Part shown: piece after piece, positions 1 to 64,000 of the stretch
Numbering within the stretch: position 1 is the stretch's first letter
How the letters are laid out: every line of letters starts with the position of its first letter
Assembly (NCBI GenBank): GCA_030424865.1
Contig: JAUHVR010000006.1
Coordinates: 124,001 to 188,000, forward strand
From: Alphaproteobacteria bacterium
GTDB taxonomy: Bacteria; Pseudomonadota; Alphaproteobacteria; Rhodobacterales; Rhodobacteraceae
Reading direction: 5' to 3'
Length of the DNA: 64,000 nucleotides
Notes under the pieces: generated by a model
The model's database searches: none
What the model was told of the DNA's origin: nothing
The model's input: only the letters and a program-made list of their open reading frames with translations
Made by a program: the position numbers and the translations under genes

Positions 1-522
1 CAGCAGCACCAGGTCGCCTTTGCCCGCCTGCGCCAGGTCGGCCATCATGCCGTCAAAGTCGACGCCGCGTGTCTCGTCATCGAAGTAGCGATAGGTCACC
101 GTCTCGATCTTCATATGCTTGAGGATCGACAGGTGGTTCGGCCAGGTCGGGTTCGACACAAAGACCCGGACATCCGGATTGGCCATCTTGGCCATGTCAA
201 AGGCCTGGCGCACCGCGCCGGTGCCACCCGGGGTCGCCGCCGCCGCCACGTTGGCGCGCGGCACCGCATCCCCCAGAACCAGAGAAATCATCGCGTCCGA
301 GAACCCGGGATCGCCGGCAAGCCCGGTGTAGGACTTGGTGGTCTCGGCTTCCCAGAGCTGCTTTTCAGCCGATTTGATGGCGCGCATGATCGGCGTCATG
401 CCTTCGGCGTTCTTGTAGACGCCCACGCCAAGGTCGATCTTGTCGGCGCGTGGGTCTTCGCGAAAGGCTTGCATCAGCGCCAGGATCTTGTCGGCGGGCT
501 GTTTCTGGATGGCTTCGAACAT
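1..522 (-). CDS. Aromatic/aspartate aminotransferase, N-terminal part
   Basis: This is the first 174 residues of a class I PLP-dependent aminotransferase; the C-terminal part, with the PLP lysine, lies beyond the left edge. The N-terminus (MFEAIQKQPADKIL, then DPRADKIDLGVGVYK) and the TPGGTGA loop that contacts the cofactor phosphate are typical of the AspC/TyrB group, which transfers amino groups between aromatic or acidic amino acids and 2-oxoglutarate. The start ATG shares its A with the TGA stop of the sulfurtransferase gene (TGATG), so the two are very likely translationally coupled. Assignment to the family is firm; aspartate versus aromatic specificity cannot be told from this part. 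Confidence 0.85.
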   Translation of the reverse strand, partial: MFEAIQKQPADKILALMQAFREDPRADKIDLGVGVYKNAEGMTPIMRAIKSAEKQLWEAETTKSYTGLAGDPGFSDAMISLVLGDAVPRANVAAAATPGGTGAVRQAFDMAKMANPDVRVFVSNPTWPNHLSILKHMKIETVTYRYFDDETRGVDFDGMMADLAQAGKGDLVLL

Positions 523-1376
523 CAGGTGTCTCCGGTGGCAATCGGCACGGTGGGGAACATGCCCCATTCGGCCCATGAGCCGTCATAGAGCGCATGATCG
601 GTCTTGCCAATCCGCTCCATGGCGAGGCTGAGCACGGCAGCCGTCACGCCTGAGCCGCAGGTGGTGATGGCGGGCTTGGACAGGTCCACGCCAGCCGCTT
701 CGAAGGTGGCGCGCAGGCCTGCGGCATCCTTCATGGTGCCGTCGGCGTTCAGCAGGGTCTTGAAGGGCACGTTCTTGGAATTCGGAATGTGACCAGCGCG
801 CAGGCCGGGGCGGGGTTCGTCAGCCTCGCCGCGATAGCGTTCTGCGGCGCGGGCGTCGATGATCTCGTGATCCTTCAGCTTGGATGCCGCCGACACCTGG
901 GTGATGTCGCGCACCATATGTGCCTGACGGCGCACGGTCATGTGACGGTCGCGCACAATGGGAGGCATATCCTCGGTCGGGCGATCCTCGGCCAGCCATT
1001 TCGGCAGTCCGCCGTCCAGCACGGCCACATCCATCTGGCCCATCAGCCGGAACAGCCACCAGACACGCGCCGCCGAGAACAGGCCCACGCTGTCGTAGAC
1101 CACCACCTGGTGTCCGTCACCCACACCCATGGCGCGCAGACGGGACATAAATTTCTCGATCGGCGGCGCCATATGCGGCAGGTCCGACCGGTTGTCCGAA
1201 ATCTCTTCGATGTCAAAGAACCGCGCGCCGGTGATATGGGCGGCCTCATACTCGGCGCGGGGGTCGCGGTTGTCCGTGGGCAGGTGCCAGGACGCGTCCA
1301 ATACCCGCAGGTCCGGATCCTTGAGATGCTGTGCCAGCCAGGCGGTGGACACCAGTGTTTTCGGATCATCCTGCAT
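522..1376 (-). CDS. sseA: 3-mercaptopyruvate sulfurtransferase
   Basis: This 284-residue protein has two tandem rhodanese domains. The N-terminal, non-catalytic domain contains a DASWHLP region and the C-terminal domain carries the catalytic cysteine in CGSGVTA, a loop of the 3-mercaptopyruvate rather than thiosulfate subgroup. It transfers sulfur from 3-mercaptopyruvate to cyanide or thiols, a cysteine-degradation step in the cytoplasm. The ATG at 1376 is chosen because the protein begins just before the first rhodanese domain (MQDDPKTLVSTAWLAQHL); the upstream in-frame extension is low-complexity. It overlaps the downstream aminotransferase, which could make mercaptopyruvate from cysteine, so the pair may act together (inference). 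Confidence 0.9.
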   Translation of the reverse strand: MQDDPKTLVSTAWLAQHLKDPDLRVLDASWHLPTDNRDPRAEYEAAHITGARFFDIEEISDNRSDLPHMAPPIEKFMSRLRAMGVGDGHQVVVYDSVGLFSAARVWWLFRLMGQMDVAVLDGGLPKWLAEDRPTEDMPPIVRDRHMTVRRQAHMVRDITQVSAASKLKDHEIIDARAAERYRGEADEPRPGLRAGHIPNSKNVPFKTLLNADGTMKDAAGLRATFEAAGVDLSKPAITTCGSGVTAAVLSLAMERIGKTDHALYDGSWAEWGMFPTVPIATGDT

Positions 1377-1579
1377 GATGTGAACCCTTGTTATGCGCCT
1401 GTTCTTTTGCCTACTACCGGCGACGGGCAGAGGCAAGCGATAGGCCAAGGCGCGCCCTCTGGCAGGGGCGATTTGCCATGGAATTTCAGCGACACCTGTT
1501 GGATACGTCAGTTTCTGACCTATCTCTCGGCTCTGGGCGCAAAGGGGCCTGAAACGGATCGAGGAACAGGAGCCATGAC

Positions 1580-2299
1580 ATGACCTCGAAAACCGATGTT
1601 GTTCTGATCTTGGGCAGTGGGCCAAACGCGGTCGAGGCACAATCGATGCCGCGCGCGGACCTGGGGCGCGTGGTGGCCATCAACAACGCCTGGCGGGTTC
1701 TGCCCGACTGGGATTTCTGCATCCACCCCGAGGATTTTCCGCCCGATCGTCGGCCACCGATGGATCGAAGCGGCGGCACCCTGGTGACCTACGAAAGCTA
1801 TGTGCCGATCCAGAACCGGTATGGCGGCTTTGTCTATGCCGGTGGCACCATGGCCTTTACCGCCGCCTATTGGGCGCTTGGGGCCCTGAAGCCCCGTGTC
1901 ATGGCCTTTCTGGGCTGTGACATGGTCTATGCCCCGACCGGCAACACACATTTCTACGGCACCGGAGAGGCCGACCCCCTGCGCGCCGATGTGACCCTGC
2001 AAAGCCTGGAAGGAAAGGCCGCACGTCTTGCCCTGCTGGCAGCACGGCAGGGGTGTCACTGCGTGAACCTGAGTGAAAACGAAAGTCGGCTGGTCTATCC
2101 GCGTGCGCAGCCGGGCGCTCTGAGGGACCTGGCCGTGCCGGGGGCACCTGAATCAACCCTGGCCGAAACGAAAGAGGCGGAACTGGGTTACTTGGTCGCC
2201 TCGGGGCGCTACTGGGAGGTTCAGGACCAGTTCGACGCAGACGCCTTGCGCGAAATCGATGCGCTGTGGCTTGAGGCCTATCAGGCCCGGATGGCCTGA
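1580..2299 (+). CDS. Unrecognised Rossmann-like protein (DUF115/Maf-like?)
   Basis: I do not recognise this 239-residue protein with certainty. It opens with a nucleotide-binding-like strand and loop (VVLILGSGPNAVE), followed by VVAINNAW, a conserved-looking CIHPEDFP, and FLGCDMVY before a THFYG motif. This order resembles the DUF115/Maf-like group of sugar- or pterin-handling Rossmann proteins, which is a weak similarity only. There is no signal peptide or membrane segment. It is transcribed away from sseA across a 203-bp divergent gap and ends exactly where the convergent smpB ends (stops at 2297-2299 and 2300-2302), leaving no room for a separate terminator. Confidence 0.75.
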   Translation: MTSKTDVVLILGSGPNAVEAQSMPRADLGRVVAINNAWRVLPDWDFCIHPEDFPPDRRPPMDRSGGTLVTYESYVPIQNRYGGFVYAGGTMAFTAAYWALGALKPRVMAFLGCDMVYAPTGNTHFYGTGEADPLRADVTLQSLEGKAARLALLAARQGCHCVNLSENESRLVYPRAQPGALRDLAVPGAPESTLAETKEAELGYLVASGRYWEVQDQFDADALREIDALWLEAYQARMA

Positions 2300-2773
2300 T
2301 CACTCACCGTGGCGCAGCAGCCGCTGCTTCTGACGGCCCCAGTCCCGCTTGGCCTCGGTCGCGCGCTTGTCGTGGTTTTTCTTGCCCTTGGCGATGCCGA
2401 TCTTCAGCTTCACCTTGCCGCGATGGTTGAAGTACATCACCAGCGGCACCAGTGTCATGCCCTTGCGCTGGGTGTCGGCCCACAGCCGCGACAGCTCTTT
2501 CCGGCTGACCAGAAGCTTGCGCTTGCGGCGTTCCTCGTGGCTGAACATCGCCTTGTTGTAGGGCGCGATATAGCTGTTGGTCAGCCACAGCTCACCATCA
2601 TCGACCGAGGCGTAACTTTCGGCGATATTGGCAGAATTCTCGCGAAGGGATTTCACCTCGGACCCATGCAGAACCACGCCACATTCGAGGTCATCCTCGA
2701 TGGCGTAATCAAAACGGGCGCGCCGGTTTTCGGCGATCACCTTGTAGTTCGGGTCTGTCTTCTGCTTGGCCAT
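2300..2773 (-). CDS. smpB: SsrA-binding protein SmpB
   Basis: SmpB binds tmRNA and delivers it to stalled ribosomes for trans-translation. The 157-residue length and the core motifs match the family: an N-terminal NRRARFDY stretch, GSEVKSLRE, the IAPYN loop and a basic C-terminal tail ([17 protein letters not shown]) that occupies the empty mRNA channel of stalled ribosomes. No ssrA gene is visible in the window. It is divergent from zapE over a 112-bp gap and convergent with the unknown gene on the left. Confidence 0.97.
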
Positions 2774-2885
2774 AAGATGGTCTGGTTACACGGGGTTTCA
2801 GGGTCTGTCGAGCGCCGTTAAGTAAGCATTGGGCCCTTGTGTCGCAAGGCCTACACAAGGCCGTGGCCGCACGGTATGCAACAGT

Positions 2886-3947
2886 ATGGAAACGCTGACC
2901 GATCTCTATGCCCGGCTGGTTGCTGCGGGCGACCTGACCGCTGACCCCGCGCAAGAGGCCGCGCTGCCCGAGTTCGAGCGCATCCGCGCCGGTCTGGCCG
3001 CGCCGCCGCCGAAACGCGGGTTCTTTCGCAAGGCGGTGCCCGAGATGGTCAAGGGGCTGTACCTTTGGGGTGGGGTCGGGCGCGGCAAGTCGATGCTGAT
3101 GGACATGTTTGTCGACAGCCTGTCAGTGCCCGCGCGCCGTGTGCACTTTCACGCCTTCATGCAGGAAATCCATGCCGGCATGCATGCCGCCCGCGCCAAG
3201 GGCGTGGACGACGCGATCCTGCCGGTCGCCAAGGCGGTTTCGGACGAAGTGCGCCTGCTGGCCTTTGACGAGATGCAGATCACCGATATCACCGACGCGA
3301 TGATCGTCGGGCGGCTTTTCGAGCAGCTCTTTGCAGCGGGTGTGGTCGTGGTGACAACCTCGAACCGGGTGCCGGATGATCTGTACAAGAACGGGCTGAA
3401 CCGCCAGCTCTTTCTGCCCTTCATCGATCTGCTGAAAGAGCGGATGGCCGTGCATGAACTGGCCTCGCCCACCGACTACCGCCAGAACCGGCTGACCGGC
3501 GAGAAGGTCTATTTTGCGCCTGCAGATAGCGCCGCGCGTGAGGCGATCAACGGGATCTGGACCGATCTGACCGGTGGCAAACAACAGGCGCTGACCCTGA
3601 TGGTTCAGGGCCGCGAGGTGGTCTTGCCGCGCTATTGGAACGGCGTGGCGCGCGCCACGTTCTATGACCTGTGTGGGCGGATGCTTGGGCCCGCGGACTA
3701 CCTGTCTCTGGCCGAGGCGTTGCGCGTGCTGGTGCTCGAAGACATCCCGCGCCTCAGTCGCAACAACTTCAACGAGGCCAAACGCTTTGTGACCCTGATC
3801 GACGCTTTGTACGAGGCCAAGGTCCGGGTCATTGCCTCAGCCGCCGCCGAGCCAGAGATGCTCTATGTCGAGGGGACCGGCGCATTTGAGTTTGAACGAA
3901 CCGCCAGCCGCCTGCGCGAGATGCAGAGTGAGGACTGGGGAGCCTGA
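2886..3947 (+). CDS. zapE: AFG1-family ATPase, cell division protein ZapE
   Basis: This 353-residue AFG1/LACE1-family P-loop ATPase has Walker A GGVGRGKS near residue 60 and Walker B LLAFDEMQ near residue 125. In E. coli the family member ZapE acts at the constricting Z-ring; the mitochondrial relatives help turn over respiratory-chain subunits. The ATG at 2886 (METLTDLYARLV) is preferred to an in-frame upstream start because the extra residues do not resemble the family. A long inverted repeat follows the stop at 3988-4040. Family assignment is firm; the role in division here is inferred from homologues. Confidence 0.92.
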   Translation: METLTDLYARLVAAGDLTADPAQEAALPEFERIRAGLAAPPPKRGFFRKAVPEMVKGLYLWGGVGRGKSMLMDMFVDSLSVPARRVHFHAFMQEIHAGMHAARAKGVDDAILPVAKAVSDEVRLLAFDEMQITDITDAMIVGRLFEQLFAAGVVVVTTSNRVPDDLYKNGLNRQLFLPFIDLLKERMAVHELASPTDYRQNRLTGEKVYFAPADSAAREAINGIWTDLTGGKQQALTLMVQGREVVLPRYWNGVARATFYDLCGRMLGPADYLSLAEALRVLVLEDIPRLSRNNFNEAKRFVTLIDALYEAKVRVIASAAAEPEMLYVEGTGAFEFERTASRLREMQSEDWGA

Positions 3948-3987
3948 CCTATCAGGCGTCGGCCTCTTTGGCCTCTGTCGACTTTGA

Positions 3988-4040
3988 GTATTTATGAGAA
4001 AGATGAAGGACAGACCTGCTCTTCATCTTTCTCCAAATAC
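3988..4040. terminator. Long inverted repeat between zapE and gyrB
   Basis: The arms at 3988-4008 and 4021-4040 are nearly perfect inverted copies (GTATTT..GAGAAAGATGAAG against CTTCATCTTTCTC..AAATAC) around a 12-base loop. It lies between the convergent zapE and gyrB stops and can fold on either strand, so it probably ends transcription from both sides. The AGATGAAG core looks like an intergenic element I associate with roseobacter genomes; whether it recurs in this genome cannot be checked here. Confidence 0.65.
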
Positions 4041-4074
4041 GCAAAAGTTCCAACGATCTCAGCACTCGAAACGC

Positions 4075-6510
<2,436 letters not shown>

Positions 6511-6520
6511 TTAGCCGCAG

Positions 6521-6549
6521 TTTATACGCTTCCTTGGGGGGATTGTCAC
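6521..6549 (-). promoter_or_regulatory. Promoter of gyrB (sigma-70 type)
   Basis: On the minus strand, GTGACA and TATAAA are separated by exactly 17 bases, a good match to the housekeeping promoter. Transcription would start near 6514, about 20 bases before the gyrB ATG, so gyrB can be expressed independently of the genes upstream. Confidence 0.6.
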
Positions 6550-6571
6550 GCAGATGACACAAGATTTGGTG

Positions 6572-7381
6572 TCAGTCGCGCATCCTCAGAACCTGTGCGA
6601 TGTGCAAAGCATTGGCCGCTTCGAGGGCCCCTTGGCGCGGGCTTGGTTTTTCGGAGCTTTGCAGCCAGATCTCGGCCTGTGACAGGGCGTCATGGACAAG
6701 GTTGATCAGCCCATCGGGCACGCCCTGTACCTTGGATCCCTCGGTCAGGGTCTTCTTGCGCTCGATCAGGTCCAGAAGGTCTGTTTCGATGGCCTGCGGC
6801 AGGTCGGATTGCGCCATCAGGTTGGCCATGTCCATCGGCGGGGTGGCCCGGTCGTGGATCTGCATCCAGCGCAGCGCCAGCGCGGGGCGGACAGCGTAGA
6901 AAAACCGTTTCAGGTGGAATTCACCGCCGTCCTGCGTGGCGCGATCCAGCTGTTGCTTCAGCATGGCGCTGTAGTGCCAGGTCACCGGACGGCGCGTCAG
7001 GGTCTGCTGGCAAAACCCGGTCAGGTCGGCGCGGGCCGCGGCATCTTCGATGTAGGTGATCGGCGATTGCAGCCATTCCGAGATCACCGAGTTCGACTGC
7101 AGCGCCAGACCCAACGCCTTGCCCAGGTCCCAGCCCGAGATGTCCAGCTCTGCATCAATCGGGCGTTCCAGCACGTCGCGCTTCTTGCCAAGCTGCAGGT
7201 GCCATTCCACGGGGCGCACATAGACAAACCGCACGTCGTAATCGCTGTCGGGCGAATGAAACCCCCAGGCCCGCGAGCCACTTTCGATGGCGAAAAGGAT
7301 CTTGATGTCCTCTTCGGCGATGATCTCGGCCAGTGTTTCGCGGATCTTCTGGTGCATCTGCGGGGATACGGGGGCTGTCAC
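6572..7381 (-). CDS. RlaP/YcgL-type predicted nucleotidyltransferase
   Basis: This 269-residue protein has a polymerase-beta-type nucleotidyltransferase signature close to its start: GSRAWGF followed by DSDYDVRF, where the two aspartates would bind the catalytic metal. The pattern fits the COG3541/RlaP family, whose members are sometimes linked to RNA ligases and RNA repair; no ligase gene is visible here. It lies between gyrB and a LysE-type exporter gene and is read in the same direction as the dnaA-gyrB group. The physiological substrate is unknown. Confidence 0.8.
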   Translation of the reverse strand: MTAPVSPQMHQKIRETLAEIIAEEDIKILFAIESGSRAWGFHSPDSDYDVRFVYVRPVEWHLQLGKKRDVLERPIDAELDISGWDLGKALGLALQSNSVISEWLQSPITYIEDAAARADLTGFCQQTLTRRPVTWHYSAMLKQQLDRATQDGGEFHLKRFFYAVRPALALRWMQIHDRATPPMDMANLMAQSDLPQAIETDLLDLIERKKTLTEGSKVQGVPDGLINLVHDALSQAEIWLQSSEKPSPRQGALEAANALHIAQVLRMRD

Positions 7382-7476
7382 GGTGTGCTCCGGGGCGTTG
7401 AGGGTTAGGGCACAGGCTAGGGTGACAGACAGGGGATGTCACGAACTGGTCCCCAATCAGCATTCAGGGCTGGTCA

Positions 7477-8097
7477 TCAGGTAAAGGGGATCACAAGCCC
7501 GACACCGATCAACAGGCACCCGGACACGATGTTGGTGCGCCGGATCGCGTTAGGCGAATTCACCAACCGCTTGGCGCGGTCGATGAAGAAGGCCAGCATC
7601 AGGTTGCCTAACAAGGGCACCAGCGCGGACAGGAATGCGATCACGGCCATGTCACCAAGGCGCAGCGCCGTCAGGTCAAAAAAGCCCGGTAGCATGCCCA
7701 TGTAGAACAGGATCGCCTTGGGGTTGCCGATGATCACGGCAAGCCCCGCCAGGAATCCCGCCCACATGCCGGGGCGGGTCAGGCGGCTGTCTTCGGTGAT
7801 GGTCTTGCCCGCGTTTTTCAGAACCAGCCAGCCCATGATCAGGAAGGTGCCGCAGGCGATCCACTTCAGCGCCTCGAGGAACCCACCATAGACGCTGAGG
7901 ATCCAGGTCACACCAAGGATGGCGAGAAAGGGCCAGAGCACATCGCCGACGACGACGCCCAGTGCCAGCGGCCAGGCGGCGTTGAAGCCGCCGGACATGG
8001 CCCGGGCAGCCAGGGCCACCCAGACCGGGCCGGGGGTCAGGAACAGGATGAACAAGGCGCCTGCATAAAGCGCCATCTGGGTCAGGGTGATCGTCAT
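7477..8097 (-). CDS. LysE/RhtB-family amino-acid exporter
   Basis: This 206-residue inner-membrane protein has about six hydrophobic segments. The N-terminal FILFLTPGPVWVAL and the GNPKAILFYMGMLP motif are diagnostic of LysE-family exporters, which remove basic or neutral amino acids or homoserine lactones from the cell. Its ATG overlaps the recF stop (ATGA at 8094-8097), so it is probably co-translated with recF. The substrate cannot be read from the sequence. An exporter inside a replication gene run looks like operon hitch-hiking. Confidence 0.9.
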   Translation of the reverse strand: MTITLTQMALYAGALFILFLTPGPVWVALAARAMSGGFNAAWPLALGVVVGDVLWPFLAILGVTWILSVYGGFLEALKWIACGTFLIMGWLVLKNAGKTITEDSRLTRPGMWAGFLAGLAVIIGNPKAILFYMGMLPGFFDLTALRLGDMAVIAFLSALVPLLGNLMLAFFIDRAKRLVNSPNAIRRTNIVSGCLLIGVGLVIPFT

Positions 8098-9206
8098 GGG
8101 GCGTCTTTCTGCGTCACCGCAGAAAGACCCGATTCCTCGGTGACTTCAAGGTACTGCGCGCGATTGCCCAGTTGCGAAAACAACTCGGGCCCGGTTCCGG
8201 TCATCCAGGCCTGTGATCCCAGCGCACAGATTTCGTCATACAGCGCCGCGCGGCGGTCGGCGTCCAGATGGGCGGCGACCTCGTCCAGCAGGATGATCGG
8301 CGGCAGGCCGATGTCTTGCGCCAGCGCGCGGGCGTTGGCCAGGATCAGCGAGATCAGCAGCGCCTTTTGCTCTCCGGTCGAGCAATCGCGGGCCGCGACC
8401 CCCTTGGCTGCATAGACCCCGGTCAGGTCGCTGCGATGCGGGCCGATCAACGTGCGCCCGGCGGCCATGTCGGCCCGGCGTCCGTTCGCAAGGGCCTGAC
8501 GCAGATCGTCAGCCGTGTCGGGCAGGGGGCTGTCCGGTTGGGTCAGGGTCAGCTCGGCGGCGGGAAAAAGCGTTTCGGCGTTTTGCTGGGCGGCGGCCAG
8601 CCGGTCCAGCGCGGCAATGCGGTTGGCCTGGATGCGCGCCCCGGCCTCTGACATCTGGGTTTCCAACGCCAGATACCAATGGGCGTCGCGCACCTGGTCC
8701 TTGAGCAGGCGATTGCGTTCCCGCATCGCCTTTTCATAGGCCAGCGAGACATCGGCATGTGAGGGCGTGAAACTCAGCGTCATCCGGTCCAGAAACCGGC
8801 GCCGCCCCTCGGCCCCTTCGATCCAAAGGCGATCCATCGAGGGCACCAGCCAGAGCACGCGCAACAGATGCCCCAACTCGGACTGGGTGGCGGATTTGTC
8901 GTCGATGCGCACGGTGCGCGCAGCGGCATTCTCGGACTGGCTGGCCAGTTCGTGCTGTGCGCCGTCGCGGGTCAAAAGCCCGGTGATCTTCCACCCCAAC
9001 GCCTCGGGCCGCCGGGCGATCTGGTCCGCCGTGGCCCGGCGCATCCCGCGACCGGGGGAAAACAGCGATATCGCCTCTAGCAGGTTCGTCTTGCCCGACC
9101 CGTTCCGCCCATAGATCGCGATCGGCCGCGCGTCGACGTCCAGCGCCGCACGCCGGTGCGACCGGAAGTGAGAGAGCGTCACAGACGACAGGAAAAGCGC
9201 GCTCAT
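8094..9206 (-). CDS. recF: DNA replication/repair protein RecF
   Basis: RecF is an SMC-like ATPase that helps load RecA at single-strand gaps and restart stalled forks. The 370-residue protein has the N-terminal FRSHRRAALD strand, Walker A YGRNGSGKTN near residue 35, the ABC-type signature around CSTGEQKALL and the Walker B IILLDEVAAHLD. It follows dnaN by 28 bp and overlaps the LysE-type gene by 4 bp, the usual dnaA-dnaN-recF order. No strong ribosome-binding site precedes its ATG, consistent with coupling to dnaN. Confidence 0.97.
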   Translation of the reverse strand: MSALFLSSVTLSHFRSHRRAALDVDARPIAIYGRNGSGKTNLLEAISLFSPGRGMRRATADQIARRPEALGWKITGLLTRDGAQHELASQSENAAARTVRIDDKSATQSELGHLLRVLWLVPSMDRLWIEGAEGRRRFLDRMTLSFTPSHADVSLAYEKAMRERNRLLKDQVRDAHWYLALETQMSEAGARIQANRIAALDRLAAAQQNAETLFPAAELTLTQPDSPLPDTADDLRQALANGRRADMAAGRTLIGPHRSDLTGVYAAKGVAARDCSTGEQKALLISLILANARALAQDIGLPPIILLDEVAAHLDADRRAALYDEICALGSQAWMTGTGPELFSQLGNRAQYLEVTEESGLSAVTQKDAP

Positions 9207-9234
9207 CTGATGTCAGGTCAAAGGGCCGGGCGCG

Positions 9235-10353
9235 TCAGACGCGCATCGGCATGACGACATAGACCGCCGAGGTGTCGTTGCCTTCGCGCATCAGGGTCGG
9301 GTCACCGGCCGAATTGAACATGAAGACAGCGTTTTCGCGGTCCACCTGGCTGGCAATCTCGAGCAGGTATTTGGCGTTGAACCCGATCTCAAGCCGTTCA
9401 TCGCCATAGGCCACGGCCAGTTCCTCTTCCGCGGCGCCGCTGTCGGGCGCGTTGACCGAAAGGATCAGCCGATCCTCGTCCAGCGCCATCTTGACGGCGC
9501 GCGACCGTTCCGAGCTGACGGTGGCCACACGGTCGACCGCCTTGGCGAATTCCGAAGCGTCAACCTCAAGCCGCCGCGTGTTGCCCTGCGGGATCACGCG
9601 GGTGTAGTCGGGGAAGGTGCCGTCGATGACCTTGGAGGTCAGCGTGATGTCGGGCGTTGCAAAGCGCACCTTGGTTTCCGAGACCGACACGGCGATTTCC
9701 TGATCGTCATCGTCCAGAAGCTTGCGCAGCTCACCCACGGTCTTGCGCGGGACAATCACACCCGGCGTTTCCTCGGCACCCGCAGGCAGCGGCGCGTCGA
9801 TCCGCGCCAGGCGGTGGCCATCGGTGGCCACACAACGCAGGCTGGGGCCGTCTTCGCCCTCGGCCACATGCATGTAGACGCCGTTCAGATAGTACCGCGT
9901 CTCTTCGGTCGAGATGGCGAACTTGGATTTGTCGAAAAGCCGCCGCAGCACGTCCGACTTGGCCGAGAAATTCGCCGTGTACTCGGACGAGGCCATGACC
10001 GGGAAATCTTCTTTCGGCAGCGTCGCCAGCGAGAAGTTCGAGCGCCCGGCCTCGACCGTCAGGCGACCCGAGGCGCCCTCTTCGGTCAGTGTCACCAGCG
10101 CGCCGTCGGGCAGCTTGCGTACAATTTCGTGCAGGGTCACGGCCGAGACCGTTGTCGCGCCCGCGCGTTCGACCTGGGCGACCGCTTTGTCCACAACCTC
10201 GATGTCCAGATCGGTGGCGCGGAATTGCACGGTGTCGCCTTCGGCTTCGATCAGGACGTTGGCCAGGATCGGAATGGTGTTGCGGCGTTCCACGACCGAT
10301 TGCGCCTGGCTGATTGCCTTGAGCAGGGTCGCCCGTTCCATACTGATCTTCAT
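9235..10353 (-). CDS. dnaN: DNA polymerase III beta subunit (sliding clamp)
   Basis: DnaN forms the ring-shaped dimer that tethers DNA polymerase III to its template. The 372-residue protein begins MKISMERATLLKAISQAQSVVERRNTIPIL and ends PMRV, both characteristic; the C-terminal MPMR motif closes the partner-binding pocket. The start is preceded by a good GGAGGG ribosome-binding site. It lies 168 bp downstream of dnaA, beyond two small hairpins, so it may be transcribed partly by readthrough and partly from its own promoter. Confidence 0.98.
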   Translation of the reverse strand: MKISMERATLLKAISQAQSVVERRNTIPILANVLIEAEGDTVQFRATDLDIEVVDKAVAQVERAGATTVSAVTLHEIVRKLPDGALVTLTEEGASGRLTVEAGRSNFSLATLPKEDFPVMASSEYTANFSAKSDVLRRLFDKSKFAISTEETRYYLNGVYMHVAEGEDGPSLRCVATDGHRLARIDAPLPAGAEETPGVIVPRKTVGELRKLLDDDDQEIAVSVSETKVRFATPDITLTSKVIDGTFPDYTRVIPQGNTRRLEVDASEFAKAVDRVATVSSERSRAVKMALDEDRLILSVNAPDSGAAEEELAVAYGDERLEIGFNAKYLLEIASQVDRENAVFMFNSAGDPTLMREGNDTSAVYVVMPMRV

Positions 10354-10459
10354 GCCGTAATCCCTCCGGTGGCCGGACGGGCAGACTAGCCCGGCACTGG
10401 CCGTTCTCCAAGCGTATTTGTGGTTTTGTGAGGTGGTTTTGGGTGGTCGTCAAGGTCAA

Positions 10460-10480
10460 GGGCCGCAGGTTGTGCGGCCC
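10460..10480 (-). terminator. Hairpin between dnaA and dnaN
   Basis: The perfect 8-bp stem GGGCCGCA/TGCGGCCC with a 5-base loop lies downstream of dnaA. There is no T-run after it, so it is more likely an attenuating or mRNA-stabilising hairpin than a full terminator. A smaller hairpin (GGGCG-GAT-CGCCC, 10504-10516) and a DnaA-box-like TTACCCACA (10494-10502) lie between it and the dnaA stop. Confidence 0.4.
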
Positions 10481-10521
10481 CGTGACGTTCGAGTTACCCA
10501 CAAGGGCGGATCGCCCGGAAT

Positions 10522-11892
10522 TCAGCCTTCGAGCGCGCGGCGCAGCATCTCCAGATCTTCGGCGATCTGGCTGTCCTGCAGCTTGAGCTCTTCGATCCGG
10601 CGCACCCCGTGCATGACGGTGGTGTGGTCGCGTCCGCCAAAGCGGCGGCCGATCTCGGGCAGGGACCGACTGGTCAGCTGTTTGCACAGGTACATGGCGA
10701 CCTGGCGCGGACGGGCAAAGGTGCGCACACGGCGCGGGCCCAGGATGTCGCTCAGGCGGATGTTGTAGTGCTCGGCCACCTTGCGCTGAATCTCGTCGAT
10801 CGAGATTTTGCGTTCCGAGGCGCGCAGCACATCGGCCAGACAATCCTGCGTCAGCTCCATGTTGATCGGTTTGCCGATCAACGAGGCAAAGGCAAAGAGC
10901 CGGGTCAGCGCGCCTTCAAGCACACGGACGTTGGTCGAGATGCGATGCGCGAGGAATTCCAGCACGCCGTCGTCGATTTCCAGACCCGGATATTGCGCCT
11001 GCTGAGCCTCGACCTTGGACTGCAGGATACCGAGGCGCAGTTCATAATCGGTGGGGTGCAGGTCGACGACCAGACCCGATTGCAGGCGCGAGCGGATGCG
11101 GTTTTCCAGATCCTTGATCTCATCCGGCGCGCGGTCGGCCGAGATGATGATCTGCTTGTTCTGGTCCACAAGCGCGTTGAAGGTGTGAAAGAACTCTTCC
11201 TGCGTGCTGTCCTTGCCGGCGATGAACTGAACGTCATCGACCATCAGAACGTCGACCGAACGGAAGATTTCCTTGAAATCCATCATCCGGCGTTCGCGCA
11301 GGGCCTGAACAAAGCGGTACATGAACTGCTCTGCCGAAAGGTACAGCACGTTCAGGTCGGGGCTGCGGGATTTCAGCTCCCACGAGATGGCGTGCATCAG
11401 GTGCGTCTTGCCCAGACCAACGCCGCCATACAGGAACAGCGGGTTGAAGGTCACCGGGCCGCCCTCGGCGACGCGGCGCGCGGCGGCATGGGCCAGTTCA
11501 TTCGGCTTGCCGACCACGAAGGTGTCGAAGGTAAAACGCTTGTCCAGCGGCGCGCTGCGCACCGTGTCATTGGCAGGCGCTGCGGGTTCTTCGACGACCC
11601 GCTTGGCTTCCGCCGCGACGATCGGTTCCGCATCGCCTTTGGATACGTTGAATTGCAACCGGCGCACGTCGCCGTTCACTTTTGCGATGTTCGAAAGAAT
11701 CACGTCGCCAAAGTTCTGCGACACGAAGCTGCCAATAAAGGCCGACGGCGCAACGAAGTGCGCAATGTCATCGTCGATACCCGCGAATGCCAGAGGTTTT
11801 ATCCAGTTGGCGTAGTTATTTTCTCCAACGGACGTGCAGATCCCATCCTGCATCTTCCCCCAGTCGTCACGCGTCATCTGTCCCTGATCCAC
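10522..11892 (-). CDS. dnaA: Chromosomal replication initiator DnaA
   Basis: DnaA binds DnaA boxes at the origin and opens the duplex. The 456-residue protein has the N-terminal helicase-interacting domain, a short linker, the AAA+ domain with Walker A GGVGLGKT near residue 155 and Walker B MVDDVQF near 217, and the C-terminal DNA-binding domain with the GGRDHTTVMHGV signature. The start is GTG at 11892, preceded by a GGGG stretch at suitable spacing; an in-frame ATG at 11877 is possible. It follows rpsT at a distance of about 520 bp and heads the dnaA-dnaN-recF group. Confidence 0.98.
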   Translation of the reverse strand: MDQGQMTRDDWGKMQDGICTSVGENNYANWIKPLAFAGIDDDIAHFVAPSAFIGSFVSQNFGDVILSNIAKVNGDVRRLQFNVSKGDAEPIVAAEAKRVVEEPAAPANDTVRSAPLDKRFTFDTFVVGKPNELAHAAARRVAEGGPVTFNPLFLYGGVGLGKTHLMHAISWELKSRSPDLNVLYLSAEQFMYRFVQALRERRMMDFKEIFRSVDVLMVDDVQFIAGKDSTQEEFFHTFNALVDQNKQIIISADRAPDEIKDLENRIRSRLQSGLVVDLHPTDYELRLGILQSKVEAQQAQYPGLEIDDGVLEFLAHRISTNVRVLEGALTRLFAFASLIGKPINMELTQDCLADVLRASERKISIDEIQRKVAEHYNIRLSDILGPRRVRTFARPRQVAMYLCKQLTSRSLPEIGRRFGGRDHTTVMHGVRRIEELKLQDSQIAEDLEMLRRALEG

Positions 11893-12348
11893 CTAGTCTT
11901 ACCCCAGTTCATTTTCCCCAACACAGCGGCCCTGCTCATATCGACCGCCAGCGTGTCACAGCAACCGAAGGGAAAAGCCTTTTGGGGCCTGCACAGACGT
12001 GCAGACAGGGTGTACCCGTTTCCCAAGGGACAGCGACACCATCCACCTCGCAGACCAAGGCAGTGACTTCAGGCTTCGCGACCCGCGACTTTTATCCATG
12101 GACTGGCCAGGGATGAGATACCCCTGCATAGGTACTGTAGAAACCGTTACCCAAAACTCTACAGACCACCCGAATCGCAGTACGTCAAAATACACGCGAC
12201 GATCCGAACCCGTCCCCCCAATGGCGATGTGACTCGCAGGTCTGAAACTACCAACTGGGGTCGCGGACGGGCAACCTATCTTCGGCCTTGACTCGGGCTT
12301 TGACGAAACGAATCTGGCAGCCCGTGCGAAATGGCCACACATGCAAAA
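11893..12348. other. dnaA upstream region; possible origin elements
   Basis: This 456-bp stretch has no convincing gene. It contains a DnaA-box-like TTATCCATG at 12092-12100 (two mismatches to TTATCCACA) and a perfect 7-bp inverted repeat, CTGTAGA at 12135-12141 and TCTACAG at 12158-12164, whose loop holds TTACCCAAA. The dnaA promoter must lie here. The DnaA-like motifs are too few and too weak to call an origin; autoregulation of dnaA is an alternative. Confidence 0.35.
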
Positions 12349-12370
12349 GGGCACCCCGATTGGGGTGCCC
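12349..12370 (-). terminator. Rho-independent terminator of rpsT
   Basis: On the minus strand a perfect 9-bp stem, GGGCACCCC and GGGGTGCCC with a 4-base loop, is followed by TTTT. It lies about 40 bp after the rpsT stop and should isolate rpsT from dnaA. Confidence 0.85.
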
Positions 12371-12371
12371 C

Positions 12372-12386
12372 TTAACTTTCTGTTAA
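12372..12386. promoter_or_regulatory. Perfect CtrA-type box TTAA-N7-TTAA
   Basis: TTAA at 12372-12375 and TTAA at 12383-12386 are separated by exactly 7 bases and followed by CC, matching the CtrA recognition sequence of alphaproteobacteria. It lies between the rpsT stop and the rpsT terminator, about 480 bp upstream of dnaA. It could modulate dnaA or origin activity, or be a chance match; no promoter was found right beside it. Confidence 0.5.
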
Positions 12387-12411
12387 CCTGTAAAGGTTTG
12401 CGCGAAATCGC

Positions 12412-12675
12412 TTAGCCGAGCGCCTTCACCCGAGCCGCCAGACGCGACATCTTGCGGGATGCTGTGTTCTTGTGGAAGACGCCTTTGGTGACGCCGCGCA
12501 TCAGTTCGGGCTGAGCGGCCTGCAGAGCTGCGGCCGCGGCCTTCTGATCGCCCGAGGCAATTGCCTCTTCAACTTTGCGAAGGTAGGTGCGGATGCGCGA
12601 CCGGCGGGCTTTGTTGACTGCAAAGCGCTTTTCGTTCTGGCGGGCGCGTTTCTTGGACTGGGGCGTGTTGGCCAT
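12412..12675 (-). CDS. rpsT: 30S ribosomal protein S20
   Basis: S20 is a small basic protein that binds 16S rRNA early in 30S assembly. The 87-residue sequence begins [17 protein letters not shown] and continues with the S20 helices ([27 protein letters not shown]). A likely promoter lies at 12796-12824 and a strong terminator at 12349-12370, so it is probably transcribed alone. The rpsT-dnaA arrangement is also known from Caulobacter. Confidence 0.98.
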
Positions 12676-12795
12676 GTCTTGGGTTCCTCAAACGGGTCAA
12701 ATTCTGTTGTCGCGAATGAGTTCCCGCCCGAGAGGGTCCAGACAGACCGTCGGTTACATCCTGCCAAAGCGGGCACCACGCGCATGTGAGGCGGC

Positions 12796-12824
12796 GCTAT
12801 ACGACAGATTCGCGCCGCTGCAAA
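12796..12824 (-). promoter_or_regulatory. Candidate rpsT promoter
   Basis: Reading the minus strand, TTTGCA and TATAGC are 17 bases apart. The start would fall near 12789, giving a leader of roughly 110 bases before rpsT. The -35 match is partial. Confidence 0.4.
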
Positions 12825-12849
12825 GCTGATTCTTCAGGGGCTCGCGCGA

Positions 12850-13626
12850 TCACTTGTCGCGGAACTGCGCCTCGCGCTTTTCGACAAAGGCAGCCATGCC
12901 CTCTTTCTGGTCCTCGGTGGCGAAAAGCGAATGAAACACGCGGCGCTCGAACAGCAGACCCTCGGTCAGCGTGGTTTCATAGGCGCGGTTCACCGCTTCC
13001 TTGACGACGCGGGCGGTCAGCATGGATTTCTCGGCGATCTTGGCCGCGGCGCCCTGCACCTCTTCCATCAACTGTTTTGCGGGCACAACGCGGCTGACAA
13101 GTCCGGCGCGTTCCGCTTCTGCCGCGTCCATGAAACGACCGGTCAGATGCATGTCCATGCTTTTGGACTTGCCGACATAGCGCGTCAGGCGCTGAGTGCC
13201 GCCGATGCCCGCGACAACGCCCAGGTTGATCTCAGGCTGTCCGAACTTCGCCGTGTCCGAGGCAATGATGAAATCGCACATCATCGCCAGCTCACACCCG
13301 CCGCCCAGGGCATAGCCCGACACCGCGGCAATGACCGGGGTGCGCACGCGCGAGATCGCGTCAGCTTCGGTTCCAAAGAAGTCCGACATGTACATCTCGA
13401 CAAAGCTCTTCTCTGACATCTCGAGGATGTCAGCGCCCGCCGCAAAGGCCTTGGCCGACCCGGTCAGGACGATGCAGCGGACCTTGTCGTTCTTGTCGGC
13501 CTCTTCGAGCGCGGTGCACAGCTCTCCCAGAAGTTGGGAGTTCAGCGCATTCAACGCATCTGGTCGATTCAGCTTGATGGTTGTGACGTGATCTTCGGTT
13601 TCGACGATGATCGTCTCGTAGGCCAT
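12850..13626 (-). CDS. Enoyl-CoA hydratase
   Basis: This 258-residue crotonase-fold enzyme hydrates 2-enoyl-CoA thioesters in fatty-acid or amino-acid degradation. The oxyanion-hole loop [11 protein letters not shown], the [11 protein letters not shown] segment with the first catalytic glutamate and GQPEINLG with the second are all present, so it should be an active hydratase. The ATG at 13626 has a GGAG ribosome-binding site 8 bases upstream. It lies between mutM and rpsT on the same strand; a role in a particular pathway is not evident. Confidence 0.93.
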
Positions 13627-13689
13627 GTAGGTGGCTCCGGATGTTTCGGTCAGTCTTTGGTGCTAATCCGTTCAAAACGCCGTTTCAAG

Positions 13690-14541
13690 CTATCTTTGGC
13701 AGGATGGGCAATAGAAGGTTGAGCGTCCGGATTGCACGATGCGCCGGACAGCGGCGCCGCAGTCAGGTGTCTTGCACGGCTCGCTCTCGCGACCATAGAC
13801 ATCAAAGCTGTGCTGAAAATATCCAAGTTCTCCATCGGCTTGGCGGAAATCGCGCAAACTTGAACCGCCCGCCTCGATAGCCTCTGACAGGACGTTGCGG
13901 ATGATGGGAACCAGCCGCGCGACACGGGCCCTGGACAGCGCTCCGGCCTTGCGGGTGGGGTGAATTCCGCTGCGGAACAGGGCCTCGCAGACATAGATGT
14001 TGCCCAGGCCGGCGATGATTTTTTGATCAAGCAGCGCTGATTTCATAGGCATCTGACGACCGCGAAGCCGCTCGGCCAGATAGGATTCGTGAAAGTCGTT
14101 GCCCAGTGGTTCGGGGCCCAGACCTGCAATCAGCTTGTGCGCCTCGATCGCATCCGAGGCAATAAGATCCATCGCCCCGAACCGGCGCGGGTCGTTGAAG
14201 GTGACCCGTGTGCCGTTGTCCAGGTCCAGCACCACGTGGTCGTGTTTCTCGGCCGCTGGATGGTCGTGCACGAAGCGCCCAAGGGGGTCGCCCGAGACCA
14301 GCATCCGCCCTGACATGCCCAGATGGATCAACAGCGTTTCACCGGTGTCCAGCGACGCCAGAATGTACTTGGATCGCCGTCCCAGGCTCTGGACCCGTGC
14401 GCCGGTCAGGCGCTCTGCCATCTTGTCGGGGAAAGGCCAGCGCAGGTCGGGCCGGTTGACCCGGGCCCGCGTGATCACGGCGCCCTCCATCGCAGGGGCA
14501 AGACCGCGTCGCACGGTTTCCACTTCGGGCAATTCTGGCAT
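13690..14541 (-). CDS. mutM: Formamidopyrimidine-DNA glycosylase
   Basis: MutM (Fpg) removes 8-oxoguanine and other oxidised purines from DNA and cuts the resulting abasic site. The 283-residue protein begins [14 protein letters not shown], with the catalytic N-terminal proline at position 2. It has the conserved [15 protein letters not shown] helix-two-turn-helix region and ends in a C4 zinc finger (CKTPDC...CPSC). It is divergent from ubiE over 82 bp. Confidence 0.98.
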
Positions 14542-14623
14542 CTCGTCACCTCGTCAAAGGGGCGCATTGTATCGCGGCCCAGCGCACTATAAGTCATCCG
14601 AGACGCAAGGATGGGCAAGCCTC

Positions 14624-15376
14624 ATGAGTGACGAGCAGACAAAAACAACGCATTTCGGTTTCCAGGATGTGCCCGAAAGCGAAAAGGCCGGGCGCGTGCA
14701 GGGCGTGTTCAACTCGGTCGCCTCGAAATACGACGTGATGAACGACGCCATGTCGATGGGCATCCACCGCATCTGGAAGGATGCGATGATGGACTGGCTG
14801 GCGCCGCGGCCCGGGCAGAAATTGCTTGATGTGGCAGGCGGCACCGGCGACATCTCGTTCAGGTTCCTCAAGCGCGCAGGCTCAGGCCACGCCACGGTTC
14901 TGGACTTGACCGAGCCGATGTTGATCGAAGGCCGCCAGCGGGCCGAGGCCGAGGCGATGGCCGAAAGCCTTGATTGGGTGGTCGGCGACGCCATGGCGCT
15001 GCCGTTTCCGGACAACAGCTTTGACGTCTACACCATCAGCTTTGGCATCCGTAACGTGACCCGCCCGCAAGAGGCCCTGAACGAGGCCTTCCGCGTGCTG
15101 CGCCCCGGCGGGCGCCTGATGGTGCTGGAGTTCAGCCAGATCCCCAACCCGGCGATGCAATGGGCCTATGACCGCTATTCCTTCAACGTGATCCCGGCCA
15201 TGGGACAGGCGATTGCGGGGGATCGTGACAGCTATCAGTACCTGGTCGAATCGATCCGCAAGTTCCCTGACCAGGACACGTTCCTTGGCATGGTGCGCAA
15301 AGCAGGGTTCGAGAATGCCAAATACCGCAACCTGAGTCTGGGCATTGCCTGCCTGCATTCCGGTTGGAAGCTGTAA
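14624..15376 (+). CDS. ubiE: Ubiquinone/menaquinone C-methyltransferase UbiE
   Basis: UbiE carries out the C-methylation step of ubiquinone synthesis using S-adenosylmethionine. The 250-residue protein has the SAM-binding motif [13 protein letters not shown], the [17 protein letters not shown] substrate segment and [17 protein letters not shown]. The ATG at 14624 fits the family start ([18 protein letters not shown]); an AAGG lies 14 bases upstream. The ubiB ATG follows its stop by 3 bases, so the two form an operon. Confidence 0.97.
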
Positions 15377-15379
15377 CGG

Positions 15380-16912
15380 ATGCGCGGCCCGCACAATATC
15401 TGGCGTCTTGTTCGCACTGGCGCCACGCTCGAACGTACGGGTGCCATGGGTGTGGTGCTCAAGCAGATGGATGCGCCGCGCGCGCTTCGGATCGCGGCCC
15501 GCATCATGGCCTGGCCATTCAAGTGGCTCGGGCTGCGTGGCGACCCCGACATGCCCCCGGTCACCCGGGCGCTGACCGCGCTTGGGCCGGCCTACATCAA
15601 GTTCGGTCAAATCCTGTCGACACGGCCGGACGTCGTGGGGGACGAGCTGGCCCAGCAACTGCGGGTATTGCAGGACAAACTGCCGCCATTTTCCGTGGCC
15701 GAGGCCAAGGCCGCCGTCGCGGCCGAGTTCGAGACAGAGGCAGATGCCCTGTTTTCCGAATTCAGCGAACCCGTGGCAGCCGCCTCGATTGCCCAGGTGC
15801 ACCGGGCGCGCGCTGCGGACAGCGGCGAGGTCGTCGCCGTAAAGGTTCTGCGCCCCGGGATCGAGCGCGCCTTTCGCCGTGACATCGACGCTTTCTATTT
15901 CGCGGCCCGCGCCATCGAGCTGCTTTCGCCGGCCTCGCGTCGTTTGCGTCCGCTGGACGTGATCCAGCACTTCGAAGGCGTGGTCATGGGCGAGCTCGAC
16001 CTGCGGCTCGAATCCGCTGCGGCTTCTGAGTTCGCGTCAAACACACGAGATGACGACGGGTTTCAGCTGCCCGAGGTCGTTTGGCCCCTGTCTGGTCGCC
16101 GGGTGATGACCCTGGAATGGGCCGAAGGGGTGCCGCTGGGCGACAATGCCGCGATCGACGCTGCCGGGCATGATCGCGTGCTGCTCAGCGAACGGGTGTT
16201 GCAGCTGTTTCTGAAACACGCGCTGCGTGATGGTTATTTCCACGCGGACATGCACCAGGGCAATCTGAAGGTGGCGCCCAACGGCGATATCATCGCGCTG
16301 GACTTCGGGATCATGGGGCACATCGACGAATACACGCGTCGGGTCTATGCCGAGATCCTGTTTGGCTTCATCCGTCGAGACTACAAACGCGTCGCCGAGG
16401 TGCATTTCGAGGCAGGCTACGTGCCCGCCGATCGCGATGTCGATGAATTTGCCCGCGCCCTGCGCGCGGTCGGTGAGCCGATCTTCGGAATGGATGCCAC
16501 CCGAATTTCGATGGGGCGGCTGCTAAGCTATCTCTTTGAGGTGACCGAGAGATTTGGCATGGAAACCCGGACAGAGCTGATCCTGCTGCAACGCACGATG
16601 GTTGTCGTCGAAGGCGTGGCCCGGTCGTTGAACCCGCAGATGAACATCTGGGATGTCGCGCGCCCGGTGGTCGAAGATTACATCGCCCAGTCGATCGGAC
16701 CGCGTGCCGTGGCGGCGGATCTTGCCAAGACCGTTCGTGTCATGATGCGCTTTGGCCCCCGCCTGCCCGCGATGGTCGAAGCGGCTCTGATCCGTGAAAC
16801 CCAGACACATTCCGGCTCGGACAAGATCCGGTGGTCGGGCCTTGCGATCGCCGGATTGGGCGGCGCGGTCGTGGGCGTCGTGGGGGTCCTGGCGGTGTGG
16901 GCGCTTGCCTGA
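15380..16912 (+). CDS. ubiB: Ubiquinone biosynthesis kinase-like protein UbiB
   Basis: UbiB belongs to the atypical ABC1/ADCK/UbiB kinase-like family and is needed for ubiquinone synthesis, probably by making membrane-bound intermediates accessible through ATPase activity. The 510-residue protein carries the family KxGQ motif (AYIKFGQILSTRPD), the nucleotide-loop lysine in VVAVKVLRPG, HADMHQGN and the DFGIMGH metal site. The last 35 residues contain a hydrophobic anchor (GLAIAGLGGAVVGVVGVLAVWAL). It is followed by a strong bidirectional hairpin. Confidence 0.96.
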   Translation: MRGPHNIWRLVRTGATLERTGAMGVVLKQMDAPRALRIAARIMAWPFKWLGLRGDPDMPPVTRALTALGPAYIKFGQILSTRPDVVGDELAQQLRVLQDKLPPFSVAEAKAAVAAEFETEADALFSEFSEPVAAASIAQVHRARAADSGEVVAVKVLRPGIERAFRRDIDAFYFAARAIELLSPASRRLRPLDVIQHFEGVVMGELDLRLESAAASEFASNTRDDDGFQLPEVVWPLSGRRVMTLEWAEGVPLGDNAAIDAAGHDRVLLSERVLQLFLKHALRDGYFHADMHQGNLKVAPNGDIIALDFGIMGHIDEYTRRVYAEILFGFIRRDYKRVAEVHFEAGYVPADRDVDEFARALRAVGEPIFGMDATRISMGRLLSYLFEVTERFGMETRTELILLQRTMVVVEGVARSLNPQMNIWDVARPVVEDYIAQSIGPRAVAADLAKTVRVMMRFGPRLPAMVEAALIRETQTHSGSDKIRWSGLAIAGLGGAVVGVVGVLAVWALA

Positions 16913-16952
16913 CGTCGACCCGGTTCATCGGATCATCGCCTGCCGAAAAGCA

Positions 16953-16982
16953 AAACGGCCGCCGGGGAACCGACGGCCGTTT
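16953..16982. terminator. Bidirectional terminator between ubiB and the 69-aa gene
   Basis: The arms AAACGGCCG (16953-16961) and CGGCCGTTT (16974-16982) are a perfect inverted repeat with a 12-base loop. A-rich and T-rich ends make it a plausible terminator for ubiB on the plus strand and for the small gene on the minus strand. Confidence 0.8.
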
Positions 16983-17005
16983 CGTATCTTGATGCGGTAC
17001 GCCTA

Positions 17006-17215
17006 TTAGGGCGTGCCCGAACCCGAACCCGTACCGGAGCCCTGCGACGCAACGATGATGATCGTCGCAGCAGCGCCGCCGAGCAGCAGGAATGTTGTTT
17101 CGATGCCCTGGGTGGCCAGGAACGGGTCGTCCAGCTCAGCGTTCTGAGCTGCAACAGGTGCAGCGGTCGAAACTGCCAGAGCAGCCGCCGCAGCAATCAT
17201 TGAAAACTTTTTCAT
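17006..17215 (-). CDS. Small exported protein with one membrane segment, unknown
   Basis: I do not recognise this 69-residue protein. It has a clear signal peptide (MKKFSMIAAAAALAVSTAAPVAAQ, probable cut after AAQ or VAA), a short acidic linker (NAELDDPFLATQG), one hydrophobic segment (TTFLLLGGAAATIIIVA) and a Gly/Ser/Thr tail. A GGAG ribosome-binding site lies just before the ATG, and a good promoter and a terminator bracket the gene, so it is probably real and well expressed. It lies between ubiB and flgD but shows no flagellar feature. Confidence 0.75.
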   Translation of the reverse strand: MKKFSMIAAAAALAVSTAAPVAAQNAELDDPFLATQGIETTFLLLGGAAATIIIVASQGSGTGSGSGTP

Positions 17216-17267
17216 AATGTTCTCCAGACGTAACCTTAAATGGCGCGCGATACGCCTACACGCCAAA

Positions 17268-17296
17268 CGTATACCTTTTGTCACCGCATCAAGCAA
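17268..17296 (-). promoter_or_regulatory. Promoter of the 69-aa exported protein gene
   Basis: TTGCTT and TATACG on the minus strand are separated by 17 bases. The predicted start near 17261 leaves a leader of about 45 bases before the ATG at 17215. Confidence 0.55.
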
Positions 17297-17549
17297 ACTC
17301 GTTTTTCTGCACCTGCGGAATCCGGGGATCTGCGCCGAACGAACGCGGCAGATTGGCAACAAAGCCCGGGAAAGCGACCAATTTTTTGGCAGTTTGAATT
17401 GCCGTTCCGGGCATCGCGTGCCGGTGGGCCCGCAATTTGTTCAACGATGGCCGCGACATGGGCGCACATCCGGCGAAATTCCAGGGATGTGCCAAAAAGA
17501 TAGGCGGCATCTTGCCTGTTTCCGGAAAATTTTCATGATTCCTGCGCCA
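17297..17549. other. Gene-free spacer downstream of flgD
   Basis: About 250 bp between the flgD stop and the promoter of the small gene. It contains a weak 5-bp inverted repeat (AAGAT at 17500-17504 with ATCTT at 17512-17516) but no convincing terminator, promoter or gene. Confidence 0.4.
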
Positions 17550-18227
17550 TCAACGGCTTGGCGTGCGCAAACCAGAGATCCGCGTGGACAGGATTTCCTG
17601 GCTATTGGCGAGACGCAGCAGTGCATCCGACCCATCCAGGCGGATCTCGTCTATCGCGACATAGACCTGGACCGGCAGTTCCGGTTCGGGTTCGGATGTC
17701 CCGACGAGACGGGCCTCGATCGAGAGACGATAGTTCCCATGGCTCTGAACCGCTCCATCCAGACCGGTTCCGTCCCATTCGGTCCGCGTCGCTTCTGGGT
17801 CAAGCTCTTGCCGATGCACAACGGCATCATCTTGATCCCGCACAACAAGGTGCAGCGTCTGAACGTCCTCCGGGGCCTCGTATGTCACCGAAATCGGCGT
17901 GCCCTCGAACCGCGCCGGACCTGTCACCAAGGCCTCCATCCCGACCCAGGAACCCATTTCCTGCAGTGGATTCCCCCCGAGATTCGCCGCCAGGGATTCC
18001 AGCAGTTCGTTGGTGCGCACCTGTTGTTCCACCGAGGAAAATGTCGCCAGTTGTACCGCAAAATCAGAGGCTTCGACCGGGTTCAACGGATCCTGATTCT
18101 GCATCTGAACGGTCAGCATGGTCAGGAAGGTTTCAAAATCCGAACTCAGGGCCGCGGCGCCGCCGGATGCTTGTGACGAAGACGCGGTCGATGGAGCGAG
18201 CGGCGTGCCGGAAGAAATGGGGTCCAT
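17550..18227 (-). CDS. flgD: Flagellar hook-capping protein FlgD
   Basis: FlgD forms the cap under which hook subunits assemble. The 225-residue protein has the conserved N-terminal region with FETFLTMLTVQMQNQDPLNPVEASDFAVQLA, followed by SSVEQQVRTNE and a C-terminal beta-rich domain. It lies 3 bp downstream of fliK, so hook-length control and hook capping are made together. Confidence 0.95.
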   Translation of the reverse strand: MDPISSGTPLAPSTASSSQASGGAAALSSDFETFLTMLTVQMQNQDPLNPVEASDFAVQLATFSSVEQQVRTNELLESLAANLGGNPLQEMGSWVGMEALVTGPARFEGTPISVTYEAPEDVQTLHLVVRDQDDAVVHRQELDPEATRTEWDGTGLDGAVQSHGNYRLSIEARLVGTSEPEPELPVQVYVAIDEIRLDGSDALLRLANSQEILSTRISGLRTPSR

Positions 18228-18230
18228 GTG

Positions 18231-21200
18231 TCAAAGCCTCAGGTCTACACCGGATAAACCGGCATTTTCAGGGTGGTCGATTTCCGGTTCCTGGACGTCT
18301 GGTTTCGAAACGCCCATGTCGTCGGGCAAATGCGGCGTGTTCTGGTCTGGGTTGTGCCCTCCGCCAAATCCGACTTGGACGTCGCCCAGCCCCATCGAGG
18401 ACAACTCCGACTTGAGTTGATCGATGTGACGGCGAATCAGGTCCTGAGTCTCCGGGCGCGCGGACTGAACGTGCAAGGTGACGCCGGCATCCGTCATCGA
18501 CATGGACAGCTTGACCGCCCCCAGTTCCTCGGGCGACAGCCGAAGAGTGACCTGACCTTCGCGGATGGAGCTTACGGCCTCGGTGATCTGGCGCGTAACA
18601 GGTTGTGTTGACGGTTTTTGCGGGCTCAGGGGGTCCGTTGGGGATGATGTGATCCGGTCGGCAGTCCGCACATTCTGCAACTCAACGTCCGCCGAATGGT
18701 CCTTGAACGCTGGATCAAGGTCGGCATCGGACGTCTGTTGAACCAACGGGCGGAACTGGACGCCCTCGTTTGCCTTGGCAAGGGGACGGTGGATCGGACC
18801 CGCGGGGTCTCGGGATGCGATTTTTTCAACCTGAACATCAGATTTGATCCGATCCGCCCTGCCCACGTCGATGGTAACGTCCCGATTCGCGGTTTCGGGC
18901 AGCAGGACTGGCGTCACATGGCCGGAATGAATGGCGGCACTGCGGGCGGCATCTGGCAGGCCCGTGAGTGAAACTTCGTCCCTCCGGACCGGGCGTTTGA
19001 GAAGGGGCTCTTCGGTGGTGCCCGCATTCGCGCCAGTGACCACCTGATGGAGCCGGACGGTCCGAGGTTCAGGCGGATGGTCTGCGACCCGGGCGGAGTT
19101 CCTTTTGGGGTTCGGCAAAATGCGCGGATTTTCGGGGTTCAGGTCAGGCTGCCGCGCTTTTTGTCCTTCGGCCATGTCGAGGCTTGCCACCTCGGTTGCA
19201 TCGTCGCCGGGAACGAACCGGTCCTGAATGCGCGCGGCTCCAAGAACTCGCGGTTTGACTGACGTATCGATGGGCAGTCGAGGTGCCTGAGGTATCTTGG
19301 ATCCGTCCACCTTCGCCGCCGGATCCCTCGTCGCGGTCAGCCCCACATGGGCTTGCACGGACTCCGAGCGATCCCGCACCTTTGCCAGGTCTGGATTTGC
19401 CGCTTTCGCCGGATGTTCGACCTGTTTTTCAGGAACGCCTTGTGCCTGGCGCAAGACGAACCTGGCCGGCGCGTCAGGGGGCACCGTGCGGTCCCAGACG
19501 ATCCGCGCGCGCGGCCGCGGTTGCAACTTACGATCCTGAGGCAAGGATTTCGGCCGTTTCCGATCGGTGGTTTCGACAAGAAGTGGTCTTGCCGCATTTG
19601 TTTGTGCGTCCCGGACCAAAGGAGCCTGGTCGCCCGGTTCCAATCTGGGTCGCCCCGACAGTTTCGCATCGTGAAGGATCTCGGGCCTGACTGGCTTGTC
19701 TGGCCGGGCAGAGGTCTCGGGCCGCGCCGCTTGGTGCATGTCCTGTGCGGCCTGGTCTTTCGGTACGGCAAATCGGATCGGCACGTCTTTGGTCATACTG
19801 CGCGACGCGCGGGCCCTCAGAACAGGTTGCGGTTCATGGTTTGGGAGTCGTTTGGGCTGGTGATCCTTGACTTCGGAGCGCACGAGTTCGGCGCCAGGTT
19901 CCTTGGGCAATCTCTCGGCGGTGACGCCGTCAAGGGATTTGCCAACCGGTTTTGACCGGTCTTCGTGGTAGTGAACCTGCACACGAGACGTTTTGGGGTC
20001 TGCAAACTCCATGATCGGCTGTCCCGAATCCTTGCGCGCATGGAATGTCGCCTTGATCGGTTCAACCCGGGGCAGATCGCGTTTCGCGCGGAATTCCCTC
20101 GGCTGTGGAAAACCAGAATGCTGAAGGTCTCGAGAAGCGGTCAGCGACTTCTCTTTTTGAACCACTTCGCTGCCGGCCAACCGATCTTGCGGGACCGCGC
20201 GGGTATCGTGTTTGGGTCGCACCTCGTGTTTGTCCTGATCCGGCAATGCCAGGTCTATCGTGGTCCTGCGCTTGCCGTCCGTGGGCGCGATGCTGTCCGA
20301 CTTCGTCAAAATGGCGGTTTTGACGATGCCTTTTCGCGGATCGTGGGTCATCGGTTTCCCGGTGTTCGCGTCCAGATCTGGTTCGGCCTTCTGAACGGAC
20401 AGGCGAGGGTTGGCGACCACACCTTCCTTGACCACGTCGCTGTCGGGCACATGGCCGCGGGTCGGCAATTTGTCGGAACTGCCTTCGCTCTTCCGAGACG
20501 TCGGGATTGCAGAAACGCGCATCGTCGCCGTCGGTTCGGCCAATGCCCGGCGTTCCGCATCCAATCGGGGATGTATGTCGCGGTTCGGCTCGAGTCCGAT
20601 CGTGTCAAGTGCGCCGCCCGTTGGGCCCGCCGAGCTCAAGCGGTTTGTGCCGATTGCACCGGATCCGGTCGGCAGAATTTCGGACTTAAGGGCCGGTGAA
20701 CTTTCCTTCCTTTCCAGCCGGCTTTGAGCGACCGAGTGAAATTCACGATTGATCCTTGGGTCCGCTCTTGTTCTGATCCTGGGATCTTCGGTTCGATCCG
20801 CGGTCCGATCCGCCTGGGCGCGCACAGACGATTTTTCGGTCTGTGTGACCCCACGGTCCACCGGTCGACCATCTGATCGTTCTGCCTTCTGCGACAAGGA
20901 AACATCGTGATCAGTTGAGTTTGAGAGCCGTGGATCCGGTCGCGCGCGCATGAAGGGAACCGGCGTGTCCCCGATCCGTTCGACTTCGGGAAGAGAAATA
21001 ACTTGATTTTTGCCCTTGCCAACCGCCTGTCCGAGACCCGGTAGATACTTTCTGTCAAGTTGCCCGATATCGGGCGCCGCGCGCCGCCGGACTGCCTCTT
21101 TGTCGGCTGGTCGCTCTCGCACAGTGACCTGCCCATCACTCTTGTCCGTCAGTGCCCCGGAAGGGAGGTCTTGCACGTGTTTCCTTACGTCTGGCCCCCC

Positions 21201-21668
21201 GGGTCCGACAAGATCCCGGCCGTTGTCTTTCAATTTTGGACCTGTCTGCTCTGCAGTGACGCCAATTTGGGCCGGTGGATCAACGTCCTTCGTCGCGACC
21301 CCCGAGGGCGCATCGAGCACGCCGGGCGTCTCGACCTGGTCCTGGGCTTCTTGCGGGGCATGTGCCGTGGCGGGCCGGTCCGACGTTGTGTCCAAATCCG
21401 CTGAGTCGGCGTCTGTCTGTTGCCGGGCCGCCTCACGTTCCGGAACAACATCGTCGTTCGGCTCTTCGGCTTTGTCAGACAATGTCCCGGATGTGTCGGG
21501 ATCCGAAAAATCCGCCAACTGGGGTTCTGCGCCCTGCAGCCCACTTTCGGTTTCGGCCAGGACGACTGCAAAACTGTGCTCAGAAGGATCGGCCTCCGCC
21601 GGTCGCACGTCCTTGGCGTCTGCAGAGCCAGCAAACAGGGGATGATTTGCAAATAGTGTCAGGAGCAT
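18231..21668 (-). CDS. fliK: Flagellar hook-length control protein FliK, very long
   Basis: The C-terminal region (about residues 1010-1110) matches the FliK export-switching domain: REGQVTLRLSPEELGAVKLSMS followed by LRRHID-like and MGLGDVQVGFGGG segments. FliK measures hook length and then switches the export gate from hook to filament substrates. The first 1000 residues are low-complexity, highly charged and rich in Lys, Arg, Asp and Pro, and are probably disordered. At 1145 residues it is roughly two to three times the usual length. It is divergent from flgJ over a 110-bp gap. Confidence 0.88.
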   Translation of the reverse strand: MLLTLFANHPLFAGSADAKDVRPAEADPSEHSFAVVLAETESGLQGAEPQLADFSDPDTSGTLSDKAEEPNDDVVPEREAARQQTDADSADLDTTSDRPATAHAPQEAQDQVETPGVLDAPSGVATKDVDPPAQIGVTAEQTGPKLKDNGRDLVGPGGPDVRKHVQDLPSGALTDKSDGQVTVRERPADKEAVRRRAAPDIGQLDRKYLPGLGQAVGKGKNQVISLPEVERIGDTPVPFMRARPDPRLSNSTDHDVSLSQKAERSDGRPVDRGVTQTEKSSVRAQADRTADRTEDPRIRTRADPRINREFHSVAQSRLERKESSPALKSEILPTGSGAIGTNRLSSAGPTGGALDTIGLEPNRDIHPRLDAERRALAEPTATMRVSAIPTSRKSEGSSDKLPTRGHVPDSDVVKEGVVANPRLSVQKAEPDLDANTGKPMTHDPRKGIVKTAILTKSDSIAPTDGKRRTTIDLALPDQDKHEVRPKHDTRAVPQDRLAGSEVVQKEKSLTASRDLQHSGFPQPREFRAKRDLPRVEPIKATFHARKDSGQPIMEFADPKTSRVQVHYHEDRSKPVGKSLDGVTAERLPKEPGAELVRSEVKDHQPKRLPNHEPQPVLRARASRSMTKDVPIRFAVPKDQAAQDMHQAARPETSARPDKPVRPEILHDAKLSGRPRLEPGDQAPLVRDAQTNAARPLLVETTDRKRPKSLPQDRKLQPRPRARIVWDRTVPPDAPARFVLRQAQGVPEKQVEHPAKAANPDLAKVRDRSESVQAHVGLTATRDPAAKVDGSKIPQAPRLPIDTSVKPRVLGAARIQDRFVPGDDATEVASLDMAEGQKARQPDLNPENPRILPNPKRNSARVADHPPEPRTVRLHQVVTGANAGTTEEPLLKRPVRRDEVSLTGLPDAARSAAIHSGHVTPVLLPETANRDVTIDVGRADRIKSDVQVEKIASRDPAGPIHRPLAKANEGVQFRPLVQQTSDADLDPAFKDHSADVELQNVRTADRITSSPTDPLSPQKPSTQPVTRQITEAVSSIREGQVTLRLSPEELGAVKLSMSMTDAGVTLHVQSARPETQDLIRRHIDQLKSELSSMGLGDVQVGFGGGHNPDQNTPHLPDDMGVSKPDVQEPEIDHPENAGLSGVDLRL

Positions 21669-21716
21669 CGGTTTCTCCGGAGTTCTTCCGTCGCAACCAG
21701 ACCTAGGAGACGCTCC

Positions 21717-21731
21717 TTTACCTTTCCTTAC
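21717..21731. promoter_or_regulatory. Weak CtrA-like motif between fliK and flgJ
   Basis: TTTA and TTAC are separated by 7 bases in the divergent fliK/flgJ gap. Each half has one mismatch to TTAA, so support rests mainly on its position in a flagellar control region. Confidence 0.25.
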
Positions 21732-21778
21732 CCAAACCGCGTCATGTTGAGAAAACTAGATCGAATTGGAGAGGAAAC

Positions 21779-22042
21779 ATGGAACTTCCCCTTGTAACGC
21801 CCAATCAGGGCAAGACGGATCCGATCAAGACAGCCGCGCGTGAGCTTGAGGTGCAGTTTCTGTCTGAAATGCTGAAATCGGCCGGAGTAGGAGAGGCGCG
21901 CAACGAATTCGGCGGGGGCGCAGGTGAGGCGCAGTTTGCCTCATACCTGCGCGAAGCCCAGGCGCGGTCGATGGTTGCGGGCGGCGGACTGGGTCTGAGC
22001 GACGCCATTTATCGATCCTTGCTGGAGCGCACGGATGACTGA
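21779..22042 (+). CDS. flgJ: Rod-binding protein, FlgJ N-terminal type
   Basis: This 87-residue protein contains only the rod-binding domain of FlgJ: AARELEVQFLSEMLKSAG near the start and the FGGGAGEAQFASYLREAQARSMVAGGGLGLSDAIYRSL segment. It lacks the C-terminal muramidase domain of enteric FlgJ, as is usual in alphaproteobacteria, so peptidoglycan opening must come from a separate enzyme such as the lytic transglycosylase at 35811. It overlaps the flgN-like gene by 8 bp. Confidence 0.85.
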   Translation: MELPLVTPNQGKTDPIKTAARELEVQFLSEMLKSAGVGEARNEFGGGAGEAQFASYLREAQARSMVAGGGLGLSDAIYRSLLERTDD

Positions 22043-22391
22043 GGCCGCGACCCTGACCATAGATGCGTTGAATGCCCTGCTGGACCGCGAACAGGCGGCG
22101 CTGCTTGCCGGTGATCTGGGCGCGCTTGAGCCCATCGCCGAGGAGAAAGAGCAGCTTCTGGCCGAGTTGCGGGACGTCGAAATCGATGCCCGGGACGAAC
22201 TGCAACGACTGCATGATCAGCTGGACCGGAACCGTGACCTGTTGTTGGGCGCGATGGAGGGCATTCGCAGCGTTGTGGACCGCATCCGCGAATTGCGACA
22301 GCTGCGGCGTTCGCTGGACACCTATAACAAAGAGGGTTTGCGGCAATCACTGGCGACCGAACGGGATCATCAGCTCGAGCGGCGAGCTTGA
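22035..22391 (+). CDS. FlgN-like flagellar export chaperone
   Basis: This 118-residue, almost wholly helical protein has heptad-like charged repeats (EPIAEEKEQLLAELRDVEIDARDEL; RIRELRQLRRSLDTYN) and fits the FlgN group, which keeps hook-filament junction proteins FlgK and FlgL ready for export. Those client genes are not in this window. It overlaps flgJ and precedes the flagellin gene by about 210 bp. Family assignment rests on length, helical pattern and position. Confidence 0.7.
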   Translation: MTEAATLTIDALNALLDREQAALLAGDLGALEPIAEEKEQLLAELRDVEIDARDELQRLHDQLDRNRDLLLGAMEGIRSVVDRIRELRQLRRSLDTYNKEGLRQSLATERDHQLERRA

Positions 22392-22431
22392 CAGGGATTT
22401 GTCTCAAATCCTCTGCAGACCGGGTATGGGT

Positions 22432-22446
22432 CTTAGGATTGCATTA
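22432..22446. promoter_or_regulatory. CtrA-like motif upstream of fliC
   Basis: TTAG-N7-TTAG at 22432-22446 keeps CtrA spacing with one mismatch in each half. It lies 157 bases before the fliC ATG, leaving room for a long untranslated leader, the usual target of FlbT control. The rest of the 211-bp gap shows no other clear element. Confidence 0.3.
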
Positions 22447-22602
22447 GGGGAGAAAAATCTAAGGTCGTGGCGCATCCAAAGGGATGGCGCGGTTGGCACG
22501 GAACGCCTGCCGCAGGGTTCAGAAGAACGCTTCGGGCGCCTTTTCGGGCGTGTCTAGTGCAACCGGCGCATAACGCGCCTCGACTTCAAGGATCAGGAAC
22601 GC

Positions 22603-23817
22603 ATGTCAAGCATTCTGACCAACAACGGCGCCATGGTGGCGCTGCAAACCCTGAAATCCATCAACTCGAATCTGACGGACACCCAGAACCAGATTTCGAC
22701 CGGCAAGCGCGTCGCGACCGCATCGGATAACTCGGCGGTCTGGGCGATCTCCAAGGTCATGGAATCCGATGTCCAGGGCTTCAAGGCCATCTCTGACAGC
22801 CTTTCCCTGGGGCAATCCACCGTTGCCGTTGCGCGGTCGGCGTCCGAGACCATCACCGACCTTCTGACCCAGATGAAAGGCAAGATCGTCGCCGCACAGG
22901 AAGACAACGTTGACCGTGCCAAGATCAACGACGACGTGACCGCTCTGAAGAACCAGATCACTTCGGTCGTCTCTGCGGCTCAGTTCAACGGGTTGAACCT
23001 GATCGATGGCAACACCGCTTCTGCCGATGTTCTTGCTTCGCTGGATCGCGACATCAATGGCAACGTGACGGCGTCGAACATCACCGTGACAGGTCAGGAT
23101 CTTGCCGCGGGAAGCTACACCGCCAACGACATCTTCGGTTCGTCGGGTGGTACGCCATCGAGCGATGGTGACACCGTCGTGCTCTCTCTGGACCAGGGTG
23201 GTGGCTCGGACAACATCACCATCGATGACTCGGCAGGTGCTGCCTTTGCTGCCGGGGACCGGGTTGAGCTGCGGATCGGCGATCAGGCGGTGTCCTACAC
23301 CGTGACAACTGCAGACGCTGCGGCCACAACCACCTCTGACATCGTTGCCGTTGGCCTGAAAAACGCCATCGATTCGCTTGGGATTTCGGGACTGGTTGTC
23401 GATTACGACAGCGGCAGCCCGGGTGACCTGGCCTTTACCAACAACGGCACCGTCGACCTGACGGTCACCGGTCAGTTCGTCAACGCCGGGTCCGGTGGTC
23501 TGGGTGCGATGACGGGGATCGACGTCAGCACCTCGGGTGGGGCAACGTCGGCCCTGGCCACGATCGAATCCCTGATCGATACCTCGATCGATGCCGCGGC
23601 CGCATTTGGTTCGGTGGCAGGCCGGATCGAAACCCAGGCGAACTTTATCTCGTCGCTGACCGATTCGTTGAAATCCGGCATCGGCGCCATGGTCGACACC
23701 GACATGGAAGAAGCCTCGGCCCGTCTGCAGGCTCTGCAGGTGCAACAGCAGCTGGGCACCCAGGCGCTGTCGATCGCGAACCAGGCGCCGCAGTCGCTGC
23801 TGTCGCTCTTCCGCTAA
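22603..23817 (+). CDS. fliC: Flagellin
   Basis: This is the filament subunit, 404 residues. The conserved N-terminal D0/D1 helices (MSSILTNNGAMVALQTLKSIN, then QNQISTGKRVATASDN) and the C-terminal helices (LQVQQQLGTQALSIANQAPQSLLSLFR) are intact. Between them, residues of about 140-320 form a Gly/Thr/Asp-rich beta domain that would be exposed on the filament surface. It is followed by a strong hairpin and then flaF and flbT, the usual alphaproteobacterial flagellin assembly and dosage genes. Confidence 0.97.
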   Translation: MSSILTNNGAMVALQTLKSINSNLTDTQNQISTGKRVATASDNSAVWAISKVMESDVQGFKAISDSLSLGQSTVAVARSASETITDLLTQMKGKIVAAQEDNVDRAKINDDVTALKNQITSVVSAAQFNGLNLIDGNTASADVLASLDRDINGNVTASNITVTGQDLAAGSYTANDIFGSSGGTPSSDGDTVVLSLDQGGGSDNITIDDSAGAAFAAGDRVELRIGDQAVSYTVTTADAAATTTSDIVAVGLKNAIDSLGISGLVVDYDSGSPGDLAFTNNGTVDLTVTGQFVNAGSGGLGAMTGIDVSTSGGATSALATIESLIDTSIDAAAAFGSVAGRIETQANFISSLTDSLKSGIGAMVDTDMEEASARLQALQVQQQLGTQALSIANQAPQSLLSLFR

Positions 23818-23824
23818 GGGAGTG

Positions 23825-23852
23825 GCCTCGGGCGCGGAGTTGCGCCCGAGGC
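23825..23852 (+). terminator. Strong hairpin after fliC
   Basis: The arms GCCTCGGGCGC and GCGCCCGAGGC form a perfect 11-bp stem around a 6-base loop, 7 bases after the fliC stop. There is no T-run, so it may stabilise the abundant flagellin mRNA and reduce, rather than block, transcription into flaF. Confidence 0.7.
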
Positions 23853-23895
23853 TGACCCATGACCCAGAACTTTTGCAGAAGTGGAAGGATGTGAC

Positions 23896-24273
23896 GTGAA
23901 CGTTCACACCAATGCTGTGCGCGGCTATGCGCAATCGTCTGCCCCGACCCGAACACCGCGCGCCTCGGAATACAGTGTCATCGCCAGGATCACGCATCAG
24001 ATGCGATCGGCGGCCGCCCAGGGCAAATCAGGGTTTCCCGAACTGGCCTCAGCACTGCACGACAATCGACGGCTTTGGACCACCTTGGCGGTCGATGTCG
24101 CAGATTCCGATAACCCATTGCCCGCGGATCTCAGGTCGCGGATCATCTATCTGGCCGAATTCACGCATCTGCATACCAGCAAGGTGTTGAACGGAAGGGC
24201 CAATGTGCGCCCGTTGCTCGAAATAAACGCGGCCATCCTGCGGGGGCTCAACACCGAACGGCCAGCGACATGA
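23896..24273 (+). CDS. flaF: Flagellar biosynthesis regulator FlaF
   Basis: FlaF helps flagellin secretion and works with FlbT in alphaproteobacteria. The 125-residue product has the family pattern: YAQ near the start, RASEYSVIARITHQM, LHDNRRLWTTLAVDVAD and LRSRIIYLAEFTHLHTSKVL. The GTG at 23896 is chosen because AAGGA lies 6 bases upstream; a GTG at 23881 in the same frame has no such site. It overlaps flbT by 4 bp. Confidence 0.93.
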   Translation: MNVHTNAVRGYAQSSAPTRTPRASEYSVIARITHQMRSAAAQGKSGFPELASALHDNRRLWTTLAVDVADSDNPLPADLRSRIIYLAEFTHLHTSKVLNGRANVRPLLEINAAILRGLNTERPAT

Positions 24274-24677
24274 GCGGACTGGTATTGAAACTCGCCCCGC
24301 GCGAGCGCCTATTGATCAATGGGGCCGTTATCGAGAACGGGGACCGACGCAGCCGGTTTTCGATCGTTTCGCCGAATGCGAACATCTTGCGATTGAAAGA
24401 CGCCATTCATCCCGGCGACGCAAAGACGCCAGTGCGGCGCATGTGTTATGCTGCGCAACTTGTCCTGACCGGTGACGCCAATGCCGAAGAGACCAGCCAG
24501 TCATTGCTGCGTCGAATCGAAGAGTTGAGCCGGATTCTGACGGATGTCGACAGCCAAAGGCATTTGGCCAATGCGACGCAAGCCTTGCTGGAAGACCGGT
24601 TTTATCATTGCCTGAAGTCGTTGCGCGCATTGATTCCAAGAGAGGACCGTTTGTTGGCGGCGCGGCCGGAACAATGA
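24270..24677 (+). CDS. flbT: Flagellar biosynthesis repressor FlbT
   Basis: FlbT binds the untranslated leader of flagellin mRNA and lowers its stability until the hook is complete. The 135-residue protein begins MSGLVLKLAPRERLLINGAVIENGDR, a strongly conserved FlbT start, and has the RRMCYAAQLVLTGD segment. It overlaps flaF upstream and the DUF1217 gene downstream (ATGA at 24674-24677). Confidence 0.95.
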   Translation: MSGLVLKLAPRERLLINGAVIENGDRRSRFSIVSPNANILRLKDAIHPGDAKTPVRRMCYAAQLVLTGDANAEETSQSLLRRIEELSRILTDVDSQRHLANATQALLEDRFYHCLKSLRALIPREDRLLAARPEQ

Positions 24678-25303
24678 GCTTTCAGCCGGTTATCGTGGGC
24701 GTCGGTCTGAGCGCCTGGTCCTTTCTGAAATCCACGCGAGACAGCCAACGTATCGCGCACCAGTCGGACACCGTCTCTCAACGAGAGGACGCGTATTTCC
24801 GCGACACCATAGGATCTGTCGACAGCGCCGAGGATCTTGTCGCGGATCGCCGTCTTCTGGCCGTGGCGTTACAGGCCTTTGGGTTGTCGAACGATCTGCC
24901 CAATACGTTCTTTGTGCGAAAGATCCTCGAGGATGGAACGCTTGATCCCGGCGCCCTGGCGAACCGGCTGGCTGACAGCCGCTATACCGAGTTTTCCAGT
25001 GCATTCGGATTTGGAGATTCGGCCGTGCCCCGGACCAAGTTGTCCGGGTTCGCCGACGAAATCCTGCTGAAGGCGCAGGATCAGAGGTTCGAAGAGGCGG
25101 TCGGCGTGCAGGATGATGCCTTGCGCCAGGCGCTGTACTTCGAACGAAAGCTTCCCGAGATGGCGCGCGATACCGCGACGGACAGCAGTCGATGGTTTCG
25201 CCTCATGGGGGACAAACCGATGCGTCTTGTGATGGAACAGGCGCTGGGACTGCCGCAATCCTTTGGTCAGCTGGACATCGACAAACAGCTCGAGATGTTT
25301 TGA
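24674..25303 (+). CDS. DUF1217 flagellar protein, cut short by an in-frame TGA
   Basis: This 209-residue product has the DUF1217 pattern (an N-terminal SAWSFLKSTRDSQR-like segment, then LLAVALQAFGL and FFVRKILEDGT), a family found in alphaproteobacterial flagellar loci. It ends LEMF-stop, yet the same frame continues for 60 codons that look like the missing C-terminus. Full length would be about 270 residues, near the family norm as I know it. The likely causes are a nonsense mutation or a base-call error; the function of the family is not firmly known. Confidence 0.8.
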   Translation: MSFQPVIVGVGLSAWSFLKSTRDSQRIAHQSDTVSQREDAYFRDTIGSVDSAEDLVADRRLLAVALQAFGLSNDLPNTFFVRKILEDGTLDPGALANRLADSRYTEFSSAFGFGDSAVPRTKLSGFADEILLKAQDQRFEEAVGVQDDALRQALYFERKLPEMARDTATDSSRWFRLMGDKPMRLVMEQALGLPQSFGQLDIDKQLEMF

Positions 25304-25486
25304 GACAAGGCCCAAAGCCGCTATGGCACATCTGACCTGGAGGAGCTGGCAAAGCCCGAGATGATGGAAAAGATCATTCGGACGTTCCTTTTGCGCGAAC
25401 AGGTCAGCCAGTTCGGGGCCAGCAGCTCGGCCTCGATCGCTCTGACACTTCTGCAATCATCAAGATTACCGTCGCTGAGCGCCTGA
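25304..25486 (+). pseudogene. Detached C-terminal end of the DUF1217 gene
   Basis: Sixty sense codons follow the TGA at 25301-25303 in the same frame, reading DKAQSRYGTSDLEELAKP, then MMEKIIRTFLLREQ and ending at the TGA at 25484-25486. The amino-acid composition and helical pattern continue the upstream protein. There is no ribosome-binding site for independent translation at a likely start, so this end is lost unless the stop is read through. It overlaps the convergent fliI 3' end by 21 bp. Confidence 0.8.
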
Positions 25487-26815
25487 GCCCGTTGATGCCG
25501 CGCGACGCAGAATCAATGACAGCTGCAAAAACGCCTCGTCAGATCCGCGGCCGTTGGTTTCGGCAAAGAAAGCTTCCAGCGGTTCACGTGCACGTACGGC
25601 CTGATCCACCACGGCATCGGCCCCTTCACGGTAGAGACCGGCCTGGATCATCGTTTCTGTTCGCGCATATCCCGCCAGCAACTGGCGCGTTTCAGCAATC
25701 AGCGCGTTTTCCTTGTCGTCAGCGGCTTCGGGCAAGCTGCGTGACACAGAACGCGACACGTCTACGGCTGGAAATCGGCCTCGTTCGGCAATCTTGCGGT
25801 CCAGGACGACATGCCCGTCCAGCACGCCGCGCAGAATGTCCGCGATGGGTTCCTCCATATCCGAACCGGCAACCAGAACGCTGAAAACCGCCGTGATATC
25901 CCCGCTCTCGGCGGTTCCGGGCCCCGCGCGTTCGCACAGCGACATGATGTTGTGCGCAACCGATGCCGGAAACCCGCGCATGGCAGGAAGCTCCCCGGCT
26001 GCAACTGCGACCTCGCGGTGCGCTTCCGCGTAACGTGTCACCGAGTCGATCAACACCAGAACCTGCGCGCCTTGATCCCGAAAATGCTCAGCCACGGTCA
26101 TCGCCGTCTGGGCACATCGCCGACGCTGCAAGGCAGAACGATCCGAAGTTGCTGCAACGACGACGCTGCGGGCCATGCCGTCAGGGCCCAGGACGTTGCG
26201 GACAAAATCCCCCAGTTCGCGCCCCCGTTCCCCCACAAGGCCCAGCACAACGACATCGGCCTCACATCTGCGGGCAAGGTTGGCCAAGAGGCGGGATTTG
26301 CCAACCCCCGAGCCGGCGAACAGACCGATGCGCTGACCCCGGACAATCGGCAGCATCGTATCAAACAGGTTGATACCCGTTTCCAACCGCACCCCGAAAC
26401 CGCGACGTTCGGCGGCGGGCGGAGGTTCGCTGCCCAATGGGCGATGGTGTTCACCGGGCAGCAGCGGACGCCCATCCAACGGCAACCCCATCGGATCAAC
26501 GATGCGCCCGATCCAGGAACGGGACGGCGCCACACGCGCCGCGCCGCGCGCTGTGACGCGATCACCACGGGTGACACCTTCGGGGGCGCCGTCGGTCAAG
26601 GCCACGAGACCGGTGGCCGAGACGTTCAATATCTCGCCCTCCAGCCATCCGCGTCCACGCCGCTCGATGCGCAACACATCCCCCACGGCCACCTGCCCTG
26701 ACAGACCGGTGACCTGCACGGTTCCGCCCTGAACGGCCTCGACCCGCCCCACTGGGCGCACAACCTTCAGTGCGCCCAGGCTTCCCGCCACGGCCCGCAA
26801 CTCTGATCCCGGCAT
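25466..26815 (-). CDS. fliI: Flagellar export ATPase FliI
   Basis: FliI is the F1-beta-like ATPase of the flagellar type III export machine. The 449-residue protein has Walker A AGSGVGKS, the GLVGERGRELGDF loop, Walker B VLVLIDSVTRYAEA and the KNxI-like C-terminal ATPase region. The ATG at 26815 follows AAGGAG by 6 bases; an in-frame TTG at 26830 has no such site. It is divergent from flgB across a gap with a CtrA-like box. Confidence 0.96.
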   Translation of the reverse strand: MPGSELRAVAGSLGALKVVRPVGRVEAVQGGTVQVTGLSGQVAVGDVLRIERRGRGWLEGEILNVSATGLVALTDGAPEGVTRGDRVTARGAARVAPSRSWIGRIVDPMGLPLDGRPLLPGEHHRPLGSEPPPAAERRGFGVRLETGINLFDTMLPIVRGQRIGLFAGSGVGKSRLLANLARRCEADVVVLGLVGERGRELGDFVRNVLGPDGMARSVVVAATSDRSALQRRRCAQTAMTVAEHFRDQGAQVLVLIDSVTRYAEAHREVAVAAGELPAMRGFPASVAHNIMSLCERAGPGTAESGDITAVFSVLVAGSDMEEPIADILRGVLDGHVVLDRKIAERGRFPAVDVSRSVSRSLPEAADDKENALIAETRQLLAGYARTETMIQAGLYREGADAVVDQAVRAREPLEAFFAETNGRGSDEAFLQLSLILRRAASTGSGAQRR

Positions 26816-26862
26816 CGTTCGCTCCTTCAAGCTTTCGAGAACCGTTTCTAAAGGAATCAGGG

Positions 26863-26877
26863 TTAAGCCTCAGTTGA
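26863..26877. promoter_or_regulatory. CtrA-like box between fliI and flgB
   Basis: TTAA-N7-TTGA at 26863-26877 has one mismatch to the CtrA consensus and lies 23 bases before the flgB GTG and 47 bases before the fliI ATG, so one site could serve both operons. Confidence 0.45.
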
Positions 26878-26899
26878 GACCAACCGAGGGAGAAGCCCG

Positions 26900-27301
26900 G
26901 TGTTTGCAAAACTGAACGTTTTCCAGATCGCGATGGCGGCGGCCCGGCATTCCGGTGCGCGCCAGGCGCTTGTGGCGCAGAACATCGCGAACGCGGACAC
27001 GCCCGGCTATGCCGCGCGCGACCTGATGCCCTTTCAGGATGTCGTTGCGAATCAGATGTCGCGCCTTTCGGCATCCAAGGCGCAGCGCGCGACCAGGGCG
27101 GGGCATTTGCAAGGTGCGCGCGAAGGCAGCCTGATCCAGGCGAGCGTGACCGAAACGAAATCGGAAAACCCGAACGGAAATGCCGTTTCGGTCGAAGACC
27201 AGATGTTTCGCGCGATCGAAACCCGGCGCCTGCATGACAGGTCGCTGGCCATCTACAAATCCAACCTGACAATCCTGCGGACCAGCCTTGGCCGCCGGTA
27301 A
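26900..27301 (+). CDS. flgB: Flagellar basal-body rod protein FlgB
   Basis: FlgB is a proximal rod subunit in the periplasm. The 133-residue protein has the rod signature QNIANADTPGYAARD near residue 30 and a C-terminal helix (MFRAIETRRLHDRSLAIYKSNL) typical of axial proteins. The start is GTG, with a GGGAGA site upstream. It leads the operon flgB-flgC-fliE-fliQ-flgF-flgG-flgA-flgH-fliL-like. Confidence 0.95.
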   Translation: MFAKLNVFQIAMAAARHSGARQALVAQNIANADTPGYAARDLMPFQDVVANQMSRLSASKAQRATRAGHLQGAREGSLIQASVTETKSENPNGNAVSVEDQMFRAIETRRLHDRSLAIYKSNLTILRTSLGRR

Positions 27302-27313
27302 AAGGAGATCATG

Positions 27314-27700
27314 ATGAGCGGATTCAGTGATGCTCTTGAAGTTTCGGCCAGTGGCCTTCGGGCGCAATCCGCGCGCTTGCGGCTTGTGTCCGAAAACATC
27401 GCCAACAGCGACACCCCGGGATATCGGCGCAAAGTCGCACCGTTCGAGATTTCGGCCCAGGACGGTCCGGCGGTTGTGTCCATCGGAAAGGTGACCGCGG
27501 ACCAGACGCAGTTGGACCGCATTCACGACCCATCCCACCCCTTGGCCGATGCAGGCGGCTATTACGAGGGGTCCAACGTCAACCTGATTGTCGAAATCGC
27601 CGACGCGCGCGAAGCGCAGCGGACCTATGAGGCGAACCTCAAGATGTTTGACCAGGCCCGACAGATGTCGTCGCGGCTTTATGAGTTGCTCCGGCGATAA
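27314..27700 (+). CDS. flgC: Flagellar basal-body rod protein FlgC
   Basis: FlgC is a proximal rod subunit of 128 residues with the axial motif SENIANSDTPGYRRK and the C-terminal EIADAREAQRTYEANLKMFDQARQ helix. Two ATGs occur at 27311 and 27314; the second is better spaced (6 bases) from AAAGGAG at 27301-27307. Confidence 0.95.
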   Translation: MSGFSDALEVSASGLRAQSARLRLVSENIANSDTPGYRRKVAPFEISAQDGPAVVSIGKVTADQTQLDRIHDPSHPLADAGGYYEGSNVNLIVEIADAREAQRTYEANLKMFDQARQMSSRLYELLRR

Positions 27701-27723
27701 GCCGATAACCGAAGGAGACCAGA

Positions 27724-28011
27724 ATGGACATCCAATCAATCCTCGCAGCCCAGGGCTATAAGCGCCAGATTGCGGCTGTGGAACCGGACGCGGCAGCGCA
27801 AGTGGCTGGCCCACTTGAACAAAACCTGAATGATTTCAAGGCGGCGCTACAAGAGACCGAAAAGCTGGCGACCGATTCCATGGTCGGCGATGCCGATCCG
27901 CACATGTTGGTGCAGGCGCTGGCGCAGTCCGAACTGGCGGTCGAAACCGTGGTTACCGTGCGCGACAAGGTGGTCGAGGCCTATCAGGAAATCCTGCGGA
28001 TGCCGATCTGA
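27724..28011 (+). CDS. fliE: Flagellar hook-basal body protein FliE
   Basis: FliE is the small adapter that joins the MS ring and export gate to the rod. This 95-residue protein has the family pattern: an N-terminal helix, FKAALQETEKLATDSMVGDADPH and the C-terminal SELAVETVVTVRDKVVEAYQEILRMPI. An AAGGAG ribosome-binding site precedes the ATG. Confidence 0.93.
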   Translation: MDIQSILAAQGYKRQIAAVEPDAAAQVAGPLEQNLNDFKAALQETEKLATDSMVGDADPHMLVQALAQSELAVETVVTVRDKVVEAYQEILRMPI

Positions 28012-28014
28012 CCC

Positions 28015-28284
28015 GTGCTGAGCGAAGCCGTCTTCTTTGACACGTTGCGCCAGGGGCTTTGGGTGGCCGTCATCACCTCGGTTCCGATCCTGGGCGTGGC
28101 GCTGGTCGCGGGTGTGGTTGTCGGCCTTTTCCAGGCGCTGACGTCGATCCAGGAGATGACGCTGACGTTTGTTCCGAAACTCGCGGCCATTATCGCGGTG
28201 TTCTGGATTTCGATGAGCTTCATGACCCGCACGCTTGTGGCGTTCTTTCACACCCATCTGATCCCGCTGATTGCAGGAGGCTGA
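28015..28284 (+). CDS. fliQ: Flagellar export gate protein FliQ
   Basis: FliQ is an 89-residue inner-membrane component of the export gate with two hydrophobic helices (VAVITSVPILGVALVAGVVVGLF and LAAIIAVFWISMSFM) and the conserved QALTSIQEMTLTFVPK loop between them. It starts with GTG at 28015, 3 bp after fliE, and overlaps the ribosome-binding site of flgF. FliR and FlhB partners are encoded at 31869-33736 on the other strand. Confidence 0.94.
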   Translation: MLSEAVFFDTLRQGLWVAVITSVPILGVALVAGVVVGLFQALTSIQEMTLTFVPKLAAIIAVFWISMSFMTRTLVAFFHTHLIPLIAGG

Positions 28285-28285
28285 C

Positions 28286-28999
28286 TTGGAAAACACCGGC
28301 TACACGACTTTGACCCGTCAAACCGGTCTGGCAAACGAAATGCGCATCATTGCCAACAATATCGCCAACATGGCGACGACGGGTTACCGGCAAGAAGGAC
28401 TGATGTTCTCGGAATACGTGGCCGGTCTTGATCAGGGGCAGTCGATCTCGATGGCTGCCGGGCGCATTGGGACGACCTCGCTGGTCCAGGGGACCTTGAC
28501 GCAGACCGGGGGCGCGCTGGATCTGGCGATCGAAGGCGATGGGTTCTTTCTTGTCGAAACGCCCAACGGTCCGCGGGCCACCCGATCGGGTGCCTTTTCG
28601 CAGAACGCCGCCGGAGAGCTGGTCAACGCCCAGGGGTTTCGCGTTCTGGACGCCGGCGAAGCGCCGATCTTTGTCCCACCAAACGCGGCCGGTCTGCATA
28701 TCGCGTCCGACGGAACGATCAGCGCAGATGGTCGTGCCGTCGGTCAGGTGGGTGTCTTTGACGTCCCTGACCGTCTGGCCCTCAGGCGCGAAGACGGGGT
28801 GATGTTCACCTCGGACGATCCGTTCGAAGTCGTTCTCGATCCCAGCCTCAAACAGGGATTCCTGGAGTCTTCGAACGTGGATCCGGTCGGACAAATCGCG
28901 CGCATGATCGAAGTGCAACGCGCTTATGAGCTGGGCCAGAGCTTTCTTGAAACCGAATCCGAGCGCGCCAGAACCGCGCTGCAAACCCTGTTCAAATAA
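28286..28999 (+). CDS. flgF: Flagellar basal-body rod protein FlgF
   Basis: FlgF is a proximal rod protein of 237 residues with the axial motif ANNIANMATTGYRQEG and the middle-domain segment GGALDLAIEGDGFFLVETP. The TTG at 28286 is chosen because AGGAGG lies 5 bases upstream; an in-frame TTG at 28271 is earlier but lacks a site. The C-terminal VQRAYELGQSFLETE helix matches the family. Confidence 0.94.
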   Translation: MENTGYTTLTRQTGLANEMRIIANNIANMATTGYRQEGLMFSEYVAGLDQGQSISMAAGRIGTTSLVQGTLTQTGGALDLAIEGDGFFLVETPNGPRATRSGAFSQNAAGELVNAQGFRVLDAGEAPIFVPPNAAGLHIASDGTISADGRAVGQVGVFDVPDRLALRREDGVMFTSDDPFEVVLDPSLKQGFLESSNVDPVGQIARMIEVQRAYELGQSFLETESERARTALQTLFK

Positions 29000-29008
29000 G
29001 GAGCTCCC

Positions 29009-29794
29009 ATGCGTGCCCTGAAAATCGCCGCCACCGGGATGAGCGCCCAGCAAATGCGGGTGGAAGTCATCTCGAACAACCTGTCGAACATGAGCACGAC
29101 GGGGTACAACGCCCGCCGCGCGGAATTTGCCGATCTGCACTATCAGCAATATGCGCGTGCGGGGTCCGTCAACGCCTCGACGGGGGCTGTCTTGCCAACC
29201 GGTGTTCAACTGGGCCTTGGGGTGCGTCCCACGGCAGTGTCCGTTCACCTGTCACAAGGCGCCCTGTCGGCGACAAACGGCGATCTGGACCTTGCCATCG
29301 AAGGCAGCGGATACCTTGAGGTGACCCTGCCATCGGGACAAACCGGTTATACCCGCGATGGCGGGCTCAAGCGGACCGCCGAGGGGCTGATCGTGTCTTC
29401 TGACGGTCATGCCGTGTCCCCTGAAATCGTGATCCCCGCCGACGCTCAGAGCATCTCGATCAACGCAGACGGCGAGGTCTTTGCGTATTTCGCGGACGCC
29501 CCGGCCGGGCAGCTGCTGGGACAGTTCTCGTTGGTCGGTTTCACCAATGCTAAGGGGCTGGAGGCCATCGGATCCAACCTTTTCGTCGAAACCGAGGCGT
29601 CAGGTCCCCCGCTTGTGTCCACGGCGGGGCAAGACGGCCTGGGAACCCTGCGCCAGGGCTATCTCGAAGACAGCTCGGTCGACGCCGTGCGCGAGATCAC
29701 GGAATTGATCGAGGCCCAGCGCGGATACGAGCTGAACGCCAAAGTCATCACAGCAGCTGACCAGATGCTGGGCGCGACAACACAGGTGCGGTGA
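29009..29794 (+). CDS. flgG: Flagellar distal rod protein FlgG
   Basis: FlgG forms the distal rod that spans the periplasm. The 261-residue protein has SNNLSNMSTTGYNARR, the NGDLDLAIEGSGYLEVTLPSG middle segment and the C-terminal EAQRGYELNAKVITAADQML. AAGGAG precedes the ATG. Its TGA stop shares a base with the flgA ATG. Confidence 0.97.
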   Translation: MRALKIAATGMSAQQMRVEVISNNLSNMSTTGYNARRAEFADLHYQQYARAGSVNASTGAVLPTGVQLGLGVRPTAVSVHLSQGALSATNGDLDLAIEGSGYLEVTLPSGQTGYTRDGGLKRTAEGLIVSSDGHAVSPEIVIPADAQSISINADGEVFAYFADAPAGQLLGQFSLVGFTNAKGLEAIGSNLFVETEASGPPLVSTAGQDGLGTLRQGYLEDSSVDAVREITELIEAQRGYELNAKVITAADQMLGATTQVR

Positions 29795-30213
29795 TGCGGG
29801 TTTGGCTGGTCCTTGTTCTTTCTCTTTGCCCCGCGGGGTTGGCGGCTGAAACGATCTATGCCGCGCGGACCATCCGGGTGGGCGAGATCGTCATGCCCGA
29901 GGATATGGTTCTGCGCCATCCCGATCAGCCCGGCGCCTACACGGACCCCGATCAGGTCATCGGGCAAGAGGCGCGTTCAACAATCTACGCCGGCCATCCG
30001 ATGCGCATGGGCGACCTGGGTCCGCCTGCGCTTGTTCAACGTAACGCGTTGGTTCTGTTGGTTTTTCAAAGCCAGGGCCTGCGCATCACGTCCGAAGGTC
30101 GGTCCCTGGCGCGCGGGGCGGCCGGGGATCGCATTCGGGTGATGAACCTCGCGTCCCGGACCAGCTTGTTCGGGGTGGTGCAACCCGATGGAACTGTGCA
30201 GGTCAAAAGGTAG
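29794..30213 (+). CDS. flgA: Flagellar P-ring assembly chaperone FlgA
   Basis: FlgA is a periplasmic chaperone for P-ring assembly by FlgI. The 139-residue protein starts with a signal peptide (MRVWLVLVLSLCPAGLAAE), followed by the SAF-like region ARTIRVGEIVMPEDMV and VMNLASRTSLFGVVQPDGTVQV. No flgI gene is seen in the window. The ATG at 29794 overlaps the flgG stop. Confidence 0.93.
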   Translation: MRVWLVLVLSLCPAGLAAETIYAARTIRVGEIVMPEDMVLRHPDQPGAYTDPDQVIGQEARSTIYAGHPMRMGDLGPPALVQRNALVLLVFQSQGLRITSEGRSLARGAAGDRIRVMNLASRTSLFGVVQPDGTVQVKR

Positions 30214-30218
30214 TCTCT

Positions 30219-30950
30219 ATGCGTCTTCTTGTTGTTGCTCTTGTCATGTCACATCTCGGGCTTTCGGCCTGTCAGCGGATGGATCACCTGGGGCGCGCGC
30301 CCGAATTCTCTCCGACCCGGCAGCAGAACGAACATCGGGCCATGGTCTATGCCGGGTTGCCGCAGCATGTCGCGTCGAAACGGGAAGAAGACACCTCGTC
30401 ACTGTGGAGCGGCAACAGGTCGTCCTTGCTGGGGGATCGGCGTGCCCTGCAGCGCGGTGATATCCTGACCGTCGTGATCGAAATCGACGAAAATGCCGAG
30501 ATTTCGAACTCTACCTCGCGGGCGCGAAAGGGGTCGGAAAGCCTGGCCATCCCCCAGTTGTTCGGCCTGCCGCAGCGGGCGGACGCCCACTTGCCCGAAG
30601 GCGCAACGCTGGGCAACGCCGTCTCGCTTGACGGAACCAGCAGCTCGTCCGGTGACGGGTCGGTCAAGCGGCGCGAAAAGCTGGGGCTGCGTGTGGCGGC
30701 TACGGTTGTCGAGGTCTTGCCAAACGGTGTTCTGGAAATCACCGGCAGCCAGGAAGTCCGGGTGAATTTCGAATTGCGCGAACTTTTGGTCAGCGGGTTC
30801 GTCCGTCCCGAGGATATCTCGCGCCAGAATGAAATCACCTACGACAAGATTGCGTCGGCACGGATCTCGTACGGCGGGCGCGGACACATATCGGACGTGC
30901 AGCAGCCTCGCTATGGCCAGCAAGTGCTCGATGTCCTGTTGCCGTTCTGA
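30219..30950 (+). CDS. flgH: Flagellar L-ring lipoprotein FlgH
   Basis: FlgH builds the outer-membrane L-ring. The 243-residue protein has a lipoprotein signal (MRLLVVALVMSHLGLSAC, lipid on the Cys), then SLWSGNRSSLLGDRRALQRGDILTVVIEI and the ring-forming EISNSTSRAR and ISRQNEITYDKIASARISYGGRG segments. It follows flgA by 5 bp. Confidence 0.96.
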   Translation: MRLLVVALVMSHLGLSACQRMDHLGRAPEFSPTRQQNEHRAMVYAGLPQHVASKREEDTSSLWSGNRSSLLGDRRALQRGDILTVVIEIDENAEISNSTSRARKGSESLAIPQLFGLPQRADAHLPEGATLGNAVSLDGTSSSSGDGSVKRREKLGLRVAATVVEVLPNGVLEITGSQEVRVNFELRELLVSGFVRPEDISRQNEITYDKIASARISYGGRGHISDVQQPRYGQQVLDVLLPF

Positions 30951-30962
30951 GGAGGGTCTGAG

Positions 30963-31463
30963 ATGCTGAAATTGCTTGTGCCAGTGCTGTTGACTGTCGT
31001 CGGAACGGGGGCCGGGATCGGGGCGGCGGTCTTGCTTCAGCCGCCCGCACCCAAGGAAACGGCCAAGGCACACGACTGTCCCGAGCCGGAAAATGCGGCC
31101 TACGCGGAGGCCATGCCCGAGGAAGCGCCCAAGGGGGATCAGGAGTACGTCAAGCTGAACAACCAGTTTGTGGTGCCGGTCATTGCAGAAGACAAGATCA
31201 GCGCCCTTATCGTCATAGGGCTCAGCATCGAAATCGGGGCCGGGAATACCGAGACCGTGTACTCGCATGAGCCCAAACTGCGCGACGAGTTTCTGCAGAT
31301 CATGTTTGATCACGCGCACGCCGGCGGATTTGAAGGCGCGTTCACGCAATCTTCGAGCCTGGACATTTTGCGCCAGGAATTGCGGCGTGCGTCCAGACGT
31401 ATCCTTGGCGAGGCCGCCACGGACGTGCTGATCACCGAAATCGCCCGTCAGGACGCCATCTAA
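30963..31463 (+). CDS. FliL-like protein, first copy
   Basis: This 166-residue protein has an N-terminal membrane helix (LLVPVLLTVVGTGAGIGAAVLL), a Pro/Glu linker and a periplasmic domain with YVKLNNQFVVPVI, ALIVIGLSIEI and LRDEFLQIMFDHAHAGGF, similar to FliL-family stator-associated proteins. A second FliL-like gene lies at 40593, so one of the two may have a special role. It is the last gene of the flgB operon and is convergent with the coiled-coil gene at 31466. Confidence 0.75.
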   Translation: MLKLLVPVLLTVVGTGAGIGAAVLLQPPAPKETAKAHDCPEPENAAYAEAMPEEAPKGDQEYVKLNNQFVVPVIAEDKISALIVIGLSIEIGAGNTETVYSHEPKLRDEFLQIMFDHAHAGGFEGAFTQSSSLDILRQELRRASRRILGEAATDVLITEIARQDAI

Positions 31464-31465
31464 GC

Positions 31466-31879
31466 TCAACCCGAGTGCGGCCCGCGTAGCAGTGACAGAT
31501 CCGTGAACGTCTGTTCAGCCCGCCTTTGCCGTTGCTGGCGCTCATCCCGGCGGGCCTGTTCCTGCAGATGCGACAAGGCCTCTTGACGCGCCAGGGCCTG
31601 AATTGCGGCCTGTTGGAGCGGCGCTTGCTGGGCCAGGTTTTGCGCAAGCTTCATGTTCAGGGTCGCGCGTCTTTGGTCCAGATATCCAGTCCAGCGCGTA
31701 TCAAACCCCAGGTGCGCGTGCCCGGTCCAGGTCAGGGCCTCTTTCTTGAGGCGCGCAATTTCGTCCAGCTCGTCCCGCAAAGCCTGCTCGGTCTGACGCG
31801 CGTCCCTGAAATTCCCCAGAGCATTTGTGGCCAAGGCCTCGGCAGTTCTCTGCAATCCCTTGATGTCTTCAGCGTCCAA
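31466..31879 (-). CDS. Coiled-coil flagellar-locus protein (FliJ-like?)
   Basis: This 137-residue product is rich in Gln, Arg and Ala and almost entirely predicted coiled coil (LQRTAEALATNALG, RQTEQALRDELDEIARLKKEAL, LQQAAIQALARQEALSHLQEQ). The TTG at 31879, after GGAGGAC, is the probable start; it overlaps the flhB stop region. FliJ, the export-gate stalk protein, has this size and character, and no other FliJ candidate is visible, but there is no sequence motif to prove it. Confidence 0.6.
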   Translation of the reverse strand: MDAEDIKGLQRTAEALATNALGNFRDARQTEQALRDELDEIARLKKEALTWTGHAHLGFDTRWTGYLDQRRATLNMKLAQNLAQQAPLQQAAIQALARQEALSHLQEQARRDERQQRQRRAEQTFTDLSLLRGPHSG

Positions 31880-32966
31880 ATCGTCCTCCGGCCCTGGCCT
31901 TGGCACGCATGTCCTGTGCAAACCGGATCGCCGCCGCGACGGGGCGGTAGTGCTCTGGCCTGATTTCCTCTCCGATGTCCACCAAGGCATAAAGCGCGCG
32001 CGCTGTCGGAGGATCGTGTTGGATCGGAACGCCCGCTCCCTGGGCCGCCTGGCGAATGCGCGCTGCAACCGCGTCGACCCCTTTGGCCACACATGTCGGT
32101 GCGGTGCCGCGCTGATTGTCCCAAACCAGGGCCACAGCGTAGTGTGTCGGGTTGACGATCACGACGTCGGCTTTTGGCACGTCCGCCATCATCTGCTTGC
32201 CCGCAATCTCACGGGCGCGGGCCTTGCGCCTGTGCTTGAACTCGGGATCGCCTTCGGCCTCTTTGTGTTCGTCGCGCATGTCCTTGTGCGACATCCTGTT
32301 GCGCCTCAGGTGATCCTGCCGTTGCCAGGCATAGTCCACCGCGGCGATGCCCGCGGACACCAGGCATATGACCAACAGGAATTTTATCAAGAGCCCGAAC
32401 AAGGCATCCAGGGACAAGCGGGGATCGAACATCACGGCCGAGATGATCTGTTCCTGGTGTCGGGACAGGAACAGCCCCAGCACAACGGAATAAAGCGTGA
32501 GCTTGGTGAAGGATTTCGCAAATTCGAAAAGACCCGTGCGGCCAAATTTGTTCTTTGCGTTGGACATCGGGGAAATGCGGTTGACCTTTGGGGCCAGTTT
32601 CGAGGGCGCGAAAACGAAGCCCCGTTGGGCGACAATCGCGAGGCAGACCATGGCTGCCGGAATGGCAAACCAAACGACGGTAGGGCCGGTCGCACCAGAC
32701 AGGAACCAGCCCAGGGTCGCGTCAGTGCCTCCGGTGAACACAGGGATCCGCAGCTGGTCGGGGTATTCGAGAAACCGGGTCAGAAAATCACCGGCCGCGT
32801 CGACACCGGCCGCCCCGGCGGTGGACAGAGCCGCCAACAGGCCGAAATATGCCGCTGTCACCGAGATGTCGTTTGATCGGGCAATGTCACCCTTCTTGCG
32901 GGCCTGATCCAGTTTGCGTTGGGTCGGTTCATGGGTCTTTTCCGACGAGTCCTGGTTCTGGCTCAT
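31869..32966 (-). CDS. flhB: Flagellar export gate protein FlhB
   Basis: FlhB sets substrate specificity of the export gate. The 365-residue protein has a cytoplasmic N-terminus with KTHEPTQRKLDQARKKGD, four hydrophobic segments and the C-terminal domain with the NPTH autocleavage motif (VVIVNPTHYAVAL). FliK, at 18231, is its switching partner. Its ATG overlaps the fliR stop (ATGA at 32963-32966). Confidence 0.97.
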   Translation of the reverse strand: MSQNQDSSEKTHEPTQRKLDQARKKGDIARSNDISVTAAYFGLLAALSTAGAAGVDAAGDFLTRFLEYPDQLRIPVFTGGTDATLGWFLSGATGPTVVWFAIPAAMVCLAIVAQRGFVFAPSKLAPKVNRISPMSNAKNKFGRTGLFEFAKSFTKLTLYSVVLGLFLSRHQEQIISAVMFDPRLSLDALFGLLIKFLLVICLVSAGIAAVDYAWQRQDHLRRNRMSHKDMRDEHKEAEGDPEFKHRRKARAREIAGKQMMADVPKADVVIVNPTHYAVALVWDNQRGTAPTCVAKGVDAVAARIRQAAQGAGVPIQHDPPTARALYALVDIGEEIRPEHYRPVAAAIRFAQDMRAKARAGGRFGR

Positions 32967-33736
32967 GGCGTCCCTCCAAGCGGCGCCTGCAGGAAACTGT
33001 CGAGAGCCCCGGCCCAGACCTGCAACATCGTCGGCGCGGTCAACATCAGCAGCGCAATCGAGCCAAAGGTGATCACCGGTGCGCCGACGAACGCGACCAT
33101 CAACTGCGGCATCGCCCGGTTGATCGCGCCGATCGCCAGGTTGTAGAGCACCGACAGGATGACGAAGGGCACCGCCAGTTGAAACGCCAGTGAAAAGCTG
33201 CGCCCAACGCCCGCCACACCCCAAGTGGTCAGGTCCGAGGCACTGGGAAACGTGCCTGCGGGCAGAATGGTGTAGGATCCGGCCAGGAACTCTGCGGCCT
33301 TGATGTGGAACCCAGTCATCATCAGCAGGGCCAGCCCCGCGACGGTGACGATGTGGCCGATGGCGGGCAAGGGCTCGGTGGCCGAGCCCCCCAACAGTTG
33401 CGACAACGAGGTGGATTGCGCCGCGATGGCCCCGGCGGTCTGGAGGGCCAGAACGAACAATCGCAGCATCGCGCCCAGGGCCAGTCCGGCAAGCGTTTCG
33501 GTCGCGAGAAATCTGACGAATGCGGAAAGTGACGGTTCTGGCGCGTCAAGCGTTACAAGCGGTGCAATGACAACGGTCAAAGCCAGGGCGGCCAGCAGCC
33601 TGACACGCACGGAAATGTTGCGTTCTCCCATCGCGGGCAAAAGGGCCATGGCCGCCGCGACCCTGAGAAAGATCAGCAGACCTAGCCATCCGATGTCGCT
33701 GATATTGTTCACGAAAAGCGTCAGGTCCGCTGTCAC
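32963..33736 (-). CDS. fliR: Flagellar export gate protein FliR
   Basis: FliR is a 257-residue membrane protein of the export gate with several hydrophobic segments (IGWLGLLIFLRVAAAMALLPAMG; AALALTVVIAPLV; ALLMMTGFHIKAAEFLAGSYTILP). The last two are characteristic of the family. It overlaps flhA upstream and flhB downstream by 4 bp each, so flhA-fliR-flhB is a tightly coupled unit. Confidence 0.95.
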   Translation of the reverse strand: MTADLTLFVNNISDIGWLGLLIFLRVAAAMALLPAMGERNISVRVRLLAALALTVVIAPLVTLDAPEPSLSAFVRFLATETLAGLALGAMLRLFVLALQTAGAIAAQSTSLSQLLGGSATEPLPAIGHIVTVAGLALLMMTGFHIKAAEFLAGSYTILPAGTFPSASDLTTWGVAGVGRSFSLAFQLAVPFVILSVLYNLAIGAINRAMPQLMVAFVGAPVITFGSIALLMLTAPTMLQVWAGALDSFLQAPLGGTP

Positions 33737-35814
33737 GCCGCAATGACCCCGACAAGACTGGGCCTTGCGTCGACCCCGATTTCCTCGAATGAGAGCACAG
33801 GCGCGGTTATCCCCTTGGCCGCAACCATCGTCCTTAGGAACCGCCGTCTTCGGGCCGAGGTGACAACGGCCGGCGAAATGCCCTTGGTTCCCAGCGCCGA
33901 AACCTCGTCTGCGACCCGGTTTGCAAGTTTTTCAAAGGCGTCAGGGGGCAAGGCGACGTCAATGCCGCCTCGATCGGCCTCGATCTGGTAGGACTGAAAC
34001 GTTTCTTCCCATTCAGGCGCCAGTTGCAGCAGCGGGATCGTCCCATCCTCGCGACGAAGCGTTGCCACGATCTGAAATCCCAGCCTTTGACGCACGTGTT
34101 CGCAGATGGCATCGGGCGCGGTTGTCACCGTACGCGCCTCGGCCACGGCCTCGAGGATCAGTGGCAGATTGCGGATCGAGACCTGCTCGTCCAGCAAGAG
34201 GCGCAAGACCGCGTGCAGGCTTTCCATCGGCACCCGGTCCGGGATCAACGAATCCAGCATGCGCCTGTTGGCCTCGGCCCGTGCGGGATCGCTCAGCTGG
34301 GTGAGCTCGTCCAGCAACCGGCGCAGCGCCTTGAGCGTCAAAAGCCGGCTGAAGTTGCGCTTGGTGATTTCCAGGATGTGGGTGGCCAGAACCTCGGCCG
34401 GGGTGACGATCGTCACCCCGGCAAGCGCAGCCGAATCACGGGCGTCGGGGGCGATCCAGCGGGCCGGAGCACCGTAAACCGGCTCACTGACGTCCCGACC
34501 CGACGGCAGCGCAACTGGCGCTTCGGGTGTCAGCATCAACACCAGATCGGGGTGCAACACGCCCCGTGCCACCTCGACGCCCTGAATGCGCACGACATAC
34601 GTGCCGGTCGGCAGGCCCGCCTCGTCCGTCAAGCGGATCTCGGGCATGATCACGCCAAAAGTTGAGGCAACGTGGGACCGCATGTTGGCGATGCGCACGT
34701 CCAGCCCGGTGCCGGGATCAAGCACCATGTTCACCAGGTCAGGGGCGAATTCGACGTGAATGTCGTCAAGGTCCAGAACGTCGGCCAGACTGCGTTTGGC
34801 CGGTGTTTCGGCGGTTGGTTGATCCTGCTTCGGCTGGGCGGCTTCGGCGGCATTCTTGCGCGCCGTGACCAAGGCCGCGGCGCCCAGGACAGCGGCACCG
34901 GCAATGAAGGGTGCAAAGGGCAAACCGGGCACCAGTGCGAAAACCACCATCAAAACGGCGACCGTTGCGATGGCCGAAGGGTGGCGCCCCAACTGCGCAA
35001 CGATCGCAAGATCCGTTGCGCCCTGTGATCCACCACGGGCAAGAAGAAGTGCCGAGGCGATCGAGATGATCACGGCCGGGATCTGCGACACCAACCCGTC
35101 GCCCACGGTCAGGATGGCATAGGTTTCGAAGGCCGCACCAAAGGGCATGGCATGGACAGCGACGCCCATGATCATGCCCATGACCAGGTTCAAAAGGGTG
35201 ATCAACAACCCGGCGATCGCGTCCCCTTTCACGAATTTCGATGCGCCATCCAACGAACCGAAAAAGGTGGTTTCCTGTTGTTCGAGTTCTCGCCTGCGAC
35301 GCGCTTCGTCATGGTCGATTGCCCCCGCGGATACGTCGCTGTCGATGGCCAATTGCTTGCCCGGCATGGCATCCAGGGCAAAACGCGCGCCAACTTCGGC
35401 CATGCGGGTTGCGCCCTTGGTGATGACCGCGAAGTTCACGATCATCAGCACGCCAAAGACCACGAGCCCCAGAAAGACGCTGCCGCCCATGACGAATTGG
35501 GCAAACCCCTCGATCACGTTTCCGGCGGCATGTGGACCTGTGTGACCCTGGCCGATGATCAGCTTTGTCGACGACACGTTCAGCGACAGCCTCAACATAA
35601 GTGATGCAAGCAAGATCGTTGGGAAGGCCGAGAAATCCAGCGGGCGTTCCACAAACAGGGTGACGGTGAAGATCAGGATTGCCAGCGAAAATGATGCTGC
35701 AAGGCCGACGTCCAGAACCCAGGCGGGCACCGGCAGGATCATCATGACGATGACGGCCATGAGGGCAATTGCCAGCAGAACGGTCGGTCGAAGTATGCCG
35801 CCAAAAGATTTCAT
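33733..35814 (-). CDS. flhA: Flagellar export gate protein FlhA
   Basis: FlhA is the large export-gate protein that docks chaperone-substrate complexes. The 693-residue protein has about eight N-terminal membrane segments (to about residue 330), the conserved LLASLMLRLSLNVSSTKLIIGQGHTG and RMAEVGARFALDAMPGKQLAID loops, and a soluble C-terminal domain. It overlaps the transglycosylase gene by 4 bp. Confidence 0.97.
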   Translation of the reverse strand: MKSFGGILRPTVLLAIALMAVIVMMILPVPAWVLDVGLAASFSLAILIFTVTLFVERPLDFSAFPTILLASLMLRLSLNVSSTKLIIGQGHTGPHAAGNVIEGFAQFVMGGSVFLGLVVFGVLMIVNFAVITKGATRMAEVGARFALDAMPGKQLAIDSDVSAGAIDHDEARRRRELEQQETTFFGSLDGASKFVKGDAIAGLLITLLNLVMGMIMGVAVHAMPFGAAFETYAILTVGDGLVSQIPAVIISIASALLLARGGSQGATDLAIVAQLGRHPSAIATVAVLMVVFALVPGLPFAPFIAGAAVLGAAALVTARKNAAEAAQPKQDQPTAETPAKRSLADVLDLDDIHVEFAPDLVNMVLDPGTGLDVRIANMRSHVASTFGVIMPEIRLTDEAGLPTGTYVVRIQGVEVARGVLHPDLVLMLTPEAPVALPSGRDVSEPVYGAPARWIAPDARDSAALAGVTIVTPAEVLATHILEITKRNFSRLLTLKALRRLLDELTQLSDPARAEANRRMLDSLIPDRVPMESLHAVLRLLLDEQVSIRNLPLILEAVAEARTVTTAPDAICEHVRQRLGFQIVATLRREDGTIPLLQLAPEWEETFQSYQIEADRGGIDVALPPDAFEKLANRVADEVSALGTKGISPAVVTSARRRRFLRTMVAAKGITAPVLSFEEIGVDARPSLVGVIAA

Positions 35815-36494
35815 TCTTGGGATTCCACAAGTGGTTGCGATGCCACGAAAAAACCGACCCCGCCCTGTGTCAGGGGAACCAGTGAGCCGCCTGTGACGGA
35901 CCCGATGGCCTGCAACAACGGGAATGCATTCACGCGTGCGATTTCCGGGTGCCGGGTCTTGGGATTGGGCGCGGGCCCCACCTTGGCATAGATGCCGTCA
36001 AATCGGGCTTTGTAGCGCGCCGCCTTGTCCGGCGTGCGGCTGTGAAAGAAACCGACAGCGTTTTCCCAGGACCCGGTTTCCAAAAACAGGCTTTTGAGGA
36101 AACGCGCGGCATAGTCGGCATTGCGAGACGGATCAAGCATGTCATCGACCCCGGCAAAAGCTTGGCCGTGCCAAAGGTTGTTGATCTGAAAGCAGCCTAC
36201 GTCAAAATTCTGGTCGCCTTGCGCCAGCGCCGCATGCAGATAGGCCGAGGCTGCTTCCCGAGAGGAAAACCAGGTTCCGCGGCCCTCGAGGTTGATGGCC
36301 CAGGGCCAGGGTTGAAAGACCCCGTCCAGGGTGCGCCCTGTTTCGACGCGTGCCAGCGCTTTCAATATTTGCGTCGGCACATCGTGCCTTTGCGCGGCCA
36401 ATTCAGCGGCGCGGTCACATGTGTTTGCCAAGGCCAGCGTGGCTGCGAACGCGCTGAACAGCGCCGCAACAACCGACTGGATCGAAAGAGACAT
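35811..36494 (-). CDS. Lytic transglycosylase (SLT domain)
   Basis: This 227-residue periplasmic enzyme probably opens peptidoglycan for the rod. It has a signal peptide (MSLSIQSVVAALFSAFAATLALA) and an SLT-type domain with the catalytic Glu in ALARVETGRT, then DVGCFQINNLWH and the NADYAARFLKSLF helix. FlgJ here lacks a muramidase domain, so this enzyme is a good candidate for that task (inference). The ATG at 36494 follows GGAG; an earlier in-frame TTG at 36512 has no such site. The transcription unit with flhA starts here; a possible -35 TTGACT lies in the short gap upstream. Confidence 0.88.
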   Translation of the reverse strand: MSLSIQSVVAALFSAFAATLALANTCDRAAELAAQRHDVPTQILKALARVETGRTLDGVFQPWPWAINLEGRGTWFSSREAASAYLHAALAQGDQNFDVGCFQINNLWHGQAFAGVDDMLDPSRNADYAARFLKSLFLETGSWENAVGFFHSRTPDKAARYKARFDGIYAKVGPAPNPKTRHPEIARVNAFPLLQAIGSVTGGSLVPLTQGGVGFFVASQPLVESQE

Positions 36495-36568
36495 TCTGTT
36501 CTCCGCCGCCAATGAGTTGTGTTTTTTGGTACAGTCAAAAACTTGCGGAAGTGTTCATGACTCAATGC

Positions 36569-38698
36569 TCATTCCATGCGGGTCACATCAAGCAAGGCGC
36601 GCAACTGTGCGCGTGCGGACTGGCTTCCTTGCAGCTCGGCTTCGGCGCCGACGAGGCTCAACTCCTGTTCGACAGGCTCGTCATTTGCCATCCAGGACGC
36701 AAAATCGCTGAGGATGCCATTTCCCTCGGCCGCCAGTTGGTCCCAATTTTCAGTTAGCAGGGCCGAACGTCGCGTGGCGACCTCCAAACCTTCAAGGTTT
36801 GCGTTCGCCACATATGCGTGGTCCCCCATTGCAGAGCGGATCCGCGCACGAAGGCTGTCTGCCTCTGGACCCGTCAATCCGACGAGCGTGATTTCCGCTT
36901 CTTCAAATTCGTCAAGATCGAGTTGCGCCCTGGCCATCATCAGTTTCAAGGTCCGGTTGCCTGAGGCCAAATCGGATCTTTTTATTAGTGTAATTGCCAG
37001 ATCGGCAAACCCGAGGTCGAGCAATCTTTGCGCTGCTGCTGCTGTCGGTTTCGGTGCGGGTTTCGGGCCGTCTTTCCTGGTCCAGATTTGCAGATGCCGA
37101 AGGAAACGCGCGGGATCCGCCCGGTCCGACAACCGCAACAACGCCTCGTTCAGCACCTCGGGAGCAGAGACGTCGTTTTTGGCAATGCCCCGAAACGCGC
37201 GCTCGAAATCGCCGGCGCGTAACGCTGCAAGCAAGTCCGTGGTTGTTGCATCCTGCGCAAATGGCGTTCCCCTGCGTTCTGTCGCATGAGCGGATGCAAG
37301 TTCGATAAGATCAGCATCATCTTCGGGATCGGGTTCGAAACCGTAATTGATCAGCGCCTCCAGTGCTTTGGCCGAAATGCCATCATCATTTCGAGCCAGA
37401 TCCTTCAGGATTGTTTCCGCGCCTTTCTTGTCTTGCCGCTTGGCCAAGGCCGTCGCTGTTGACAGTTGCAGCTCTGGCGCAATCTCCTCGGATATGCGGT
37501 GCATTCGTGTCAGGATCGCTTGCGATGTCGAACCAAAACCCCACAAAGACAGTTTACGCACCAGATCCGGTGCCACCAACTTTCGTAGATGATCGGGCAA
37601 ATGATCAAAGGCATGCAGCACCGCTGTTTCGCTCAGAAAGTCGACCGTGGCGTCGTCTGGCAGCGACAGGATCCCCCACAAGACTGCATCGGTCTCGCAA
37701 TTGGTTTGCGCACCCAGAACAGGTCGCGCCCTGGCGGGGGTTCCGTCGAAAATCGCGGCCATGGCACCATAGATCATCCGATCTTTCGCTTCGAGCTCTT
37801 CTGAAATCACACGCGCCTCGGCCCCCATGCCGAAATGCAGATACAGCTGCGCAAGGTGTTTCAAATCTTCGCCGTTCGCTTCGTCAAATTGTGTGGCTTG
37901 GTGCCGCCTGAGTGTCGCCAGCTGGTTCGAAAAACTCCTGTCGGTCGACCAATCTCGCACGGCGACGTCTGCGGATGACAGGCATTCTGTAAGGGTTAGG
38001 AGGTTGCTTTCATTGTGTTTCTCCTCCGAATCTCTGATTTCTGATAGCGTTTGGTCTTTTGCCGTGACACCGGTTGGAGACAGCAGACCTTCCGCGACTG
38101 CCTGAGAAAGCTGCAGAACCAGGTCTTCTTCGAAACCCTCCAATACCGGCGCCTGAGGGTCACTTGGCGCGACGATGTTCAGGGGGACCTTCGCAGAATT
38201 GCGGGGGGTGGGATCCCGCCTTGAAAACACCAGGGGCAGTTCGGGGGGATTGGCATTGCGCTCGGGCTCTTCGACGGCGTCATCAGGCAGATCGGATTTC
38301 GGGCGGGCAACGGGCCTGACGAAGGCGGTCGAGCGGGTTTGGGCCTTGCGCCCGACCACGTCGATTGCGACCAGACCAGGTGACACGTCCTTGGCGCGGA
38401 CCTCGCAGTCGCATGATAGCGACAGCCGCAACTGACCTGGTTCAGGGCTGGCTAGCGACGCAATGCGCGTTCTGGAAATACGTGAAAACGCATTGGCCAA
38501 GAGGAATTCTGCGGTGTTCGACAGGTGAATTTCGAAAGTCCGTTCGCCCGTCCTGCGCTGCGTCCAGCCAAAGCCCGTGCGTGCGCTGAGGACTATTCGT
38601 GTAAATCCGTCGTGTTCGCCCCCACGAACGGTGATGTCCTGGGCCTGGGCGATCGAAACGAGTAGGGCGCCGAACGCAAAGGCCAGAAATGCGCGCAT
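36569..38698 (-). CDS. Large periplasmic repeat protein, stator module (MotC-like?)
   Basis: This 709-residue protein has a signal peptide (MRAFLAFAFGALLVSIAQA), a beta-rich N-terminal region of about 100 residues (ITVRGGEHDGFTRIVL, FEIHLSN, LRLSLSCDCEV), a long disordered linker and a helical C-terminal part (about residues 260-700) with TPR-like pairs (LAQLYLHFGMGAEARVISEELEAKDR, LLAALRAGDFERAF, RTLKLMMARAQLDLDEFEEAEITL). Its ATG overlaps the motA stop, so it is probably a motility protein. Rhizobial MotC is a periplasmic MotB partner encoded beside motA; the similarity here is in location and architecture only. Confidence 0.7.
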   Translation of the reverse strand: MRAFLAFAFGALLVSIAQAQDITVRGGEHDGFTRIVLSARTGFGWTQRRTGERTFEIHLSNTAEFLLANAFSRISRTRIASLASPEPGQLRLSLSCDCEVRAKDVSPGLVAIDVVGRKAQTRSTAFVRPVARPKSDLPDDAVEEPERNANPPELPLVFSRRDPTPRNSAKVPLNIVAPSDPQAPVLEGFEEDLVLQLSQAVAEGLLSPTGVTAKDQTLSEIRDSEEKHNESNLLTLTECLSSADVAVRDWSTDRSFSNQLATLRRHQATQFDEANGEDLKHLAQLYLHFGMGAEARVISEELEAKDRMIYGAMAAIFDGTPARARPVLGAQTNCETDAVLWGILSLPDDATVDFLSETAVLHAFDHLPDHLRKLVAPDLVRKLSLWGFGSTSQAILTRMHRISEEIAPELQLSTATALAKRQDKKGAETILKDLARNDDGISAKALEALINYGFEPDPEDDADLIELASAHATERRGTPFAQDATTTDLLAALRAGDFERAFRGIAKNDVSAPEVLNEALLRLSDRADPARFLRHLQIWTRKDGPKPAPKPTAAAAQRLLDLGFADLAITLIKRSDLASGNRTLKLMMARAQLDLDEFEEAEITLVGLTGPEADSLRARIRSAMGDHAYVANANLEGLEVATRRSALLTENWDQLAAEGNGILSDFASWMANDEPVEQELSLVGAEAELQGSQSARAQLRALLDVTRME

Positions 38699-39567
38699 CA
38701 GGCGGCCGCCTGCTTCAAAGCTTTGAGCGATTCCTCGAGATCCTCAAAGCTGGGTCGGAAGGATGCTGGCGTGTTCTGTCGGCCCACTTCGATGCAGATG
38801 TTGGTGGCATGGTTGTACAGGTTTGCGACCAGCACCTCGCGTATCAATTGGTAGAAATGGGCTTCGTCCTCGACCACGGACTTGAGGCGCGTCGCGAAGG
38901 GGCCAACCAGACCATACGCAAGAAAGACGCCCAGAAAAGTTCCGACAAGAGCTCCGCCAATCAGCTTGCCCAGAACCTCGGGCGGCTGGTCGATCGAGCC
39001 CATCGTCTTGATCACACCCAAAACAGCGGCAACAATTCCAAGTGCCGGAAGGGCGTCGGCGACAGTCTGCAAAGCGTGACTGGAATGCATCGCGTGATGT
39101 GTCGAAGTTTCCAGACGTTTTTCCAACACCTCTTCGACCTGATGCGGATCATCGTAGTTCATCGACGCAGACCGAAGCGTGTCGCAGATAAGCGCAATCG
39201 CTTCCTTGTCTTTCAGGATCTTTGGATACTTCTCGAAAATCGAGGAATTTTCGGCGTCTTCTATATGCTCTTCGATCGCCACTGGGTTGCTGCGGGACAA
39301 GTGGATCAGTTCGAACAGCAGGCAAAGCAGGTCCTTGAAATCGGCGGCGGACCATTTCGATCCCTTGAACACCTTGGCGATGTCCTTGGCCGAATGCTTG
39401 ACCGTCGAAATACTGTTGCTGATCAGAAAGGCGCCAACAGCGGCGCCGCCGATCATCATCATCTCGAAAGGAAGTGATTTCAGGATGATGCCCAGTTTGC
39501 CCCCGGCCAGAATGTACCCGCCAAAGACCATGGAAAAAATGACAACGATTCCGATTATTCCAAACAT
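38698..39567 (-). CDS. motA: Flagellar motor stator protein MotA
   Basis: MotA forms the stator ring around MotB and drives rotation with proton flow. The 289-residue protein has four membrane segments (residues of about 1-50 and 160-225), a cytoplasmic loop with SNPVAIEEHIED and charged residues, and the PALGIVAAVLGVIKTMGS and LIGGALVGTFLGVFLAYGLVGP segments of the family. A MotB gene, required for function, is not in the window. Confidence 0.97.
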   Translation of the reverse strand: MFGIIGIVVIFSMVFGGYILAGGKLGIILKSLPFEMMMIGGAAVGAFLISNSISTVKHSAKDIAKVFKGSKWSAADFKDLLCLLFELIHLSRSNPVAIEEHIEDAENSSIFEKYPKILKDKEAIALICDTLRSASMNYDDPHQVEEVLEKRLETSTHHAMHSSHALQTVADALPALGIVAAVLGVIKTMGSIDQPPEVLGKLIGGALVGTFLGVFLAYGLVGPFATRLKSVVEDEAHFYQLIREVLVANLYNHATNICIEVGRQNTPASFRPSFEDLEESLKALKQAAA

Positions 39568-39635
39568 GTTCCACCCATTGAAGGTCGTCTCGCCGAGGAT
39601 GGCGCGAATCTCTTAATATTTGCTCAGGGCGTGTG

Positions 39636-40220
39636 TCATTCCTTGGGAACTTTGGCATTGCGACCGGCCAGCACCACGCTGATCGTGTAGGCCGCCTGCG
39701 GGGGCATCCCCGCCAAAATTGCCGCCGCCGCATCCGGCGCCATGCGACCCAGGAAACCTGCCGCGAATTGCGGGTCCATTTCCTGAAACAAGGCCGCCGC
39801 TTGCTTTGGCTTCATGCGGGCGTAAACCTCGGTCAACCGGGACACGTCCTCTTCTGCCGCGCCTTTGGCCGAGGCGATTGTCTGGCGAAGCTTGTTCTCG
39901 GTTGCCTCCAATTGCGCGATGCGAGCCGTCACTTGTTGTTCAGCGATCTCGAGCGCCTTCAGGCGCACTTCGAGGTCCCGTTCCGTCTTGTCCAGCCGCT
40001 CTTCTCGGGTGACCATCAGGGCAATGACCTCGGCGTAATCCTCCGGGGTTTCGCAGGCCAGGGGGGGCTGCGTTTCGGCAACCGGGGCCACACCAGGTTC
40101 GGGTTGACTGGCAATGGCTTCGCCGGCCTGAAGTCCAATTCGAATCACCGCCGACGTCACAAGGAGCCCCCCGATCAGGGCAAGGGCGCCGCGGGATTTC
40201 CTGCTGGTTCGTTTTGTCAT
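39636..40220 (-). CDS. MotE-like flagellar protein
   Basis: This 194-residue protein has one N-terminal membrane helix (GALALIGGLLVTSAVIRIGL), a coiled coil (EERLDKTERDLEVRLKALEIAEQQVTARIAQLEATENKL) and a C-terminal MgtE_N-like domain (RLTEVYARMKPKQAAALFQEMDPQFAAGFLGRMAPDAAAAILAGM). That order is the MotE pattern; in Sinorhizobium MotE is a chaperone for the periplasmic MotC. It is encoded upstream of motA and the large periplasmic protein, matching that system. Confidence 0.8.
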   Translation of the reverse strand: MTKRTSRKSRGALALIGGLLVTSAVIRIGLQAGEAIASQPEPGVAPVAETQPPLACETPEDYAEVIALMVTREERLDKTERDLEVRLKALEIAEQQVTARIAQLEATENKLRQTIASAKGAAEEDVSRLTEVYARMKPKQAAALFQEMDPQFAAGFLGRMAPDAAAAILAGMPPQAAYTISVVLAGRNAKVPKE

Positions 40221-40579
40221 CGCGCGCCTCCCGCCTTGGGGTGTCGGACGAAAACCGGTTCTTCGTTCGGCGGTTCAGTCGGCTCGGCTTTTTGATCTGG
40301 AAGATCATGCATCGACGCGACCATGAGCTCGAGGCGGCGTGCAACATCCTCGGCCCGATTGGTCAGATCCCCCAAAGAGCCGGCCGATGTGTCCGCCGCG
40401 CTTTGTGCCGATTTCAGTGCTTTGCTCAGGTCGTCGACCTGTGCCGAAAGCACGGCAACAGCGCCGCCGACCCCCGCTTCGAGATCGGTAAACCGATTCA
40501 AACGGCGGGCGAGGATAAAGCAATAGAATCCGGCACCTAGCGCGCCAGCGACCAAAAGAATATCTGCAATCAGGTTCAC
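40217..40579 (-). CDS. Membrane-anchored coiled-coil protein of the stator module
   Basis: I do not recognise this 120-residue protein. It has an N-terminal membrane helix (LIADILLVAGALGAGFYCFILA), a coiled coil (LEAGVGGAVAVLSAQVDDLSKALKSAQSAAD, then LTNRAEDVARRLELMV) and a Pro/Glu-rich tail. It overlaps the MotE-like gene by 4 bp and follows fliL by 13 bp, so it probably functions in the same complex. Confidence 0.7.
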   Translation of the reverse strand: MNLIADILLVAGALGAGFYCFILARRLNRFTDLEAGVGGAVAVLSAQVDDLSKALKSAQSAADTSAGSLGDLTNRAEDVARRLELMVASMHDLPDQKAEPTEPPNEEPVFVRHPKAGGAR

Positions 40580-40592
40580 GGCGGATCCCTTT

Positions 40593-41108
40593 TCAGTTCA
40601 ATACGAATTCCATGACCAACAAATCTTGCACACGAGATTCCCCGGTGACGATCTGTACCCGCCGCAACATTTGCGAGCGCAGGCCAAACAGTGCGCCATG
40701 CGCTTCGACGTCCGACGGGTCGAGGGCACGAAGGTAGTCATTCAGCACGTCGACGATCCGTGGCACCACGGTGGCGACCTCACCTTCGTATTTTTTTGGC
40801 ACCTCCAATTGTGCGGTGAACCGCAAGTGGCTGGCCTGGGCATTCGGGCCCAGCGAGACGACAATCTGCGGCACCGGAACGAAAGCGACGTCGCCCAATG
40901 GCTTTGGGTCTGCCTTTTGTTTCGCAGCTGCCTTGTCCGCCGTGACGCCTGCCTCGTCCTTGGACGGCGCACCAAATGGCAAAAGCCCGGCGGATACAGA
41001 GAAAAAACCGCCGCCGGCGCCCGCCAAGGCCAGTCCTACCCCCAGAATCAAGGGCAATTTGGACGACTTCCTGGGTGCCTGTTCCGTGTCATCTATCGCC
41101 TCTGCCAT
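40593..41108 (-). CDS. fliL: Flagellar basal-body protein FliL, second copy
   Basis: FliL rings surround the stator and strengthen torque. This 171-residue protein has a membrane helix (LPLILGVGLALAGAGGGFFSVSAG), a linker and the conserved periplasmic domain (FVPVPQIVVSLGP, LRFTAQLEVPKK, VPRIVDVLNDYLRALDPSDVE). It is the first gene of the minus-strand fliL-motE-motA unit and closer to classical FliL than the copy at 30963. The divergent gap to fliF holds a CtrA-like box. Confidence 0.9.
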   Translation of the reverse strand: MAEAIDDTEQAPRKSSKLPLILGVGLALAGAGGGFFSVSAGLLPFGAPSKDEAGVTADKAAAKQKADPKPLGDVAFVPVPQIVVSLGPNAQASHLRFTAQLEVPKKYEGEVATVVPRIVDVLNDYLRALDPSDVEAHGALFGLRSQMLRRVQIVTGESRVQDLLVMEFVLN

Positions 41109-41155
41109 GGTTCGGGACCTCCTGTTCCCCTGGCAGAGCTTTTACCCGGGATGAG

Positions 41156-41170
41156 CTAACCGATTGTTAA
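41156..41170. promoter_or_regulatory. CtrA box between fliL and fliF
   Basis: CTAA-N7-TTAA at 41156-41170 has a single mismatch to the CtrA consensus and lies in the 120-bp gap between divergent fliL and fliF operons, the classic position for CtrA control of early flagellar genes. Confidence 0.5.
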
Positions 41171-41229
41171 AACAAAAGCTTCAATGATGCCCTCGACCCG
41201 AACAGAACGTTTGAGTGTCGGAGGTGGTT

Positions 41230-42849
41230 TTGAAGCAGGTCTTTCAAGTCTGGTCCGCATTGGACCTTCGGCGGCGCGTGATCGTCATTGTGGCGACGCT
41301 TTCCGTCTTTGCGGCGGTCCTTGGGCTGTCTCGCATGGCGACGGCGCCGTCATTCTCATTGCTCTACGCAGGTCTCGAACCCGGGGCGGCCGGTGATGTC
41401 GTGCGTGCGCTGGAAAGTCGCGCGGTTCAGTATGAGGTGCGTGGCGGGGCGATCTATGTCGAAGGCGCGCACCGTGATGAACTGCGGATGACACTCGCCA
41501 GTGAGGGGCTGCCTGCAAACGGAGTGCAGGGATACGAGTTGCTCGATTCGCTGAGTGGCTTTGGCACCACGTCACAGATGTTTGACGCGGCCTATTGGCG
41601 TGCGAAAGAGGGGGAACTTGCCCGGACCATTGTGTCCAGTCCACATATCTCTGCCGCTCGGGTCCACATCGCGAATGGGGCTCAAGGGCCTTTCCAGCCT
41701 TCGGTCAATCCAACCGCGTCGGTCGCGATCACCGCTGGCGGATCGACGCTTTCGCCTGAAAGGGCCAAAGCGCTCAAGCATCTGGTGGCGGCGGCGGTCC
41801 CGGGGCTGGAACCCCAGTCCGTCACGATTGTCGACGCCAGCGGTCAACTGATTTCAGGCGAGGACCAGGCCATTGTCGGCCCTTTGGCCGACGACCGCTC
41901 GAACGGGTTGCGCGATCGGGTTCAGCGATTGGTCGAAGCCCGTGTCGGTCGCGGAAACGCCGTGGTCGAAGTCAGCGTCGAAACCGTTACGCAAAGCGAA
42001 GTGATCCGCGAACGCTTGTTTGATCCCGAAGGGCGGGTCGCCATCAGCACGGACACCGAAGAACGGTCGAACCGGGATCAGGGCGGCGAATCGCGAGCCG
42101 TGACAGTGGCTTCGAACCTGCCCGATGGAGAGACCGGCAGCAAGGATGGCTCCTCCAGTCAAGGCAGCGAAACGCGGGAGCGCGTGAACTATGAAGTCTC
42201 TGAAACCACGCGGGAAATTTCGCGTGCGCCGGGGGACATCAAACGCATTTCCGTCGCCGTTCTGGTGAATGGGCAAACCACCGGTGACAACGCCGTGCAA
42301 GACAGCGAGCTCGAAGCGCTGCACGACCTTGTCGCCTCGGCGGTCGGGTTCGACGCGGCGCGCGGCGATGCGATCACGATCCGCGCCATGCCGTTCGAGG
42401 CCGTGGACCCAAGCGGAACGGCTGCAACGCCGACGCCCTGGCTTGCCACTCTTTTTGACTGGCAGTCACTGGCGCAGATGGCGGTGCTGGGGCTCGTCGC
42501 CCTTGGACTTGGCATTTTCGTCGTTCGCCCGCTTCTGTCGTCGGAACCGACCGGCGGCCTTTCGGCCTTGCCCGCACCAGCCAACGGGTCGGAAGAGATC
42601 GCCTTGCCTGTCGGCGCAGCTGATGTCGTGGATACGGGCGACGCCTTGACCGGAGAGATCGACGATCTGGGCGGATTGCCCGATCTGCCGATGATGTCCG
42701 CCTCTTCGGATTCCCTGATGGCGGCCATGGACGGAGAAGAGCCGCAACTCGATCCAGTCGAGCGTCTCAAATCCCTGATTGCCGAGCGCCGCGGCGAAAC
42801 CGTCGAGATCTTGCGCTCTTGGCTGGATGACAAAGAGGATGTGAAATGA
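41230..42849 (+). CDS. fliF: Flagellar MS-ring protein FliF
   Basis: FliF forms the MS ring in the inner membrane. The 539-residue protein has an N-terminal membrane helix (VIVIVATLSVFAAVLGLSRM), the ring-building motifs (GLEPGAAGDVVRALE, GVQGYELLDS, ERAKALKHLVAAAVPGL), a second membrane helix near residue 430 and the C-terminal FliG-binding tail (LDPVERLKSLIAERRGETVEILRSWL). The TTG at 41230 is preferred because GGAGG lies 5 bases upstream; an in-frame GTG at 41215 has none. No fliG gene is seen. Confidence 0.93.
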   Translation: MKQVFQVWSALDLRRRVIVIVATLSVFAAVLGLSRMATAPSFSLLYAGLEPGAAGDVVRALESRAVQYEVRGGAIYVEGAHRDELRMTLASEGLPANGVQGYELLDSLSGFGTTSQMFDAAYWRAKEGELARTIVSSPHISAARVHIANGAQGPFQPSVNPTASVAITAGGSTLSPERAKALKHLVAAAVPGLEPQSVTIVDASGQLISGEDQAIVGPLADDRSNGLRDRVQRLVEARVGRGNAVVEVSVETVTQSEVIRERLFDPEGRVAISTDTEERSNRDQGGESRAVTVASNLPDGETGSKDGSSSQGSETRERVNYEVSETTREISRAPGDIKRISVAVLVNGQTTGDNAVQDSELEALHDLVASAVGFDAARGDAITIRAMPFEAVDPSGTAATPTPWLATLFDWQSLAQMAVLGLVALGLGIFVVRPLLSSEPTGGLSALPAPANGSEEIALPVGAADVVDTGDALTGEIDDLGGLPDLPMMSASSDSLMAAMDGEEPQLDPVERLKSLIAERRGETVEILRSWLDDKEDVK

Positions 42850-43448
42850 CCGCGCTGATCGATGTTCTACCGGATTTTGCGGCGCTTCCGACCGGCGGGG
42901 GCAACGCCCCGGCGCTTTCCGACAATGACCTGGAAGCCGAGCGACTGGCGTCGTTCGAAAACGGATACAAGGCCGGTTGGGACGATGCGGCAAAGGCCCA
43001 TTCTGACGAACAACAGCGGATCGGCAGCACCTTGGCCCAGAACCTGATGGACCTGGAGTTCACGCGCGCCGAGATCCAGGCCCAGACGATGAAGGCCCTG
43101 GTTCCCGTGTTGCGCCAGATGACTGAAGTGCTCTTGCCCGAGTTGGCCCAGGGCGCGCTGACGGGGCATATCGTGCAAGAACTGGAAAAAGTCGCGCGGG
43201 ACACGATCAATATGGGGGTCGAAATCCGGGTGGCCCCGGACGCGTTGGAGCCAACGCGCGCCGTCGTTCCCGGCGATCTGCAACATGCCGTCGCGGTTGT
43301 TGCAGACCCCACGCTGAGCGAGGGGCAGGCGGACATCGGGTTCGCTGAAACCGAATTGCAAATCGACCTGCAGGCCACGCTGCAGGACGTGCGGTCCTTG
43401 ATTGCCGGGTTTGAACATGAAGCTTTGAAGGAGGTCGCTGATGGATGA
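42846..43448 (+). CDS. fliH: FliH-like flagellar export regulator
   Basis: FliH binds FliI and controls ATP hydrolysis during export. This 200-residue protein has the GYKAGWDDAAKAH start region with the G-x-x-x-G-type helix typical of FliH, a long helical middle (LPELAQGALTGHIVQELEKVARDTI) and a C-terminal beta-rich part. It overlaps fliF and fliN. Assignment is by position, length and pattern, so it is less firm than its neighbours. Confidence 0.75.
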   Translation: MTALIDVLPDFAALPTGGGNAPALSDNDLEAERLASFENGYKAGWDDAAKAHSDEQQRIGSTLAQNLMDLEFTRAEIQAQTMKALVPVLRQMTEVLLPELAQGALTGHIVQELEKVARDTINMGVEIRVAPDALEPTRAVVPGDLQHAVAVVADPTLSEGQADIGFAETELQIDLQATLQDVRSLIAGFEHEALKEVADG

Positions 43449-43734
43449 CGCTGTACAGGTCGAGGCCGGATTGGATCCGGGCAACCCGCTGACCTCGGTC
43501 CCGATCGAAATCCTGGTGTCCGTGGGCCGCGCCCGCCCGCTGGTCAAGGATCTGCTACGACTGGAACGGGATTCCGTTCTCACTTTGGACAAGCGGCTGG
43601 AGGATCCGGTAGAGCTTTATGTTGGCGACCGGCTGATCGGCATCGGCACGTTGGAAGTGGTCGAGGATGACGACCAGCAAACGCTGGCGGTGCGCCTGAC
43701 CGAGGTCGTGGCCCTGCAAACGCCCTCTCCCTGA
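43441..43734 (+). CDS. fliN: Flagellar switch protein FliN
   Basis: FliN is a C-ring component. The 97-residue protein is a bare SpoA domain: VPIEILVSVGRARPLVKDLLRLERDSVLTLDKRLEDPVELYVGDRLIGIGTLEVV. It overlaps fliH by 8 bp and fliP by one base. FliG and FliM, its C-ring partners, are not encoded here. Confidence 0.92.
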   Translation: MDDAVQVEAGLDPGNPLTSVPIEILVSVGRARPLVKDLLRLERDSVLTLDKRLEDPVELYVGDRLIGIGTLEVVEDDDQQTLAVRLTEVVALQTPSP

Positions 43735-44465
43735 TGCGCTGGTTCCCTGCGGGGCTTTGGGCCGCACTGCTTTGGCTGTTGCCGGTCGGGGCCCAGGCTC
43801 AGGGCCTTTCGATTTCGCTGGGCGAAGGCGGGTCGATCACGGCAACCAGCCTGCAACTGATCGCGCTGATCACGGTGCTGAGTCTTGCACCCGGCCTTGC
43901 GATCATGATCACCTGCTTTCCTTTCGTGGTGACTGTTCTGGCCATCCTGCGCCAGGCGATCGGCCTTCAGCAATCTCCGCCCAACATGCTGTTGATCACG
44001 CTTGCTCTGTTCCTGACCTATTTCGTGATGGAGCCAGTGTTCACCGAGGCCTGGGCGCTGGGCATCGAGCCGATGTTGACCGAAGAACTGGATCTCGCCG
44101 CGGGCCTCGATAGGGCACTGGGCCCCTTTCGCGTGTTCATGTCGGCACGGATCGATCCCGACACCTTTGTCGCCATGGCAGAGCTGCGGCCCGATCTGTC
44201 AGACACCACGCCGACTGCCGAGACGCCGCTGTCCGTTCTGGTTCCCAGCTTCCTGCTGTCGGAAATCGCACGGGCGTTTCAGGTCGGGTTCCTGATCTTC
44301 CTGCCCTTTCTGGTCATCGACCTGGTGGTTGCGGCCGTGCTGATGTCGATGGGCATGATGATGGTGCCGCCGGCGATCGTATCACTGCCGTTCAAATTGG
44401 CATTCTTCGTCGTGGCGGACGGCTGGTCGCTGGTCGCGGCCAGCCTTGTTCGGGGCTATTCCTGA
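43734..44465 (+). CDS. fliP: Flagellar export gate protein FliP
   Basis: FliP is an inner-membrane export gate protein made with a cleavable signal (MRWFPAGLWAALLWLLPVGAQA). The 243-residue protein has the FliP features LALFLTYFVMEPVF, RVFMSARIDPDTFVAMAEL and SFLLSEIARAFQVGFLIFLPFLVIDLVV. It ends the plus-strand fliF-fliH-fliN-fliP unit and the flagellar part of the window; the stop is 5 bp from the convergent Trm112-like gene. Confidence 0.96.
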   Translation: MRWFPAGLWAALLWLLPVGAQAQGLSISLGEGGSITATSLQLIALITVLSLAPGLAIMITCFPFVVTVLAILRQAIGLQQSPPNMLLITLALFLTYFVMEPVFTEAWALGIEPMLTEELDLAAGLDRALGPFRVFMSARIDPDTFVAMAELRPDLSDTTPTAETPLSVLVPSFLLSEIARAFQVGFLIFLPFLVIDLVVAAVLMSMGMMMVPPAIVSLPFKLAFFVVADGWSLVAASLVRGYS

Positions 44466-44469
44466 AGCG

Positions 44470-44652
44470 TCAGTCCAGCGCACGGGCCTCGTCAACCAGC
44501 ATGATCGGAATGCCATCGCGAATCGGAAAGGCCAGATTAGCGCGTGGGCTGACCAATTCCTGAGTGTCGAGGTTGTACTCCAGCGAGCCCTGCGTTTGCG
44601 GGCATATCAAGGCCTCGAGCATGCGGCGGTCAAATCCGAGCGGTTGGCTCAT
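44470..44652 (-). CDS. Trm112-family small protein
   Basis: This 60-residue protein has the Trm112-like order: [17 protein letters not shown] and a C-terminal [16 protein letters not shown]. Trm112 in eukaryotes activates methyltransferases; the bacterial forms are of unclear role. Only one cysteine is left of the zinc-binding positions. It overlaps the LON-domain gene by 4 bp. Confidence 0.85.
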
Positions 44653-45293
44653 TGCATCAGGTCCTCATCCGTTCCACCCAAAAGGGCGTATTCGATCAAT
44701 GTCACCAGCGTCTCGCGCCGGGTTGTCAGGGAAGGCGCCTCGAGCAGGGCCTGCTTTTCCTCGGGGTCGAATTCAAGAAGCATCGACAGAGAGTTGATCA
44801 GCAACTCGTCGTCCGCCTCTTTCAGGGTCTGCCAATCGGCCGACAGCTCGCGGGCCTCGAAATACCGTCCCAGCAGCTCCAGGAACGGGCCCCGGCAGAA
44901 TGCCTCGTCCGTTTCGCTGCCCTTCAGGTCGGCCTCGAACCCGTCCCAGCTGACTTCACACTGACGATAGGGCGTGAAGCCGGTGATCTCTTGCCGGATG
45001 CGAAACCGAGAGATGCCACTGAGGGTGATCATGTAGCGCCCGTCTTCGGTTTCCGAAAACTGGGTCACGCGCCCTGCGCAGCCGATGCGGTGCAGTCCGG
45101 GCCCGTCAAGGCCCGGCGGGCCGCCGGGCTGCACCATGCCGATCAGACGGTGATCCGTTTTCAACACATCGTCCAACATCGCCAGATAGCGTGGTTCAAA
45201 GATATGCAGCGGCAAACGCGCGCGCGGCAGCAACAAAGCCCCCGGCAGCGGAAAAACCGCAACCTTGTTCGGCAGATCGGGAATTCGGGTCAT
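44649..45293 (-). CDS. LON peptidase substrate-binding-domain protein
   Basis: This 214-residue protein contains only the N-terminal LON domain ([32 protein letters not shown], then [23 protein letters not shown]). It lacks the ATPase and protease parts of Lon, so it is not a protease by itself; the role is unknown. It lies between trxA and the Trm112-like gene, the usual alphaproteobacterial order. Confidence 0.92.
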
Positions 45294-45319
45294 GCCTCTA
45301 ACCTAGACCTTGTCCGGTC

Positions 45320-46249
45320 TCAGGCAAATATCAGCGAGCTCAACTTTCGGCGGCCGTTCAGAACAACCGGATCGTTGGGCTTGAGCGCCTCGAAGATGGT
45401 GAAGAGCTGTGCCTTGGCGGCGCCGTCGTTCCATTCGCGGTCACGGCGGAAAAGCTCCAGCAGCTCGGTCACGGCGGCTTCGGCGTCGCCACCGGCATAG
45501 AGCGCCTGGGCCAGGTCAAAGCGGGCCTGCAGGTTGGCCGGATCCGCCTCGACCGCGCTGCGCAGCTCGGCCACCGGACCGGCGTCGGCGGCCTGCCGTG
45601 CCAGTTCCAGCTGGGCGCTGGCGGCCTCCAGTTCGGGGCTGTCCGAGATTTCCGCCGGGGCACCGTTCAGGATCGCTTCGGCCTGATCCAGATCGTCCAT
45701 CGCGATGTGAGACCGCACCAGACCGCCATAAGCGGCGGCGTTGGCCGGATCTTCGCCCAGAACTGCGGCAAAGGTCTGGGCGGCATCAACCGCGGCGCCG
45801 ACTTCGAGCATCTCTTCGGCAGCGGCGACAGCGTCGTCGAGCCCGCCACTGGCGTCCCCGCCCGAAGCGGCAACGATGCGGTCGATAAAGGCCTTGATCT
45901 CGGACGGGGGCACCGCGCCCTGGAACATGTCGACCGGGCGGCCCTGGTAAAAGGCGACAACAGTCGGGATCGATTGCAGGGGCAGACCCTGCTGGGCAAG
46001 CGCCTGCGCCAGCATCTGGTTCTCGTCAACGTTGACCTTGGCCATGCGCACCGCACCGCGGGCGGCCGTCACGGCCTCTTCCAGTTGCGGGCCCAGCGTC
46101 TTGCAAGGGCCACACCAGGGTGCCCAGAAATCTACGATCACCGGGACCGTCTGGCTGGCCTCGACCACCTCGGCCATGAAGTTTGCCTCGGATACGTCCT
46201 TGATCAGGTCTGCTGCCGGGGTTGCCGCCGCGCCGCCAAGTTCCAACAT
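45320..46249 (-). CDS. cnoX: Thioredoxin-domain co-chaperone (CnoX/YbbN-type)
   Basis: The first 120 residues are a thioredoxin fold with WAPWCGPCKTL; the remaining 190 residues are TPR-like helices (ALAGDAEAAVTELLELFRRDREW). CnoX protects proteins from oxidation and passes them to chaperonins. The 309-residue length and helical tail separate it from plain thioredoxin TrxA. It is divergent from the DUF6653 gene. Confidence 0.9.
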   Translation of the reverse strand: MLELGGAAATPAADLIKDVSEANFMAEVVEASQTVPVIVDFWAPWCGPCKTLGPQLEEAVTAARGAVRMAKVNVDENQMLAQALAQQGLPLQSIPTVVAFYQGRPVDMFQGAVPPSEIKAFIDRIVAASGGDASGGLDDAVAAAEEMLEVGAAVDAAQTFAAVLGEDPANAAAYGGLVRSHIAMDDLDQAEAILNGAPAEISDSPELEAASAQLELARQAADAGPVAELRSAVEADPANLQARFDLAQALYAGGDAEAAVTELLELFRRDREWNDGAAKAQLFTIFEALKPNDPVVLNGRRKLSSLIFA

Positions 46250-46346
46250 GTGCTTTTATCCCAAAATGCCGTTTGGCCTTATATGGACCCATGGGTTGCC
46301 TGTGCCAACCCTTGCAGGGCGCGTGATTGGCCCCCACTTTGCCTGT

Positions 46347-46853
46347 ATGGATGTTTTTGCCGCCTCGGAACGCGTCATGGGCATGGACGAGGCCACCTGG
46401 ACCCGTCATGCCAACCCGCTGAGCGTCTATTCACGCTTCAGCATCCTGCCGCTTTTCTGCCTTGCGATCTGGAGTCGCGAGTGGCTGGGGATCTGGGCGT
46501 TGGTGCCTGTGGCGCTGGTCGTCTTCTGGACCTGGGTCAACCCAAGGCTCTTTGCCGCGCCCGCAAGAACCGACACCTGGGCGGGCAGGGGCGTCTTTGG
46601 CGAACGGGTGTTCCTGAACCGCGGGCAGGTGCCGATCCCCGAGCATCACCTGCGTTGGGGCTATGGCCTGTCGATTGCGGCGGGGCTGGGCGTGCTGCCG
46701 CTGATCTGGGGGCTCTGGGCGCTCAGCCTGCCCTGGGTGATCACCGGGCTGGCGCTGTCGATGGGCGCCAAGATGTGGTTCGTCGACCGGATGACGTTTC
46801 TGTATGACGAGATGAAAGAGGCGCATCCGGACTACGCGTCCTGGATGCGCTGA
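46347..46853 (+). CDS. DUF6653-like membrane protein
   Basis: This 168-residue protein begins MDVFAASERVMGMDEATWTRHANPLSVYSRF and has about four hydrophobic segments (ILPLFCLAIWSREWLGIWALVPVALVVFW and GLGVLPLIWGLWALSLPWVITGLAL). I recall this family as DUF6653, without a known function. The ATG at 46347 fits the family start; in-frame upstream ATGs would add sequence that runs back into the cnoX gene. Confidence 0.75.
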   Translation: MDVFAASERVMGMDEATWTRHANPLSVYSRFSILPLFCLAIWSREWLGIWALVPVALVVFWTWVNPRLFAAPARTDTWAGRGVFGERVFLNRGQVPIPEHHLRWGYGLSIAAGLGVLPLIWGLWALSLPWVITGLALSMGAKMWFVDRMTFLYDEMKEAHPDYASWMR

Positions 46854-46857
46854 CCCT

Positions 46858-47646
46858 TTACAGATCGAAAGTGGCAAAAACCGGCGCGTGGTCGCTGGGT
46901 TTTTCCCACCCACGCGCGTCGCGCAGGATGCGGCTGGAATGCGCGGCACCTGCGATGTCGGGTGTGGCCCAGACATGGTCCAGTCGGCGGCCCTTGTCCG
47001 CGGCGTCCCAATCGCGGGCGCGGTAGCTCCACCAGCTGTACAGCAACCCCTCGGGGATGTCGGCGCGGGTCACGTCGACCCATTTCCCTGCATCCATCAC
47101 CTGGGCCATATGCTCGACCTCGATAGGGGTGTGGCTGACCACCTTGAGCATCTTCTTGTGGTCCCAGACATCGTCTTCGCGCGGAGCGATGTTCAGATCG
47201 CCGACCAGAATCGCCTTCTCGGGCGTTTCCGCGTGAAACCAGTCGCGCATGTCGGTCAGGTAGTCGAGCTTTTGTCCAAACTTCACGTTCTTTTCGCGGT
47301 CCGGCGCGTCACCACCTGCGGGGACATAGAAGTTGTGGATCGTCACGCCGTTTTCCAGCCGCCCCGCCACATGGCGGGCATGGCCCAGACCGGCGAAATC
47401 CTTGTCGCCCGCATCCTCGATCGGCAGCTTCGACAGGATCGCCACGCCGTTGTAGCCCTTTTCGCCGCGCGCGACCATGTGGCGATAGCCGAGGGCCTCG
47501 AAGACTTCGACCGGGATCTTGGGCACCGGCGACTTGCATTCCTGCAAACACAGCACGTCGGGGGCCTCTTCGGTCAAAAGCTTCGACACCAGATTGGCGC
47601 GCAGACGGACCGAGTTGATGTTCCAGGTGGCAAGGGTGAAGGACAT
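46858..47646 (-). CDS. xth: Exodeoxyribonuclease III
   Basis: Exonuclease III cuts abasic sites and degrades 3' ends during base-excision repair. The 262-residue EEP-fold protein has ATWNINSVRLR, CLQECKSP, the GYNGVAILSK loop, LVGDLNIAPREDD and SDHAPV, so the metal- and catalytic-site residues are intact. It is separate from the response regulator by a 226-bp region that contains the candidate small RNA. Confidence 0.97.
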   Translation of the reverse strand: MSFTLATWNINSVRLRANLVSKLLTEEAPDVLCLQECKSPVPKIPVEVFEALGYRHMVARGEKGYNGVAILSKLPIEDAGDKDFAGLGHARHVAGRLENGVTIHNFYVPAGGDAPDREKNVKFGQKLDYLTDMRDWFHAETPEKAILVGDLNIAPREDDVWDHKKMLKVVSHTPIEVEHMAQVMDAGKWVDVTRADIPEGLLYSWWSYRARDWDAADKGRRLDHVWATPDIAGAAHSSRILRDARGWEKPSDHAPVFATFDL

Positions 47647-47730
47647 GCGAGGCTCCGATTTCGTGTGCCGCGCAAAACTGCCGGGAACGCAGGCCACGTG
47701 CAACCCGAAGTCTGTGCAAAAGACCCGCGC

Positions 47731-47759
47731 AAAAAAAGACCCGGGTCGATGCCCGGGTC
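47731..47759 (-). terminator. Rho-independent terminator (minus strand)
   Basis: An 8-bp perfect stem, GACCCGGG and CCCGGGTC with a 6-base loop, is followed on the minus strand by seven T's. It is one of the strongest terminators in the window and lies 85 bp before the xth ATG. Confidence 0.9.
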
Positions 47760-47808
47760 AGTCCAACAGGGAGGTGCATGTGATGACCCGCACATGCGAC
47801 GGGGTGCT
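47731..47808 (-). ncRNA. Candidate 78-nt small RNA with Fnr-type promoter
   Basis: The minus strand has an Fnr-type box (47842-47855), a TTTAAG -10-like element at 47815-47820 and an expected start near 47808. The transcript would contain a first hairpin (GCATGTG/CACATGC, 47776-47797), an unpaired stretch with CCTCCC, able to pair with Shine-Dalgarno sequences, and a strong terminator stem with a U-run. It has no plausible ORF. The organisation is that of a trans-acting small RNA. The alternative is that these are just the terminator of the regulator gene and an unrelated downstream hairpin. Confidence 0.5.
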
Positions 47809-47825
47809 TACGAACTTAAAAGGTG

Positions 47826-47866
47826 CCTGCCGAATACGACTTTGATTCATGTCAAAGTCTGGCAGG
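47826..47866 (-). terminator. Composite hairpin after the response-regulator gene
   Basis: The outer arms CCTGCC (47826-47831) and GGCAGG (47861-47866) and the inner 8-bp perfect stem GACTTTGA/TCAAAGTC fold into one structure 7 bases after the regulator stop; TTTT follows on the minus strand at 47818-47821. It probably ends the regulator mRNA. The inner stem coincides with the Fnr-type box. Confidence 0.6.
47842..47855. promoter_or_regulatory. Fnr-type box TTGAT-N4-GTCAA
   Basis: TTGATTCATGTCAA matches the Fnr/FnrL consensus (TTGAY-N4-RTCAA) in both half-sites. Its centre (47848.5) is about 41 bases upstream of the likely small-RNA start at 47808, the class II activator position. The same bases form the loop-proximal stem of the hairpin above, so chance palindromy is possible. 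Confidence 0.45.
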
Positions 47867-47872
47867 AAATCT

Positions 47873-48559
47873 CTACGACACCAAACGATACCCGCCGGAT
47901 TCGGTCACAAGAAGGCGCGCATTGGACGGATCTGGTTCAATTTTTTGCCGAAGACGGTAAATATGCGTCTCCAACGTGTGGGTTGTGACCCCGGCGTTAT
48001 AGCCCCAGACCTCGTGCAGCAGCACGTCGCGGGCCACCACGCCATCGTTCGAGCGGTAGAGAAACTTGAGGATGTTCGTCTCTTTCTCGGTCAGGCGGAT
48101 TTTGCGATCATCCTCGGTGCTCAGCAGCTTCATCGAGGGTTTGAAAGTGTACGGCCCAAGCGTGAACACGGCGTCTTCGGACTGTTCATGCTGGCGCAAC
48201 TGGGCGCGGATACGGGCCAGAAGGACCGGGAACTTGAAGGGCTTGGTGACATAGTCATTGGCACCTGCGTCCAGGCCCAGGATGGTGTCGGCATCGGTGT
48301 CATGGCCGGTCAGCATCAGGATCGGAGATTTCACACCCTGCTTGCGCATGATCCGGCACAGCTCGCGTCCGTCGGTATCGGGCAGGCCGACGTCCAGGAT
48401 GATCAGGTCATAGTTCTGTTCCTTGACCCGCGACATGGCCCCGGCGCCGTTGTCGGCCTCGAACACCTCGAAGTCCTCGGTCATGATCAGCTGCTCGGCA
48501 AGCGCCTCGCGCAGGTCGTCGTCGTCATCCACCAGAAGGATATTTTTGAGCTGGGCCAT
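47873..48559 (-). CDS. OmpR-family response regulator
   Basis: This 228-residue protein has a receiver domain (ILLVDDDDDLREAL, phospho-acceptor Asp in LIILDVGLPDTDGREL, LMLTGHDT, KPF lysine) and a C-terminal winged-helix domain (RLTEKETNILKFLYRSNDG, THTLETHIYRLRQKI). It is a DNA-binding transcription factor activated by phosphorylation. No sensor kinase gene is adjacent, so the partner and regulon are unknown. AAGGAG precedes the ATG at 48559. It is divergent from ribA over 152 bp. Confidence 0.93.
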   Translation of the reverse strand: MAQLKNILLVDDDDDLREALAEQLIMTEDFEVFEADNGAGAMSRVKEQNYDLIILDVGLPDTDGRELCRIMRKQGVKSPILMLTGHDTDADTILGLDAGANDYVTKPFKFPVLLARIRAQLRQHEQSEDAVFTLGPYTFKPSMKLLSTEDDRKIRLTEKETNILKFLYRSNDGVVARDVLLHEVWGYNAGVTTHTLETHIYRLRQKIEPDPSNARLLVTESGGYRLVS

Positions 48560-48711
48560 TCGGTCATCTCCTTGCGTTTCAGCCCAAGATGTGGGCACTG
48601 TCCCAATCCTCAAGATTTGCTGCAATACATTCACGGGCTCGTGTTCGGACGTGGCAATTGTTACGAAAAAACCGCAGAATGTTGCAGACTTCCGTTGGAC
48701 AGACCCGGGCT

Positions 48712-49800
48712 ATGATCTTTTCTCCTGACCTTGTGGAAATCCTGGCGCGGGTGCGATCCGACCTGCGGATGGGCGTTCCCGCGGTGCTGACGGGTGCGCA
48801 AGATGCGCTGATCCTGGCGGTTGAAACACTGGACGATCGCCGTCTGAAACCGCTGCTTGAGATGAACGCCGCCACGGATCTGGTGGTCACCGGCCGCCGG
48901 GCCGAGACCCTGAAAGCGCGCGCCTATGACGGCGACGTGGCCCGGATCGTTCTGCCCAAGGACGCACGGCTGGACTGGATCCAGGGGATTGCTGACCCGG
49001 CAGATGACCTGATGAAGCCGATGAAGGGCCCCCTGGAAACCCGCCGGGACGGAGACGCGCGCCTGCACCGCATCGCCATCGCCATCGCCAAATCCGCGCG
49101 GCTTTTACCTGCCGTCATCGTTGCACCCCTTTGGGACGGGGTCGCGTTTGCACAGGCCAACAACCTGACCGCCATCGTCGCGGATGACGTCGAGCCGCAG
49201 CTGGGCGCACTCAGCCCGATGGCGCGTGTCGTTGCCGCCCGCGTGCCGCTGCGCGCCGCAGAACACGCGCGTGTGCATGTCTTTCGTCCGCAGGACGGCG
49301 GGGAAGAGCACTACGCCATCGAGGTCGGCCGCCCCGATCCCGAAGCGCCGGTTCTGGCGCGTCTGCACTCGGCCTGTTTCACCGGGGACATTCTGGGCAG
49401 CATGAAATGTGATTGCGGGCCCCAGCTGAACGCGGCGCTAAACCAGATGGGCACCGAGGGGTCCGGTATCCTGCTTTACCTGAACCAAGAGGGGCGCGGT
49501 ATTGGTCTGGCAAACAAGATGCGCGCCTATTCGTTGCAGGATCAGGGCTTTGACACGGTCGAGGCCAACCACCGCCTGGGGTTCGAGGATGATGAGCGGG
49601 ATTTTCGCATCGGGTCCGAGATCCTGCGCCGCATGGGGATCGGCCAGGTGCGGCTGATGACCAACAACCCCAACAAGATCGCGATGATGGAGGCGTGCGG
49701 CATCGCGGTCACCGAACGGGTGCCCCTGAAAGTCGGGGAAACCCCGCACAACGCGAATTACCTGGCGACCAAGTCGCGGAAATCCGGCCACCTGTTGTGA
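48712..49800 (+). CDS. ribA: GTP cyclohydrolase II with N-terminal extension
   Basis: The C-terminal 200 residues are RibA, which opens the GTP imidazole ring in the first riboflavin step. They include the zinc cysteines in HSACFTGDILGSMKCDCG, LYLNQEGRGIGLANKMRAY and RLMTNNPNKI. The first 150 residues (MIFSPDLVEILARVRSDLRMGVPAVLTGAQDALILAVETL) are not the DHBP synthase of bifunctional RibBA and have no obvious motif; alphaproteobacterial RibA often has such an extension. It overlaps the L,D-transpeptidase start (GTGA). Confidence 0.93.
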   Translation: MIFSPDLVEILARVRSDLRMGVPAVLTGAQDALILAVETLDDRRLKPLLEMNAATDLVVTGRRAETLKARAYDGDVARIVLPKDARLDWIQGIADPADDLMKPMKGPLETRRDGDARLHRIAIAIAKSARLLPAVIVAPLWDGVAFAQANNLTAIVADDVEPQLGALSPMARVVAARVPLRAAEHARVHVFRPQDGGEEHYAIEVGRPDPEAPVLARLHSACFTGDILGSMKCDCGPQLNAALNQMGTEGSGILLYLNQEGRGIGLANKMRAYSLQDQGFDTVEANHRLGFEDDERDFRIGSEILRRMGIGQVRLMTNNPNKIAMMEACGIAVTERVPLKVGETPHNANYLATKSRKSGHLL

Positions 49801-50303
49801 CGGCAGAACTGGTCCTGACCCCGACCTGTCTGCGCCTTGGCGCGCGGCGCTGGCCCTGCACCATCGGACGCGGAGGCATCCGGGCCGACAAACGCGAAGG
49901 CGACGGGGCCACACCCGTCGGGCGGCATCACATCGTCGGCCTGCTGTATCGGCCTGACCGCATGGCGCCACCCGTTGCCTGGGCGCAGCCGATCCGGCCC
50001 GGCGACCTGTGGTCGGATGATGCCTCTCGATCCGACTACAACCAGATGGTCCGTGCGCCGTATTCTGGCAGTCACGAAGCGCTGTGCCGTGCTGATCGGC
50101 TGTATGATCTGGTGCTGGTGACAGATTGGAACTGGCCGCGCGCCACGCCCGGTCGGGGCTCGGCCATCTTCCTGCATCGCTGGCGTCGCCCCGGTTTCCC
50201 GACCGAAGGTTGCATCGCGCTGCGCCCTGATCATCTGCTTCAACTGGTGCGCGCAATTGCGCCGGGGCAACCCCTGATCGTGCCGCAGGCGCTGGCGCGC
50301 TAG
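49797..50303 (+). CDS. L,D-transpeptidase-family protein
   Basis: This 168-residue YkuD-type protein has the catalytic His in IFLHRW and the active-site TEGCIAL with the nucleophilic Cys; the usual Ser before Gly-Cys is Thr-Glu here. It probably cross-links or anchors at peptidoglycan, but no signal peptide is visible, so it may be a cytoplasmic or otherwise exported variant. The GTG start overlaps the ribA stop. Its stop overlaps that of yggS (TAG in both directions). Confidence 0.8.
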   Translation: MTAELVLTPTCLRLGARRWPCTIGRGGIRADKREGDGATPVGRHHIVGLLYRPDRMAPPVAWAQPIRPGDLWSDDASRSDYNQMVRAPYSGSHEALCRADRLYDLVLVTDWNWPRATPGRGSAIFLHRWRRPGFPTEGCIALRPDHLLQLVRAIAPGQPLIVPQALAR

Positions 50304-50956
50304 GCCGGTTTCACGCGCTCGCCAAAGATCGCCGAGCCGACCCGCACGTGGGTCGCGCCAAAGGCAATTGCCTGTTCAAAATCGCTGCTCATCCCCATCG
50401 ACAGCCCCGTCAGACCATTGCGCGCCGCGATCTTGGCCAGCAGGGCAAAATGCAGCGAAGGGGTCTCTTCGACCGGGGGGATGCACATCAGCCCGACAAC
50501 GGGCAGGTCCAATGCGCGGCACTCAGCGACAAAGCCGTCGGCTTCGGCGGGCAGAATACCCGCCTTTTGCGGTTCTTCACCGGTGTTGACCTGAATGAAC
50601 AGCTTGGGGCAGTGCCCCAGGTCCTGGGCCAGCCGCGCCAATGTCTGCGCAAGCTTCGGGCGGTCAAGCGAATGGATCGCCGTGACCAGCTCCATGGCCT
50701 GCCGCGCCTTGTTGGTCTGCAGCGGGCCGATCAGATGCACCTTGGCGTCCGGAAACCGTTCCTGCAGTGCGGGCCATTTGCCAGCGGCCTCTTGCACCCG
50801 GTTTTCGCCAAAAAGCCGGTGCCCCTGATCCAGAACGGCCTCAACCCGGCCGATGGGTTGCACCTTGGAAACAGCGATAAGGTCGATGGAGGTCGGATCG
50901 CGGCCCGCGTCCGTTGCGGCCTTGGTGATACGATCCGTGATGTCCTGAAGCCCCAT
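50300..50956 (-). CDS. yggS: YggS-family PLP homeostasis protein
   Basis: This 218-residue PLP-binding protein has the cofactor lysine in LIAVSKVQP, the LFGENRVQEAAGKW loop, HLIGPLQTNK and GLSMGMSSDFEQAI near the C-terminus. The family stores and balances pyridoxal phosphate and has no known catalytic activity. It is convergent with the L,D-transpeptidase gene. Confidence 0.95.
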   Translation of the reverse strand: MGLQDITDRITKAATDAGRDPTSIDLIAVSKVQPIGRVEAVLDQGHRLFGENRVQEAAGKWPALQERFPDAKVHLIGPLQTNKARQAMELVTAIHSLDRPKLAQTLARLAQDLGHCPKLFIQVNTGEEPQKAGILPAEADGFVAECRALDLPVVGLMCIPPVEETPSLHFALLAKIAARNGLTGLSMGMSSDFEQAIAFGATHVRVGSAIFGERVKPA

Positions 50957-51044
50957 GGCGGTCCAGCCCCTTGTCTAGCTGACCATCGCGGGCGCAACGG
51001 TCCTTGGTTCAGGACGAGGGCTATCGCAGGGCCGCACAAAAGAA

Positions 51045-51068
51045 AAGAGCGGGCAAATGCCCGCTCTT
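51045..51068 (-). terminator. Terminator of the porin gene
   Basis: The 10-bp perfect stem AAGAGCGGGC/GCCCGCTCTT has a 4-base loop and, on the minus strand, is followed by TTCTTTTG. It lies 29 bp after the porin stop. Confidence 0.9.
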
Positions 51069-51096
51069 CCCTTTTCCGATATTGGAAACGTCGTGA

Positions 51097-51924
51097 TTAG
51101 AACGACGCTGCAACACCCAGGTAGAAGCTGTCGTCGTACTTGACACCAGCAACTGCCGACAGGCCGCCGCCCAGGTCGTACGAACCGGCCAGTTCCCACT
51201 CGTCGTCCTGGTCGGTGCTTGCGGCGATGGACAGACCATTTTCCGCGTAAGCAACGCTGATTTCCCAGTCGTCGTTGTCGATGTTGAATTCTGCACCAAC
51301 GGTCACAGCATTGAACGTTGCCGAACCACCGATGGTGGTTTCTGCCGGCAGGAAGTCATGCGCAACGAAGAACGAGTAGTTGTTCATCGCGTACATCAGG
51401 TGCAGTTCCATGTTGTCTGCCAGGTCGTTGCCTGTCAGAGTCCCGGTGAAACCACCCGTGGTGTACGCCAGCTTGTACGAGAACTCCGAAGCAGCTGCTT
51501 CTGCGTCCATGGTCAGCGACATCATGAAGCCAGCTTTGGAGAAGTCGAACTGGATGTCGTGATCGTCCGAAACGCCGTCATCGTACAGATCGTCTTTGCC
51601 GTCATCGTCGAACGACAGCTTGGCGCCGCCGAATGCCAGCCAGAAGTCACCAAAGCCAACGCCACCTTTGGTGCCGTCGTCTTCGAAGTCGCCGATGTCG
51701 TATTTACGGCCAGCGTCGATGTCGATCTTTGCGCCGAAGGTCAGACCGTTGTCGGCTTCACCCGACATCAGAACGTCCAGTTCAGCGAAGCCATAGATGA
51801 ACGCGTCTGCGCCAGCTTCCGAAGCAACACCTGCGCCACCGGTGGCTGCAAAGTCGATCTCACCGGCTGCTGCAATGCCAGCCGACGCTACGAGCGCGGT
51901 GGTTGCAAAAAGCACTTTTTTCAT
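51097..51924 (-). CDS. Outer-membrane porin
   Basis: This 275-residue protein has a signal peptide (MKKVLFATTALVASAGIAAA) and a beta-barrel pattern that ends in a terminal aromatic (YDDSFYLGVAASF), characteristic of outer-membrane porins. It is strongly acidic; a stretch with FDDDGKDD and YDDGVSDDHD would face the loops. The ATG at 51924 follows a GAGG site by a few bases. It is divergent from the DUF3576 gene, with a weak promoter-like pair (TTGCAA-N18-CATAGA) in the 265-bp gap. Confidence 0.93.
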   Translation of the reverse strand: MKKVLFATTALVASAGIAAAGEIDFAATGGAGVASEAGADAFIYGFAELDVLMSGEADNGLTFGAKIDIDAGRKYDIGDFEDDGTKGGVGFGDFWLAFGGAKLSFDDDGKDDLYDDGVSDDHDIQFDFSKAGFMMSLTMDAEAAASEFSYKLAYTTGGFTGTLTGNDLADNMELHLMYAMNNYSFFVAHDFLPAETTIGGSATFNAVTVGAEFNIDNDDWEISVAYAENGLSIAASTDQDDEWELAGSYDLGGGLSAVAGVKYDDSFYLGVAASF

Positions 51925-52189
51925 TGTTTCCCTCATGTGTTCGTAAGGCACGTACCAATCCGGTCGCCCGGTTTTGATGCAGCTTCTATGCGCTCTCGAC
52001 GTGGGGGTTTGCAAGCAAGGCCAAAAGTGGGCCTAGAACAAGCTTTTCAGTGATGCGCTTTTGTCACAAGTCCCAAAGGGGGCGGAAGTCTGCCGGAATG
52101 CTACATTTTCCGGGAAATCTGTCACTTGCCGTGCCGCCATGTGCCAGTTATTGAAGCTGTTGATGAATTTCTGGCGGGAGCCTGACCCA

Positions 52190-52693
52190 ATGCCCCTATC
52201 TCGGATTGCCCTGACGACGGTACTTGCAGTGACTTTGGTGGTGACGGCGGCTTGTGGAACACGCGAGCCGCGGCAACGGGTCGAGACGCCTTCTGCAGAC
52301 GAAATATGGGATGAAATCCTTTATGATCAGGAGAATAGACAGCGTCCACGGTCCAGGCTGCGCGATCTGCTGAGACCCGCCGAGGATTCCGGCCGTGTTG
52401 GCGCCGTGAACAAGTACCTGTGGAATGCATCGCTTGAAGTGCTGGATTTCCTGCCGATCCAATCGGTCGATCCGTTCACTGGCGTGATCACGACGGGATT
52501 TGGCACGCCGCCTGGCGGCGCGCGCGCCTATCGTGCGACGATTGTGATTTCTGACCCGGCGCTCGAGGCGCGGTCGTTGAATGTGGCGCTTGTGACCAAG
52601 GGTGGTCCGGCAAATGCGGCCACCGTTCGTGCAATCGAAGACGCGATTCTGACCCGGGCGCGCCTGTTGCGCCAGCAAGATTCCCGCCTCTGA
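52190..52693 (+). CDS. DUF3576 lipoprotein
   Basis: This 167-residue protein has a lipoprotein signal (MPLSRIALTTVLAVTLVVTAAC) and the DUF3576 region (EIWDEILYDQENRQRPRSRLRDLL, VNKYLWNASLEVLDFLPIQSVDPFTGVITTGFG). The family is anchored in the envelope but of unknown role. The ATG at 52190 is preceded by GGGAG. In related genomes it usually lies next to leuS; here leuS is 7 kb away and in the opposite direction. Confidence 0.9.
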   Translation: MPLSRIALTTVLAVTLVVTAACGTREPRQRVETPSADEIWDEILYDQENRQRPRSRLRDLLRPAEDSGRVGAVNKYLWNASLEVLDFLPIQSVDPFTGVITTGFGTPPGGARAYRATIVISDPALEARSLNVALVTKGGPANAATVRAIEDAILTRARLLRQQDSRL

Positions 52694-52699
52694 CGCAGC

Positions 52700-53959
52700 C
52701 TAGGCCACGGGCGCGCGCGGACTGAGCTGCGCGAGCGCATTTACCCATTGCAACTGCCTGGGCAGGCAGGTCGTGGCAAGGTCATAGTTTTCACAGATGA
52801 GTTTCCGGGCAGTGTGCCCCATGGCGGCCCGCGCTTCGGCGTCGTCCAGCAGGTCCGAGACCTTGGCGCTCAGCGCTTCGTGGTCAAAGAAATCCACAAG
52901 ACGCCCCGTTTGGCCATCGATCAACACCTCGCGCACCGGTGCTGTATCACTGGCCACGATGGCGCATCCGGCGCTCATGGCCTCTAGCAGCGACCAACTG
53001 AGCACAAAGGGATAGGTCAGATAGACGTGCACCCGGCTGACCTGCATCATCGACAGGAACCTGTCATAGGGCACACGGCCCAGGAAATGCACGCGTTTCC
53101 AATCGTCGTCGGAAATCCGTGGCCGAACCTCGTCGATAAAGATCTGTTTCCAGGTCTGGCCTTTGGGGGCCTTGGCACCATAGCTGACCTCATCCCCACC
53201 GATCAGCACCACCTGCGCGTTGGGGCGCCGTTTCAGCAGGTCGGGCAGGGCGCGCATAAAGATGTGATACCCCCGGTAGGGTTCGAGGTTACGATTGATG
53301 AACGTGATCACCTCGTCGTCCCGCGTTACGCTGGTGCCGTCCGGCAGGTCCAGCCGCGCCTCGGCGTTGGGCACAACCACATTTGTGTTGATGCCGTCAT
53401 GAATCACGCTGATGCGGTCCTGGTACTTTTCCGGAAATGTCCCAGCCTGAAAGCGGGTCGGGCTGATCCCGGCGTCCATGACCTCTTCGTGCAGGCGGTT
53501 GTTGAGGTTTTTCAACCTGATGCGCAAGATGTCTGCCTCGGCGTCGCGGGGCGGGAACTCGGGATCGAAATGCAGGTTGTCACCGTCGGTCAGGTGATAG
53601 AGCTCGCAATACAGTCCCATCCGCGCGTCGGGCCAGACGTCTTTCAGAAACAGGCTTTCGCCCCAGCCGTGGTGCGCCAGGATCAGATCCGGTGAAAACC
53701 CCTGGGCCTTGACCGCTTTTGCCGCCAGGTAACAGCTTTGACCCCGGATCACCTTGGTTTCGAAATCGGCGAGCCAGGGATGCATGCCCTGAGTGCTGCG
53801 TCCCTGGATCTTGTAGGGCACCACGTTCACACCGTTCCAGACCGTGGGCTTGTCGACCTTGGGGGTCAGGGCGACAACCTGATGGCCCAGCTTCACCAGG
53901 GCAGGGGCCAGATGTTTGTATTGCCCGGGGAAGTTCTGGTGAATCAAAAGGATCTTCAT
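52700..53959 (-). CDS. Glycosyltransferase family 4 protein
   Basis: This 419-residue GT-B-type enzyme starts MKILLIHQNFPGQYKHLAPALVKLGHQV and has the C-terminal donor-binding part with INRNLEPYRGYHIFMRALPDLL, VLIGGDEVSYG and YPFVLSWSLLEAMSAGCAIVASDTAPVREVL. It transfers a sugar from a nucleotide donor to an unknown acceptor, probably an envelope polysaccharide. Its stop is 7 bp from the convergent DUF3576 stop. Confidence 0.92.
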   Translation of the reverse strand: MKILLIHQNFPGQYKHLAPALVKLGHQVVALTPKVDKPTVWNGVNVVPYKIQGRSTQGMHPWLADFETKVIRGQSCYLAAKAVKAQGFSPDLILAHHGWGESLFLKDVWPDARMGLYCELYHLTDGDNLHFDPEFPPRDAEADILRIRLKNLNNRLHEEVMDAGISPTRFQAGTFPEKYQDRISVIHDGINTNVVVPNAEARLDLPDGTSVTRDDEVITFINRNLEPYRGYHIFMRALPDLLKRRPNAQVVLIGGDEVSYGAKAPKGQTWKQIFIDEVRPRISDDDWKRVHFLGRVPYDRFLSMMQVSRVHVYLTYPFVLSWSLLEAMSAGCAIVASDTAPVREVLIDGQTGRLVDFFDHEALSAKVSDLLDDAEARAAMGHTARKLICENYDLATTCLPRQLQWVNALAQLSPRAPVA

Positions 53960-54034
53960 GGGGAAATGCCTGTCGCGGTGCTCTTTTCGCCATATAGGCA
54001 CGACCCAAGCCCACGGCCAAGCCGCAATCACGCC

Positions 54035-54334
54035 TCACCGCTTGCGTCGCCCACCCGCGCTGCGCGAATGAAAGGTCGGCGGGCGCTTGGCCACCCACTT
54101 GAGGAACGCGGCCAGTCGCGGATGCGCGCGCAGCGCCTCGACGGTGTTGAACACGCGCGCCAATTCCGCCTCGGTCAGGGTCGCGTGAATCTCGTTGTGG
54201 CAGATCTGGTGCAACCGCACGACGGGTCCGCCCTTGCCGCCTTTCAGCCGGGGCACAAGGTGATGCAGGCTCGACTTCGCTTCTGGCGGAATCGGTCGGC
54301 CACACAGGGGGCAAATCGGGTCTTCGGTGTTCAA
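54035..54334 (-). CDS. HNH endonuclease-domain protein
   Basis: This 99-residue product contains a compact HNH motif: CPLCGRP, then SSLHHLVPRLKGGKGGPVVRLHQICHNEIHATL. The ATG-less frame most likely starts at the TTG at 54334, with GAGG 8 bases upstream. HNH proteins of this size are often mobile or phage nucleases, but no mobile element is visible around it. It is divergent from the MscS gene over 67 bp. Confidence 0.75.
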   Translation of the reverse strand: MNTEDPICPLCGRPIPPEAKSSLHHLVPRLKGGKGGPVVRLHQICHNEIHATLTEAELARVFNTVEALRAHPRLAAFLKWVAKRPPTFHSRSAGGRRKR

Positions 54335-54401
54335 GACTTGTACCTCGGGCAGTGACTTGGCATGAGTTTGATCCAGACGGGGACAAAAACAAGGGACCGC
54401 G

Positions 54402-55856
54402 ATGGAGTGGGATCTCGCCAGCCAGCCGGAAATCGTGCAGCGCGCCGTGGGCTTCGCCCAACAAGGCTGGGAGGTCGCCGAAGGCTGGCTGAGAAGTCCG
54501 GCCGCCTGGTCGCAGTTCACCCTTCTTTTGGTGTCCTGGGCCGCCGCCTGGCTGATCACACGCAGGCTGTCGCCCTTTCTGACCCGCATCCTGACCCCCA
54601 GCTCCGAGCGTCAGGGTCTGTTCACCGGCACCCGCAAGTTCCTGCTGCTCTTTGTGCCGCTGATGCTGCCGCTGCTGGCCTATCTCTTCACCGGCTTTGG
54701 CGAAGACATCACCCGCTCGCTCTTTGGGTCCGGCGCGGTCATCGCCTTTGGCCAGCGCGTCTTTCTGCTGCTCGCCGCCCGTATCCTGGTGCGCGAGATC
54801 GTGGCCGATCCGTTCCTCAAGCTGCTGGGCCGGTTCATCCTCTTGCCGGTTCTGGCGTTGCATGCGGTTGGCCTGCTTGAGATCACCACCGACTATCTGA
54901 CCGCCCTGAACCTGACGCTGGGCAACATTAGCTTCTCTGCCATGTCGGTGATCCGGGGCGTCATCGCCGGATCGCTCTTGTTCTGGCTGGGGCGCTGGTC
55001 GAACACGCAGTCGGCGATCCTGATCCAGAAACAGGAAGACCTGCCACCCGCCACCCGCCAACTGGCCAGCAAGGCCGCCGAGATCGCCATTTTCGGCACG
55101 GCCTTCCTGCTCTTGATGAACATCATGGGCATCTCGTTGACCTCGCTCGCCGTGCTTGGCGGCGCCATCGGCGTGGGTCTGGGCTTTGGCCTGCAAAAGA
55201 TCGCGGCGAACTTCATCTCGGGCGTGATTCTCCTGCTCGAAGGGCAGGCGACGGTGGGCGACTACGTCGAACTCGACAATGGCGAGGCTGGGACAATCGT
55301 AAAGACAACCGCTCGCGCGATGATCCTGGAAACCTTTGACGGCAAGTGGATCGTCGTCCCGAACGAGGATTTCATCACCACCCGCGTCGTCAACTATTCC
55401 GACGCCGGCAGCGCCAACCGGTACGAGGTGCCCTTTTCGGTGCACTACGACACCGACATCAACCTTGTCCCCGGCATTGTCGAAGCCGCCGTCGCCACCC
55501 ATCCCAGAGTCCTGTCCGAACCCTTCCCGCCCGACTGCGAGCTGCGCGCTCTGGGCGAGTCCGGCGTCGAATTTGCGGTCGAGTTCTGGGTCAACGGCCT
55601 GGATGACGGTGCAAACAAATTCACCTCGGATGTGCTTTTCCTCGTCTGGAACGCGCTCAAGGCCAACAACATCCAGATCCCCTATCCCCACCGCGTGGTC
55701 GAGCTCAAAGGCCAGCAGGGCGGTTTCGCCCCGAACCAGGGCGGCTTTGTGCCCAACCCCGGTTTCGACCAGAATCAGGGTTTCGATCAGAACCAGGGTG
55801 GCTTTGCGCCAAACCCGGGCTTTGATCCGAACTATAACCCGGGCGGCTCGTATTGA
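54402..55856 (+). CDS. MscS-family mechanosensitive channel with repeat tail
   Basis: This 484-residue protein has an N-terminal membrane region with about five helices, then the conserved pore segment GVGLGFGLQKIAANFISGVILLLEG, the beta domain (VGDYVELDNGEAGTIVKTTARA, WIVVPNEDFITTRVVNYS) and the lower MscS domain. It releases osmolytes on hypo-osmotic shock. The last 45 residues are an unusual tail of GGFAPNQ, GFDQNQ and related units with no similarity to the channel. Confidence 0.93.
   Translation: MEWDLASQPEIVQRAVGFAQQGWEVAEGWLRSPAAWSQFTLLLVSWAAAWLITRRLSPFLTRILTPSSERQGLFTGTRKFLLLFVPLMLPLLAYLFTGFGEDITRSLFGSGAVIAFGQRVFLLLAARILVREIVADPFLKLLGRFILLPVLALHAVGLLEITTDYLTALNLTLGNISFSAMSVIRGVIAGSLLFWLGRWSNTQSAILIQKQEDLPPATRQLASKAAEIAIFGTAFLLLMNIMGISLTSLAVLGGAIGVGLGFGLQKIAANFISGVILLLEGQATVGDYVELDNGEAGTIVKTTARAMILETFDGKWIVVPNEDFITTRVVNYSDAGSANRYEVPFSVHYDTDINLVPGIVEAAVATHPRVLSEPFPPDCELRALGESGVEFAVEFWVNGLDDGANKFTSDVLFLVWNALKANNIQIPYPHRVVELKGQQGGFAPNQGGFVPNPGFDQNQGFDQNQGGFAPNPGFDPNYNPGGSY
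55722..55853 (+). repeat. Degenerate GF-x-x-N-x coding repeats
   Basis: Within the MscS gene, the last 45 codons repeat units of 6-7 residues: GGFAPNQ, GGFVPNP, GFDQNQ, GFDQNQ, GGFAPNP, GFDPNYNP. The DNA copies share GGTTTCG and CAGAATCAGGG-like blocks, which suggests slippage expansion. Confidence 0.85.
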
Positions 55857-55859
55857 CCC

Positions 55860-57035
55860 ATGCCTGACGCGCTTGTCATCGGCGGTGGCCCGGCCGGTCT
55901 GATGGCCGCCGACGCCCTGCTGTCCGCCGGGCGCTCGGTGGTCGTGGCCGAGGCCAAACCCAGCCTCGCCCGCAAATTCCTGATGGCCGGCAAATCCGGG
56001 CTGAACCTCACCAAGGACGAAGCATTTGAGGATTTCCTGGCGCACTATGGTCCCGCCGCCGACCACCTTCGTCCGATGCTGCAGGCCTTTGGCCCGGCCG
56101 AGGTGCAGCACTGGGCGCGGGGCCTTGGCCAAGAGCTCTTCACCGGGTCAACAGGCCGCGTCTTTCCGACAGTGATGAAGGCCTCTCCGCTTTTGCGCGC
56201 CTGGTTGGCCCGCCTCACCGACCAGGGGCTCGAGACCCGCACCCGCTGGCGCTGGACCGGCTGGCAAGATGGGGGTGCGACCTTCGAAACGCCGCAGGGT
56301 CGGCAAAGCATCGCGCCACGAACAACAGTTCTTGCCTGCGGCGGGGCCAGCTGGGCACGCCTTGGGTCAGACGGGGCCTGGGCTCGGATCCTGCAGGCCA
56401 CCGGACAGGCGGTGGCCCCCTTCGCACCCGCCAACTTCGGCCTTCAGCTCACTTGGTCCACCCACATGACACCGCACTTCGGTGCGCCTCTGAAAGGCAT
56501 CCGCCTCACCGCCGGATCCTTGCGGTCACGCGGTGAAATTGTCCTGTCAAACCGGGGACTTGAGGGCGGCGGACTCTACCCGCTGGGTCCCGCCCTGCGC
56601 ACAGGCGCGCCGTTGACCCTGGACCTGCGCCCCGACCTGACCCAAGACCAGCTTGCCGCCCGCCTCAGCCGTCCAAAAGGCAAGCAAAGCCTCTCGAACC
56701 ACCTGCGCAAGGCGCTCAACCTGCCCAAGCCGGCGCTGGCCCTTCTGACGGAACTCGCCCGTCCCCTGCCTAGGGACCCTGCGCACCTTGCCCACCTGAT
56801 CAAGGCCCTGCCTATCCCCCACGACGGCCCCCGTCCGATGGACGAGGCGATCTCGACCGCCGGCGGCCTGCCCTTCGAGGCCTTGACGCCCAAGCTCATG
56901 CTCACAACCCGCCCCGGCACCTTTGCAGCGGGCGAAATGCTCGATTGGGAGGCCCCGACCGGCGGCTATCTCCTCACAGCCTGCCTTGCCACGGGCCTCT
57001 GGGCCGGTCGGCACGCCGCGCAGTACGACACCTGA
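55860..57035 (+). CDS. TIGR03862-family FAD-dependent oxidoreductase
   Basis: This 391-residue flavoprotein begins with a dinucleotide-binding motif (DALVIGGGPAGLMAADALL) and the KFLMAGKSGLNLTKDE loop of the HI0933/YhiN-like group. It has the C-terminal GLPFEALTPKLML and TFAAGEMLDWEAPTGGYLLTACLATG segments. The physiological substrate is unknown. It follows mscS by 3 bp, so the two form an operon. Confidence 0.9.
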   Translation: MPDALVIGGGPAGLMAADALLSAGRSVVVAEAKPSLARKFLMAGKSGLNLTKDEAFEDFLAHYGPAADHLRPMLQAFGPAEVQHWARGLGQELFTGSTGRVFPTVMKASPLLRAWLARLTDQGLETRTRWRWTGWQDGGATFETPQGRQSIAPRTTVLACGGASWARLGSDGAWARILQATGQAVAPFAPANFGLQLTWSTHMTPHFGAPLKGIRLTAGSLRSRGEIVLSNRGLEGGGLYPLGPALRTGAPLTLDLRPDLTQDQLAARLSRPKGKQSLSNHLRKALNLPKPALALLTELARPLPRDPAHLAHLIKALPIPHDGPRPMDEAISTAGGLPFEALTPKLMLTTRPGTFAAGEMLDWEAPTGGYLLTACLATGLWAGRHAAQYDT

Positions 57036-57144
57036 TTTCTTCTTGCCGGAAATATCCCGGGGGGAGCCGCAGGCGATGGGGGCAGAGCCCCCACCCGCAG
57101 GCCCGCATGGGCCGAGATACCCTGTGCGCCGAAGGCGCCCAATC
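57036..57144. repeat. Roseobacter-type extragenic palindrome region
   Basis: This 109-bp gap contains GCCGGAAATATCCCGGGGGG followed by a perfect 6-bp stem GGGGGC-AGA-GCCCCC (57078-57092). I recall similar elements between roseobacter genes; it may serve as a terminator for both convergent genes. Copy number cannot be checked here. Confidence 0.6.
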
Positions 57145-57738
57145 TTACGACGATCGCAAGGCAAAGGCGGTCTGAAACGCCGGGCGCGCCCGAACACGCT
57201 CCAGGTAGGCCGCAAACCCCTCGGGTGCCTCGGGAAACCCGGCGTTTTCCGCCCAGCCGCCGCAGTGGGTCAACAGGATATCGGGCACGGTCAATGCATC
57301 GCCCATCAGGTATGGCCCGCGAATGTCATCCGACAGACGCGCAATGGTCCGCCCGTATTCCCGCTTCAAACTGTCTTTCACCTCGGGCACCCGCTCTTCT
57401 TCGGGCAGCACAAACGTATGCCGCGCCGCGGCCCACAAAACCGCATCCACGTCATCGAGGATCCGAAAGGTCATCGCATCCTGCTGCGCCCGTGCCAGAG
57501 TGCCCGCCGGTGCGGTGAACGCCCCGTGCTTGTCCGCCAGATAGGTCAGGATCGCCGCCGAATCCGGGATTGCCGCATCTCCGTCCAGCAGGATCGGCAC
57601 CTTTCCAAGCGACGAATGTGCGCGCGCCTCGTCCGATCGCGGCAGGGCTGGCGTGGTTTCGTAGGGCAAACCAAGCTCTTCCAGCATCCAGAAAACGCGA
57701 AAGGCGCGGGTGCGCGGGGATCCGATGATGGTGTACAT
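57145..57738 (-). CDS. Glutathione S-transferase family protein
   Basis: This 197-residue protein has a thioredoxin-like N-terminal domain (MYTIIGSPRTRAFRVFWMLEELGLPYE, KVPILLDGDAAIPDSAAILTYLA) and a helical C-terminal domain with MGDALTVPDILLTHCGGWAE. The catalytic residue is probably Ser or Tyr near position 7. AAGGAG lies 5 bases before the ATG. Substrate unknown. Confidence 0.92.
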   Translation of the reverse strand: MYTIIGSPRTRAFRVFWMLEELGLPYETTPALPRSDEARAHSSLGKVPILLDGDAAIPDSAAILTYLADKHGAFTAPAGTLARAQQDAMTFRILDDVDAVLWAAARHTFVLPEEERVPEVKDSLKREYGRTIARLSDDIRGPYLMGDALTVPDILLTHCGGWAENAGFPEAPEGFAAYLERVRARPAFQTAFALRSS

Positions 57739-57796
57739 GAACGCTCCTTGACACGGTCGCCCGCACGGTGCCGCGACCGGCCAGCCCCCGCAAGCC

Positions 57797-58822
57797 CTAA
57801 CGCCGCGCCAGCATCGCCATTCGGATCAAACTGCGTTCCACAACCGCCATGGCAGGCGCACGCTGCCCGGCCGAGCGCAGTTTCAGATCCGTATCCGTCA
57901 GGATCTCCAGCGCCGCCTCCAGCTTGCGCATGCCCCAACCCTGTGCCTGGCGTATCATCCGATCCCGCCGGGCCCCAAAGACTGGCGGGCGCAGCCGCCC
58001 GATCCCTGCCGCCGCGCCACCCGGGTCGCTGGCGACCGCATGCAGCATCCGAAAATGCCGCGTCGCCATGATCAGCAGCGTCACAGGCTGCGCCCCCTGT
58101 GCCCTGAGCCGCGCCATCACCGGGCCGATGTCGCCCGTGCGGCCTTCGGCCACCACATGCAGGATGTCGTCCACCTCGGCTTCGGTCGAGGCAGGCGCGC
58201 ACAGCGCCACATCCTCGGGGCTGACCGGCTCATCGTCGCCGATCTTGTAAAGCGACAGCTTTTCAAGCGTTTGCCGGAAATCTCCGGGATCGATCGCGGT
58301 CGACAAGGCCACAATCGCATCCATCGTGCCCGCCCCCAGATGGGTCAGCCCGGCGCGCGCCAGTTCCGCCTCGATCTCGGCCCGCCCGGGCGGATCGTTG
58401 TAGATCCCTGCCGCATAAGCCCCGGGATGCCCCTCAAAAAGCTTGCGCAGCGAGGATTTCGCCGCCAATTGCCCGGCGGTCACGATGATCTGCGCATCCC
58501 CCGGACGCCAGTCCTCCAAGGCCGCGCCGATGGCTTTTGAGGCCGCATCCGCCGCCGCCTCGACAAAGGCCACCCGTGGCCCCGGAAAAAAGCTTTGTGC
58601 CTTAACTGCATCCAACAGCAGCGCCGGATCCTTGCGCAGATCCCCGCCGGGAATGCGCGTCAGTCGCATTTCCTCTTCGCCCTGCGGACCGACCAGGGCG
58701 GCAATCACCTCTTGCCGTTTCAGCGCCACGCGCATCGCGTCGGCGCCATAGATCAAGAGACCGGTCTTGTCCGGATCAGGCCGCGCGAAATAGGCAGGGG
58801 CGTCGCGGGGCGACAGCTTCAT
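57797..58822 (-). CDS. holA: DNA polymerase III delta subunit
   Basis: HolA is the delta subunit of the clamp loader that opens DnaN rings. The 341-residue protein has LLIYGADAMRVALKRQE near the start, the FFPGPRVAFVEAA domain and the C-terminal collar helices (MRKLEAALEILTDTDLKLRSAGQRAPAMAVVERSLIRMAML). It overlaps lptE by 4 bp and is part of the leuS-lptE-holA unit. Confidence 0.94.
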   Translation of the reverse strand: MKLSPRDAPAYFARPDPDKTGLLIYGADAMRVALKRQEVIAALVGPQGEEEMRLTRIPGGDLRKDPALLLDAVKAQSFFPGPRVAFVEAAADAASKAIGAALEDWRPGDAQIIVTAGQLAAKSSLRKLFEGHPGAYAAGIYNDPPGRAEIEAELARAGLTHLGAGTMDAIVALSTAIDPGDFRQTLEKLSLYKIGDDEPVSPEDVALCAPASTEAEVDDILHVVAEGRTGDIGPVMARLRAQGAQPVTLLIMATRHFRMLHAVASDPGGAAAGIGRLRPPVFGARRDRMIRQAQGWGMRKLEAALEILTDTDLKLRSAGQRAPAMAVVERSLIRMAMLARR

Positions 58823-59310
58823 GAGGGCAGATCAGAGGCTGCAAGGATCAGCCGGTCCACGATCTGATCGGCCAGCAGCACCATCAACCGTTCATGCGCA
58901 TCCCGTTCGGCGGCCAGCGTCGCAACGGTGGTGCCGGTGGCCGAATAGGCGGTGAACCCGGTGGTCGAGCCATCGGTCAGCACCGCGCCGGTGCCCGTGT
59001 CCTTCAGCGTGTAAGAGGCATCTCCCACAAGGTGATAGCGCGTCGTCTGCCCATCCGCCGTGGTGCCAAGCGCGTTTTCGGTGGTGCTCAGCACCACATC
59101 CAGCATGAACCGCCCGGAACCCGCATGGCCAAACCGCTCTTCCAACCGCTGGTTCAGCAGGAACTGATTGCGGTCTGCCGGCTCGGCCAACTCGATCTGG
59201 CCCTGAAAGGCCTGCGCACCGCCTTGCGGGCCATAGGCGGGTGTGAACCCGCAAGCCCCCAACGCCGCCACAGCGCCCATCAGGAAAAAACGTCGGTCAG
59301 ACGACCACAT
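58819..59310 (-). CDS. lptE: LPS assembly lipoprotein LptE
   Basis: LptE plugs the LptD barrel that places LPS in the outer leaflet. The 163-residue protein has a lipoprotein signal ([13 protein letters not shown]), the [22 protein letters not shown] region and the typical [56 protein letters not shown]. It overlaps the leuS 3' end by 14 bp and the holA start by 4. Confidence 0.93.
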
Positions 59311-61852
59311 TCACGATCCGCCCCGGTACCACGATCACCTTTTTCGGTGTCGCACCGTCCAGCGCCCGCTGCACGGCTTCATGGGCCAGAGCTTGCCGCT
59401 CAACCTCAGCCTTGTCGAGGTCTTTTACCACCGTGATCTCGCCGCGCCGCTTGCCGTTGATCTGGATCGGCAAGGTTACGCTGTCTTCGACCAGCATTTT
59501 CTCGTCCGCGACCGGCCAGGGCGCATTGGCGATCAGCCCTTCACCGCCCAGCAGCGCCCAGACTTCCTCGGCCAGGTGTGGCGTCATCGGCGACATCAGA
59601 TGCACCAGCGTCTTGACCGCCTCGCGCTTGGCCGCGCTGCCCGCCTTGGACTTGGCGACCGTGTTGGTGAAGGCATACAGCTTGGCGATCGAGGCGTTGA
59701 AGCCAAAGCTTTCCACGCCCTGCGTGACCTCGAAGATTGCCTTGTGCATCTCTTTCAGCAGCGCATCGTCGTGGTCGTTCGCCGGAGTGTCGCCCTCGGC
59801 CGCTTCCGCCGCGATGCGATAGACGCGGGCAAGGTGCTTGCTGGCGGCCTCGGCGCCCGAGGCTGTCCATTCGACGTCCCGCTCGGGCGGGCTGTCGGAC
59901 AGCACAAACCAGCGCGCCGTGTCCGCGCCGTATTGCGCGATGATGTGCATCGGGTCGACGACGTTGTTCTTGGACTTCGACATCTTGGCCGACGGAACGA
60001 TGGTGACCTCGGTCCCGTCTTTCAGAAAGCCTTTGCCGTCCTTCAGTTCGACATCCTCGGGGTAGTGATAGACCGGGCGGCCATCGTCCCCTGTCGTCTG
60101 GAAGATCGCATGGGTCACCATGCCCTGCGTAAACAGAGCGTTGAACGGCTCGGCCGCCGTTTCGGGCAGGTGGCCGGTCTTGATCATCCCGCGGGCAAAG
60201 AAGCGCGAATAGAGCAGGTGCAGGATCGCGTGTTCAATGCCGCCGATGTACTGGTCGACGTTCATCCAGTACTCGGCCTCGGCGGCCTCGGTCGGCGTCT
60301 CGGCGCGGGGCGCAGTGAAGCGGGCGAAGTACCACGAGCTGTCCACAAAGGTGTCCATCGTGTCGGTTTCGCGCTTGGCAGGTTTGCCGCACTTGGGGCA
60401 GGCGCAGTCGCGCCATGTCGGGTGCCGGTCCAGCGGGTTGCCGGGGATCGAGATGTCGATGTCCTCGGGCAGGACAACCGGCAGGTTCTCTTTCTTTTCG
60501 GGCACAACGCCGCAATCATCACAATGCACCACCGGGATCGGGCAGCCCCAATAGCGCTGGCGGCTGAGACCCCAGTCGCGCAGCCGGAATTTCTCCACGC
60601 CCTCGCCAAGGCCCTTGGCCTCCATCCAGTCGATGGTGGTATCGACGGCCTCTTGACCCGTGGCTACTTCGAGACCTGCGAAGTGGTTGAGCCACTTCAC
60701 CTTTTCGGTCTTGAGCGGGACAAAGGCCTCGTTCTCGACGGGCGTGCCGTTTTCAAGGGCAAGGAAGGTGTCGATGACCGGCAGGTCGTACTTGCGGCAG
60801 AAATCCAGATCGCGCTGGTCATGCGCGGGGCAGGCAAAGATCGCGCCGGTGCCATAGTCCATCAGGATGAAGTTCGCGACCCAAACCGGGATCTCCCAGC
60901 TGGGATCAAGCGGGTGTTTGACCTTGAGACCGGTGTCAAAGCCCAGCTTCTCGGCCTTTTCCAGCGCCTCTTCGGTGGTGCCGCCCTTACGCATCTCGGC
61001 CACGGCGGCGGCGAGATCGGGGTTGTCCGCCTCCAGCGCCTTGGTCAGCGGATGGTCGGGCGAGAGGCCCAGGAAGGATGCGCCCATCAGTGTGTCGGGG
61101 CGGGTGGTGTAGACCTCGATCTTGTCGTGGCCGTGGGTTTCCTCGGTCAGCTCCCAGGCGAATTGCAGGCCGCGCGACTTTCCGATCCAGTTCTGCTGCA
61201 TCAGCTTGACCTTGGCGGGCCACTCATCCAGGCCGTCGATGGCGTCGAGCAACTCGCCCGCCATGTCGGAAATCTTGAAGAACCACTGCGTCAGCTCGCG
61301 CCGTTCAACATCTGCACCCGAGCGCCAGCCCTTGCCGTCGATCACCTGCTCGTTGGCCAGAACGGTCATGTCGACCGGGTCCCAGTTCACCACGGCGTTC
61401 TTTCGATAGACGAGGCCGGCATCGAGGAAGTCGAGGAAGAGCGCCTGCTGCTGGCCGTAGTATTCCGGGTCGCACGTGGCGAACATCCGTGACCAGTCAA
61501 GGCCGAAGCCAAGGGGCTTCATCTGTTCGACCATCGTGTCGATGTTGTCGTAGGTCCAGGTCTTGGGACGGCCGCCCGATTTCATCGCGGCGTTTTCGGC
61601 GGGCATGCCGAACGCGTCAAAGCCCATGGGGTGCAGCACGTTGTGCCCGGTCGACAGCTTGTAGCGCGCGATGACGTCACCCATGGTGTAGTTGCGCACA
61701 TGGCCGATGTGGATGCGGCCCGAGGGGTAGGGGAACATCTCGAGCACATAGTACTTGGGCTTGTCGCCGTCGCGGGTGGCGCGGAAGGTCTGCGCCTCGT
61801 CCCAGGCGGCCTGCCATTTGGGCTCGATCACAGAGGGGTCATAGCGGGACAT
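59297..61852 (-). CDS. leuS: Leucyl-tRNA synthetase
   Basis: LeuRS charges tRNA-Leu. The 851-residue class I enzyme has the HIGH motif ([14 protein letters not shown]), the editing domain with [12 protein letters not shown], the zinc-like CPKCGKP region, the KMSKSKNN loop and the C-terminal anticodon-binding part. It is complete. Two long palindromes (61928-61974) lie upstream of its start. Confidence 0.99.
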
Positions 61853-61927
61853 GGATGTTCCTTGCAGGCAACGTCAATCGGTATCGCCCGGCGTGATAAG
61901 GGGCGCGCGGTCCGACGTCCAGTGCAA

Positions 61928-61974
61928 CCGGAATTTTTCAAAAATTCCGGTCCGTTTTCCGTCACGGAAAACGG
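61928..61974. repeat. Two adjacent near-perfect palindromes
   Basis: CCGGAATTTTT-C-AAAAATTCCGG (61928-61950) and CCGTTTTCCGT-C-ACGGAAAACGG (61952-61974) are both 11-bp perfect inverted repeats with a one-base centre, separated by one base. They lie between the enoyl-CoA hydratase gene and leuS, both on the minus strand, and could be a terminator or an extragenic repeat. GAAAACGG is also repeated at 61979-61986. Confidence 0.8.
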
Positions 61975-61992
61975 CGCCCGAAAACGGACGCT

Positions 61993-62598
61993 TCAGAACA
62001 GCGACTTGATCCCGCGCACATGGGGCAGATCGGCCTCCAGCGTATCCTTCGCCAGGATACGCGCCGTGTCCATCAGTGCCGCGGGTTCGGCGATCCGATC
62101 GACCAGCCCCCAGACCAGCGCCTCTTCCGACCCGATCTTCTGACCACCCATCAGCATCAGGCGCGCCCGCGACGGTCCGGCAATGGCGGCCAGACGTTTG
62201 GGATCAGAGGGCTGCGGCAGGAACCCAAGCTGCATCACCGGGTAAAAGAACTTGGTACTGGGCACACAGACCCGCAGGTCGCAGGCCAGCACCATGCCCA
62301 GCGCCCCACCGGCGCAGGTCCCGTTCAGGGCGGCGATGCTCAGCCCCTGGAACCGGGCGATGGCCCCCGACAGCCGTTCCCACATCGGGCTGGTGGCCAG
62401 ACCGGCCCGCGCGGCGTCCAGGTCGGCGCCGGCGCAAAAGACCGAGCCTTCGCCCGTCAGCACAATCACCTTCTGATCACGCGATTCCTCGACCGCGATG
62501 CAAAGCGCCTCGAGCATGTCCGCCGTCAGGGCATTGGCCTTTTCCGGCCGCCCAAGCGTGATCAGCGTCAACCCGTCTTCATGTGAAACCCAAATCAT
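61993..62598 (-). CDS. Enoyl-CoA hydratase/isomerase-family protein
   Basis: This 201-residue crotonase-fold protein is shorter than the usual 260. It has GEGSVFCAGADLDAAR and NGTCAGGALGMVLACDLRV, but the first catalytic position is Gly-Ala rather than Glu, so it is unlikely to be a standard hydratase. It ends RGIKSLF. It overlaps the SDR gene by 4 bp, so the two probably work together on an acyl-CoA. Confidence 0.85.
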   Translation of the reverse strand: MIWVSHEDGLTLITLGRPEKANALTADMLEALCIAVEESRDQKVIVLTGEGSVFCAGADLDAARAGLATSPMWERLSGAIARFQGLSIAALNGTCAGGALGMVLACDLRVCVPSTKFFYPVMQLGFLPQPSDPKRLAAIAGPSRARLMLMGGQKIGSEEALVWGLVDRIAEPAALMDTARILAKDTLEADLPHVRGIKSLF

Positions 62599-63344
62599 GT
62601 CAGCCCAACCTTCTGGCGTATTTCCTCATCGCGAAGCGATACTTCCGCTCCAAGCCAGGCATCCGCCTCGGCCCCACACATCCACAAAAGCGTCTTGGCC
62701 ACCCATTCGGGGGGAATGTGCGCCTCCCAATCCAATTGGCTGACCGGGTTGACGCCGCTGGCCTTGATCTCGCGCTGCATCTCGGTGGCCACCGTCCCGG
62801 GCGACAGGCTGATGGCGCGGATACCCCGGTCGCGGGCCTCTTTGTCGGCCATGCGGGTCAGCATCAAGGCCCCAGCCTTTGAAGAACAGTAATGCGACCA
62901 GGCCTCGACCGGGCCATGGGCAGCACCTGAGCCGATGGTCAGGATGGTCCCGCCTCCGGCCTCGATCATCTCGGGCAGTGCGGCGCGCATGCCGTGGAAC
63001 ACACCCTTCAGGTTGATGTCGATCACCTGGCCCCAGGCATCCGGATCGGCATCAGACAGATGTGCGATCGGTTCGATCACCCCGGCGTTGTTGATCAGCA
63101 CGTCCACCCGGCCAAAGGCGGTGATACAGTTCTGTACCGCCTGAGCCATTTCCCAATAGCGGCTTACGTCACAGGGGATGGCCACGGCCTTTTCGCCAAG
63201 CTCGCCCGCGAGGTCGGCAATCGCGTCGCCACCCCGCGCAACCAGCGCCACGTTCGCCCCCGAATCGGCAAAAACCCGCGCAGCGGCTGCGCCGATACCC
63301 CGGCTAGCTCCGGTAATCATGACTGTCTTGCCGGTCATATCCAT
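62595..63344 (-). CDS. Short-chain dehydrogenase/reductase
   Basis: This 249-residue NAD(P)-dependent enzyme has the cofactor motif TGASRGIG, NNAG, and the catalytic Ser-Tyr-Lys (IGSGAAHG, YCSSK). The ATG at 63344 follows GGGGA; an ATG at 63338 is possible. It is divergent from the DUF2125 gene over 127 bp. Confidence 0.92.
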   Translation of the reverse strand: MDMTGKTVMITGASRGIGAAAARVFADSGANVALVARGGDAIADLAGELGEKAVAIPCDVSRYWEMAQAVQNCITAFGRVDVLINNAGVIEPIAHLSDADPDAWGQVIDINLKGVFHGMRAALPEMIEAGGGTILTIGSGAAHGPVEAWSHYCSSKAGALMLTRMADKEARDRGIRAISLSPGTVATEMQREIKASGVNPVSQLDWEAHIPPEWVAKTLLWMCGAEADAWLGAEVSLRDEEIRQKVGLT

Positions 63345-63471
63345 GAGAAGATCCCCAAGTATCCTGCAACTCTTGGTAATCGCTGCACAACCGTTGGTCC
63401 AGTACCCTTGACCGATCGCAGGATGAAGCGGAAGCTGTGGCTGTAGAATTGATAAAGGAAGGGGGTGCCAC

Positions 63472-64000
63472 ATGGCGCTTAGGAACAAGTTATTTGGAGG
63501 AGCCGCACTGACGGCGCTGTGTTTTGCGCAGGGCGCGGCTGCGGATGTGACACCGCAACAGGTCTGGGACGACCTCGAAGCCTACATGATCAGCTTCGGC
63601 TACTCGGTCACGGCAACTCAGGCTGCGGACGGTAATGACCTGGTCATTCAGGACATGGATTTCTCGATGGCCCTGCCCGAGGGCGAAGGCGACGTGAGCT
63701 TTGGTGCCTCGGACCTGCGTCTGATCGATCGCGGCGACGGCACCGTAGAGATGCGCTTCCCCGAAGTGATGCCGATGGACATTCGCATCGTCGACGGCGA
63801 AGAGGTCGACATCGGAATCGACTACATCCAGTCGAACCTGTCCCTTATCGTGTCGGGTGAGCCCGGAAACCTGCTGTACACCTACAGCGCCGACAGCCTT
63901 GAACTTGCCCTGGCCGAGCTTTCGGTGGATGGCGAGGTGATCTCGTCCGAGTTCGCGAGCTTCAGCGTTCAGATGAATAATGTCGACGGCACGTCGTCGA
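63472..64000 (+). CDS. DUF2125 protein, N-terminal part
   Basis: The window ends inside this gene. The visible 176 residues have a signal peptide ([24 protein letters not shown]), then DVTPQQVWDDLEAYMISFGYSVTATQ and an alternating beta-rich pattern, fitting the DUF2125 periplasmic proteins of alphaproteobacteria. The function is unknown. An AAGGAAGG stretch precedes the ATG. Confidence 0.85.
   Translation, partial: MALRNKLFGGAALTALCFAQGAAADVTPQQVWDDLEAYMISFGYSVTATQAADGNDLVIQDMDFSMALPEGEGDVSFGASDLRLIDRGDGTVEMRFPEVMPMDIRIVDGEEVDIGIDYIQSNLSLIVSGEPGNLLYTYSADSLELALAELSVDGEVISSEFASFSVQMNNVDGTSS

Follow-up and report, generated by a model that had tools for sequence, protein, structure and literature searches.

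Does the in-frame TGA that interrupts a DUF1217 gene in this marine bacterium, whose genome is a draft assembly of 35 contigs, reflect a nonsense mutation, an error in the sequence, or a stop codon that is read through? The gene lies among flagellar genes in a window of 64,000 nucleotides (the whole stretch of DNA that was analysed). A reading of the DNA letters without database searches (the sequence-only reading) had described a premature stop after residue 209, 60 further sense codons, and a full length of 270, and had offered these same three explanations. Its coordinates and lengths are correct. As for its explanations, a nonsense mutation fits best, and we found no support for readthrough in either the relatives or the tRNAs. 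The features at the locus are:

22603..23817, + strand: fliC (flagellin), intact
23881..24273, + strand: flaF, intact
24270..24677, + strand: flbT, intact, with a stop that overlaps the start codon of the DUF1217 gene
24674..25303, + strand: DUF1217 (CP1) gene up to the premature TGA; ATG at 24674, 209 codons
25301..25303, + strand: in-frame TGA, codon 210; a sense codon in all 93 distinct relatives
25304..25483, + strand: 60 in-frame sense codons (the tail), homologous to C-terminal sequence in the full-length relatives
25484..25486, + strand: original stop TGA, which together with the last codons overlaps the 3' end of the convergent fliI
25466..26830, - strand: fliI (export ATPase), convergent to the DUF1217 gene, intact

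Read through the premature stop at codon 210, the full frame has 270 codons. The reading frame is identical on both sides of the TGA at 25301-25303, which rules out a frameshift or homopolymer error. Residues 1-209 belong to DUF1217 (PF06748), with a score of 136.1 bits over positions 1-134 of the 149-position profile (the gathering cut-off is 22.9). The match of the read-through product rises to 141.7 bits and reaches residue 230, which corresponds to profile position 148 of 149.

Gene order identifies the window's DUF1217 gene as CP1 of the fla1 flagellum in Rhodobacterales. CP1-4, a set of four conserved fla1 proteins, are described as essential for swimming in Phaeobacter inhibens, and a fliC-flaF-flbT-CP1 cluster is reported on a 124 kb plasmid of C. 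sphaeroides (PMC12363192). The term DUF is absent from the main text of that paper. On plasmid pA of C. sphaeroides 2.4.1 (124,316 bp), the genes for flagellin, flaF, and flbT are followed by one for a DUF1217 protein. Because the window has this same order, with the DUF1217 gene at the place of CP1 in fliC-flaF-flbT-CP1, we take the two to be the same gene. Paroceanicella profunda also has the window's arrangement: fliC-flaF-flbT-DUF1217, followed by fliI, flgB, flgC, fliE, and fliQ. In P. inhibens, CP1 insertion mutants were immotile and regained swimming upon complementation; they secreted most flagellar proteins, including flagellin, and no flagella were seen by electron microscopy (PMC12363192). 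This essentiality is known from a different genus and from transposon insertions, as opposed to a truncation at the point of codon 210.

If the stop were ordinary for CP1, then some relatives should share it or end nearby. A search of the taxonomic family found a match in 213 of 295 genomes, and we opened 93 distinct sequences, drawn from the loci that our searches gave and from 60 further loci. Nearly all of the opened sequences are among the best-scoring matches, so that distant members are under-sampled. At position 210, these relatives have arginine (41), lysine (34), glutamine (13), serine (2), threonine (1), alanine (1), or valine (1), and none of the 93 has a stop codon. All 93 encode proteins of at least 261 residues. 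The nearest relative, from the same genus (the congener), shares 76% identity along the full frame, carries arginine at position 210, and ends at residue 262. The TAA of the congener might be taken for a second premature stop, and we rejected this because it is that protein's own end (codon 263); in-frame stops in other opened matches from the family search are likewise protein ends. The sequence-only reading had named relatives that end naturally at residue 209 as an observation that would count against a lesion, and with 0 of 93 such cases, a natural end at this point is ruled out. The window gene, which stops at residue 209, is by this comparison a CP1 copy that is broken or truncated and not an ordinary member. 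It has an in-frame stop where its orthologues have sense codons, as is expected for a nonsense pseudogene. Separately, we noticed two longer DUF1217 proteins with extra sequence, of 407 residues in Salipiger mucosus (locus L009, 6001-7191) and 399 residues in Citreicella sp. C3M06 (locus L010, 6001-7194).

The proposal that the 60 codons continue the protein is borne out by their homology to the C-termini of relatives: 36 of 52 residues (positions 211-262) are identical to the congener, as compared to 164 of 209 before the stop. The rate of nonsynonymous differences from the congener (pN) is 0.201 in the tail and 0.127 before the stop, and every pre-stop stretch of 52 codons lies below the tail, at 0.090-0.176. 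We attribute the higher value to weaker conservation of the tail across the family, where its mean column identity is 0.37 as compared to 0.54 before the stop. Of the 16 sites in the tail (211-262) where the window protein and the congener disagree, 7 have the rarer or a private residue in the former and 9 have it in the latter. Similarly, the window protein keeps 12 of 16 conserved tail residues and the congener keeps 13. Conservation among 90 relatives reaches 93-99% at tail positions 256, 257, 259, and 260 and 98% at position 218. Thus, relative to the congener, we saw no lineage-specific decay of the tail. Since this lineage gives no sign of relaxed selection, the stop is either recent, an artefact, or without effect. 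(Saturation of synonymous sites relative to the congener precludes a dN/dS for the tail; this comparison of residues takes its place and dates the stop no more finely.) By these comparisons, the TGA is either a nonsense substitution of recent origin or an erroneous base call; it marks neither an old pseudogene nor a natural end nor an indel.

What would the protein lose? We modelled the full-length fold from an alignment of 92 rows (mean pLDDT of 94.4). The model has helices at 202-217, 228-249, and 252-263. The stop cuts inside the first of these and removes the other two. The crystal structure of AGR_C_984p from Agrobacterium tumefaciens (2o8s) matches residues 9-247 of the model (Z = 23.4, rmsd of 2.2, 219 residues aligned), which implies that helix 228-249 is part of the solved fold. 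2o8s also matches by sequence profile (E = 5e-44), with 26% identity in the structural alignment. We found no other clear fold match; we did not take the remaining hits as relatives, and in the comparison that gave 23.4 for 2o8s, they had Z of at most 4.5. Since helices 228-249 and 252-263 and the conserved positions 256, 257, 259, and 260 are lost, the truncated CP1 is likely, on the basis of the model, to have lost its function.

The sequence-only reading also tied the stop to the absence of several flagellar genes from the window, a link that the rest of the genome does not bear out. Indeed, among the genes that we scanned in the window, we did not find motB, flgE, flgK, flgL, flgI, fliG, or FliM. 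These turned out to lie on other contigs in uninterrupted frames: flgI, flgE, flgK, motB, and fliG have no stop inside the match, and flgL is a protein with a flagellin C-terminal domain that is encoded between flgK and flgI. FliM had no match in the genome by PF02154, and a 379-residue frame on another contig matches FliMN_C, which we take as a putative FliM-like protein. A similar separation is known in Rhodobacterales: in Dinoroseobacter shibae, 108 genes separate motB-flgE-flgK-flgL-flgI from the other flagellar genes (PMC12363192).

Nor is any other compared gene in the window's flagellar cluster broken. We compared ORFs of the congener to 92 kb around the gene, and of the 65 ORFs that we chose, 63 matched with at least 50% identity (18,487 aligned residues). 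The TGA at 25301-25303 is the sole true interruption among these 63 genes. Four other stops (8148, 26872, 41185, and 41212) and two frame changes that we inspected (1417-1764 and 47696-47809) lie within 5' extensions or antisense frames. These lie outside true genes, which rules out a decayed flagellar system. The genome contains no second DUF1217 gene, so the family is single-copy here. As far as we checked, the sequence therefore contains a single lesion in an otherwise intact set of flagellar genes.

We made three other observations in this region. First, fliK (window 18231-21668, - strand, 1145 residues) shows much weaker conservation in the congener than the genes beside it, and its C-terminal part alone was matched (49% identity). 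Second, synteny breaks near window 3950-4030: 1-3949 and 4030-53329 match two separate and oppositely oriented stretches of the congener's contig. Third, the small RNA SorX (RF02784) is predicted at window 47733-47804 on the - strand (74.6 bits; the gathering score is 46.6), upstream of a gene of the endonuclease/exonuclease/phosphatase family (46858-47703), in a stretch that is conserved in the congener.

We consider it likely that the TGA arose recently as a nonsense substitution, at codon 210 of the 270 that make up the single-copy CP1 gene. It is probably an ordinary loss-of-function nonsense allele and not a new coding trick. Translation would end at residue 209, and the product would lack its two C-terminal helices and, with them, the most conserved motif of the tail. 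The truncated product would be unstable or inactive. Flagellar parts would still be exported and the flagellum would not be built, as in the CP1 insertion mutants of P. inhibens. We expect neighbouring genes to be unaffected because CP1 is the last gene in the fliC-flaF-flbT-CP1 run and faces fliI. If the stop is real, then the strain is predicted to be non-motile and to lack flagella while secreting flagellin, even though its flagellar genes are complete as far as we checked. The stop also singles out the final 61 codons of CP1 for attention.

The main alternative, which we view as possible and clearly less probable, is that the TGA is a substitution error in the draft assembly and that the cell carries an intact gene. 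One substituted base in a gene that shows no other damage and no decay of its tail is what such an error would look like, as is the sole interruption that we found in a 35-contig draft, and the gene is essential for swimming in a relative. However, the most common error in long reads is an indel, and the TGA is not one, as the frame does not shift across it. Furthermore, one true interruption per 18,487 aligned residues does not suggest an error-rich assembly. Because there is just one interruption in the genes that we compared, we rank a real mutation above an error; both rankings are our judgements.

We think it very unlikely that readthrough of the UGA, whether by suppression, selenocysteine insertion, or a leaky stop, yields some full-length CP1. 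The tail still carries family-like residues, and without readthrough, the strain would be without a flagellar gene on which swimming depends in a relative. However, the absence of a stop at this codon in the 93 relatives means that there is no conserved recoding site, which programmed recoding would be expected to show. Also, no anticodon UCA was present among the 41 tRNAs that we found, a list from which some expected tRNAs, Ile (GAT) and Tyr among them, are missing. Programmed recoding with selenocysteine would also involve a tRNA-Sec in the genome, and none scored above the cut-off; the best match (44.7 bits as compared to 47) is at a tRNA-Ser. The 11 tRNA-Sec matches below the cut-off coincide with tRNAs from the general model, and none of these reads UGA. 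The least probable explanation is that the 209-residue form is functional and that the species has dispensed with the tail: this form does retain the bulk of the Pfam domain (positions 1-134 of the 149 in the profile), but the tail is kept in all 93 distinct relatives, the near-invariant positions (256, 257, 259, and 260 at 93-99% and 218 at 98% of 90 relatives) all lie within it, and the Agrobacterium structure contains a counterpart of the lost helix 228-249. Taking these last two explanations together, there is only a slim chance that the strain swims despite the stop, either by useful readthrough of the UGA or because a CP1 of 209 residues suffices. If it does, then the conserved C-terminal helices of CP1 would be regulated or dispensable in the assembly of the flagellum.

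Our searches also bear on the distribution of CP1. The 2025 paper describes CP1 as uncharacterised and reports that CP1-4 are absent from fla2 and fla3 clusters and from outside the Rhodobacterales (PMC12363192). Contrary to this statement of confinement, we observed DUF1217 genes, the family of CP1, in flagellar clusters outside the Rhodobacterales. In Azospirillum lipoferum, a DUF1217 gene follows flaF and flbT, with fliI, flgC, fliE, and fliQ nearby; in Phyllobacterium and Sinorhizobium, it lies between motA and flgF, which differs from its place after flbT in the window. We also found a DUF1217 gene after flaF and flbT on a Sulfitobacter plasmid. (The clusters from Azospirillum, Phyllobacterium, Sinorhizobium, and Sulfitobacter are our plasmid loci L168-L171.) A DUF1217 gene is also listed between motA and flgF in Brucella (PMC7410920); this paper and PMC9430466 were the literature matches for DUF1217, 2O8S, or AGR_C_984. 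CP1 thus appears to represent, in the Rhodobacterales, an older flagellar protein of the Alphaproteobacteria. By gene order, CP1 belongs to DUF1217, a family with a solved structure that is also found in flagellar clusters of Hyphomicrobiales and Azospirillum.

The closest characterized counterpart is CP1 of P. inhibens DSM 17395 (PGA1_c23640), which, judged by gene order, is the same gene as the window's DUF1217 gene. It lies away from the main flagellar cluster (PMC12363192). The window copy differs from it in having a premature stop. As a lesion, the window gene resembles a nonsense allele or a unitary pseudogene in a bacterial genome: it has the same single in-frame stop, a homologous tail, and no second copy. 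Unlike a unitary pseudogene, it has no further lesions or decay, so if the stop is real, it would be very young.

Follow-up and report, generated by a model that had tools for sequence, protein, structure and literature searches.

A SorX small RNA gene of a Roseobacter-group bacterium, probably supplied both by transcript processing and by its own FnrL-type promoter

Results

The SorX locus and its neighbours

The window, that is, the whole stretch of 64,000 nucleotides that was analysed, contains a single Rfam match that reaches its gathering score. This match is to SorX (RF02784) at 47733-47804 on the minus strand, with 74.6 bits against a gathering score of 46.6 (E = 1.9e-16, whole-window scan), and the alignment covers the full length of the model (1-73). 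The initial annotation had proposed a discrete small RNA gene here, which the match bears out, although the known family to which it belongs went unrecognised: the small RNA at 47731-47807 is an ortholog of SorX and not a new RNA. The features of the locus are as follows.

46858-47646, minus strand: xth, exodeoxyribonuclease III gene, downstream of SorX on the same strand (TIGR00633, 163 bits against a cut-off of 99)
47731-47807, minus strand: SorX small RNA (Rfam match 47733-47804 plus predicted start)
47731-47759, minus strand: intrinsic terminator GACCCGGGCATCGACCCGGGTC (hairpin 47759-47738), then seven T's, from a terminator search
47761-47774, minus strand: single-stranded anti-Shine-Dalgarno segment CCTCCCTGTTGGAC, conserved; presumed target-pairing region
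47776-47797, minus strand: 5' hairpin of SorX, GCATGTG/CACATGC, with conserved GGGTYA in the loop (compensatory pair changes)
47806-47808, minus strand: predicted transcription start, from class II spacing; a box centre at -41.5 gives 47807
47815-47820, minus strand: -10-like element TTTAAG, its TA step 37 bases after the box start
47838-47859, minus strand: 8-bp stem GACTTTGA/TCAAAGTC enclosing the box (fold; not conserved in relatives)
47842-47855, minus strand: Fnr-type box TTGACATGAATCAA, likely FnrL site (motif; position conserved in 55 of 395 genomes)
47873-48559, minus strand: OmpR-type response regulator gene, counterpart of ompR-1/RSP_0847 of R. sphaeroides (Pfam Response_reg and Trans_reg_C)

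The order of the locus is hence OmpR-type regulator, SorX and xth, with the regulator stop codon about 100 bp upstream of the SorX core. The longest reading frame of the regulator gene opens at 48634, the ATG at 48559 (MAQLKNILLV) being the likelier start. SorX occupies the 3'-UTR position after an OmpR-type regulator gene that characterises its family, and in relatives it is likewise preceded by regulator proteins that are 78-94% identical. Among the matches listed, the nearest named regulators are those of Marivita, with 92-93% identity, which places the window in the Roseobacter group. A strong SorX is carried by 233 of the 395 family genomes.

Anatomy and fold of the RNA

The RNA has the layout of the SorX family, with two hairpins flanking a single-stranded CCUCCCUGUUGGA segment, plus a terminator. 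The 7-bp hairpin that had been read from the letters (47797-47776) is present and is backed by 206 distinct relatives, in which compensatory changes occur at all six consensus pairs and approximately 95-98% of cells are paired. The GGGTYA of its loop is conserved among the collected relatives and was not part of the bait by which they were collected; the bait was the CTCCCTGTTGGA core, the invariance of which is therefore by construction. When the RNA of the window is folded by itself, a longer hairpin has the minimum energy (-32.7 kcal/mol, as against -26.6 kcal/mol for the conserved two-hairpin form). The strong terminator with seven T's also stands as described, at 47759-47731. It is the only terminator found across 47600-48000, so that there is none between the regulator gene and SorX. 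The CCTCCC segment, described earlier as an exposed loop, is indeed unpaired (CCTCCCTGTTGGAC, 47774-47761), but it forms a single-stranded linker between the two hairpins rather than a loop.

An Fnr-type box at class II spacing

The Fnr-type box is near-palindromic, reading TTGAC-ATGA-ATCAA on the minus (transcribed) strand and TTGAT-TCAT-GTCAA on the plus strand, and it matches the near-consensus TTGAT-N4-ATCAA at 9 of 10 bases. The box is thus where the initial annotation had placed it, although TTGAT-N4-GTCAA was the plus-strand spelling quoted as that of the minus strand. The elements of the promoter proposed there, a box about 41 bases before a start with TTTAAG between the two, are likewise present: the box centre at 47848.5 lies 41.5 bases before 47807, and this predicted start lies three bases before the Rfam boundary. 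As a -10 element, TTTAAG is only moderate, and a consensus scan of the site found no sigma-70 promoter near SorX. Taken on its own, the 64-kb window could well contain such a box by chance (1 match against 0.27 expected; 26 of 100 shuffles give at least one); the box rises above chance only by comparative evidence.

For this comparison, the pattern TTGAY-N4-RTCAA, followed by CCTCCCTGTTGGAC 45-75 bases on, was searched in the 395 family genomes, with the reversed pattern as control. Matches upstream of SorX were found in 55 genomes and none was found with the control; the strict box lies some 60-90 bp upstream of the conserved SorX core, and a base-frequency estimate puts the chance expectation at approximately 0.03 over 233 SorX loci. 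Among named genomes, at least 117 stretches carry both box and SorX, including those of Ruegeria, Roseovarius, Shimia, Marivita, Phaeobacter and Leisingera, and the regulator lies directly upstream in 79 of 80 named loci (L062-L141, among the matches listed). Another fourteen loci, which lack the strict pattern, show an imperfect version in the equivalent position, and its score exceeds that of 99.9% of shuffled backgrounds.

When 130 distinct loci are aligned on the first base of the box, the box is followed by AG, and by TA at index 36-37. In a set of 135 distinct loci the TA step falls at index 36 in 79% and at index 37 in 14%, together 93%. Its position is sharp when counted from the box and smeared when counted from SorX, where no single position exceeds 32%, and the distance between box and SorX varies. 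Index 36-41 is where the -10 hexamer lies when an Fnr box is centred at -41.5, the class II spacing. Since TA keeps to index 36-37 whatever the distance to SorX, the arrangement points to class II promoter spacing; example sites in Dinoroseobacter shibae promoters are also centred at 41.5 (PMC5398030). The earlier view of the box as a promoter-like element is in keeping with this conservation, and the arrangement expected of an FnrL regulon member, a box at activating distance from a -10 element that is conserved in relatives, is found at the locus.

The box is not universal. It is missing in a relative of the same genus (G001), and outside the Roseobacter branches most SorX loci have either no box or none that can be recognised. 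When 116 regulator proteins are arranged in a tree, those with a box are dispersed over the Roseobacter part, and few fall in the clade that contains R. sphaeroides; this set was partly chosen for box presence, which biases the proportions, and most inner branches are weakly supported. Given this patchiness, the promoter appears to be common but labile.

FnrL in this genome and at the R. sphaeroides ortholog

The genome encodes an FnrL ortholog (NF045989 equivalog, 468 bits against a cut-off of 300) with N-terminal cysteines and the sequence E-T-V-S-R, which conforms to the E-x-x-S-R motif. The genome has about 12 sites of the form TTGAYNNNNRTCAAAG, and contig C9 carries five of these in the surroundings of fnrL. 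Bound FnrL sites of R. sphaeroides share the spelling of the box, for example TTGACgcagATCAA and TTGACatgcATCAA (PMC2908626).

An FnrL ChIP-seq study in R. sphaeroides reported that the putative promoter of RSs2461, as SorX was formerly called, contains a site, although its authors could not establish the effect of FnrL on this RNA (PMC4263372). The site means FnrL binding, not regulation. The R. sphaeroides SorX locus (L202) was recognised by its published coordinate of 2,598,224, against a match at 2598225. Inspection of this locus by eye reveals TTGCGTGAGATCAA (TTGCG-TGAG-ATCAA), with TATAAA exactly at index 36-41; the site is weak, its promoter score not rising above the 99% background. 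A ChIP-supported hemN site is also of the TTGCG type (PMC2908626). We also considered whether an FnrL-dependent start could form the 5' end of the published 116-nt precursor in R. sphaeroides, and rejected this, as that end at 2,598,182 lies 14 nt upstream of the predicted 2,598,196. In the literature that we found, the ChIP-seq remark in PMC4263372 is the only link between FnrL and SorX, and the main texts of the R. pomeroyi and P. denitrificans sRNA papers do not mention SorX.

Discussion

Processing, an own promoter, or both

SorX serves as a standard example of a 3'-UTR-derived small RNA tied to singlet-oxygen stress. In R. sphaeroides it is described as an RNase E cleavage product of the regulator 3' UTR that responds to oxidative stress, as a member of the RpoHI/HII stress network (PMC8307010) and as a repressor of potA (PMC9438474). 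The RNA of the window shares with it the full-length RNA family, the place after an OmpR-type regulator, the CCUCCCUGUUGGA segment and the terminator. The two differ in that the R. sphaeroides RNA is known as a 3'-UTR processing product under RpoHI/HII and has the weaker site TTGCG-TGAG-ATCAA, whereas the window and many Roseobacter-group genomes have a near-consensus FnrL-type promoter sequence directly before SorX.

The published account of processing from the regulator transcript under RpoHI/HII counts against the FnrL promoter reading. One could hold that SorX arises only by RNase E processing of the regulator 3' UTR and that the Fnr box is a chance occurrence or a relic; the biogenesis published for R. 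sphaeroides speaks for this, as do the missing terminator between the regulator gene and SorX, the chance-level occurrence of the box in the window and its absence from the nearest relative. Nevertheless, box and fixed-distance -10 recur in 55 of 395 genomes where the reversed pattern gives none, and FnrL occupies a ChIP-seq site at the R. sphaeroides ortholog, and we consider processing alone to be unlikely. It would be far less likely still that the inverted repeat was selected as an RNA stem in the regulator 3' UTR, as an mRNA end or RNase barrier, and merely resembles an Fnr box. Within this window the box does lie inside the 8-bp stem, with an outer CTGCC/GGCAG stem and a fold z-score of -3.61, and to that extent the earlier remark that the box is part of a stem is correct. 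As a conserved feature the stem does not survive comparison: in the set of 135 distinct loci, base pairs on either side of the box are about as frequent as in shuffled sequence (observed/shuffled 36/37, 64/64, 60/55, 68/62 and 52/48), so that the stem is not the reason for the conservation of the box. Moreover, the conserved AG after the box has no paired counterpart, and no T run was found after the stem. The RNA stem is thus contradicted as a general explanation; in this one genome it may have arisen by accident or be an additional feature.

The identity of the protein at the box bears on the signal. Another Crp/Fnr regulator of the Dnr/NnrR type would imply nitric-oxide rather than oxygen control, and the Dnr proteins of Dinoroseobacter shibae do have the same type of site (PMC5398030). 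However, among the HTH_Crp_2 matches examined in this genome, only FnrL (L206) has the E-x-x-S-R recognition motif within a Crp/Fnr protein, and the spelling of the box agrees with FnrL sites; a Dnr-type protein is hence an improbable occupant. That FnrL represses SorX in some relatives through a box near the RNA start seems to us highly improbable. The idea draws on four loci (G246, G338, G324 and G220; L191, L280, L252 and L259) with a box 49-52 bp before the core, where it would overlap or follow a -10; such loci are few, and the arrangement in the window differs. A box at 49-52 bases before the SorX core could not activate at class II spacing, and might repress.

We conclude that this SorX gene of a Roseobacter-group bacterium is probably supplied both by processing and by a class II FnrL promoter of its own, so that an own start and the regulator transcript, posed in the initial annotation as an either/or, would probably coexist. 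By one route, SorX would be processed from the regulator transcript, as is suggested by the common locus arrangement and by the two genes not being separated by a terminator. By the other, it would be transcribed directly from the class II promoter, with the box centred 41.5 bp before approximately 47807. When oxygen is low, FnrL carrying an iron-sulphur cluster would bind the box and start an RNA of about 77 nt that is nearly identical to the processed form. The family identity and the conserved geometry of box and -10 are established by the sequence comparisons, whereas FnrL as the binding protein, the position of the start, the response to oxygen and the targets in this genome are inferred. 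The exposed CCUCCCUGUUGGA segment, presumably with Hfq, would then block the ribosome-binding sites of target mRNAs. Comparative evidence for such a promoter, as judged from genome sequences, is good, and the SorX literature that we found does not describe it.

If this is correct, the FnrL promoter would explain the RSs2461 ChIP-seq site of open effect, and SorX in marine Roseobacter-group bacteria would come under the control of oxygen limitation as well. SorX would then be a clear case of one small RNA obtained from either processing or a promoter. We lean, with less assurance, towards a broader proposal: in the Roseobacter group, the class II FnrL promoter may, in the absence of oxygen, give rise to practically the RNA that RNase E otherwise releases from a stress-induced regulator mRNA. 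A single RNA would then act both in oxidative stress and in the transition to low oxygen, and would be the alphaproteobacterial counterpart of FnrS.

FnrS of Escherichia coli is a small RNA under direct Fnr control that represses target RNAs without oxygen, according to PMC4263372. It is a working comparison for an Fnr-regulated repressor RNA, although its locus and, as far as known, its targets differ. RSs2461 is reported to have no sequence similarity to FnrS (PMC4263372), and no Rfam match to FnrS was found in the window. PcrZ of R. sphaeroides is likewise a small RNA in whose transcription FnrL is involved; it differs in being 136 nt long, with its own promoter and photosynthesis-gene targets, and it has no Rfam match in the window.

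Candidate targets

Searches for targets were carried out piecemeal over parts of the genome. For the three PotA homologs above cut-off, simple duplex energies of SorX pairing at the start sites tried are -8.7 to -12.6 kcal/mol, against a background median of -14.2 kcal/mol; these are ordinary values, and they lend no support to potA as a target here. One lower-scoring PotA homolog gives -22.1 kcal/mol, between the 1st and 5th percentile of the background.

Outside SorX and SorY, CAACAGGGAG precedes four start sites, where by our own estimate approximately 2-3 are expected by chance. The genes concerned encode a sugar-type ABC binding protein, a SoxA-like cytochrome, a nucleotidase-like protein and an amino-acid-type binding protein, and these sites are only leads, not above chance. 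At two of these places, the ribosome-binding site of an ABC binding-protein gene (L292, G000:C32:48635) and near the start of the SoxA-like gene (L291, G000:C28:55265), CAACAGGGAGG is found, an 11-base perfect complement to SorX CCTCCCTGTTG. These may be targets, although as a group they are not above chance.

Related small RNAs

SorY (RSs1543, RF02651) resembles the RNA of the window in ACCUCCCUGUUGGACU, the anti-Shine-Dalgarno segment and the terminator layout; they differ in family, the window RNA scoring 32.9 bits against the SorY gathering score of 111. A second anti-Shine-Dalgarno small RNA of the genome lies at 488-567, minus strand, of L221 (G000:C35:335200-336200). It is SorY-like, with 54.1 bits against the gathering score of 111, and as SorX it scores 47.8 bits, above the cut-off of 46.6. 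Two further terminator-ended segments of this genome, with CCTCCCTGTC-GAC and weak SorX scores of 25.9-27.2 bits, occur at 525-586 (minus) of L223 and 452-520 (minus) of L225; the latter follows an apparent coding-sequence end and is possibly another 3'-UTR small RNA of the same design. Finally, two loci (L010 and L015) have tandem SorX-like copies behind the regulator gene, with two CCTCCCTGTTGGAC segments, each with a terminator.
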